26,891 nucleotides of DNA from a virus. The notes under the pieces were generated by a model, which worked only from the letters and a program-made list of their open reading frames with translations, ran no database searches and was not told the DNA's origin. A program made the translations under genes and the position numbers. The stretch is from the IMG/VR virus record IMGVR_UViG_3300044940_000249, positions 1-26,891 of that record; one strand, written 5' to 3'. How positions within the stretch are numbered: the first letter of the stretch is position 1; each line of letters opens with the position of its first letter. Below, piece after piece: positions 1 to 26,891 of the stretch.

Positions 1-436
1 GCACCTGCTCGATGAGGTCGCCGAGGCTGCCCGACGTCGTGACACCAGCGTTGACCGCGTCTCTGATCTCGTCACGCGCTTCGCGAAACACGCGCACGAC
101 GTCAGACGTGCGGCCGTCCACGATGAGGTCCAGCTCCTCGCGCACGCTGACCGGCAGCGTCGACGGTGGCGCGCCAAGGACGGCAGTCACGGCCTCGATC
201 GCGCGCTGCCCGACGACGGAGCGAAGGACCTCGCCTTCGCGCTCGAGACGGTCCTGCACCTGCCGCAGCACGGCTGCGGTCGTCTGTGCCTGCCGACGCA
301 CGAGGCTGTCCTCGCCGGGTAGCGTGTCGAGCCCGACGAGGATCTTGATCAAGTCGGCTTCGAGACGACGCTCAAGCAGACGCAGGTCCTCGACGGCTGC
401 GTCTGCGATCGGTCCGGCCGCGAGCGCACCGCTCAC
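1..436 (-). CDS. MuF-like head morphogenesis / minor capsid protein, N-terminal part (runs off left edge)
   Basis: Seen: an open frame from a GTG at 436 to the window edge, 145 codons without a stop. The GTG overlaps the portal stop as GTGA, so translation is probably coupled. The protein is helical and charged, with a stretch rich in leucine and arginine near residues 16-30 and alternating Glu/Arg pairs up to about residue 70. Known: a MuF/SPP1 gp7-type protein commonly follows the portal gene and starts with a helical region like this. Inference: this is that protein, but the diagnostic C-terminal MuF motif lies outside the window, so a scaffold or another head-completion protein is possible. 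A GAAAGG sits directly against the GTG, too close for normal ribosome spacing. Confidence 0.55.
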   Translation of the reverse strand, partial: MSGALAAGPIADAAVEDLRLLERRLEADLIKILVGLDTLPGEDSLVRRQAQTTAAVLRQVQDRLEREGEVLRSVVGQRAIEAVTAVLGAPPSTLPVSVREELDLIVDGRTSDVVRVFREARDEIRDAVNAGVTTSGSLGDLIEQV

Positions 437-1950
437 CTTTCACCCGTCGTCGTCGTCGTCTCACGCGGCACCGTGAATGGCGAGCCCGTGAGCACACCGA
501 CCGGCATGCGCGGCCCGCGCGTCGACGCAAGATACGCCTCGGCCTCGGCGCGGTCCGCCGACAATCCAAGCATCACGCGCGCGTCTGCCTCGTCGACGAG
601 GCCGGCTGCCTTGAGCGCGAGTACGCGCTCGGCTTTCGCTGCGTCGTCCTCGTATGGCTTGCTCACGGCCAGCGTGACACGAGGGCGCACGCCGTCGAAG
701 CTTGACGGCGCGCCGTCGACGAAGCGCGCCACCACGTCGAGCACGACGGGAAGGAGGTGCTGCTCCTCGAAGCGCTGGTAGATCGGTCGCGCCTCGGCGA
801 TGCGCGCATCGTGCGGCGCGTTCGCGATCAGGCGCGACACGCCCGACTGTGGCGCTCCCGGCTCGACGGCGTATGCGTCTGGGCTGTTGCCCCTCGACAC
901 ACCCAGCTCCTGCAGGTCGCGCGTCGCCGACGCTTCGATCGCGTCGTGGTCGGCGCCAGGGACGAGATACTGCAGCGTCTCGCCGGCACCGACTTGCAGC
1001 ACGGTGTCAGGCCCGCCGACGAGCTGCGAGGTCTCGCGCATGATCCCGCTGTAAACGAGCTGCGCATGCGCCTGCATGTTGACGACGTGCTGACGATTCG
1101 CGCGTGCCACGTTGAGGCCGTCGACGTTGACGATGACGTCGCGGTCCGGCTCGGGCCAAAGCCCGCCAGACGGTGGCTCTGTGCGCAGGATCGCGATCGG
1201 CAGCACGCCGTCGTACGCGATCGACGGCGTCGCGATCTTGCCGTCCTCGCTGACACGCCGATGCGACCACGGCCCGAACGACAGCACGCCGTCGTCGTCG
1301 ACGGACGGCTCACGGGTCCACACCCACCACACAGGCGATGCGGCAGACGGTGACGCTTGACGGAGGCATACGACGTAGACCGCGTCGACGTCGTCGGGTG
1401 CCGACTCGTGCGTGATCGTGACGACGTCGTGCGGCCAGTAGAGATGCGCGGTGAGCTTGGTCGAGTCGCCGATCCTGCGAGCACCGACGACGACGACGAC
1501 GGCACGCGCGCCAGTGTTCGCGCGTCGCTCTGCCTCGGCCATCAATCCGTCGATGCCGATCTCGTCGAGCGCTCGCGAGAGCGCCACCGCGCGAGGGTCG
1601 CCGACGTCGAGCTGCTCGCCGCTATCGACGACGAGGTGACGCTGCGCTGGGTCTCTGTAGACGCCGGAGTCCTGCCTCGCGAAGAATCGCAGCCAGTTGA
1701 CTGGGTCGACAGGGAGACGGTCCGCTGTCTGTGGGTAGACCTTGCGCAACGCTTGTCGCACGGCGGACTGCTGATCGCCGGCGTAGCGCACCGCGAGTCC
1801 ACGCACGATGCCGTCGTAATCGGCTGGGCGCTGACGTCGACCGGCACGGAGCACATCGAGCAGACGTGCGGCGTCCCATGCGCCGGCGTCGAGGCGGATC
1901 TTCGCGATGATCTCGTCGGAGGCTGATGCGATGTCGAGCATGTCCAGCAC
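433..1950 (-). CDS. Phage portal protein
   Basis: Predicted dodecameric portal at the capsid vertex through which DNA is packaged and ejected. It is 505 residues long, a usual portal size. The gene sits directly after the large terminase (24-base gap) and before a MuF-like gene, the classic order. The protein has an early helical part, a beta-rich centre around residues 150-260 with several Trp (VWWVWTREP), the stretch YDGVLPIAILRTEPPSGG near residue 245, then a long helical part containing NVDGLNVARANRQHVVNMQA, comparable to the portal stem and clip region. The call rests on size, fold pattern and position rather than a single signature. The start may be the GTG at 1950 or the ATG at 1941; neither has a convincing ribosome site. 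Confidence 0.8.
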   Translation of the reverse strand: MLDMLDIASASDEIIAKIRLDAGAWDAARLLDVLRAGRRQRPADYDGIVRGLAVRYAGDQQSAVRQALRKVYPQTADRLPVDPVNWLRFFARQDSGVYRDPAQRHLVVDSGEQLDVGDPRAVALSRALDEIGIDGLMAEAERRANTGARAVVVVVGARRIGDSTKLTAHLYWPHDVVTITHESAPDDVDAVYVVCLRQASPSAASPVWWVWTREPSVDDDGVLSFGPWSHRRVSEDGKIATPSIAYDGVLPIAILRTEPPSGGLWPEPDRDVIVNVDGLNVARANRQHVVNMQAHAQLVYSGIMRETSQLVGGPDTVLQVGAGETLQYLVPGADHDAIEASATRDLQELGVSRGNSPDAYAVEPGAPQSGVSRLIANAPHDARIAEARPIYQRFEEQHLLPVVLDVVARFVDGAPSSFDGVRPRVTLAVSKPYEDDAAKAERVLALKAAGLVDEADARVMLGLSADRAEAEAYLASTRGPRMPVGVLTGSPFTVPRETTTTTGER

Positions 1951-1974
1951 ACTAACACGGCACGTGTCAAGTGC

Positions 1975-3315
1975 CTAGCTGACCCGCCCCCACTCGTCGA
2001 CGTCGACTGTCGCTGCCGTCTTCGTCGACGGAGTCGGCGAGAACACGGGCCACTCCCACCAAGCGAAGTACCCGAGCGCGTCGACGCCATGATCGATGTT
2101 GCCTGACTTCTCGGGTTCGCCATTGGCGTCGAGGCCCTGCGTCTCGAGCGCACGAGTGAGCACCGGGCACGCCATGTCGTCGACGGTGATCCGCCTGTCG
2201 CGCAGCAACGTGTTGACCGTCACCACTCTGTCGACGACGCGCGGGTTGCGCGTGCCGCACTTGGGTTGATATCCCGCACGTATCAGCAGGTGGATGTCGC
2301 TCACCGACGACGTCGACGTGAGTCGACCACCGCTCGCGTCGACGTACGCTTTGATCTTCATGCGCCGCACGTCGTCGGAGGAGAACGCACGCCCACGCGT
2401 GCGCGTGAGATACGACGCAATCCATGACGTCACGCGCTCTGCGTGCTCGTCCGTCGTCGTGCCGCCCTCTTTGATGACCTCTCCGACGACGTGCGCACGC
2501 TTCGTCTCGTCGTCGACCTCGAGCACGAGCCAGTGCATGTAACGTACGTTGAAGTCGCACGCGATCGCGATGCGCCCCTTGCCGACCTTGACCGCCGGCG
2601 GTGACGCACAGTGGACTTCTCGACGGAATCGCTGATACACGCGCCCGCCTTCGGTCTGATACTCGCCACCCCAAATGTGACCATACTTCTCGGGCTCGAG
2701 TTCGAGGCACGTCTGGCGTTCTCGACGGAGCACGTCGGGGAGCCACGGGTTGTCGTCGGCGTTTGCCTCGACGACGATTGCGTCAGGTGGTGTGCGTCGA
2801 CGAAGAAACGCATCCACCGCGTCGTCTGGTCGACGAGGATTCCATGAAAACCAAAGCTCGCTGCCGGGCTTGCGGATCGTCGGACGGAGCAGGTCGAGCG
2901 ATCGCTGCGAGAGTGCTTGAGCCTCCTCGACCCACGCGCAGTCGTAGCCCTCGAGGGATTTGATGCTTTCGGCAGTGTGATTCTGCATGCCCTGGAAGAT
3001 CACGATGCCTCGTCCTCGACGAGACTTGATGACGGCCTCCTGCACCTCGAAGAGATGGCCAACGCCAAGCTCCTCGATCGTCTGCTCAACGAGGCGCTTG
3101 ACGGACTGTGCGAGGCTCTTTTGCACTTCTCGGATGCACACCGTCGAGCGGTCTGGATCGGCGACGTGCGACTCGACGAGGAGCGACGCGAAGAAGCGCG
3201 ACTTGCCGGAGCCTCGCCCTCCGTATGCGCCTTTGTATCTGGCCGGCTGCAAGAGCGGGCGGAACACGCGCGCCGTCGGGATGACGAGGTCCGTCACGGT
3301 GTACTCGCGTGTCAT
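1975..3315 (-). CDS. terL: Terminase large subunit (ATPase-nuclease)
   Basis: Motor of DNA packaging: ATP-driven translocation plus endonuclease cutting of concatemers. It is 446 residues long. Walker A is GGRGSGKS at 32-39, following an adenine-binding type KGAYGG. Walker B with the catalytic Glu is YDCAWVEEAQ at about 124-133, and a coupling-type motif (SWNP) is at 157-160. The C-terminal RNase H-like nuclease has candidate acidic residues D254 (IACDFN), D326 (AYVDASGG) and D408/D412 (IDHGVDALGYF). This order fits the PBSX/Terminase_3 family. The ATG at 3315 overlaps the stop of the small terminase gene (ATGA); an upstream in-frame extension exists but would lie inside terS. The portal gene follows after 24 bases. 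Confidence 0.95.
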   Translation of the reverse strand: MTREYTVTDLVIPTARVFRPLLQPARYKGAYGGRGSGKSRFFASLLVESHVADPDRSTVCIREVQKSLAQSVKRLVEQTIEELGVGHLFEVQEAVIKSRRGRGIVIFQGMQNHTAESIKSLEGYDCAWVEEAQALSQRSLDLLRPTIRKPGSELWFSWNPRRPDDAVDAFLRRRTPPDAIVVEANADDNPWLPDVLRRERQTCLELEPEKYGHIWGGEYQTEGGRVYQRFRREVHCASPPAVKVGKGRIAIACDFNVRYMHWLVLEVDDETKRAHVVGEVIKEGGTTTDEHAERVTSWIASYLTRTRGRAFSSDDVRRMKIKAYVDASGGRLTSTSSVSDIHLLIRAGYQPKCGTRNPRVVDRVVTVNTLLRDRRITVDDMACPVLTRALETQGLDANGEPEKSGNIDHGVDALGYFAWWEWPVFSPTPSTKTAATVDVDEWGRVS

Positions 3316-3707
3316 TCGCCGGTGTCGACGGGACCTGGGTCGACGATGCGGCGGATCACCTGACGCACGGCGAGTTCGCCATCGACTTCGATCGTCGCCG
3401 GCGCCTTGCCGTAGACCCTCTCGACGACGGCCTCGGCGGCCTGCCGTCGCTCCTTGCACGACGACTCGCGCGCCACCTGCTCGACGGCGGGGAGCACCGT
3501 CCCGTCGTCGCAGGCGACGACCTCGCCAGTCGCCTGCGCGAGCAGCACGCGCAGCGCGTCGGGGCCGCGCGCGCGAAACCAGTCCGGCAGCCGAGGACGG
3601 CCGGGGCCGCCGGGGTTGCCGACCTCAAAGGGCCGGCCAGGTGCGTTTGGGGCGCGTTTAGACGCGGCGAGGGCGCCCGCCATATCGTCGTCGGTCGGGG
3701 AGGTCAT
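3312..3707 (-). CDS. terS: Probable terminase small subunit
   Basis: 131 residues, immediately upstream of and overlapping the large terminase gene. The N-terminus carries GNPGGPGRPRLPDWF (about residues 30-44), a proline/glycine-rich motif often seen in DUF5681-type proteins beside terminases. The middle (about 75-100) contains a charged helix, SCKERRQAAEAVVERVYGKAP, whose KAP ending is frequent in small-terminase-like proteins. Inference: it recognises the packaging site and recruits the large subunit. It is the first gene of the leftward packaging operon. There is no ribosome binding site before the ATG at 3707, but a -10-like box lies 6 bases upstream, which suggests a leaderless transcript. 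A later ATG at 3683 is also possible and also lacks a ribosome site. Confidence 0.75.
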   Translation of the reverse strand: MTSPTDDDMAGALAASKRAPNAPGRPFEVGNPGGPGRPRLPDWFRARGPDALRVLLAQATGEVVACDDGTVLPAVEQVARESSCKERRQAAEAVVERVYGKAPATIEVDGELAVRQVIRRIVDPGPVDTGE

Positions 3708-3713
3708 GCGGCC

Positions 3714-3743
3714 AGTGTATCACACCAGCGGGCAGCACGTCAG
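3714..3743 (-). promoter_or_regulatory. Candidate promoter of the terminase operon
   Basis: On the minus strand TACACT (3719-3714) is preceded by TGA, giving an extended -10 (TGnTACACT). CTGACG at 3743-3738 is a weak -35 at 18-base spacing. Only GGCCGC separates the -10 from the terS ATG, so the predicted start of transcription is at or next to the A of ATG. Motif reading only. Confidence 0.5.
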
Positions 3744-3756
3744 CGATTGTCATCGA

Positions 3757-3784
3757 TTGCCAGCCTACGCCGACACGTTGGCAA
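3757..3784. repeat. Spaced inverted half-sites TTGCCA ... TGGCAA
   Basis: TTGCCA at 3757-3762 and TGGCAA at 3779-3784 face each other across 16 bases in the gap between terS and the HTH gene. The same half-sites make up the tight inverted repeats at 24135-24149 and 24167-24181 before the scaffold gene, so a shared regulator is conceivable. The wider spacing here makes this weak. Confidence 0.3.
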
Positions 3785-3837
3785 CGACCACAGTGCTTCA
3801 GGTGAACGCGAAGGACGCGCTCACGATGGGAGGCACC

Positions 3838-4059
3838 ATGCACACCACGAAGTCGACGCCCGCGGAAGACACCCCGCCACTCAAACTCGCCTACCGCCCC
3901 GCCGAGGTGGCTCGCATCCTCGGGATCGGGCTCACCCGCACCCGCCAATACATCGCTGAAGGGCGCATCAAGTCTGCCAGGGTTGGGAAGTGCGTCCTCG
4001 TCACAGAAGAGGCCATGCGCGCCTTTCTGGCGGATGCCGCCGTGAAGGGCGGTGTGTGA
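3838..4059 (+). CDS. Small excisionase/MerR-type helix-turn-helix protein
   Basis: 73 residues. Residues 17-65 read as a winged HTH of the excisionase (HTH_17) type: LAYRPAEVARILGIGLTRTR (recognition helix) followed by IAEGRIKSARVGKCVLV, the usual G-x-I/L-x-x-x-R-V-G-K wing, then EEAMRAFLA. Such proteins act as excisionases, directionality factors or small transcription regulators. The start at 3838 is chosen because GGGAGG lies 4 bases before it; an ATG at 3826 in the same frame has no such site. It is transcribed away from terS and sits alone with the broken frame that follows. No integrase is visible nearby, so a regulator of replication or late genes is as likely as an excisionase. Confidence 0.75.
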   Translation: MHTTKSTPAEDTPPLKLAYRPAEVARILGIGLTRTRQYIAEGRIKSARVGKCVLVTEEAMRAFLADAAVKGGV

Positions 4060-4406
4060 TGGAACGTGACGAGATCGACCCGGTGGATGAACCCTGAGGC
4101 TCACTCCCGACCGACAACGACCCGACCGATGGTGTGCCGGCAAGCTGGCCATCGGACGGGCGGGGTGTTGAGGGGGATGCGAGCGAGGGACCCAACCGCG
4201 ATCGCACGCATGATGTAGCACCACCAGCGGGCGAGGACAAGACCGCAACGGCTAGGGTGATCAGCGCTGCCCTGCCCCCATCGAGCACGCCACACCAGAC
4301 CGCGCAGGATGCCCCACGCTGCACGTTCGCCGGCCGGGCCGGGGGTGGGCCGCCCCGCCACCGTCGAGCACGCCAGCGGGCGCTACGCTTCGTCGACAGG
4401 TGTTGA
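4059..4406 (+). pseudogene. Reading frame coupled to the HTH gene but interrupted by TGA at 4095
   Basis: An ATG overlaps the HTH gene stop as TGATG, the coupling style used across this genome, but only 12 codons follow (MERDEIDPVDEP) before TGA at 4095-4097. The same frame then stays open for 102 further codons to a TGA at 4404-4406. The extension is acidic and proline-rich at first (GSLPTDNDPTDG) and Arg-rich at the end. A single TGG-to-TGA change would explain it, as would sequencing error or readthrough; TGA is an ordinary stop elsewhere here. Alternatively the 12-codon piece is a leader or chance, and the rest is non-coding. No function can be assigned. A GTG at 4134 could restart translation but has no ribosome site. 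Confidence 0.35.
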
Positions 4407-4439
4407 TGCAAAGAAGGCGCCAACACGCTGTATGGCAGC

Positions 4440-4471
4440 AAGACCACCTTCTGGTGGTCTTTATCGTTTTT
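4440..4471 (+). terminator. Rho-independent terminator
   Basis: Perfect 9-base stem AAGACCACC (4440-4448) / GGTGGTCTT (4453-4461) with loop TTCT, followed by a T-rich tract (TTATCGTTTTT, broken by ATCG). It is the only hairpin in the window with a proper U-tract and would end the short rightward HTH transcript. Confidence 0.85.
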
Positions 4472-4481
4472 AAAAAACACC

Positions 4482-4623
4482 TATCCTAGGATATTGACAT
4501 ATCCTTAATACTTCCTTCCTTCCCTCAACACACACTCAAAAAATTGAGTGTGTATACCCCCTGGCGGGAAGGAAGTATCTTCAGAACGGGGGTTCTATTT
4601 CTGCCATCCCGGAGGGATGGCAG
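4482..4623. repeat. AT-rich block with nested inverted repeats (candidate origin or regulatory/terminator region)
   Basis: This gap between convergent transcripts is far more AT-rich than its surroundings. Seen: the palindrome TATCCTAGGATA (4482-4493); overlapping it GGATAT/ATATCC (4489-4494 / 4499-4504); a 12-base arm pair ATACTTCCTTCC (4508-4519) / GGAAGGAAGTAT (4567-4578) enclosing a 10-base hairpin ACACACTCAA (4530-4539) / TTGAGTGTGT (4544-4553) with AAAA loop; AGAAC/GTTCT (4583-4596); and CTGCCATCCC (4601-4610) / GGGATGGCAG (4614-4623). The last hairpin lies 15 bases beyond the primase stop and may end that operon. The nested AT-rich pair resembles structured replication origins. Positions 4098-4439 before it hold only the broken frame described above. 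Confidence 0.6.
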
Positions 4624-4638
4624 CACCATCCTATCACG

Positions 4639-6888
4639 TCACCTGAGCAGCCGCAAGGCGATCGCCTGCCGTCCGCCTGTGACGACACGTCGCACGTCGA
4701 GGCGCTCTTCCTCACGCAATCTGTCAAGCACGTCGTCGAGGGCGCGCGCATCGAGGCGTCGACAAGCGCGAAGGACCGCCGAACGGGTGACCCACCCTTC
4801 TTCGTCGGCGAGGCGCATGATTGCCTCCTCGACGTAGGCGATCCGCCCTGCCACGTCGTCCCACGACGGAGAGCGGTGGTCACGCAGCGACCTGGCGATC
4901 GTCCACGTCGATGCCTCGACAACGCGGATGGCGCACCGAGCAACCTGCTCGTCGACGACGGGCCACGCTGGCCACTGGCACCGCAAGACCGCCAGAGCAA
5001 GCGCAACGCGTGTCGCTTGCTCGGCGCACCGTCCGAGCAGCGCCGCCGGGACGTCACCGTCTTGTGGCGCCCGTCGTCTATCGTCGCAGTGCTCGGCGTA
5101 GGCAGCGAGCAGCTCCGCACCGCCACCGTCCTCGACGTCGTCGGCACGGTACATCCGCAATGGCGCTCCAGTGCTCGCGTCGCCTTGCTCGGGGTTGCTC
5201 CGGTGCCAAGCCTCGTGCGCCTCTTTGCACGCGGTCACCAGCTCGGCGACGCCTCGTGGGATCGTCGTCGAGCCCGGTGCCGCGCGTTGTCTCGACGGCA
5301 GCACTGACAGACTCTCGCACCACAGGTGACGGCCGAGGAACCCGTCATCGATTGACAGTTGCCCGACGGCATCGTGCAGGGCCGACGGTGTCGACGAGCC
5401 GTATATCGATAGAGACGGCGCCATGATCACGCGGTCTTTGCCTCCTCGCGCTGCCGACGTCGCAGCGACGTATGCACCGGTCCCGACCGTGGCGAGCGTC
5501 AGCAGCAACGCGCGCATGTCGCGTTGATGTCCTGACCTCGCGTCGAAGAGTGCCTTCAGGCGCGGGCCATACTCGTCGAGGACGAGGAGCAGTCCGGTCC
5601 CGTAGTTGGTCGCCTCCTCGATGCGCGCGATCGTCGACACCGTCGAGGACAGATCGTTGGCGCCGATCGCACCGGGCCATAGCTCGCGCATCACCTGCGC
5701 GAGCGCGCTTTGCGGTCGTCCTTTGCCGCTCGCGGTCGGTGCGACGGCACACACGATCTGTGACGATGTGAGGCGCTCATACGTCCACCGTCGCGCTGCG
5801 AGGATCGAGCCGAGCGCCACGGTCGCGCCGACGGTGAGACCCGGCTGAGGATAGTCGGCGCCGGCCAACACCCACGACGCGAAAGCGTCGCAGAGGCCGC
5901 CAAGCGCGCGCAGCTCGTCGAGGAGGTCCCACTGTGCTTGGTCGTCCGGCTCGGGGAGCCGGACGAACTGGCGCGCTTTCGCTGCGTCCTCGTCGACGGT
6001 GAGCACCTCGTCTGCCTCTTGTCCTGTTAGCGTCACGCCATGCAGCGGGTCGTCGTACCGCGTGACGAGCAGGTGCCCCGTGGCGTACCCCTTCGGGTCC
6101 GGCGTCGTCGCCGCCTCCTTCGCCTTGTGAGCGAGTTCGCGCTCGGACCACGGCGGCTCGCAGCGCGCGTTGTATTCGCGCAGGACCTCGAGCGTCTCTT
6201 CCTCCGTCAGCGCGAACCCGCCCACACATGCACGTGCGACACGCATTGTCGCTGCGTGCCCTCCTGCTCCCGAGATCGCGGGCGGCATCTTGGCCACGTA
6301 CGCACGCGCGCGTTCGATGCGTCGTGCCGTGTCGACGACGACAGACGGCAACACCTGCTGAGGCGTCGCACGCGCGCGCTTGTACGCGCGCATCGCTTCG
6401 ACGATCCACGTCGGGATCGGTGCTGGCTCGACGTCGCATACGATCTCGTACGACCCGCCAGCGGTGACGGACCCCGGCGCCACGACGTATCCGCCGATGC
6501 CTCTCGTGTCGACGTCATCGTACCCAAGGCAGCTCTTCGCCTTGGCCGTGTTGCGCAGCACGTCGTCATCGGACGTGTCCTCTGGCATCGCGTAGTAGTA
6601 GTGGTACCCGCCTCGTGGTGTGCGCACGACCAGCGTTGGATCGAGGCGCTCATGGATCGGATGTGACGGGTCACTGTTGTCTACGTCGACGACGAAGACA
6701 CCCGACGCACGACCCGTCGCAACGCCAACGGAGCACGTCGGATACGGCGCGAAGAGCGCTCTCACCTTGTCTGGATCGCTCGTTGCCTTTGCGTCCCATG
6801 CATCGACGATGGGGCGCTTCTGCCGCCCAACGGGGAAGACGGCCCACCCACGAGCTGCGAGTGACAGGGCAAGATCAGTGCTCCTCAT
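4639..6888 (-). CDS. PrimPol-type primase fused to a P-loop ATPase/helicase domain
   Basis: 749 residues. Residues 1-165 form a bifunctional primase/polymerase (archaeo-eukaryotic PrimPol) domain: WAVFPVGRQKRP at the start, the metal pair VVDVD (D68, D70), TPRGGYHYYY with catalytic-type H96, and DTRGIGGYVVAPGS with D127. Residues about 190-260 look like a primase C-terminal helical linker (GGHAATMRVA, then LREYNARCEPPWSERELAHKA). Residues about 320-640 form a DUF3987-like ATPase with Walker A APTASGKG (383-390) and Walker B LLLVLDEY (433-440). The C-terminus (about 675-749) looks like a winged helix. Inference: it primes replication and drives unwinding as a single protein. ATG 6888 has GAGGAA 6 bases upstream. 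It follows the helicase gene after a 33-base gap. No separate replicative polymerase is seen, so the host enzyme or the PrimPol itself must serve. Confidence 0.88.
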   Translation of the reverse strand: MRSTDLALSLAARGWAVFPVGRQKRPIVDAWDAKATSDPDKVRALFAPYPTCSVGVATGRASGVFVVDVDNSDPSHPIHERLDPTLVVRTPRGGYHYYYAMPEDTSDDDVLRNTAKAKSCLGYDDVDTRGIGGYVVAPGSVTAGGSYEIVCDVEPAPIPTWIVEAMRAYKRARATPQQVLPSVVVDTARRIERARAYVAKMPPAISGAGGHAATMRVARACVGGFALTEEETLEVLREYNARCEPPWSERELAHKAKEAATTPDPKGYATGHLLVTRYDDPLHGVTLTGQEADEVLTVDEDAAKARQFVRLPEPDDQAQWDLLDELRALGGLCDAFASWVLAGADYPQPGLTVGATVALGSILAARRWTYERLTSSQIVCAVAPTASGKGRPQSALAQVMRELWPGAIGANDLSSTVSTIARIEEATNYGTGLLLVLDEYGPRLKALFDARSGHQRDMRALLLTLATVGTGAYVAATSAARGGKDRVIMAPSLSIYGSSTPSALHDAVGQLSIDDGFLGRHLWCESLSVLPSRQRAAPGSTTIPRGVAELVTACKEAHEAWHRSNPEQGDASTGAPLRMYRADDVEDGGGAELLAAYAEHCDDRRRAPQDGDVPAALLGRCAEQATRVALALAVLRCQWPAWPVVDEQVARCAIRVVEASTWTIARSLRDHRSPSWDDVAGRIAYVEEAIMRLADEEGWVTRSAVLRACRRLDARALDDVLDRLREEERLDVRRVVTGGRQAIALRLLR

Positions 6889-6921
6889 GCTTGTTCCTCG
6901 TCGTCACACACACACGATTGA

Positions 6922-8637
6922 TCAAAACGGAATGTCGTCATCGCCCCACACGTCGTCGTCGACGGGTGCAGTCGAAGGCTCCGTCTCTTCCACGTCGTCA
7001 CCTGGCTCACGTGCTTCGCCGTGCTCGATGCCGACGACGCGAACGAAGTCACCGTCGGGTCGCGTGGTAATCGCCACGACGGGCTTCATGTAGCCCGCGT
7101 TGAGGACCTCTACGGCGTCATCGACGCTGGCAGGGAACGGTGTCCCGACGTGCGCACGCCACCAGGCACGCGCCTTGTCGCCGGCGTATCCGTCGTGCTC
7201 GATGCACACCCACTCTGACGCGATCTTCGACGGGACGAACGCCTCATCGTTCACGTTGGATGCGGTGTAGTAGTCGACGCGCAACGTCGGCAGCGCGTTG
7301 GGTGCAGACCTCTTGCGATGCGCAGCGAAGCGCACGCTGCCCACGACGTACCTCTCCGACGACGACGTGCGCCCCGTCGACAGGATCGGGAGATCACTCG
7401 CCTTCGTGTTGGCGCGCTTCTCTGGCGGCGGGAACTCGGTGTCACACTCGCTGCACACCCTCGCCGAGGCAGGTTGCTGCGCGGCGCAGTTCGCGCAGGT
7501 CTTGATCGGTGCCGTGCCTTCACCCTTCTTCGACGACTTCTCTTTGACCCTGATCTCGTCGACGGGACCGTGGCGCGCGATGTTGCCGCCATAGTCGAGC
7601 ACGAGACAGTCGGTCTTGCCCTCGGCGACACGCATCCCGCGCCCGACGATCTGCACGTACAGCGACACCGATTGCGTGGCGCGCACGATCACCAACACGT
7701 CGACGACGGGCGCGTCAAATCCTGTCGTCAGCACGTCGCACGACGCGAGCGCATCCAATTCTCGTCGACGGAAGCGACCGATGATCGACTGCCTGACGAT
7801 CTGTTCGGTGTCGCCGGTGATCACCTCGCATGAGTGCCCACGTTCGCGCACGGCCGCAGCAAGATGCTGCGCGTGCGCCACACTGCACCCGAAGAGCAGC
7901 GCCGACGTGCGCCCACCACGAAGCGCAGCTGACACGTCGTCGGCGACGTGCTCGGTCACCTCGTCGATGTCGGCGGCCAGCTCGAGGTCACGCATTGCGA
8001 ACTCGCCCATGCGCGTTGCCACTTGCGACGTGTCGATCTGCACCGACGGCGAGCCCGTCACGAGAGGCGACAGGTACCCGTCGGCAATCAGCTGGCGCAC
8101 GTCACATCGGTAGACGATCGAGGTGAAGAGCGCGCTGTCACCTTGGGTGAGGTAGCCCTGACCGAGCCGGTACGGTGTCGCGGTGAGTCCGACGATGCGC
8201 AGGCCAGGATTGATCTCGCGCAGGCCTCGCACGAGCGTCTGATACTGCCCGTCACCTTCTGGCGGGATCAGGTGCGCCTCGTCGACGACGAGCACGTCGA
8301 CGACGCCGAGATCGCGCGCACGCTTCGCGACGGTCTGCACACCGCACACCGTGATCGACGAGACGCCGCGTTTGCCCAACGAGGCAGACCAGATCGCGAG
8401 CGGTGCCGCTGGCCACACCCGACGCACCGCTGCTGCGTCTTGCTCGATCAGCTCTGCGCGATGCGTGGCAATCACGACGCGACCGCCACACTCTTGCACG
8501 ACGACGCGAGCAAGCTCGCCAAGCACTGCTGACTTGCCTCCGCCCGTCGGTATCTCGACGAGAGGATGCAGTCCTCCACGACGCCAATACTCGATCACGG
8601 CGTCGACCGCCGCGCGTTGATAGCCGCGTAGATCCAT
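6922..8637 (-). CDS. DEAH-box superfamily 2 helicase with zinc ribbon and SSB-like C-terminal tip
   Basis: 571 residues. Helicase motifs in order: LRGYQ (3-7), Walker A IPTGGGKS (29-36), DEAH (119-122), TATP (152-155), TTGFDAP (304-310) and motif VI QIVGRGMR (329-336). A zinc ribbon follows, CANC (381-384) and CSEC (395-398). After that comes a domain near residues 465-545 (SEWVCIEHDGYAGDKARAWW) that I recall from C-termini of phage helicases. The last residues are WGDDDIPF, matching the acidic tip with which bacterial SSB recruits partner proteins. Inference: it unwinds DNA in replication or recombination. The start is set at ATG 8637 because helicases of this type begin just before the LRGYQ motif; the in-frame TTG at 8673 overlaps the predicted -35 box. 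There is no ribosome site; TAGTGT lies 7 bases before the ATG. Confidence 0.9.
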   Translation of the reverse strand: MDLRGYQRAAVDAVIEYWRRGGLHPLVEIPTGGGKSAVLGELARVVVQECGGRVVIATHRAELIEQDAAAVRRVWPAAPLAIWSASLGKRGVSSITVCGVQTVAKRARDLGVVDVLVVDEAHLIPPEGDGQYQTLVRGLREINPGLRIVGLTATPYRLGQGYLTQGDSALFTSIVYRCDVRQLIADGYLSPLVTGSPSVQIDTSQVATRMGEFAMRDLELAADIDEVTEHVADDVSAALRGGRTSALLFGCSVAHAQHLAAAVRERGHSCEVITGDTEQIVRQSIIGRFRRRELDALASCDVLTTGFDAPVVDVLVIVRATQSVSLYVQIVGRGMRVAEGKTDCLVLDYGGNIARHGPVDEIRVKEKSSKKGEGTAPIKTCANCAAQQPASARVCSECDTEFPPPEKRANTKASDLPILSTGRTSSSERYVVGSVRFAAHRKRSAPNALPTLRVDYYTASNVNDEAFVPSKIASEWVCIEHDGYAGDKARAWWRAHVGTPFPASVDDAVEVLNAGYMKPVVAITTRPDGDFVRVVGIEHGEAREPGDDVEETEPSTAPVDDDVWGDDDIPF

Positions 8638-8644
8638 GGGCAGC

Positions 8645-8673
8645 ACACTACAGACCCACTTCGATGCCGCCAA
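8645..8673 (-). promoter_or_regulatory. Candidate promoter of the helicase-primase operon
   Basis: On the minus strand TTGGCG (8673-8668), exactly 17 bases, then TAGTGT (8650-8645). The helicase ATG is only 7 bases beyond the -10, so the transcript would be leaderless. It lies back to back with the rightward promoter. Confidence 0.55.
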
Positions 8674-8685
8674 GATTTTTTCTTG
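8671..8685. repeat. Inverted repeat CAAGA-TTTTT-TCTTG between divergent -35 boxes
   Basis: A 5-base inverted repeat around a T5 centre overlaps the ends of both -35 elements (leftward 8668-8673, rightward 8683-8688). Its position would allow one repressor, for example the XRE protein encoded at 10043, to block both operons. The short arms keep this tentative. Confidence 0.4.
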
Positions 8686-8712
8686 ACATGCGCACGATCG
8701 CCCTTGTAGTGC
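8683..8712 (+). promoter_or_regulatory. Candidate promoter of the rightward recombination operon
   Basis: Consensus -35 TTGACA (8683-8688), 18-base spacer, TAGTGC (8707-8712) as a moderate -10. Downstream is a normal leader with GAGGTG (8723-8728) 4 bases before the ATG at 8733, unlike the leftward promoter. Confidence 0.6.
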
Positions 8713-8732
8713 TTGAGCGAAGAGGTGATCTC

Positions 8733-9428
8733 ATGCTCGTGAAGAAGACTCTGCGAGAGTCGATAGGCGCGCGCGCGCCGAAGATCCTCGTCTATGGCGG
8801 TGCTGGCGTCGGCAAGACAACGCTAATCGCATCGCTACGCGGACGGGTCCTGATTCTGTCGGCCGAGGCAGGACTGCTCCCGCTCGCTGGCCTCGACGTC
8901 GACGCTGACGTCGTCGAGGTGACGACTATCGACACGCTGCGCGCAGCGTACACCGAGCTTCGCGCCGGCGATCACGGCTACGACTGGGTCGCGCTCGACA
9001 GCGTCTCGGAGATCGCCGAGGTGGTCCTCTCGTCGGAAAAGGCGAAGGTCAAGGACCCACGTCAGGCCTATGGCGCCCTGCAGGACGAGATGATCAAGAT
9101 CATGCGGGCCTTCCGCGACCTGTCATGCGGCGTCTACTTCAGCGCGAAGCTGTCGACGACGAAGGACGAAGCGACAGGACGCATCAGCTACGGGATCGGG
9201 ATGCCTGGCGCCAAGCTCGGCGAAGCGATCCCCTACCTGTTCGACGAGGTCTTCCGTCTCGTCGTCGTCGACGAGGACGATGGGAGCGGCGGCAAGATCG
9301 CGAACCGCTACCTGCTGACGTCGACGGATGGCCGCAGCGTGGCCAAGGATCGCAGCGGCAGGCTCGACAAGCTTGAGGTCGCGGACCTCGGTGCGGTCAT
9401 CGAGAAGATCATGTCCGCCACCAGTTGA
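8733..9428 (+). CDS. Sak4-like RecA-fold ATPase (AAA_24)
   Basis: 231 residues. Walker A is GGAGVGKT at 22-29 and Walker B is YDWVALDSV at 83-91, followed by SEIAE and a long helical stretch with QAYGALQDEM, all typical of the AAA_24 / Sak4 group of phage nucleotide-binding proteins. Known: Sak4-type proteins are short RecA-core recombinases that promote single-strand annealing, often with a DUF669 or SSB-like partner, and exactly such a gene is next. ATG 8733 has GAGGTG at the right distance; upstream in-frame ATGs are not supported and would cover the promoter. It is the first gene of a long rightward operon that also encodes a RusA-like resolvase and an exonuclease. Confidence 0.88.
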   Translation: MLVKKTLRESIGARAPKILVYGGAGVGKTTLIASLRGRVLILSAEAGLLPLAGLDVDADVVEVTTIDTLRAAYTELRAGDHGYDWVALDSVSEIAEVVLSSEKAKVKDPRQAYGALQDEMIKIMRAFRDLSCGVYFSAKLSTTKDEATGRISYGIGMPGAKLGEAIPYLFDEVFRLVVVDEDDGSGGKIANRYLLTSTDGRSVAKDRSGRLDKLEVADLGAVIEKIMSATS

Positions 9429-9510
9429 CGATCGCCCGCCGGAGCGCATCCGGCCCAGCCCTGCGCGGGGGATGGGCGCCCGCTTCACCACACACACACA
9501 GGACAGCAAC

Positions 9511-10038
9511 ATGAGTGACTGGCTCGACGACGACGACAACGACAACGGCAATCTCGGCTTCAGCGTCGACGAGATCGACACCAGCGCGATCGATCTGATC
9601 CCACCCGGCCGATACGAGGTCGACTGCACGCGCGCAGTCGTGAAGCCGTCGAAGAACAACCCCACGACGGTCCTTGCCGAGATCGAAGAGACGATCGTCG
9701 GCCCGACGCATGCCGGACGGAAGGTGTGGTCACGCTACGTCGTGGCGCACGTCAACCCCGACGTGATGGCGCGCGGTCGCGCCGAGGTCGCACGCCTGAT
9801 GCAGACGTATGGCGTCGGTGGCTCGTCGCTGACGCCGTTGGTGGGCCGCTCGTGCATCGCCTCCGTCGACGTGGAGCCGGCAAAAGACGGCTACGAGGCG
9901 AAGAACAAGGTCAAGCGTCGCGAGCCGGCGCAGGGCGCTGCGCAGCCTGCTCCGTCGTCGGGTGCGTCGTCGACCACGACGAGCAAGCCCGCAGCGTCGA
10001 GGAGCGCGCCTGCGTTCCTCGCCAACCGAAAGGCGTGA
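9511..10038 (+). CDS. DUF669-type single-strand-binding-like protein
   Basis: 175 residues. It opens with a very acidic run (LDDDDNDNGN), then LIPPGRYEVDCTRAVVKPSKNN (about residues 30-51), the start of the compact beta domain characteristic of DUF669 proteins, which sit beside Sak4/Erf-type recombinases in phages. The middle holds a helix (ARGRAEVARLMQTYGV) and LVGRSCIASVDVEPAKDGYEAKNKVKR, a KNxV motif typical of the family. The C-terminus from about 140 is a Ser/Ala/Pro/Thr-rich linker. Inference: binds single-stranded DNA and assists the upstream recombinase. ATG 9511 follows a weak GGACAG. The 82-base gap before it holds no clear signal apart from a short CA repeat. Confidence 0.75.
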   Translation: MSDWLDDDDNDNGNLGFSVDEIDTSAIDLIPPGRYEVDCTRAVVKPSKNNPTTVLAEIEETIVGPTHAGRKVWSRYVVAHVNPDVMARGRAEVARLMQTYGVGGSSLTPLVGRSCIASVDVEPAKDGYEAKNKVKRREPAQGAAQPAPSSGASSTTTSKPAASRSAPAFLANRKA

Positions 10039-10042
10039 CGAC

Positions 10043-10288
10043 ATGATCTCGTGGCGACGACGGGACGGCACGACTATCCGCCTCGACGGTGAGTGCCTGC
10101 GCTCTCTCCGCGAGAGCAACGGCATGTCGCAGCGCTCGCTCGCTGCACGTCTCGGCTGCACTGGCGCTGCGGTCTCGTCGTGGGAGACGGAGTCGTGCAT
10201 CCCGTCGTTGCCACAGATCGCACGCATCACCACTGTCTTCGGCGAGGCTCTTGCCGCAAGCGGCGCGATCGTGGTGACGCATGAGTGA
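10043..10288 (+). CDS. XRE/Cro-type HTH repressor-like protein
   Basis: 81 residues. Residues 18-50 form a clear HTH of the XRE family: LRSLRESNGMSQRSLAARLG, then CTGAAVSSWETESCIPSLPQ, where the SxWE of the recognition helix is diagnostic. The N-terminus begins WRRRDGTTIRLDG, which may be a short beta extension. Inference: a transcription regulator, possibly of its own operon or of the divergent promoters near 8.68 kb. ATG 10043 lies 4 bases after the DUF669 stop, and the 3' end overlaps the RusA-like gene by 8 bases. It lies inside the recombination module, so expression is tied to that operon. Confidence 0.85.
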   Translation: MISWRRRDGTTIRLDGECLRSLRESNGMSQRSLAARLGCTGAAVSSWETESCIPSLPQIARITTVFGEALAASGAIVVTHE

Positions 10289-10625
10289 CCTCGACGTGAC
10301 GATCCCCATCCGAACCTCGGCGTGGACCAACACGCGTGGCCACTGGCGGGCCAACCACGAGCGCAAGACCCGAGAGAAGACCGTCACGGCGTGGGCGCTG
10401 CGTGGCGCAGGTCGTCTTCCGCCGCTGCCCGCGCACGTCGTGATCACGCGCCTGGCACCGCGCCTCCTCGACGACGACAACCTGCCATCGGCAACGAAGT
10501 ACATGCGCGACGAGATCGCACGCGCATACGACGTCGACGACAGCCCACGCTCACCACTGACGTGGGAGTACCGGCAAGAGCGCAGCAAGACCTACGCAGT
10601 CCGCATTCAGATCAACCAGAGGTGA
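10281..10625 (+). CDS. RusA-like Holliday junction resolvase
   Basis: 114 residues, the usual RusA size. The conserved acidic signature is present: LLDDDNLPSATKYMRDEI (D64-D66, N67, K73, D77), then DVDDSPRS (D86, D87) and a C-terminal basic/beta segment. Known: RusA is a dimeric Mg-dependent endonuclease that resolves Holliday junctions and other branched DNA, using these Asp residues and the Lys. Inference: debranches recombination intermediates and concatemers before packaging. The ATG overlaps the upstream XRE gene by 8 bases. A GGTGACG lies 5 bases upstream inside that gene. Confidence 0.85.
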   Translation: MSDLDVTIPIRTSAWTNTRGHWRANHERKTREKTVTAWALRGAGRLPPLPAHVVITRLAPRLLDDDNLPSATKYMRDEIARAYDVDDSPRSPLTWEYRQERSKTYAVRIQINQR

Positions 10626-10629
10626 CCCC

Positions 10630-11298
10630 GTGAACATCTTCATCGACGTCGAGACCATCCGCTCCACGCGCGTCGGCGTGGCTGACTATCTCGCGCGCAA
10701 GCACCACGACCCCGACGACGTCGAGGGCAGCGCACGACGTGCAGCGGAGGCGCTCGATCGCACCTCGCTCAACCCGCGCCTCGGCGAGCTCGTGTGCGTC
10801 GGGATTGGCCTCGACGGCGACGACGATCCGATCGTGCATGTGCGTGACATGTCGTCACCGACGGGCGAGGCTGACCTGCTGCGCGCTGTCGCGCAGGAGG
10901 TCCGCGACATCATCGACGACTGGGGCGGGCGACGGAGTCTCGATCGGATCGTCGCGCACAATGCGGAGTTCGACCGCACGTTTCTGAGGACGCGCGCCAT
11001 GGTCCACGACGTCGTCATGCCACCAGACCTGCATGCACTCGACATGAAGCCGTGGGATAGCGCGTGGTATTGCACGCAGGATGCGCTGCGCATGGGCCAC
11101 CGCGACTACGTCTCTCTCGACGAGGCGTGCGTCGCGTTCGGGGTGCCACGCAAGCACGACACTGGCGCGCTGACTGGCGCAGGTGTCACCGACGCCGTGA
11201 TGGCAGGCCGCCTCGACGAGGTCGCCGCGTATTGCGCCGACGACGTGAGGCGCGTGCGCTCCGTCTACTACGCGATCCAGCGATGCCGGCAACGTTGA
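10630..11298 (+). CDS. DnaQ-like 3'-5' exonuclease (PolB-associated type)
   Basis: 222 residues. It starts with a GTG and reads MNIFIDVETI, giving the ExoI motif D6-x-E8. ExoII is IVAHNAEFDRTFL (D115). The last motif is YCADDVRRV (Y201, D204/D205). This pattern fits the DEDD exonucleases, subgroup predicted exonuclease related to DNA polymerase B. Inference: proofreading, end-trimming or removal of 3' single strands in recombination with the neighbouring Sak4 and RusA-like proteins. The leader GAGGTGACCCC gives a ribosome site before the GTG at 10630. The stop overlaps the next ATG by one base (TGATG). Confidence 0.85.
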   Translation: MNIFIDVETIRSTRVGVADYLARKHHDPDDVEGSARRAAEALDRTSLNPRLGELVCVGIGLDGDDDPIVHVRDMSSPTGEADLLRAVAQEVRDIIDDWGGRRSLDRIVAHNAEFDRTFLRTRAMVHDVVMPPDLHALDMKPWDSAWYCTQDALRMGHRDYVSLDEACVAFGVPRKHDTGALTGAGVTDAVMAGRLDEVAAYCADDVRRVRSVYYAIQRCRQR

Positions 11299-11618
11299 TG
11301 GTGGATGACGTCATGCCCGCAATCACCACAATTTCCCGTCTTGCCTCCGAGCACCTGAGCAGGCGCAGGATGACGGACGCGCGTCGTGCGGCACGACTGG
11401 CGCGCTTCGATGCTGCCGCCGTCGCCGAGGCAGCATCGACCATCGGCGTCGACGTCAACGACGTGGCGACCCTCTCCGATTTGGCGTGGCGACTGGCTGA
11501 CCGATGCGACCACACCACCACTAGCCACGTCGTCGTCGAGCGCGCGCTGCTCGCCATCGACGTCATCGACCGCGACATCGCCGACCACGCCGTTGAGCAC
11601 TTCTTTTCCCGACGCTGA
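11298..11618 (+). CDS. Small helical protein of unknown function
   Basis: 106 residues from the ATG at 11298, which overlaps the exonuclease stop (TGATG). An in-frame ATG at 11283 inside the exonuclease gene is an alternative start. The product is mostly helical and basic early (RRRMTDARRAARLARF), then acidic-hydrophobic (VDVNDVATLSDLAWRLADRC). It ends ...VEHFFSRR. There are no metal-binding motifs or membrane segments, and I do not recognise the family. It belongs to the same operon as the recombination genes. Confidence 0.65.
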   Translation: MVDDVMPAITTISRLASEHLSRRRMTDARRAARLARFDAAAVAEAASTIGVDVNDVATLSDLAWRLADRCDHTTTSHVVVERALLAIDVIDRDIADHAVEHFFSRR

Positions 11619-11636
11619 CGACGACGGAGTGACGAC

Positions 11637-12170
11637 GTGAGCAACTACGAGAAGATCCTGGCCCTCCACCCGTGGCACGAAGGTCTTGTCGAGGCCATCG
11701 GCAGCGCAACGCTGCGCGCCTGGTGGCGCACCACAAATGACCTCATCTCGATGACGACGTTGATCGGACTAGCGCACGCGCAAGGAACGCTGTCTCGTCG
11801 ACGTTTGGTAGTCGTCGCTTTTCGATGCATCGAGCACGTCACGCATCGTGTTCCGCCGTCGTCGAAGAAGCACCTCCACGTCGTTGGTGAGTGGGTGTAT
11901 GGCGGTTACGTGGAGCGTGATGCCTGGAATCGTGCTCATCGCGAACTCCAGCATGACCTCGATGCCGGCGATGAAGTCGGTGCTGTGCGTGCTGCGTACG
12001 CCGACAGCAACGAGTACGCAGCCCGCGCCGCCAAAAGCGGCATGCTCCACGCTGGGCACCTTGTTACCTACGGTGACGCCGAGATCTGCGATGTCATCCG
12101 CGACGGGATCGCCATCGACGAGGTCTGTGACGCGCTCGGCCTCAACCCCGACGAAGGAGTGACGACGTGA
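11637..12170 (+). CDS. Imm5-like phage protein, paralogue 1 of 2
   Basis: 177 residues. It shares its layout with the next gene: LRAWWRTTNDLISMTTLIGLAHA, then RRLVVVAFRCIEHVTHRVP, V.EWVYGGYVERDAW, and a C-terminal ICDVIRDGIAIDEVCDAL ending in NPDEGVTT. The pattern of a Trp-containing segment before L-I-G, an R-R-L...A-C/R-C motif and a W...G-E/Y...V motif recalls the putative immunity (Imm5-like) domain proteins common in phages, as I remember them. Function is unknown. GTG start at 11637; the junction sequence GGAGTGACGACGTGAGCAAC is repeated exactly at the start of the next gene, a mark of tandem duplication. The stop overlaps the next GTG (GTGA). Confidence 0.7.
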   Translation: MSNYEKILALHPWHEGLVEAIGSATLRAWWRTTNDLISMTTLIGLAHAQGTLSRRRLVVVAFRCIEHVTHRVPPSSKKHLHVVGEWVYGGYVERDAWNRAHRELQHDLDAGDEVGAVRAAYADSNEYAARAAKSGMLHAGHLVTYGDAEICDVIRDGIAIDEVCDALGLNPDEGVTT

Positions 12171-12721
12171 GCAACCAAGAGGCATTTCTTTCGTGGCGAG
12201 AGGAGCTCTTCAAGTGTACCGATGGCGCGTCGTTACGCGAGTGGTGGACGACGACGACGAACCTGCAAGATATGCTGTGGCTCATTGGGAGGGCACATAT
12301 AAGGCAAACATTAGGTACGAGGCTGTCTCTTCGGCGACTCGTCGTTATCGCCATCCGCTGCGTCGAGACGGTCGCGCACATGCTTCCACGATCGATGCTG
12401 GTACACCTCGCCACGGTGAACGCGTGGGCGCGCGGCGAGTATGTGACGACGGAAAAGTTGCGGCACGCGACCAGATCGCTGGAACTGAAGGCGGATAACA
12501 CACCTTCGTTTGCTGCTGCCGAAGCCGCCTGCGCTACTATCCCGTGGGGGGATCGTGCCCTCGCCGTGTCATACGTCGTCGGCGCAGTCAACAATGCCTT
12601 GCTCAGCTTCGATCACAAAGGGTCACACACTGCCATGTGTGACGTCATCCGCGACGAGATCTCCATCGACGAGGTGTGCGCCGCCCTCTACCTCAACCCC
12701 GACGAAAGAATGACACCATGA
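12167..12721 (+). CDS. Imm5-like phage protein, paralogue 2 of 2
   Basis: 184 residues, a diverged copy of the preceding gene: LREWWTTTTNLQDMLWLIGR, then RRLVVIAIRCVETVAHMLP, a V-x-x-W-x-x-G-E-Y-V segment and CDVIRDEISIDEVCAALYLN. Here DMLWLIGR is closer to the D-W-L/M-L-W-L-L-G-R motif of Imm5-like phage proteins than in the first copy. It has a good AAGGAG before the GTG at 12167. Parts of the gene (about 12285-12330) are clearly more AT-rich than the neighbours, which may mean relaxed codon selection or separate ancestry. Function is not known. It overlaps both neighbours by 4 bases. Confidence 0.72.
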   Translation: MSNQEAFLSWREELFKCTDGASLREWWTTTTNLQDMLWLIGRAHIRQTLGTRLSLRRLVVIAIRCVETVAHMLPRSMLVHLATVNAWARGEYVTTEKLRHATRSLELKADNTPSFAAAEAACATIPWGDRALAVSYVVGAVNNALLSFDHKGSHTAMCDVIRDEISIDEVCAALYLNPDERMTP

Positions 12722-12891
12722 CGACGTGCCCCTACTGCCACGACGACGAGCGAACGAACGAGCCCTATGCTGCCTGTTGTCCGCAGGCGCAGGACGCCGA
12801 GCACGCGATCGATGACCTCATGACGCGCGACTTGCGTGATTCCGTCGTCGACGAGATCGCGAGGACATGGCGGGAGGTCGACGATGGCTGA
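12718..12891 (+). CDS. Small zinc-ribbon-like protein
   Basis: 57 residues, start overlapping the previous stop as ATGA. It begins MTTCPYCHDDERTNEPYAAC, so it has CPYC at residues 4-7 and a CC pair at 20-21 that could complete one zinc site. The rest is an acidic helix (DLMTRDLRDSVVDEIARTW). It may be a small regulatory or adaptor protein; no family is recognised. It overlaps the next gene by 8 bases. Confidence 0.65.
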   Translation: MTTCPYCHDDERTNEPYAACCPQAQDAEHAIDDLMTRDLRDSVVDEIARTWREVDDG

Positions 12892-13030
12892 CGTGATCGT
12901 GCTCGCCGTCGTCGGCGCCATCGGCCTTGCCCTTGCGTGCTTGGCCGCATGGGGCGCCGACAGACGTGACGAGCAGAGGCGCCAGCGTGCGCTTGACCAA
13001 TGGTACCGCGACGAGGAGGGACGACGATGA
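12884..13030 (+). CDS. Small single-pass membrane protein
   Basis: 48 residues. Residues 3-23 are a hydrophobic segment (VIVLAVVGAIGLALACLAAW) that should span the membrane, followed by a highly charged tail (ADRRDEQRRQRALDQWYRDEEGRR) predicted to stay in the cytoplasm. The start is ATG 12884, with GGGAGG 6 bases upstream inside the preceding gene. The stop overlaps the next ATG (ATGA). It could anchor a partner at the membrane; its role is unknown. Confidence 0.65.
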   Translation: MADVIVLAVVGAIGLALACLAAWGADRRDEQRRQRALDQWYRDEEGRR

Positions 13031-13371
13031 CGACAGAGACGAACGACGACGTCGAGCGTCTGCGCGCAGAAGTCGAGCGCCTGCGCGCAGAAGCGGCGGA
13101 CGTTTCGCGTGAGCTCTCGTCGACGCGCGCGGAACTCGACGCGCTCGGCGTCCAATACGAGGCGCAGCGTGCGCGACTGGCGCTCGCCCACGTCGTCGTC
13201 GACGCTGCGCTCGCGATGCACGAGGTGTTGTCGCGCCCGGTCGGCGGCGATCCCTGCGCCGACTACGAGGACCAGCAGGCATGCATGCGTGACCTCGACG
13301 CAGCCGTCTCGCGTTGGCGCGCTGTGCCCGGTGCCGCGCTCTCCCTCGAAGCGCACGGAGGTAACCAGTGA
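13027..13371 (+). CDS. Coiled-coil protein of unknown function
   Basis: 114 residues from ATG 13027 (GAGGAGGG upstream). Residues 8-48 are heptad-like and start with two copies of VERLRAE encoded by a tandem DNA repeat, then ADVSRELSSTRAELDALG. The second half has hydrophobic helices and two Cys (GGDPCADYEDQQACMRD). Probably an oligomer through the coiled coil. A longer in-frame version starting at 13000 would overlap the membrane protein gene and lacks a good ribosome site. Its GTG neighbour overlaps by 4 bases. Confidence 0.65.
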   Translation: MTTETNDDVERLRAEVERLRAEAADVSRELSSTRAELDALGVQYEAQRARLALAHVVVDAALAMHEVLSRPVGGDPCADYEDQQACMRDLDAAVSRWRAVPGAALSLEAHGGNQ

Positions 13372-13595
13372 CTCACGTCGACGTGTGTGCCTGTTGCGAC
13401 GTCTTTCGCCGCAGGACTTTGTTCTCTCTGCGATCCGACAGGTGGGCAGCCTGCATCGATCAAGGCAAAGATCACTGGGCGATCTACTGCATCCCATCCA
13501 GAGATACCGGCCTACTTTGGCTCGACGCGCTCCGACACACCGCCGTCACCGAGGCAGACGCCGTGCTGTGGGTCGTCGAGGGGGTGCTGCCATGA
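13368..13595 (+). CDS. Small cysteine-containing hypothetical protein
   Basis: 75 residues from a GTG at 13368 that overlaps the previous stop; GGAGGTAACCA precedes it. Contains CACC at residues 7-10 and a later Cys pair (residues 29 and 41), which might bind a metal. The remainder is a compact mixed fold (HWAIYCIPSRDTGLLWLDAL ... AVLWVVEG). No family is recognised. Evidence that it is real comes from coupling on both sides (GTGA before, ATGA after) and codon composition like its neighbours. Confidence 0.55.
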   Translation: MTHVDVCACCDVFRRRTLFSLRSDRWAACIDQGKDHWAIYCIPSRDTGLLWLDALRHTAVTEADAVLWVVEGVLP

Positions 13596-13864
13596 TCCCT
13601 CCTTCGACAGAGTTGCAGCGAGCACGCGGGCTCGTCTCTCGTCTGGCGTACCTCACGCAGCAGTGCAGCCTGCGTGTCGTCGACGGCAAGCCAGTGGGAT
13701 TCGACGTCGTGCGTGAGGGCGACGGGATCGCGTGGGCGCTCGACGTGCTCCTTCAGGAGCACCTGATCCCTCCTGAGTATGTGTCGACGACACAGAGTGT
13801 GATTGATCGATGGCGGAACTGCAGGTCGGCGATCTACGTGCGACCAAAGGAGACGACGACGTGA
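13592..13864 (+). CDS. Hypothetical small protein
   Basis: 90 residues, ATG 13592 overlapping the upstream stop. Helical N-terminus (STELQRARGLVSRLAYLTQQ), a beta-like middle (CSLRVVDGKPVGFDVVREGD) and a helical end (VIDRWRNCRSAIYV). No recognisable motif. It overlaps the following GTG by 4 bases. The upstream GAGGGGG may serve as its ribosome site. Confidence 0.6.
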   Translation: MIPPSTELQRARGLVSRLAYLTQQCSLRVVDGKPVGFDVVREGDGIAWALDVLLQEHLIPPEYVSTTQSVIDRWRNCRSAIYVRPKETTT

Positions 13865-14412
13865 AGACAGCTACCGACGACGAGATCAAAGAACTCATCA
13901 AGCAAGGGCTCTCCCTCAACGAAATCAAGCGCCGGCTGCACGTTGGCCTCGAGCGCCTGCGTGCGATCAAGGCCACGATGCCGGACTGCGAGCGCATGCC
14001 CGATCCTCGTGGCGACGACATCCGTCGAGTAATCGCATGGTGCGAGTCGCACGATCTCTCGGCACTCACCGTGCCCGAGCGGCACGCAGCAATCATGGCC
14101 GACCTCGGCGTGTCGGTCTGGCAGGCCAAGCGTGGCGAACTCTCGTGGCGCCGCGCCGTCGGCGACACGCCACCGGCGTGCAAGACGGGCCGTGCGCCGT
14201 CTGTCGGTGCTCGACGAGACGATGACCACGACGACGTCAGCGATGACGAGACCACCGACGACGAGGAGGCCGACAACGACGCCGACGTCGACGAAGCCAC
14301 CGACGTCAACCCCGACGAAGAACCCGACACCATCGAGGTCGGACGTGAGTATCTGGCTGCGCTGGAGACGATCCACGCGCTTGCACGTCGACTGCTCGAG
14401 GTGCAGTCATGA
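13861..14412 (+). CDS. HTH-like protein with a strongly acidic tail
   Basis: 183 residues from GTG 13861. Residues 4-40 look like a simple HTH (DDEIKELIKQGLSLNEIKRR, then LHVGLERLRAIKA), comparable to resolvase-type or sigma-like helices. Residues about 115-160 are almost entirely Asp, Glu and Thr with a few Val, ending NPDEEPDTIEVG, before a terminal helix (AALETIHALARRLLEVQ). The acidic segment could mimic DNA or bind a basic partner. Function unknown. The tail helix may pair with the small coiled-coil protein encoded next. Confidence 0.6.
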   Translation: MKTATDDEIKELIKQGLSLNEIKRRLHVGLERLRAIKATMPDCERMPDPRGDDIRRVIAWCESHDLSALTVPERHAAIMADLGVSVWQAKRGELSWRRAVGDTPPACKTGRAPSVGARRDDDHDDVSDDETTDDEEADNDADVDEATDVNPDEEPDTIEVGREYLAALETIHALARRLLEVQS

Positions 14413-14576
14413 TCGCGCGCATCCTTCGCTGGCTCGGGATCACGTACGACGTCACCGACGACGTCGTGATAGTGCCCGTCGAGAAGTGGCATGCGATCAT
14501 CGAAGAGCGCAACGCGCTCCGTCGACGATGCGCGCAGCTTGAGGCCGCACTCGCGGCCGTGGAGCAGGGGCAATGA
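14409..14576 (+). CDS. Short coiled-coil protein (55 aa)
   Basis: 55 residues from ATG 14409, overlapping the previous stop (ATGA) and ending in TGA at 14574-14576 that overlaps the methyltransferase ATG. The protein starts MIARILRWLGITYD and ends with a helix of coiled-coil character (EERNALRRRCAQLEAALAAV). Coupling on both sides and normal codon use support it as a true gene despite its size. Function unknown. Confidence 0.6.
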   Translation: MIARILRWLGITYDVTDDVVIVPVEKWHAIIEERNALRRRCAQLEAALAAVEQGQ

Positions 14577-15271
14577 TCGATCTCCGACTTGGCCGCTGGC
14601 AGGATGTGCTCGCTGACGTGACGACGTGCGACGCCGTGATATGCGACCCACCATACTCGGCGAGGACGCATGAGGGGCACGACGCACGAGCGAAGAGCAA
14701 CGTTAGGTCGGCAAATAACGGTGGGCAGCGACGATCGCTTGACTACACGTCATGGACGCCTGACGACGTCGAGGAGTTCGTCTCGTCGTGGGCGCCGCGC
14801 TGTCGTGGATGGATGGTGTGCTTCACGAGCCATGATCTCTCGTCGACGTACACCTCAGCCTACGAGCGCGCTGGCCTCTATGCCTTCGCTCCGTTGCCGT
14901 GGTATTGCCCGGGGTCGCGTGTGCGTCTCAGTGGCGATGGTCCGTCGTCGTGGACGTGCTGGATCCTGGTGGCGCGCCCACGACACGAACCCTACTCGCG
15001 CTGGGGCACGCTGCCGGGTGGATATCAGACGCGCCCCGAGGACTGTCCCGTCGTCGGAGGCAAGCCGCTCGGATTGATGCGGGCCGTCGTCCGCGACTAC
15101 TCGCGCCCTGGTGACCTCGTGGTGGACCCGTTCGCCGGCGCCGGCACGACGGCGCTGGCGTGTCGCGCCGAGGGGCGGCGATGCATCACGTCCGAGGCGA
15201 TGCCGGAGCATTACGAGATCGCTCGTCGACGAATAGAGGCGCCGTCGACGCTGGAGCTGTTCGGTGGTTGA
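14573..15271 (+). CDS. Beta-class DNA methyltransferase (N4-cytosine or N6-adenine)
   Basis: 232 residues. The catalytic motif IV DPPY is at 25-28, near the N-terminus, and the SAM-binding motif I DPFAGAGTT is at 185-193 near the C-terminus. IV before I marks the beta class, as in many phage-borne methyltransferases. The target sequence cannot be read from the protein. No restriction enzyme is encoded nearby, so it is an orphan enzyme, likely for protecting phage DNA from host restriction or for regulation. A GATC-dense array begins about 470 bases beyond its end. ATG 14573 overlaps the upstream gene; AGCAGGGGCA serves as the ribosome site. Confidence 0.88.
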   Translation: MIDLRLGRWQDVLADVTTCDAVICDPPYSARTHEGHDARAKSNVRSANNGGQRRSLDYTSWTPDDVEEFVSSWAPRCRGWMVCFTSHDLSSTYTSAYERAGLYAFAPLPWYCPGSRVRLSGDGPSSWTCWILVARPRHEPYSRWGTLPGGYQTRPEDCPVVGGKPLGLMRAVVRDYSRPGDLVVDPFAGAGTTALACRAEGRRCITSEAMPEHYEIARRRIEAPSTLELFGG

Positions 15272-15830
15272 CTGGAGGCGCTACCTCCGCTGCGACGAGT
15301 GCGGCGCCGAGGCGCGACGGTGCTGTCGTGACGACGACGACAGGCCCGCCAGTGCGCCGTGCGCCGGGCGGCAACTCAGGTCGGCGACACGTCCGGTGAC
15401 CGTCACCGTCGACAACGTGGGGCGGCCTCGACGACGAAAGCGTGGCGTGCCCGCAGAGCCCACCTACTGGCCCTGCCAGCACTGTGGTCAGCCTGCGCGG
15501 GTGATCGGGGCGGCGTGGGTGTGCGGCGAGGCGTGGTGCCTCGCGCCGGCGTGTCGTGCTGCGCGTGACGAGCGGTACCGCGCACGACGACGCGAGAGGG
15601 AGCGCGCGGCCAGCGCCGCACGCCCGCTCGTCGAGGTGCGGTGCTACTGGTGCGACTGCCTGATCCGGCTCGCCACGGAGCCACCCCGGCGCCGATCGTG
15701 GTGTGACGACCCGGCGTGCCGCCGCGCTGCACGGCGGATCGGGCGATCTCTCGGATCACCGGATCCGGCCCAGAGATCACCGGATCCGGTGATCCGATCA
15801 CCGCAGAGATCACCGGATCCGCGGATCTGA
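15264..15830 (+). CDS. Multi-zinc-finger protein with a repeat-derived C-terminus
   Basis: 188 residues from a GTG at 15264 overlapping the methyltransferase stop; CTGGAGC precedes it. Three cysteine clusters are visible: CDECG...CC (residues 10-21), CQHCG...CLAPAC (about 71-98) and CYWCDC...CDDPAC (about 127-151). The last two clusters are followed by RAARDERY and RRAARR, a repeated finger-plus-basic-helix unit. The last 25 residues repeat SPDP/RSP (SPDPAQRSPDPVIRSP) because the gene's end lies inside the GATC array. Inference: a nucleic-acid-binding protein, perhaps a partner of the adjacent methyltransferase. The array may have grown into the coding region. Confidence 0.65.
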   Translation: MVDWRRYLRCDECGAEARRCCRDDDDRPASAPCAGRQLRSATRPVTVTVDNVGRPRRRKRGVPAEPTYWPCQHCGQPARVIGAAWVCGEAWCLAPACRAARDERYRARRRERERAASAARPLVEVRCYWCDCLIRLATEPPRRRSWCDDPACRRAARRIGRSLGSPDPAQRSPDPVIRSPQRSPDPRI

Positions 15831-15844
15831 TCCGCCCACGGATC
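15737..15844. repeat. GATC-dense repeat array with CCGGATCC units
   Basis: 13 GATC sites lie within 108 bases, including several GGATCC and two or three copies of a GATCACCGGATCC unit, some inverted (CCGGATCCGG is palindromic). The array covers the end of the zinc-finger gene and ends about 60 bases before the strongest promoter in the window. Chance spacing of a 4-base site would be about one in 256 bases. Confidence 0.85.
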
Positions 15845-15905
15845 CGCAAAAAACGGCTTTGCAACGCCACCGGAGAAAAAAACGACAGAGCAACAAACAC
15901 AGTGC

Positions 15906-15934
15906 TTGACGCGCCGGCAAGCGGCGCGTATAGT
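15906..15934 (+). promoter_or_regulatory. Strong sigma70-type promoter with an operator-like inverted repeat
   Basis: TTGACG (15906-15911), 17 bases, TATAGT (15929-15934): five of six consensus bases in each box. The spacer holds a perfect 7-base inverted repeat CGCGCCG-GCAAG-CGGCGCG (15910-15928), well placed for a repressor. A-rich runs at 15847-15892 may act as an upstream element. It drives the small-gene cassette region. Confidence 0.82.
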
Positions 15935-15978
15935 GGTCTCACGAGGCGCACGGAGCGCCCCGAAAAGGAGAGAGAGAG

Positions 15979-16185
15979 ATGAAGACCACCCGCACCACCA
16001 CCCGCACCACCGCCCGCACCGCCACCGCCCGCACCGTCATCGTCCGCGTCTCCCCCATCGGGATCAACCACGGCTACTGGGCTGACATCGTCTCGCGCAA
16101 CGGGCGGGTCATCCGCGAGGTCGGCTGCTACGCCACCCGCGACGGTGCCGAGCGCGCTGGCCTCGATCTCGTCGCCCGTATCTGA
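15979..16185 (+). CDS. Small basic protein with Thr/Arg-rich leader
   Basis: 68 residues with an excellent AAAAGGAGAGAGAGAG before the ATG, first gene behind the strong promoter and so probably well expressed. Residues 2-19 are almost only Thr, Arg and Ala, encoded by ACC/CGC repeats. The rest is a small beta-alpha fold (HGYWADIVSRNGRVIREVGC, then YATRDGAERAGLDLVA) that resembles the DUF1508-type strand-turn-strand-helix unit. Function unknown; the basic leader suggests nucleic acid contact. A GC-rich hairpin follows 10 bases after the stop. Confidence 0.7.
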   Translation: MKTTRTTTRTTARTATARTVIVRVSPIGINHGYWADIVSRNGRVIREVGCYATRDGAERAGLDLVARI

Positions 16186-16195
16186 CCTACCCTTC

Positions 16196-16222
16196 GCACG
16201 GGGCCCGCACGGGGCCCCGTGC
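16196..16222 (+). terminator. GC-rich hairpin after the first cassette gene
   Basis: 11-base stem GCACGGGGCCC (16196-16206) / GGGCCCCGTGC (16212-16222), loop GCACG. There is no U-tract, so it is a partial terminator, attenuator or mRNA-stabilising end rather than a classic terminator. Its core CACGGGGCC recurs after two other cassette genes. Confidence 0.6.
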
Positions 16223-16234
16223 GTCCCATCCAAT

Positions 16235-16261
16235 CACCACCACCACCACCACCACCACCAC
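16235..16261 (+). repeat. (CAC)9 microsatellite in a gene leader
   Basis: Nine perfect CAC units between the first cassette hairpin and the ribosome site of the HTH gene at 16287. Such tracts can change length by slippage, here altering leader length rather than a reading frame. Related ACC-rich codons encode the Thr runs of both flanking genes. Confidence 0.8.
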
Positions 16262-16286
16262 CCCACTCACCCACCAGGAGCACGCC

Positions 16287-16544
16287 ATGACCACCACGAC
16301 CACCACCGACACCGCCCGCCTCGCCCGCCTCGCCGAAGAGGCCATCGCCGCCGGCGACCGGGTGGGTGCCTACGTCGCCAGCTACGCCGCCGGCGACACC
16401 TGCGCCGAGATCGCCGATCGCTACGGGGTCGCCCGCTCGGAGGTCGCTACCTCGCTCCGTCGCGCGCTCGGCAGCCTGTCCCGCCGCGCGGCCCGCCGGT
16501 GGGCCAATGGCTGGCTCCGCGCCGTCGAGGCAGCCGCCGAGTGA
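16287..16544 (+). CDS. Small HTH protein (sigma region 4-like helix)
   Basis: 85 residues. It begins with a Thr run (MTTTTTTD), then a helix (LARLAEEAIAAGDRVGAYVA), and residues 36-60 form a HTH: GDTCAEIADRYGVARSEVAT followed by SLRRALGSL. The phrase T-C-A-E-I-A-D-R-Y-G-V resembles recognition helices of sigma-70 region 4 and resolvases. Inference: a DNA-binding regulator. AGGAGCACGCC precedes the ATG. It is flanked by hairpins on both sides and so behaves as an insulated one-gene cassette. Confidence 0.72.
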   Translation: MTTTTTTDTARLARLAEEAIAAGDRVGAYVASYAAGDTCAEIADRYGVARSEVATSLRRALGSLSRRAARRWANGWLRAVEAAAE

Positions 16545-16554
16545 CCCACCGCAC

Positions 16555-16578
16555 GCACGGGGCCGCACGGCCCCGTGC
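16555..16578 (+). terminator. GC-rich hairpin after the HTH cassette gene
   Basis: 11-base stem GCACGGGGCCG (16555-16565) / CGGCCCCGTGC (16568-16578) with only CA in the loop. It has nearly the same sequence as the hairpin at 16196. No U-tract follows; the next ribosome site (AAGGAGC) starts 5 bases later. Confidence 0.6.
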
Positions 16579-16593
16579 GAGACAAGGAGCAAA

Positions 16594-16746
16594 ATGACGA
16601 CAGGTGACGGTATCGGCGGCGGCTTCGGCGGCGGCTACGGCGGCGACGGCGGCTGCGGCTACGGCGACTACGGTGACGGCGCCGGCGGCGGCCACGGTGA
16701 CGGTCGCGGCTACGGCGGCGGTGCCGGACACGGCGACGACTACTGA
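16594..16746 (+). CDS. Glycine-rich low-complexity protein 1 (50 aa)
   Basis: 50 residues, more than half Gly, with Asp, Tyr and a single Cys (GGGFGGGYGGDGGCGYGDYG). AAGGAGC precedes the ATG by 3 bases, so translation is likely. Gly-Asp-Gly-Tyr repeats lack a hydrophobic core and should be disordered or adopt polyglycine-type structure. The paralogues at 17239 and 17531 share composition and the starting MTT. No homologous family is recognised; possible roles include a virion-surface, Ca-binding or condensate-forming protein, none proven. Confidence 0.65.
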   Translation: MTTGDGIGGGFGGGYGGDGGCGYGDYGDGAGGGHGDGRGYGGGAGHGDDY

Positions 16747-16751
16747 CCTCC

Positions 16752-16778
16752 GCCGCACGCGCGTCGTGCGCGTGCGGC
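16752..16778 (+). terminator. GC-rich hairpin after glycine-rich gene 1
   Basis: 11-base stem GCCGCACGCGC (16752-16762) / GCGCGTGCGGC (16768-16778), loop GTCGT, 5 bases after the stop. Its sequence differs from the other cassette hairpins but its placement is the same. There is no U-tract. Confidence 0.55.
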
Positions 16779-16844
16779 ACCACCGAGCGCGCCCGTCGGG
16801 GCCGGGCGATGTCTCGTTCCTCACGCCCCAACAAGGAGACAACC

Positions 16845-17153
16845 ATGACCGAAAACACCCCCTCCCTCGTTATCGTCGCCGGCGACTGCGGCGTCTATGC
16901 TGGCTACGTCGCTGGCGGAGCGGCGAATTGCACGACGACGAGCGTGGCGCTGCATCGTGCACGCCACCTGAGACGCTATTACGTCGCCGGTCGGACCGGC
17001 GACGGCAGCGTGAGCGATCTCGCGGCGCGTGGGCTGGATCCGGCCAGCCCGTCGATCAGTGACGTCGTGCCAGGCGTCACGATGCTCCATGGCGTGCGTC
17101 GCGTGATGGACGTGGTCCCCGAGGTCGCGGCGTCGTTCGGCTGCGGCGAGTGA
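16845..17153 (+). CDS. Small phage protein resembling DUF6948-type proteins
   Basis: 102 residues; ACAAGGAGACAACC gives a perfect ribosome site for ATG 16845. The protein runs SLVIVAGDCGVYAGYVAGG, then VALHRARHLRRYYVAGRTGDG, LAARGLD and VPGVTMLHGVRRVMDVVPEV. A strand for an R-x-x-W/G-V-Y-V-G motif followed by an R-R-Y segment, a Gly-Leu turn and a final T-x-L-x-G-V recalls the small DUF6948-type proteins of phages and prophages, as I remember them. Function of that family is not known. Flanked by hairpins. Confidence 0.62.
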   Translation: MTENTPSLVIVAGDCGVYAGYVAGGAANCTTTSVALHRARHLRRYYVAGRTGDGSVSDLAARGLDPASPSISDVVPGVTMLHGVRRVMDVVPEVAASFGCGE

Positions 17154-17166
17154 CTTACACACACAC

Positions 17167-17201
17167 ACACACGGGGCCGGCCAAACGCCGGCCCCGTGTG
17201 T
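17167..17201 (+). terminator. Strong GC-rich hairpin, 15-base stem
   Basis: ACACACGGGGCCGGC (17167-17181) pairs perfectly with GCCGGCCCCGTGTGT (17187-17201), loop CAAAC, 13 bases after the preceding stop. A (AC)n run forms the base of the stem. It is the longest of the cassette hairpins and contains the shared CACGGGGCC core. Confidence 0.65.
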
Positions 17202-17238
17202 TCCCATGGTGAAAGAGGCGACTGACGACGGAGGTCAC

Positions 17239-17529
17239 ATGACGACGGTAGACTACGGCCACGGTGAGGGTACCGGCATCGGCGCCGGCGCCGGCTACGG
17301 CGGCGGCGACGGCTACGGATACGGGTACAGTATCGCCTTCACCGACGGTGACGGTGAAGGCGCCGGCGAGGGCGACGGCTTCGGCGGCGGCCTCGGCGAC
17401 GGCGACGGTCACGGCTACGGCGACGGCCTCGGCGGCGGCTGCGGCCTCGGCGCCGGCGAGGGCGCCGGCCTCGGCGACGGCGGCGGCTACGGTGAGGGCG
17501 ACGGCGCTGGCGACGGCAACGGAGGATGA
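17239..17529 (+). CDS. Glycine-rich low-complexity protein 2 (96 aa)
   Basis: 96 residues after ATG 17239 (GGAGGTCAC upstream; an earlier ATG at 17206 is less favoured). After MTTVDYGHGEG the protein is Gly at nearly every second position, alternating with Asp, Glu, Ala, Tyr, Phe and Leu (GEGDGFGGGLGDGDGHGYGD). It contains a 62-base DNA segment repeated exactly in the next gene. Paralogue of the proteins encoded at 16594 and 17531. Long open frames on other strands are composition artefacts of GGC repeats; only this frame has a ribosome site. Confidence 0.7.
   Translation: MTTVDYGHGEGTGIGAGAGYGGGDGYGYGYSIAFTDGDGEGAGEGDGFGGGLGDGDGHGYGDGLGGGCGLGAGEGAGLGDGGGYGEGDGAGDGNGG
17431..17492 (+). repeat. 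62-base direct repeat, copy 1 (copy 2 at 17678-17739)
   Basis: The two copies are identical over 62 bases at an offset of 247 and encode the same segment (CGLGAGEGAGLGDGGG) in glycine-rich proteins 2 and 3. Base identity, not just protein similarity, suggests recent duplication or ongoing recombination. Confidence 0.85.
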
Positions 17530-17530
17530 C

Positions 17531-17812
17531 ATGACGACTGGCTACGGCTACGGCTTCGGCGCCGGCTTCGGCGACGGTGACGGCCGTGGCGACGGCGGCG
17601 GCAACGGCTACGGCCATGGCGAAGGCGCCGGCTGCGGCGCCGGCGACGGCGAGGGTGGCGGCGAGGGTGGCGGCGACGGCGGCGGCTGCGGCCTCGGCGC
17701 CGGCGAGGGCGCCGGCCTCGGCGACGGCGGCGGCTACGGCTACGGCTACGGCTGCGGCGACGGCGAAGGCAGCGGCGTCGGCTTCGGCTTCGGTGACGGC
17801 GGCGGAGGATGA
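17531..17812 (+). CDS. Glycine-rich low-complexity protein 3 (93 aa)
   Basis: 93 residues; GGAGGATGAC at the end of the preceding gene provides the ribosome site, one base separates the genes. Sequence starts MTTGYGYGFGAGFGDGDGRG and ends GSGVGFGFGDGGGG, with GYGYGYGCGDGEG in between. Copy 2 of the 62-base repeat lies inside (17678-17739). Enriched in Gly, Asp, Tyr and Phe with three Cys, so sticky aromatic spacers on a flexible backbone. Function unknown; probably works with the other two glycine-rich proteins. Confidence 0.7.
   Translation: MTTGYGYGFGAGFGDGDGRGDGGGNGYGHGEGAGCGAGDGEGGGEGGGDGGGCGLGAGEGAGLGDGGGYGYGYGCGDGEGSGVGFGFGDGGGG
17678..17739 (+). repeat. 62-base direct repeat, copy 2
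   Basis: Exact second copy of 17431-17492; see that entry. Flanking bases differ immediately outside the match. Confidence 0.85.
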
Positions 17813-17813
17813 C

Positions 17814-17912
17814 ATGCTCTGCGCGACTGTTCGGCGCGCCATCGTGCGCGAGGCACGACGACGAGGATTGCCCGTGTGGGCGTTTCTCTTGGCACTTGAG
17901 GTGATGCGATGA
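17814..17912 (+). CDS. Very small cationic helical protein (32 aa)
   Basis: 32 residues from ATG 17814, placed after GGAGGATGAC, the same ribosome site context as the previous gene. Its stop overlaps the next ATG (ATGA). The sequence LCATVRRAIVREARRRGLPV then WAFLLALEVMR is a basic helix followed by a short hydrophobic one. It may be a membrane-active or translationally coupling peptide. The signals on both sides make it plausible despite its length. Confidence 0.5.
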   Translation: MLCATVRRAIVREARRRGLPVWAFLLALEVMR

Positions 17913-18121
17913 CGACGAGAAAAAACCAGCCACGACATGATCTGCTGCTGCGACTGACGCAGGACGAGCGTCAGGCGCTCGACGCGGCGGCAGCCAAAGC
18001 CGGTGTGCCGACGTCGACGTGGGTACGCGCCGTAGCACTGCGCACCGCTGGCGCACCGCCGCACGTCGACGGACGCGTGCGCAAGACCGTGGTCCTCGAC
18101 GAGGAGGTGGCAGGTGCGTGA
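17909..18121 (+). CDS. Ribbon-helix-helix/MobC-like small protein
   Basis: 70 residues. DLLLRLTQDERQALDAAAAK, then AGVPTSTWVRAVALRTAG, is a strand-helix-helix pattern typical of Arc/CopG or MobC-like proteins, in which the strand (LLLRLT) enters the DNA groove and S-T-W-V-R starts the second helix. The C-terminus is a short beta-like tail (GRVRKTVVLDEEV). Inference: a dimeric DNA-binding regulator. GAGGTGATGCG precedes the ATG. It overlaps the next gene by 8 bases. Confidence 0.7.
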   Translation: MTTRKNQPRHDLLLRLTQDERQALDAAAAKAGVPTSTWVRAVALRTAGAPPHVDGRVRKTVVLDEEVAGA

Positions 18122-18323
18122 CCCGGACCGCCACCTGCCCGACCCGGGGGACGACGACGATCCCACCGACGAGGAGATCGCAGCGGCGATCGATCGTCTC
18201 GACGCGGTGGCCCTGCTGACACGCCTGTGTCACGAGGACCCGCAGCACTGGCTCGTCGAGGAGATCTTCGACGAGGTCGAGCGCGTGCGCTCGTGCACGT
18301 TCGCACGCGAACACGAACGCTAG
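18114..18323 (+). CDS. Acidic small hypothetical protein
   Basis: 69 residues from GTG 18114, preceded by GAGGAGGTGGCAG inside the upstream gene. Acidic start (DPGDDDDPTDEEIAAAIDRLDA) followed by helices (ALLTRLCHEDPQHWLVEEIF). No known motif. Its TAG stop shares the palindrome CTAG (18320-18323) with the stop of the convergent peptidase gene, so the two transcription units meet with no intergenic base. Confidence 0.62.
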   Translation: MRDPDRHLPDPGDDDDPTDEEIAAAIDRLDAVALLTRLCHEDPQHWLVEEIFDEVERVRSCTFAREHER

Positions 18324-18901
18324 TCGACGACGACACCGATCGCGCGCACCACCTGATATTGGCGCACGCGACGGCCCCAAGTGACAGGCCCCGCCAGCGT
18401 GGACAGGAGCAGCCGCTCTGTCCTCGCCGTGGCGGGGTCGCCGATCAGTAGATCGGCGTCGTCGACGGCGAAGGCGCAAGCCCAGTGCTCGGCAAGCGGG
18501 TCGCCACCAGGTTGGTCGTGGTCGTAATCGACGCCGACGAGACAGACGCCGCCGGCGCGGATCGTGTCCGCGACGAACGATCGCAGGCGCTCGACGGGCG
18601 CTACACGCCCAGCTCCGTCGACGTCGTCGGTGACGCGCACGCCTCGTTGCGCGCGCACCAGCTCAGGTATCACGCACGCCGACGACCCATCGGCCCACAC
18701 ACCCTGTCTCGCGAGGCCAGCTCGCTGCACGTCGAGGGGCGTCACGCCGCCACGCGCGCCGAGATATCGGATCGCCATCGTGGTGCTGACGACGACGCAG
18801 CCAGCGGTGGCGAACGTCGACGAGCCACGACCGACCGTGCGCGACCCGTGCGGTGGCGCGCCTTGCCAGATCACCGGCTGCGCCGCGCGACCGTACCTCA
18901 C
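18320..18901 (-). CDS. C39/papain-like cysteine peptidase, probable endolysin
   Basis: 193 residues from a GTG at 18901 overlapping the preceding small gene (GTGA). The catalytic Cys lies in TAGCVVVSTTMAIRYLG (C35), the G-C-x-x-x-S/A-x-x-M pattern of C39-like peptidases. His and Asp follow as EHWACAFAV (H139) and LLIGDPAT (D155). This spacing and order fit peptidase_C39_2 type phage lysins that cut peptide cross-links of the cell wall. No signal peptide, so it would need the membrane proteins encoded upstream for release. Last gene of the long leftward late operon. A virion-associated or defence role cannot be excluded. Confidence 0.72.
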   Translation of the reverse strand: MRYGRAAQPVIWQGAPPHGSRTVGRGSSTFATAGCVVVSTTMAIRYLGARGGVTPLDVQRAGLARQGVWADGSSACVIPELVRAQRGVRVTDDVDGAGRVAPVERLRSFVADTIRAGGVCLVGVDYDHDQPGGDPLAEHWACAFAVDDADLLIGDPATARTERLLLSTLAGPVTWGRRVRQYQVVRAIGVVVD

Positions 18902-19026
18902 GACGACACCACCACGACCGACTCAGGCGCGCCATAGAGACGCGCTTGACGCATGGCCTGCTCCGTCGAGCAGGCCCACAACACTCGTCGACGTCCGTCT
19001 GCGTACGTCGCGATCCACCGTCTCAC
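18898..19026 (-). CDS. Small hypothetical protein (42 aa) between holin-like and peptidase genes
   Basis: 42 residues from a GTG at 19026 overlapping the holin-like stop (GTGA) and ending in a TGA overlapping the peptidase GTG. Reads RRWIATYADGRRRVLWACST, then EQAMRQARLYGAPESVVVVSS: a small strand-turn-strand-helix-strand unit similar in shape to DUF1508-type or double-stranded-RNA-like folds. Double coupling supports it as a real gene. Function unknown. Confidence 0.55.
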   Translation of the reverse strand: MRRWIATYADGRRRVLWACSTEQAMRQARLYGAPESVVVVSS

Positions 19027-19265
19027 CGTGGTGCTCCGCTCACGCGCGCGTCCTTCGCGATCAGCAGGCCCGCTCCGCTCGCGAGTCCAGCGATCACCTG
19101 CGCCCAGTGCGCCACCGATGGATCGACGCCGGGCGCAAGAGCGACACCTTGCGCGACCACGGTGACGATACCGGCAATCGTCGTGCGGTAGCTGCGACCA
19201 AAGATACGATGAAGGAACGCGCCGATCGCGCCGTCGTCGTCGTCGGTGTGCGTTTTATTATCCAT
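19023..19265 (-). CDS. Putative holin (two hydrophobic segments)
   Basis: 80 residues. Acidic N-terminus (THTDDDDG), then RTTIAGIVTVVAQGVALAPG (about 27-46) and HWAQVIAGLASGAGLLIAKD (about 53-72), two moderately hydrophobic helices, basic end. The S-Y-R-T-T-I-A-G-I phrase followed by a second helix and L-x-x-A-K-D occurs in small membrane proteins beside phage endolysins. Inference: holin or holin-like protein that permeabilises the membrane. ATG 19265 overlaps the previous gene by 8 bases. Confidence 0.6.
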   Translation of the reverse strand: MDNKTHTDDDDGAIGAFLHRIFGRSYRTTIAGIVTVVAQGVALAPGVDPSVAHWAQVIAGLASGAGLLIAKDARVSGAPR

Positions 19266-19599
19266 GTTCGATGTCCTTCTCGATTCGAGCCAGTATCGTT
19301 TTGATCTCGCCGATCCCCATGCGGACCTCGGTGAGCACGGCAGCGACGGACTCTTTCGTTGCGAGTGTCGTCGTCGTCGACTCTAGTGCCGCCACACGCG
19401 CAGCGAGCGCGGTGTGAGCGGTCCTCGACTCGCCGTTGACGATGTCGGCCGTCGCGCGCGCAAGCGCTGCCGTCTCCCTGCCGCGCTCCTCGACGACGTC
19501 GAGCTTGCTCTCTGTCCTTGTGAAGAGCCGCACGACGATCGCGAAGGTGCCGAGCAGAGAGACGATCGACACGGCGAGAGAGATGATGGCGTCGTTCAT
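19258..19599 (-). CDS. Membrane-anchored coiled-coil protein of the lysis region
   Basis: 113 residues. Residues 4-24 form one membrane helix (IISLAVSIVSLLGTFAIVVR), then a long coiled coil (TESKLDVVEERGRETAALAR and VAALESTTTTLATKESVAAV) to the C-terminus. Topology and neighbours suggest a holin partner, antiholin or i-spanin-like protein, but no family is recognised. ATG 19599 follows GGTGACCC. A 3-base gap separates it from the upstream gene. Confidence 0.62.
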   Translation of the reverse strand: MNDAIISLAVSIVSLLGTFAIVVRLFTRTESKLDVVEERGRETAALARATADIVNGESRTAHTALAARVAALESTTTTLATKESVAAVLTEVRMGIGEIKTILARIEKDIEHG

Positions 19600-19602
19600 G
19601 GG

Positions 19603-20211
19603 TCACCTCGATGCAGGACACGGCACCCACCCGACGCGCTCGATCTCGACGACGCCGTCACCAGACACCGCGCCGGGGACGAGTAGCCACCGTGCGGCGT
19701 CAGCAGGTGTGGCGTGCGTGCGCACGATCCACCCGGCGGGCTCGCCCTTGTCGTCGCAGAGCTGCGCACCCTGCTCCACGTCGTTGTCGTGGATGCAGCT
19801 GGTGTAGACGTCGGTGGCCTCTCCTGCGAGCCGTAGCGGCGCACAGACGGCATCGGCGATAGCGGCCCACACCGGAGCTGGGTCCGCCACCGGAACGAGC
19901 ACAGCGACCGTTTCCGTGCGTCGTGCTGAGGTCACGCGGGACTCACCGTATGCCGCACGCACGTAGGGGGCGATCGCCTCCGCTGGCGCACCGGTGCGCG
20001 CGACGACAATAGACACCGCCTCCTCGACGGGCACGCCACGGTCGCGGAGCACGACAGCTCCCTCGACGATGGCCGCGTGCGTCTCTGCGCTCACGTCATC
20101 GACTGAGGCGCCCTCTTTTCCTGCGACGCTGACGTAAGCCCCGACGACGGTGGCGCCCGCTGCGAGCGCGGCGACGACTGCGCCGACGATGCGTTCACGA
20201 CGTTTGGTCAT
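19603..20211 (-). CDS. Signal-anchored protein of unknown function, lysis/virion region
   Basis: 202 residues from ATG 20211, overlapping the LamG-like gene stop (ATGA). The N-terminus MTKRRERIVGAVVAALAAGATVVGAYV is a positively charged start plus a hydrophobic segment, so the protein is membrane-anchored or exported. The rest is soluble, with Ala/Val-rich helices (EEAVSIVVARTGAPAEAIAP) and four Cys in the second half (DAVCAP, TSCIHD, QLCDDK, VPCPAS) that could form disulfides outside the cytoplasm. No family is recognised. It may belong to lysis, or alternatively to the exported proteins upstream. Confidence 0.62.
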   Translation of the reverse strand: MTKRRERIVGAVVAALAAGATVVGAYVSVAGKEGASVDDVSAETHAAIVEGAVVLRDRGVPVEEAVSIVVARTGAPAEAIAPYVRAAYGESRVTSARRTETVAVLVPVADPAPVWAAIADAVCAPLRLAGEATDVYTSCIHDNDVEQGAQLCDDKGEPAGWIVRTHATPADAARWLLVPGAVSGDGVVEIERVGWVPCPASR

Positions 20212-21350
20212 GGCGTCACCGGGAGCGTGCCGCCGAGCGCCCACTCGTCGACAGCCTGATTGATTGCACGTTGTGTTGACGACAGGACGGACTGATAAAC
20301 AAAGACACGAAAAATGTCTCCGATCATCGAGTTTGTTCCCGCTGGATTGCTGCAGATCACTAGTGGCGCCTGTGGACTTGACGACGAGAAACCGATGGAC
20401 GCATCAGCCGACGAGATCGAGGTACCGTTGAGGTATTGCGTCATGTCTGGATTATCTGAAGACGCAAGAGTCATGGCGAACTGATTGTAAGTGTTCACAG
20501 AGAACACGTTGTTCGCTGATGTACTGTTGATCGTGCTGCCGGACGGAGTGCGGACGTTTACGTTCATGGCCGCCGTCGAGACTGAGCGAAAAACGAATCC
20601 TGCGTTCGATCCACTCGAATACGTCGCAGCGATTGTGTTGTTCGCTGTATTGGTGAAGAGAGCAAGTGCTTCTGATGACGATCCACTGCCGTCATGCAGG
20701 AACACCCAATCGCTCGCCGTCGACGCAGCGACACGATCGTCACCATCGCACCTCACGACAGGCTGACCACCGACGATGCTGGTGCGGTATGTCGGTTTTC
20801 TCGACGCTGTTGCCTGCGTGACATTGAGTGCCGAAGTGCCGAGGTTGATCCACGTCGTCACGGCGTCGAGGTCAACCATACCGGCGTTGTACGAGCCGTT
20901 GATCGATTGCGCGAGGAAGCATGAATGCGCGCCAGAGACGTAGAAGCCGATCGTCGCCGTGGCACTCGCGCTCCCCGTCGTCACGGTGATCATCTCGACG
21001 CCTTCGCCGGCAGCGTCTGGTGACACGGTGACGCTGCACGAGTAGTTGCCTCCGCCGCTGTCGCTGCACGAGCCAGACTCGCCAGACGGCGACGCAGACC
21101 ACGACGGGACAGCACCTGTGAAAGTGCCAGTGAGCGCGTAGGTGCCCGTGCAGGTCACCGTGCGCTCGTAGGGCAGCGCGTTGATCGTAACGGAGCCGGA
21201 AGGGCCAGCGGCGACGCGCGCGCGCATGCCTCTGTCGCCGCCTAAAACGCCCCGTGGCTCGCCGAGGACGTGAGCCGCAGCCATGCCCGCACCGAGCACC
21301 ACTGAGGCGCTCAGCGCGAGCCACAGTGCGCGAGAGCCGATGGTGGTCAC
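20208..21350 (-). CDS. Exported LamG/concanavalin-like protein with Ig-like domain
   Basis: 380 residues from a GTG at 21350, overlapping the upstream stop (GTGA). Residues 1-30 look like a signal peptide (ALWLALSASVVLGAGMAAAHV). Residues about 48-150 are beta-rich with paired Cys (TVTCTGTYAL, GSCSDSG, YSCSV), Ig-like. Residues about 150-380 form a LamG-type lectin domain: ARPTY-like RKPTYRTSIVGGQPVVRCDG, then IGDIFRVFVYQSVLSSTQRA, the characteristic last strand and helix. Known: such domains bind glycans. A signal peptide is unusual for a tail fibre, so it may be displayed by the infected cell rather than the virion. Confidence 0.75.
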   Translation of the reverse strand: MTTIGSRALWLALSASVVLGAGMAAAHVLGEPRGVLGGDRGMRARVAAGPSGSVTINALPYERTVTCTGTYALTGTFTGAVPSWSASPSGESGSCSDSGGGNYSCSVTVSPDAAGEGVEMITVTTGSASATATIGFYVSGAHSCFLAQSINGSYNAGMVDLDAVTTWINLGTSALNVTQATASRKPTYRTSIVGGQPVVRCDGDDRVAASTASDWVFLHDGSGSSSEALALFTNTANNTIAATYSSGSNAGFVFRSVSTAAMNVNVRTPSGSTINSTSANNVFSVNTYNQFAMTLASSDNPDMTQYLNGTSISSADASIGFSSSSPQAPLVICSNPAGTNSMIGDIFRVFVYQSVLSSTQRAINQAVDEWALGGTLPVTP

Positions 21351-21757
21351 GGAGAAGCCACCAAGAAGCGACACTCGATGACGACGGAGCCTGCCGAGAT
21401 GCATCGCTCCGGCGTCTGGACGTTGCCGCCGAACTCGTCACCGCTGGCGTACACGACGCCGTTGGCGAACGTGAGCGCGCCACCGTTGCCCGTCGTGCTG
21501 CCGACGGCAACAGAGCCTCGTGCGATGCACGAGTAGCTGATCAACTGGTGCGACCCCGAAGGCTTGATCGGCACGCCGCCGGCGGTGGTGTCACAGGTGA
21601 TCCTCTCATGTCGAGGAAAGGCATGGCCTACTCGCGTCGCCGAGGAATGCACCGCCTCCGCGACGACGACAGGCGCCCCGCCGAAAGCGTGCAGACCGCC
21701 AGCGAGGGGCAGCACGAGCAGAACGACGATGAAGGTGGCGCGCATTGCGGTTGACAC
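21347..21757 (-). CDS. Small exported cysteine-containing protein
   Basis: 136 residues from a GTG at 21757 preceded by GGAGGAGAGTCACC, an excellent ribosome site; an ATG at 21745 is possible. The N-terminus ATFIVVLLVLPLAGGLHAFG is a typical signal peptide. The mature part is beta-like with Cys in TCDTTAGG, YSCIARG, ERCISAG and IECRF, even in number and probably disulfide-bonded. Ends ...FLVASP. No family is recognised. Directly coupled to the LamG-like gene, so the two exported proteins probably function together. Confidence 0.68.
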   Translation of the reverse strand: MSTAMRATFIVVLLVLPLAGGLHAFGGAPVVVAEAVHSSATRVGHAFPRHERITCDTTAGGVPIKPSGSHQLISYSCIARGSVAVGSTTGNGGALTFANGVVYASGDEFGGNVQTPERCISAGSVVIECRFLVASP

Positions 21758-21777
21758 GGTGACTCTCCTCCTTCGAC

Positions 21778-21927
21778 TCAGCGACGACGCTCACGGTTGA
21801 TCCTCTCGGCGGTCTCACGCGCGATCGCGCGTGCTTGCTCCGAAGAGAGAGATGGGCGGGACTGCTTGACCTTCTCCGCCACCTTGTCGACGGTGGCGGG
21901 CTTGATGTCGCGCTTGTCGTCAGACAC
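21778..21927 (-). CDS. Small basic hypothetical protein (49 aa)
   Basis: 49 residues from GTG 21927, GGGAGG at the correct distance. Sequence VSDDKRDIKPATVDKVAEKV, then KQSRPSLSSEQARAIARETA, ending in ERINRERRR: a helical, strongly basic peptide of DNA-binding character or a capsid-associated protein. It overlaps the preceding gene by 8 bases. No family is recognised; support comes from ribosome site and coupling. Confidence 0.6.
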   Translation of the reverse strand: MSDDKRDIKPATVDKVAEKVKQSRPSLSSEQARAIARETAERINRERRR

Positions 21928-22417
21928 GAGCGCCTCCCTTCACCTGCGTGTTGCCCTGCGCCTGCGTGTTACTCGACGTCTGCGCGTTGCCAGACGTCTG
22001 CTGCGAGACGCTGCGCACCATCTGGCTGATCACCCTCGCGACGTCGGCGGACTGCGCCTGTTCGGCCTGCTGCTCCGCATAGCGACGCTGCTCGATCGAC
22101 TTCGCGATGAACCTCTCCCGCGCCTTCTCCCACACCTTGATCTGCTCCTCGGTGTATTCGCGATTGATCACGTCCTCCTCGAACCGATCGAACTCCTCCG
22201 ACGACGGCATCACCTCACCGGGCGCGAGTTTCCATGGTCCGACGTCGACGATCAGAAAGACAGGCAGCTTGCGTCCGTCGACCTCGACGCGCTTGCCGAG
22301 CACGCGCTCGAGCGCCTGACGCTGACTGGTCGGCACGCCTTCCCTGTCGATGCCTCCGTCGACGAACTCGACGATGTGCGGGTCCTTGATGCTCTTGAGG
22401 ATGATCTTCCGCTTCAC
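21920..22417 (-). CDS. Hypothetical protein downstream of the major capsid gene
   Basis: 165 residues. GTG 22417 has GAGGCG upstream; longer in-frame starts run into the hairpin and capsid gene and are rejected. N-terminal beta domain (KRKIILKSIKDPHIVEFVDG, PVFLIVDVGPWKLAPGE), a long charged helix (about 90-135, YTEEQIKVWEKARERFIAKS), and a Gln/Asn/Ser/Thr-rich tail with repeats (QTSSNTQAQGNTQ). Candidate roles are a head decoration, neck or head-tail connector protein. No specific family is recognised. Confidence 0.6.
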   Translation of the reverse strand: MKRKIILKSIKDPHIVEFVDGGIDREGVPTSQRQALERVLGKRVEVDGRKLPVFLIVDVGPWKLAPGEVMPSSEEFDRFEEDVINREYTEEQIKVWEKARERFIAKSIEQRRYAEQQAEQAQSADVARVISQMVRSVSQQTSGNAQTSSNTQAQGNTQVKGGARV

Positions 22418-22443
22418 AGACGCCTCGTGGAAGAGGGGATGAC

Positions 22444-22472
22444 GACGAGGGGGCCGGGATGGCCCCCTCGTC
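22444..22472 (-). terminator. Hairpin between the capsid gene and downstream genes
   Basis: Perfect 12-base stem GACGAGGGGGCC (22444-22455) / GGCCCCCTCGTC (22461-22472), 5-base loop, 4 bases beyond the capsid stop. Without a U-tract it may be a partial terminator that keeps capsid mRNA abundant over the genes that follow. Confidence 0.65.
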
Positions 22473-22476
22473 GAAG

Positions 22477-23466
22477 TCAAGCCGCGTAGATGAATCGGCA
22501 ACCGTGCTCGTCGGTGTGCTCGGCGACGGCCCAGCACCACCGACCGACGGCGAGCAGCGTGTCGTCGACGAGGTCGTACTGGAAACCAAGCGACGGCTCG
22601 TACCGCTCGCACAACTCGGCGAAGCCACGCACGCTGCCGGGCGTGCCCGTCTCGCCACGGCCGGCGACGATCAACGCAGCGACGCGATCGACGCCGCCGT
22701 TCGCCGTCGGCATGATCGCCTTGTTCGCCGCGAAGATCGGGATGCCGGCGAACGAGCCGCGATAGCCATTGCGGCTCACGTCGGGACGGTGGCCGAAGAA
22801 GCTCACGTCACCAGCACCGTTGCCGCTGAAGATCGTCGACAGAGCTGCACCAGAGCCCGACGCAGCGAGCGCACGCAGATCGGACACGCCCTTCTCCTCG
22901 AGGACGAACGCGAGGTCCTCCGACGACGGATTGTTGTCGAGGACCTTCATGATCCCATTGAGGAGCGTCGCGAACGACAGCGGCGTGTTCGTGACGCCGG
23001 CCGACTCGGAGAGGCCAGGGAAGAGCGCGAGCGCATCGGTCTCGGCACGCAGGTAGTGAGCCTCGAGGATCTCGACCATCGCATCGCGAACGAGCGGCAA
23101 GACCGCAGCGTTACCGCTGTCGATCGCTGCGATCACGTCGGCGCGACGCGCACCGGGCAGCGCCAGCTCGATCGCGTCGCTGGTCAGCTGGATCCCCTGC
23201 ACCTTCGTCGTCGGCGTGATGGTGATGTTCGCCGCAACGCCCATCGCAGGCGCGTTGGTGAAGGCGGTGCCCTCGGTGTCGTCGACGGCGGCAGCGATTG
23301 CGGTTGCCTTGCGGATCTTGCGGTTCTTCGTGCTGCGACCGCTGATGTCGCTCATGTTGATCAGCTGCAAGAGCACGAGCTTGCCGCGCAGCGGAGCCAG
23401 CGCGATCTGGCTCATGACCTCGGTCATGAGCCAGTTCGCGACGGTGGTGGAAGACGTGAGAGCCAT
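22477..23466 (-). CDS. Major capsid protein (HK97-fold type)
   Basis: 329 residues. Predicted main shell subunit. It follows directly after a scaffold-like gene, 26 bases downstream, with GAGGTCAAC before ATG 23466. The first 60 residues are the N-arm (MALTSSTTVANWLMTEVMSQ ... RKIRKATAIAAAVDDTEGTA), then TITPTTKVQGIQLTSDAIEL, typical of the spine helix and beta strands of HK97-like shells (P22-coat-related families). The central A-domain contains FVLEEKGVSDLRALAAS and ends with FAGIPIFAANKAIMPT and LVDDTLLAVGRW, the P-domain-type strands. Sequence-level family assignment is by recollection; position and pattern support it strongly. Confidence 0.8.
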   Translation of the reverse strand: MALTSSTTVANWLMTEVMSQIALAPLRGKLVLLQLINMSDISGRSTKNRKIRKATAIAAAVDDTEGTAFTNAPAMGVAANITITPTTKVQGIQLTSDAIELALPGARRADVIAAIDSGNAAVLPLVRDAMVEILEAHYLRAETDALALFPGLSESAGVTNTPLSFATLLNGIMKVLDNNPSSEDLAFVLEEKGVSDLRALAASGSGAALSTIFSGNGAGDVSFFGHRPDVSRNGYRGSFAGIPIFAANKAIMPTANGGVDRVAALIVAGRGETGTPGSVRGFAELCERYEPSLGFQYDLVDDTLLAVGRWCWAVAEHTDEHGCRFIYAA

Positions 23467-23492
23467 GTTGACCTCTTCGCGGCGTCAGCCGC

Positions 23493-24113
23493 TCAAGCGT
23501 TAGGCGCCTTGGGCGTCGACGACGACGTGAGTCTGCCAACACCAAGGGAATTGCTCTTGCGGCCTCCACCGAGGAGGCTCGCGAAGAACTGCGAGACGGC
23601 GCCAGGGTCACGCGCCTTGATCTCGGCGAGCTTCTTGCCGGTCTTGTCGCGCAGCGCCTCCTCTACGTCGACGGAAGTCACCGACGCTGGAGCACCGATA
23701 GACGGCGGCACCTGCTTCGTCTGTGTCGTCGACGTCGGCGCAACCGCGCGGAACGCTTCGATGACCTCGCGCTTGCCATCGAGATCGGTGGCGCGCGAGT
23801 AGAGCGCGCGCACGGCCTCCGGCAACGAGGTTGCCTCGTCGTCGAGGCGCTTGATCTCGGCCTGCTCGTGGGCGCGCCATCGGTGCGCCAGCGGCTCCAG
23901 TGGCTCCAGCTCGGCGAGTCGCGCCTTGGCCGCCTCGAGGGCCTTGGCGAGCTCGCCGTTGCGCTCAGCTTCGACCTGGGCGCGTTTACGGGCCTCTCGC
24001 TCGGCGGCAGCGGCCTTCAAGGCCTCGACGTCGATGACGTCAGGCTTCGCCTCCGTCGTCGTCATGGTGGAGGGATCAGCGTCGGGCGCAGCGGTGCTGG
24101 ATGCGTTGCTCAT
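23493..24113 (-). CDS. Capsid scaffold protein
   Basis: 206 residues, directly upstream of the major capsid gene as is usual. Long charged coiled-coil helix (residues about 25-90: VIDVEALKAAAAEREARKRA and later AKALEAAKARLAELEPLEPL), a middle helix (LPEAVRALYSRATDLDGKRE) and a basic, Ser-rich C-terminus (GRKSNSLGVGRLTSSSTPKA), the part that normally grips the coat protein. ATG 24113 is favoured because a -10 box ends exactly 7 bases upstream, giving a leaderless mRNA; ATG 24125 lies inside that box. No ribosome site is seen at either. Confidence 0.75.
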   Translation of the reverse strand: MSNASSTAAPDADPSTMTTTEAKPDVIDVEALKAAAAEREARKRAQVEAERNGELAKALEAAKARLAELEPLEPLAHRWRAHEQAEIKRLDDEATSLPEAVRALYSRATDLDGKREVIEAFRAVAPTSTTQTKQVPPSIGAPASVTSVDVEEALRDKTGKKLAEIKARDPGAVSQFFASLLGGGRKSNSLGVGRLTSSSTPKAPNA

Positions 24114-24120
24114 ACTCAGC

Positions 24121-24149
24121 ACCATAGGTCAAGTTTGCCAAAATGGCAA
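24121..24149 (-). promoter_or_regulatory. Candidate promoter of scaffold-capsid genes overlapping an operator-like repeat
   Basis: Minus strand: TTGCCA (24149-24144), 17 bases, TATGGT (24126-24121), then 7 bases to ATG 24113. The -35 is one half of inverted repeat TTGCCA-AAA-TGGCAA (24135-24149), so a bound regulator would block or assist polymerase. Predicted start of transcription at the ATG itself. Confidence 0.5.
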
Positions 24150-24181
24150 AGAGATCAGGCTTGACGTTGCCATTTTGGCAA
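24134..24181. repeat. Pair of operator-like inverted repeats, TTGCCA-N3-TGGCAA
   Basis: TTGCCAAAATGGCAA (24135-24149) and its exact reverse complement TTGCCATTTTGGCAA (24167-24181), centres 32 bases apart, about three helical turns. They lie between the upstream structural gene stop (24186) and the scaffold ATG. Alternatively the two copies could pair into one 15-base hairpin. Confidence 0.7.
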
Positions 24182-24185
24182 AGCG

Positions 24186-24857
24186 TCAGTGTGATCTCCG
24201 TGCGACTTGACAAAGACTGATCGGCCCCACGTAGCTCGGTGTGGTCGAGGTCTGGATCACGTCGATCACGCGCTCGGTCCACCCGGGACGCACGGGTGTG
24301 TATGCGCCAGTCGAAAGCGTGGCGCTCGACGTCGTCGACGCGGTGGCGTCCATCGACGGTCCGCCCGGCCCCTCGGGGCCGTACACGCGCACAGTGACGG
24401 TGGCGGTCCCTGACGCACCTTTGCGCGTCACCACACCACGCAGGTACGCGCGCGAGTATGGCGAGAGCGACCCCTCGAAGTGTGGACGACAGCGCCACCG
24501 TGCGACGAGACGCACGGTGTGCCCGACGCCGACGTCCAGCTCGACGAGGTGACGATACTGGCTCGTCACCGCTGGATAGACACCTGACCCGATCGGGATC
24601 GTGACGGCGTAGACCCACACAGGATGCGTGTGCGCGTCGCCCCACGGTGGGCCGCTGCGGTCGATGCCGAGCTGGCCCTGTGGATTCAACGGTGTCGACG
24701 CACCGTCGGTGTACGCGGGCGCGCCAGTCGCCAGCTCGAAGAGGTACCGCACGCGCCCAGCCAGCGAGTAAGCGAGCCGCTTGGCGCGCGCTGGCGCGAG
24801 ACTGCGACATTCCTCGTCGGTCAGCGGTTCGTACGTCGACACGCGCTCAATCGTCAC
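24186..24857 (-). CDS. Structural protein of unknown role (tail/virion region)
   Basis: 223 residues from GTG 24857 with GAGGTGAGCC upstream, 14 bases after the stop of the preceding gene. It begins with a helical part (YEPLTDEECRSLAPARAKRL), then a beta-rich body with many Tyr, Val and Thr (HLVELDVGVGHTVRLVARWR; ATVTVRVYGPEGPGG), an organisation like a virion surface or baseplate protein. No family is recognised. Position between a tail-hub-like operon end and the scaffold promoter suggests a tail accessory or receptor-binding function. Confidence 0.6.
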   Translation of the reverse strand: MTIERVSTYEPLTDEECRSLAPARAKRLAYSLAGRVRYLFELATGAPAYTDGASTPLNPQGQLGIDRSGPPWGDAHTHPVWVYAVTIPIGSGVYPAVTSQYRHLVELDVGVGHTVRLVARWRCRPHFEGSLSPYSRAYLRGVVTRKGASGTATVTVRVYGPEGPGGPSMDATASTTSSATLSTGAYTPVRPGWTERVIDVIQTSTTPSYVGPISLCQVARRSH

Positions 24858-24871
24858 GGCTCACCTCGTCA

Positions 24872-26191
24872 TCACGGGTCGAAGTAGAAGCACACACCAA
24901 GCACGTCGAGGCGCTCGGAGCCAAGCGCACCGTTCGCGACGTTGGCGATCTGCACATTCATGTTCAGCGATGACGACGACGTGAATGGCACGCTCGTGAT
25001 CGTCGCGAAGAAAAAGTTGGTGATGCCGATCTGCGACGGCGCCACCGCTGACGACGCGCCAGCCGAGGACGACACGCGAAAGCGCCAGTTGGTCGCCGAG
25101 CCACCAGGCGCGTGGCAGAGCACGGTGCACCTGAGGTCGCTCGGCGAAGTACGGAACGACGGTGTCTGCATCATCACGCTGCAGACGTTCTCGTTCGTCG
25201 TCGATCGTGTCGTCGGGTGGACGCAGTGACCGAGCAGGCCATCAGTCGGCGACGACAACGTGTAGTCGTTGACGATGCTTTTTCCTTCGACTGCCGCGCC
25301 AACGACGACGCACGCCAACGGGAAGTCGAGCAAGCCCTCGCTCGTGAACGACGCGCGGTTGTTGTTCCACGTCGTCGAGCACTGATACGCGGAGTTGCCC
25401 GGGATCCTTGATCCCGTCACGTACTCCCAAAGCGTGTTGATCTGGCGGTTGACCCTCGTCAGCACATAGGCCGACAGTGGCCCGTCCTCCTGCACCTCCT
25501 CGTCGTAGGTGTCGTGGATCGTCGACGACGTGAACGCGCTGCTCGCCCTGTATGCGTTCGTCACGTCGCCGATCATCGCCAGACCAGACCCGGACAGAGA
25601 CGTCCTTGCGTAATCGAGCGTCCACGAGACGAGACGACCGTCGGGGTCCTCGTTGAGGAAAGTGCATCGACGCTTGACTCTGACGAAGTAGAGCCCTGGG
25701 CCCAACGAGAAGACCCACGAGTAGCGCTGATGGCGCGACACGCGCCGCGCGCTTTGCTCCTCCTCGTCGAGGTCTGACTCCACCGACGGCGTCGGGTTGA
25801 TGATCGACGAGCCGCTCGAATTGATCACGTCGAGAAACGCCACGAAGCCAGACGGAGATCGCATGTCGACCTCGAGGCGCAGCGATCCATCATGCCCAGC
25901 CGGGACGAAAACAGGCACGGCGAGGACGAACATGTCGTCCTTGGACACGGCGTTGCCACTGAGCACAAGCGACCTGTCGAGGTGCTGCGCAGCGAGCGGG
26001 ATGCGCATCGGGCAACCGTTGACGCCACCAGTGTGGTTGATCGGTGTCTCGCCGTTTCTGCCTGTCACTCTGTCGACGAGTAGCGCGAGGTCACCGACGA
26101 CGTTGCGCAGCCATGACGTCTTGATCGGAGCGTCCGCGACGACGTCACGCAGAGACACGCCAACGAACGACGCGTTCTTGATCCTTGCCAT
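24872..26191 (-). CDS. Beta-rich virion protein, probably tail or baseplate
   Basis: 439 residues; ATG 26191 is preferred because GAGGTG lies 6 bases upstream and it shares one base with the preceding stop (TGATG); a GTG at 26200 is possible. The N-terminus is helical (LRDVVADAPIKTSWLRNVVG), the rest mainly beta strands with many Ser/Thr and several Cys (CPMRIP, RRCTFLN, YQCSTTW, VCSVMM). Repeated strands with Tyr-Phe-Val (RYSWVFSLGPGLYFVRVKRR) are typical of jelly-roll tail proteins. No specific family is recognised; position after a tail-hub-like gene supports tail or receptor-binding. Confidence 0.65.
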   Translation of the reverse strand: MARIKNASFVGVSLRDVVADAPIKTSWLRNVVGDLALLVDRVTGRNGETPINHTGGVNGCPMRIPLAAQHLDRSLVLSGNAVSKDDMFVLAVPVFVPAGHDGSLRLEVDMRSPSGFVAFLDVINSSGSSIINPTPSVESDLDEEEQSARRVSRHQRYSWVFSLGPGLYFVRVKRRCTFLNEDPDGRLVSWTLDYARTSLSGSGLAMIGDVTNAYRASSAFTSSTIHDTYDEEVQEDGPLSAYVLTRVNRQINTLWEYVTGSRIPGNSAYQCSTTWNNNRASFTSEGLLDFPLACVVVGAAVEGKSIVNDYTLSSPTDGLLGHCVHPTTRSTTNENVCSVMMQTPSFRTSPSDLRCTVLCHAPGGSATNWRFRVSSSAGASSAVAPSQIGITNFFFATITSVPFTSSSSLNMNVQIANVANGALGSERLDVLGVCFYFDP

Positions 26192-26891
26192 CAGCGCCAC
26201 CTCGGGTTCGTGTCTGCCGCTGGATTCGTACCGGCCACGCCGTCGTCACCAGCCAGCATGGCGTGTTCGATCAGTCGATACTTGTCGAGAGATTCACCGT
26301 CTGCCGACGCGTCTGGATCGAGCACGACATAGTCGACGTCGGCCTGCACCGTGAACGTCGGTGCTGGCGACACGACGATCTGTGTCGTCGACGGGATCGA
26401 GGTCACCTGCGCTGTCTCCACGACTGGCGTGCCCGACAACGACGATCGGTCGACCATCCGTACGACAGCACCGACCCAAAACGAACGAGCCGGCAAGCCA
26501 CTCTCAGGCACCTCCGGTGTCGTCGTCGCGAGCGTGAGCGTGCCTGAGCCGTTGTGCGCGGTGATCACCGCAGCGGGGCAGACGTGGAGCAGGCGCTCCA
26601 TAATCTCCAGCGTGACGTCGACGCGCCCTTGCGCGTATCGAGGACGTCGCCCGACAACACGACACGTCGCGCCGGCCAGCTTGCCACCGCGCATGTTCGG
26701 CAGGTTGGCGTATCCATCCTCGAGGTCATTCCCGATCGCCACGATGTCGCCGACACGGAGACTGAGGCGTCGGTGGTGCAGAGACATCGTCACTCGTCGA
26801 CTGACGCCGCTCGTCTGGCGCAATACGTCGGCCATCAGCGCCGCGAGCGTACCGACGCGCATGCGCGTCGGGTGGGCCCACCCGTCGGACG
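26191..26891 (-). CDS. Tail-hub/tail-associated protein, C-terminal part (runs off right edge)
   Basis: The frame is open to the window edge, so the start lies outside; an internal ATG at 26862 has no ribosome site. 233 residues are visible. The start (WAHPTR, then TLAALMADVLRQTSGVSRRV) leads into TMSLHHRRLSLRVGDIVAIG and TCRVVGRRPRYAQGRVDVTL, the last beta domain seen at the ends of large siphovirus tail proteins that interact with the baseplate (L-x-L-G-D-I-V followed by R-V-V). The final 110 residues are a beta-rich extension (VVRMVDRSSLSGTPVVETAQ). The gene is coupled to the next by TGATG. Confidence 0.65.
   Translation of the reverse strand, partial: SDGWAHPTRMRVGTLAALMADVLRQTSGVSRRVTMSLHHRRLSLRVGDIVAIGNDLEDGYANLPNMRGGKLAGATCRVVGRRPRYAQGRVDVTLEIMERLLHVCPAAVITAHNGSGTLTLATTTPEVPESGLPARSFWVGAVVRMVDRSSLSGTPVVETAQVTSIPSTTQIVVSPAPTFTVQADVDYVVLDPDASADGESLDKYRLIEHAMLAGDDGVAGTNPAADTNPRWR

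Follow-up and report, generated by a model that had tools for sequence, protein, structure and literature searches.

Terminators that lack a U-tract are already known from GC-rich bacteria and from the early region of actinophage phiC31, where Ingham, Hunter and Smith (1995) reportedly described U-less Rho-independent terminators. According to a cited title, the mycobacterial polymerase needs the U-tract, and real termination by U-less hairpins is said to be disputed. In T4-type phages, small early genes reportedly travel in mobile regulatory cassettes termed PeST (Arbiol 2010), and in cluster K mycobacteriophages the SAS/ESAS elements, short motifs together with inverted repeats, stand where genes meet outside the structural module. 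In S. clavuligerus, 353 of 535 highly structured transcript ends were without a U-rich tract (PMC8269248), and from the same study we took the U-lack criterion of a stable stem followed by no more than 2 U in 8 nt. In Streptomyces, terminators combine hairpins of high stability with 3-4 U in 10 nt (PMC12207403).

We analyzed IMGVR_UViG_3300044940_000249, an IMG/VR record of 26,891 bases that is classed as linear and is possibly a fragment; this entire stretch is referred to as the window. The record encodes a terminase, a prim-pol, a helicase, a Sak4-like protein, a PolB-type exonuclease and a DNA methyltransferase, and its promoter style and GC would fit an actinobacterial host. An early-type operon on the plus strand runs from Sak4 (~8.7 kb) to a Cys-rich ORF that ends at 15830. 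The original prediction held that genes on this strand overlap everywhere outside the block of interest; packing upstream was indeed tight, neighboring genes overlapping or lying 0-17 nt apart, except for 83 nt between Sak4 and the next gene. A 148-nt gap downstream of the Cys-rich ORF holds the only plus-strand promoter-like site within 13-21 kb, and behind it, at the positions that had been predicted, lie four small genes with AAGGAG or AGGAG ribosome sites (the first four ORFs in Table 1). These genes are followed by gaps of 101, 49, 98 and 85 nt, with one perfect hairpin per gap (h1-h4). The predicted change of spacing style was confirmed for these four genes; what had been missed is that an overlapping or packed style resumes at 17239-18323, where five small genes follow without such hairpins. 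The unit thus comprises nine genes up to 18323, with hairpins limited to the first four. Our data support the claim of a separate transcription unit behind a strong promoter, and the block would represent a second unit of early transcription, made up of small accessory genes. No tRNA was found in a tRNA search, an Rfam search gave no credible match, and phage records searched at the DNA level with the 14.5-18.9 kb region returned no match.

Table 1. Features of the unit and of related sites, in window coordinates unless a related viral contig (L number) is named.
Feature	Position	Strand	Remarks
Promoter TTGACG-N17-TATAGT	15906-15934	+	10/12 matches
8-bp dyad ACGCGCC..GGCGCGT in promoter spacer	15909-15929		Possible operator (putative function)
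5' leader hairpin, loop 5 nt	15942-15962	+	Immediately 3' of promoter; covariation
P1, 68 aa, Thr/Arg-rich N-terminus	15979-16185	+	Family heads same promoter in L003, L011
h1, perfect, 12 bp, loop 5	16195-16223	+	9 nt past stop; CACGGGGCC core
HTH-like small protein, 85 aa	16287-16544	+	Below Pfam cut-offs
h2, perfect, 11 bp, loop 4	16554-16579	+	9 nt past stop, 14 nt before next start; homologous to h1
Gly-X dipeptide-repeat protein, 50 aa	16594-16746	+	
h3, perfect, 11 bp, loop 5	16752-16778	+	5 nt past stop; unrelated sequence
DUF6948 protein, 102 aa	16845-17153	+	PF22253, 32.4 bits, cut-off 27; relatives 65-70% identical
h4, perfect, 15 bp, loop 5	17167-17201	+	13 nt past stop, between DUF6948 and Gly-X genes; CACGGGGCC core
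Gly-X repeat protein, 96 aa	17239-17529	+	3' of DUF6948, as in relatives
Second Gly-X repeat protein, 93 aa	17531-17812	+	
Very small gene	17814-17912	+	By eye, resembles second early-operon gene of L003/L048 (MSWTTLRPALRRAIMREA...)
NikA-like protein, 70 aa	17909-18121	+	PF21983, 28.8 bits, cut-off 27; phrog_10190
Final small ORF of unit	18114-18323	+	Convergent with minus-strand gene 18320-18901
U-poor 13-bp hairpin	22443-22473	-	3' of minus-strand gene 22477-23466; orthologous sites in relatives U-tailed
DUF6948/Gly-X pair	16845-17529; L001 3356-3870; L002 about 6000-6503; L003 4890-5442; L005 about 5996-6455; L043 about 2995-3353		

The hairpins were, as predicted, GC-rich, perfect and free of a U-run; their stems measured 11-15 bp, and they far exceeded chance. 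Five perfect stems of at least 10 bp fell within 1.4 kb, the fifth inside the DUF6948 gene, compared with a mean of 0.04 under a first-order Markov null in which none of 200 simulations reached four. Folding z-scores on the plus strand were -4.3, -4.7, -2.4 and -5.1 for h1 to h4; in folding energy no shuffle matched h1, h2 or h4, whereas h3 was matched by 3 of 200. A core common to three hairpins had also been predicted, and CACGGGGCC occurred seven times in the contig (0.37 expected), always within h1, h2 or h4; these three were alike beyond shuffles, and h3 was not related to them. Elsewhere in the contig, comparable hairpins were found at 22443 (13 bp) and 23407 (12 bp). A hairpin-pattern search of viral contigs yielded only two unrelated contigs, in one of which the hairpin follows a gene that probably encodes a capsid protein and has a TTTT tail itself.

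All four hairpins begin 5-13 nt past a stop codon and lie 14-66 nt ahead of the next start; from their position at the stops they are therefore taken as gene-end elements. They share the GC-rich stem and short loop after a gene with canonical intrinsic terminators but lack the U-rich tract: the 8 nt past the stem hold 2, 0, 0 and 2 U, which by stem stability and U count would place h1-h4 within the I-shaped, U-lack class. Like the Streptomyces members of that class they combine very stable GC stems and short loops with few U past the stem, whereas here three of the four carry one duplicated core inside a single short operon. The phiC31 early region likewise has intergenic GC-rich hairpins without poly-U among small early genes; its terminators were assayed for termination, whereas h1-h4 are putative ones, and the search of phage records gave no DNA match to the region that holds them.

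The promoter at 15906 is homologous to sites at L001 2124, L002 4815 and L003 3568 and in L048 (GCTTGACA-N17-GTAGAGTG), and promoter and 5' leader together are homologous to those that head the early (Sak4) operon in L001-L003 and L048. Among five homologous leaders, three pairs of the leader stem had changed on both sides, and 91% of cells were paired versus 28-43% when the stem was slid. This small set of five supports, without proving, conservation of the leader structure across related phages; the mean folding z-score of the leaders was biased by an energy filter at collection, and covariation was used instead. In related contigs, GTGCTTGAC-N17/18-GTAGnnTG promoters with a hairpin at the leader start and a GGAG site stand ahead of a variety of small genes at several genome positions, although the strict set holds few promoters, some of them orthologous. 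The short covarying hairpin at the 5' end was seen at GTGCTTGAC promoters here and in the leaders of L001, L002, L003, L012 and L048. A different arrangement, a hairpin with a U-tract followed immediately by a GGAG site, was observed in the early operon at L011 4123, L015 3252, L024 3983 and L008 6065 and is absent here.

We also examined the genes of the unit in related phages. Relatives of the DUF6948 protein were present in viral contigs only, in L001-L005 and L043 (54%); none was found in phage records or in bacterial and archaeal genomes, so that this search pointed to no host genome. A model of the protein had low confidence (pLDDT 63), and its top Foldseek matches were mostly of the Sm/LSm fold, none with E < 0.05; a profile search of PDB sequences gave chance-level matches only. 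In all six relative records, two of which (L004 and L005) share one identical junction sequence, the DUF6948 stop codon and the start codon of a Gly-X repeat ORF overlap (GTGA, ATGA or TTGA); the L002 record stops inside the Gly-X gene. The X residue of this ORF varies freely. In L001 and L003, Sak4 and the next early gene flank the pair, and in L003 a P1 homolog stands directly 3' of the early promoter, with a gene like that at 17814 next to it. No relative of the HTH-like protein was found in viral contigs. P1, DUF6948, Gly-X and the 17814 gene are thus early-operon members in relatives, and here they lie behind the methyltransferase and Cys-rich genes. The interval from the methyltransferase to the 18320 gene spans 1.0-3.0 kb in 14 relative records, some of them near-identical, and contains no such promoter, Gly-X genes or series of U-less hairpins. 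The block is missing from this interval and its genes reside in the early operon of relatives; the arrangement is therefore a lineage-specific one of early-operon genes. A conserved non-coding GCGGGnGATnGGCGCCCGC was noted 5' of gene 9512 (9440-9500; L001 3900-3945; L003 5450-5515); the sequence is kept in relatives, although here its gap lacks the DUF6948/Gly-X pair.

The proposal that the small genes are individually exchangeable cassettes held in part. Gene content does change among relatives behind a recurrent promoter and leader, but the hairpins do not move with the genes: none of these intergenic hairpins was found in relatives bearing P1, DUF6948, Gly-X or 17814-like genes, DUF6948 and Gly-X overlap in the six records, and no related locus has the hairpin block. 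The original prediction had named related phages with the same genes and no hairpins as one finding that would count against it, and for the cassette idea this is largely what we observed, while the hairpins themselves remain significant. The block resembles T4-type PeST in its early promoter and in stem-loops around small exchangeable early genes; it differs in having a single promoter for the whole block, and genes do not swap together with a promoter and stem-loop, since the promoter and leader recur with different genes but the intergenic hairpins are absent from relatives that carry the genes.

We somewhat favor the reading that the block is an early unit of accessory genes that has been relocated, with putative I-shaped, probably leaky, terminators or 3' stabilizers at its gene ends. 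h1-h4 would then act at gene 3' ends as intrinsic terminators of the I-shaped type, in which the U-tract is short or missing. Each would have to be weak, because a series of four efficient ones would leave the distal genes silent. Most likely some polymerases read through them and the messages upstream are protected at their 3' ends, and output may thereby drop stepwise along the unit. The homologous h1, h2 and h4 probably arose by duplication of one element, and the insertion of h4 between genes that overlap in the six relative records would be a derived state. The earlier suggestion that the hairpins set mRNA stability or partial termination agrees with this to the extent that their placement points to gene-end elements of a terminator or 3'-stability type. 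Against termination, h2 and h3 have no U in the 10 nt past the stem, lower than even the Streptomyces range. The absence of a U-run in these two, the very stable stems and their placement directly past stops are also what would be expected if h1-h4 did not terminate and instead governed 3' stability or processing (as RNase barriers, REP-like), with a separate half-life for the message of each small gene. We consider this a less probable though appreciable alternative; what weighs against it is the site at 22443, whose orthologs in relatives are U-tailed terminators. At this site, 3' of the structural-type gene 22477-23466, L008, L010 and L013 have a hairpin with 5-7 U in 8 nt and this phage has 2 U; in L010 the U-tract is TTTTCTTTCT, compared with a 13-bp hairpin followed by TCATCCCCTC here. 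Given the U-tailed ortholog in these three relatives, the U-poor hairpin therefore occupies a terminator position in this lineage.

Two further readings place the function of the palindromes elsewhere. That they are copies of a leader hairpin with its ribosome site, associated with starts and acting on the downstream gene, appears improbable. The segment h2-SD-ATGACGAC does align to the L001 and L003 leaders with scores of 21 and 20, exceeding all 300 shuffles, but the hairpin part alone is marginal under a palindrome-preserving null (p 0.008-0.09, many tests), and h1, h3 and h4 are 37-66 nt from the next start. Cluster K SAS/ESAS would be the parallel; there the elements lie 5' of starts, whereas here the hairpins are 3' of stops, and the SAS motif is not at the hairpin sites. 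An SAS assignment was rejected, as the only GGGATAGGAGCCC-like matches were two with 2 mismatches, at 9469 and 12531. Homology of h1 and h2 to the leader hairpin, strong against dinucleotide shuffles but marginal against the palindrome-preserving null, is not claimed. It is very doubtful that the leader hairpin is a reusable RNA regulatory element copied to h1 and h2 and acted on by a phage factor, conceivably DUF6948 with its weak hint of an LSm-like fold. Equally unlikely in our view is that a repressor, perhaps the HTH-like protein, binds the palindromes as stoperator- or operator-like DNA sites: CACGGGGCC...GGCCCCGTG palindromes do occupy three intergenic gaps and an HTH-like gene lies within the unit, but CACGGGGCC has no copy near the promoter or elsewhere in the 26.9 kb, the promoter dyad has a different sequence, h3 differs and placement past the stops is fixed. 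A stoperator would be expected in many genome copies with one at the early promoter; with CACGGGGCC confined to h1, h2 and h4, this candidate was set aside.

The original description of the block as the best candidate for an undescribed module was too strong, as U-less terminators had precedents. The locus is most likely no new system but a neat instance of a hairpin type known from GC-rich bacteria and their phages. It adds a clear case of U-poor hairpins that putatively mark gene ends in a group of uncultured, GC-rich phages, and the U-tailed hairpin of relatives versus the U-poor one here offers natural ortholog pairs with which the disputed need for a U-tract can be tested. A promoter/leader unit that recurs ahead of changing sets of small genes also came to light, as did the conserved pairing of DUF6948 and Gly-X genes. 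Two other regions were noted in the window. Dense GGATC/GATC inverted repeats with arms of 18-21 bp fill 15740-15850, at the end of the Cys-rich ORF and just 5' of the promoter, and the gap beside the prim-pol gene (4440-4623) contains three hairpins along with a stretch rich in A+T that includes T6/A5.
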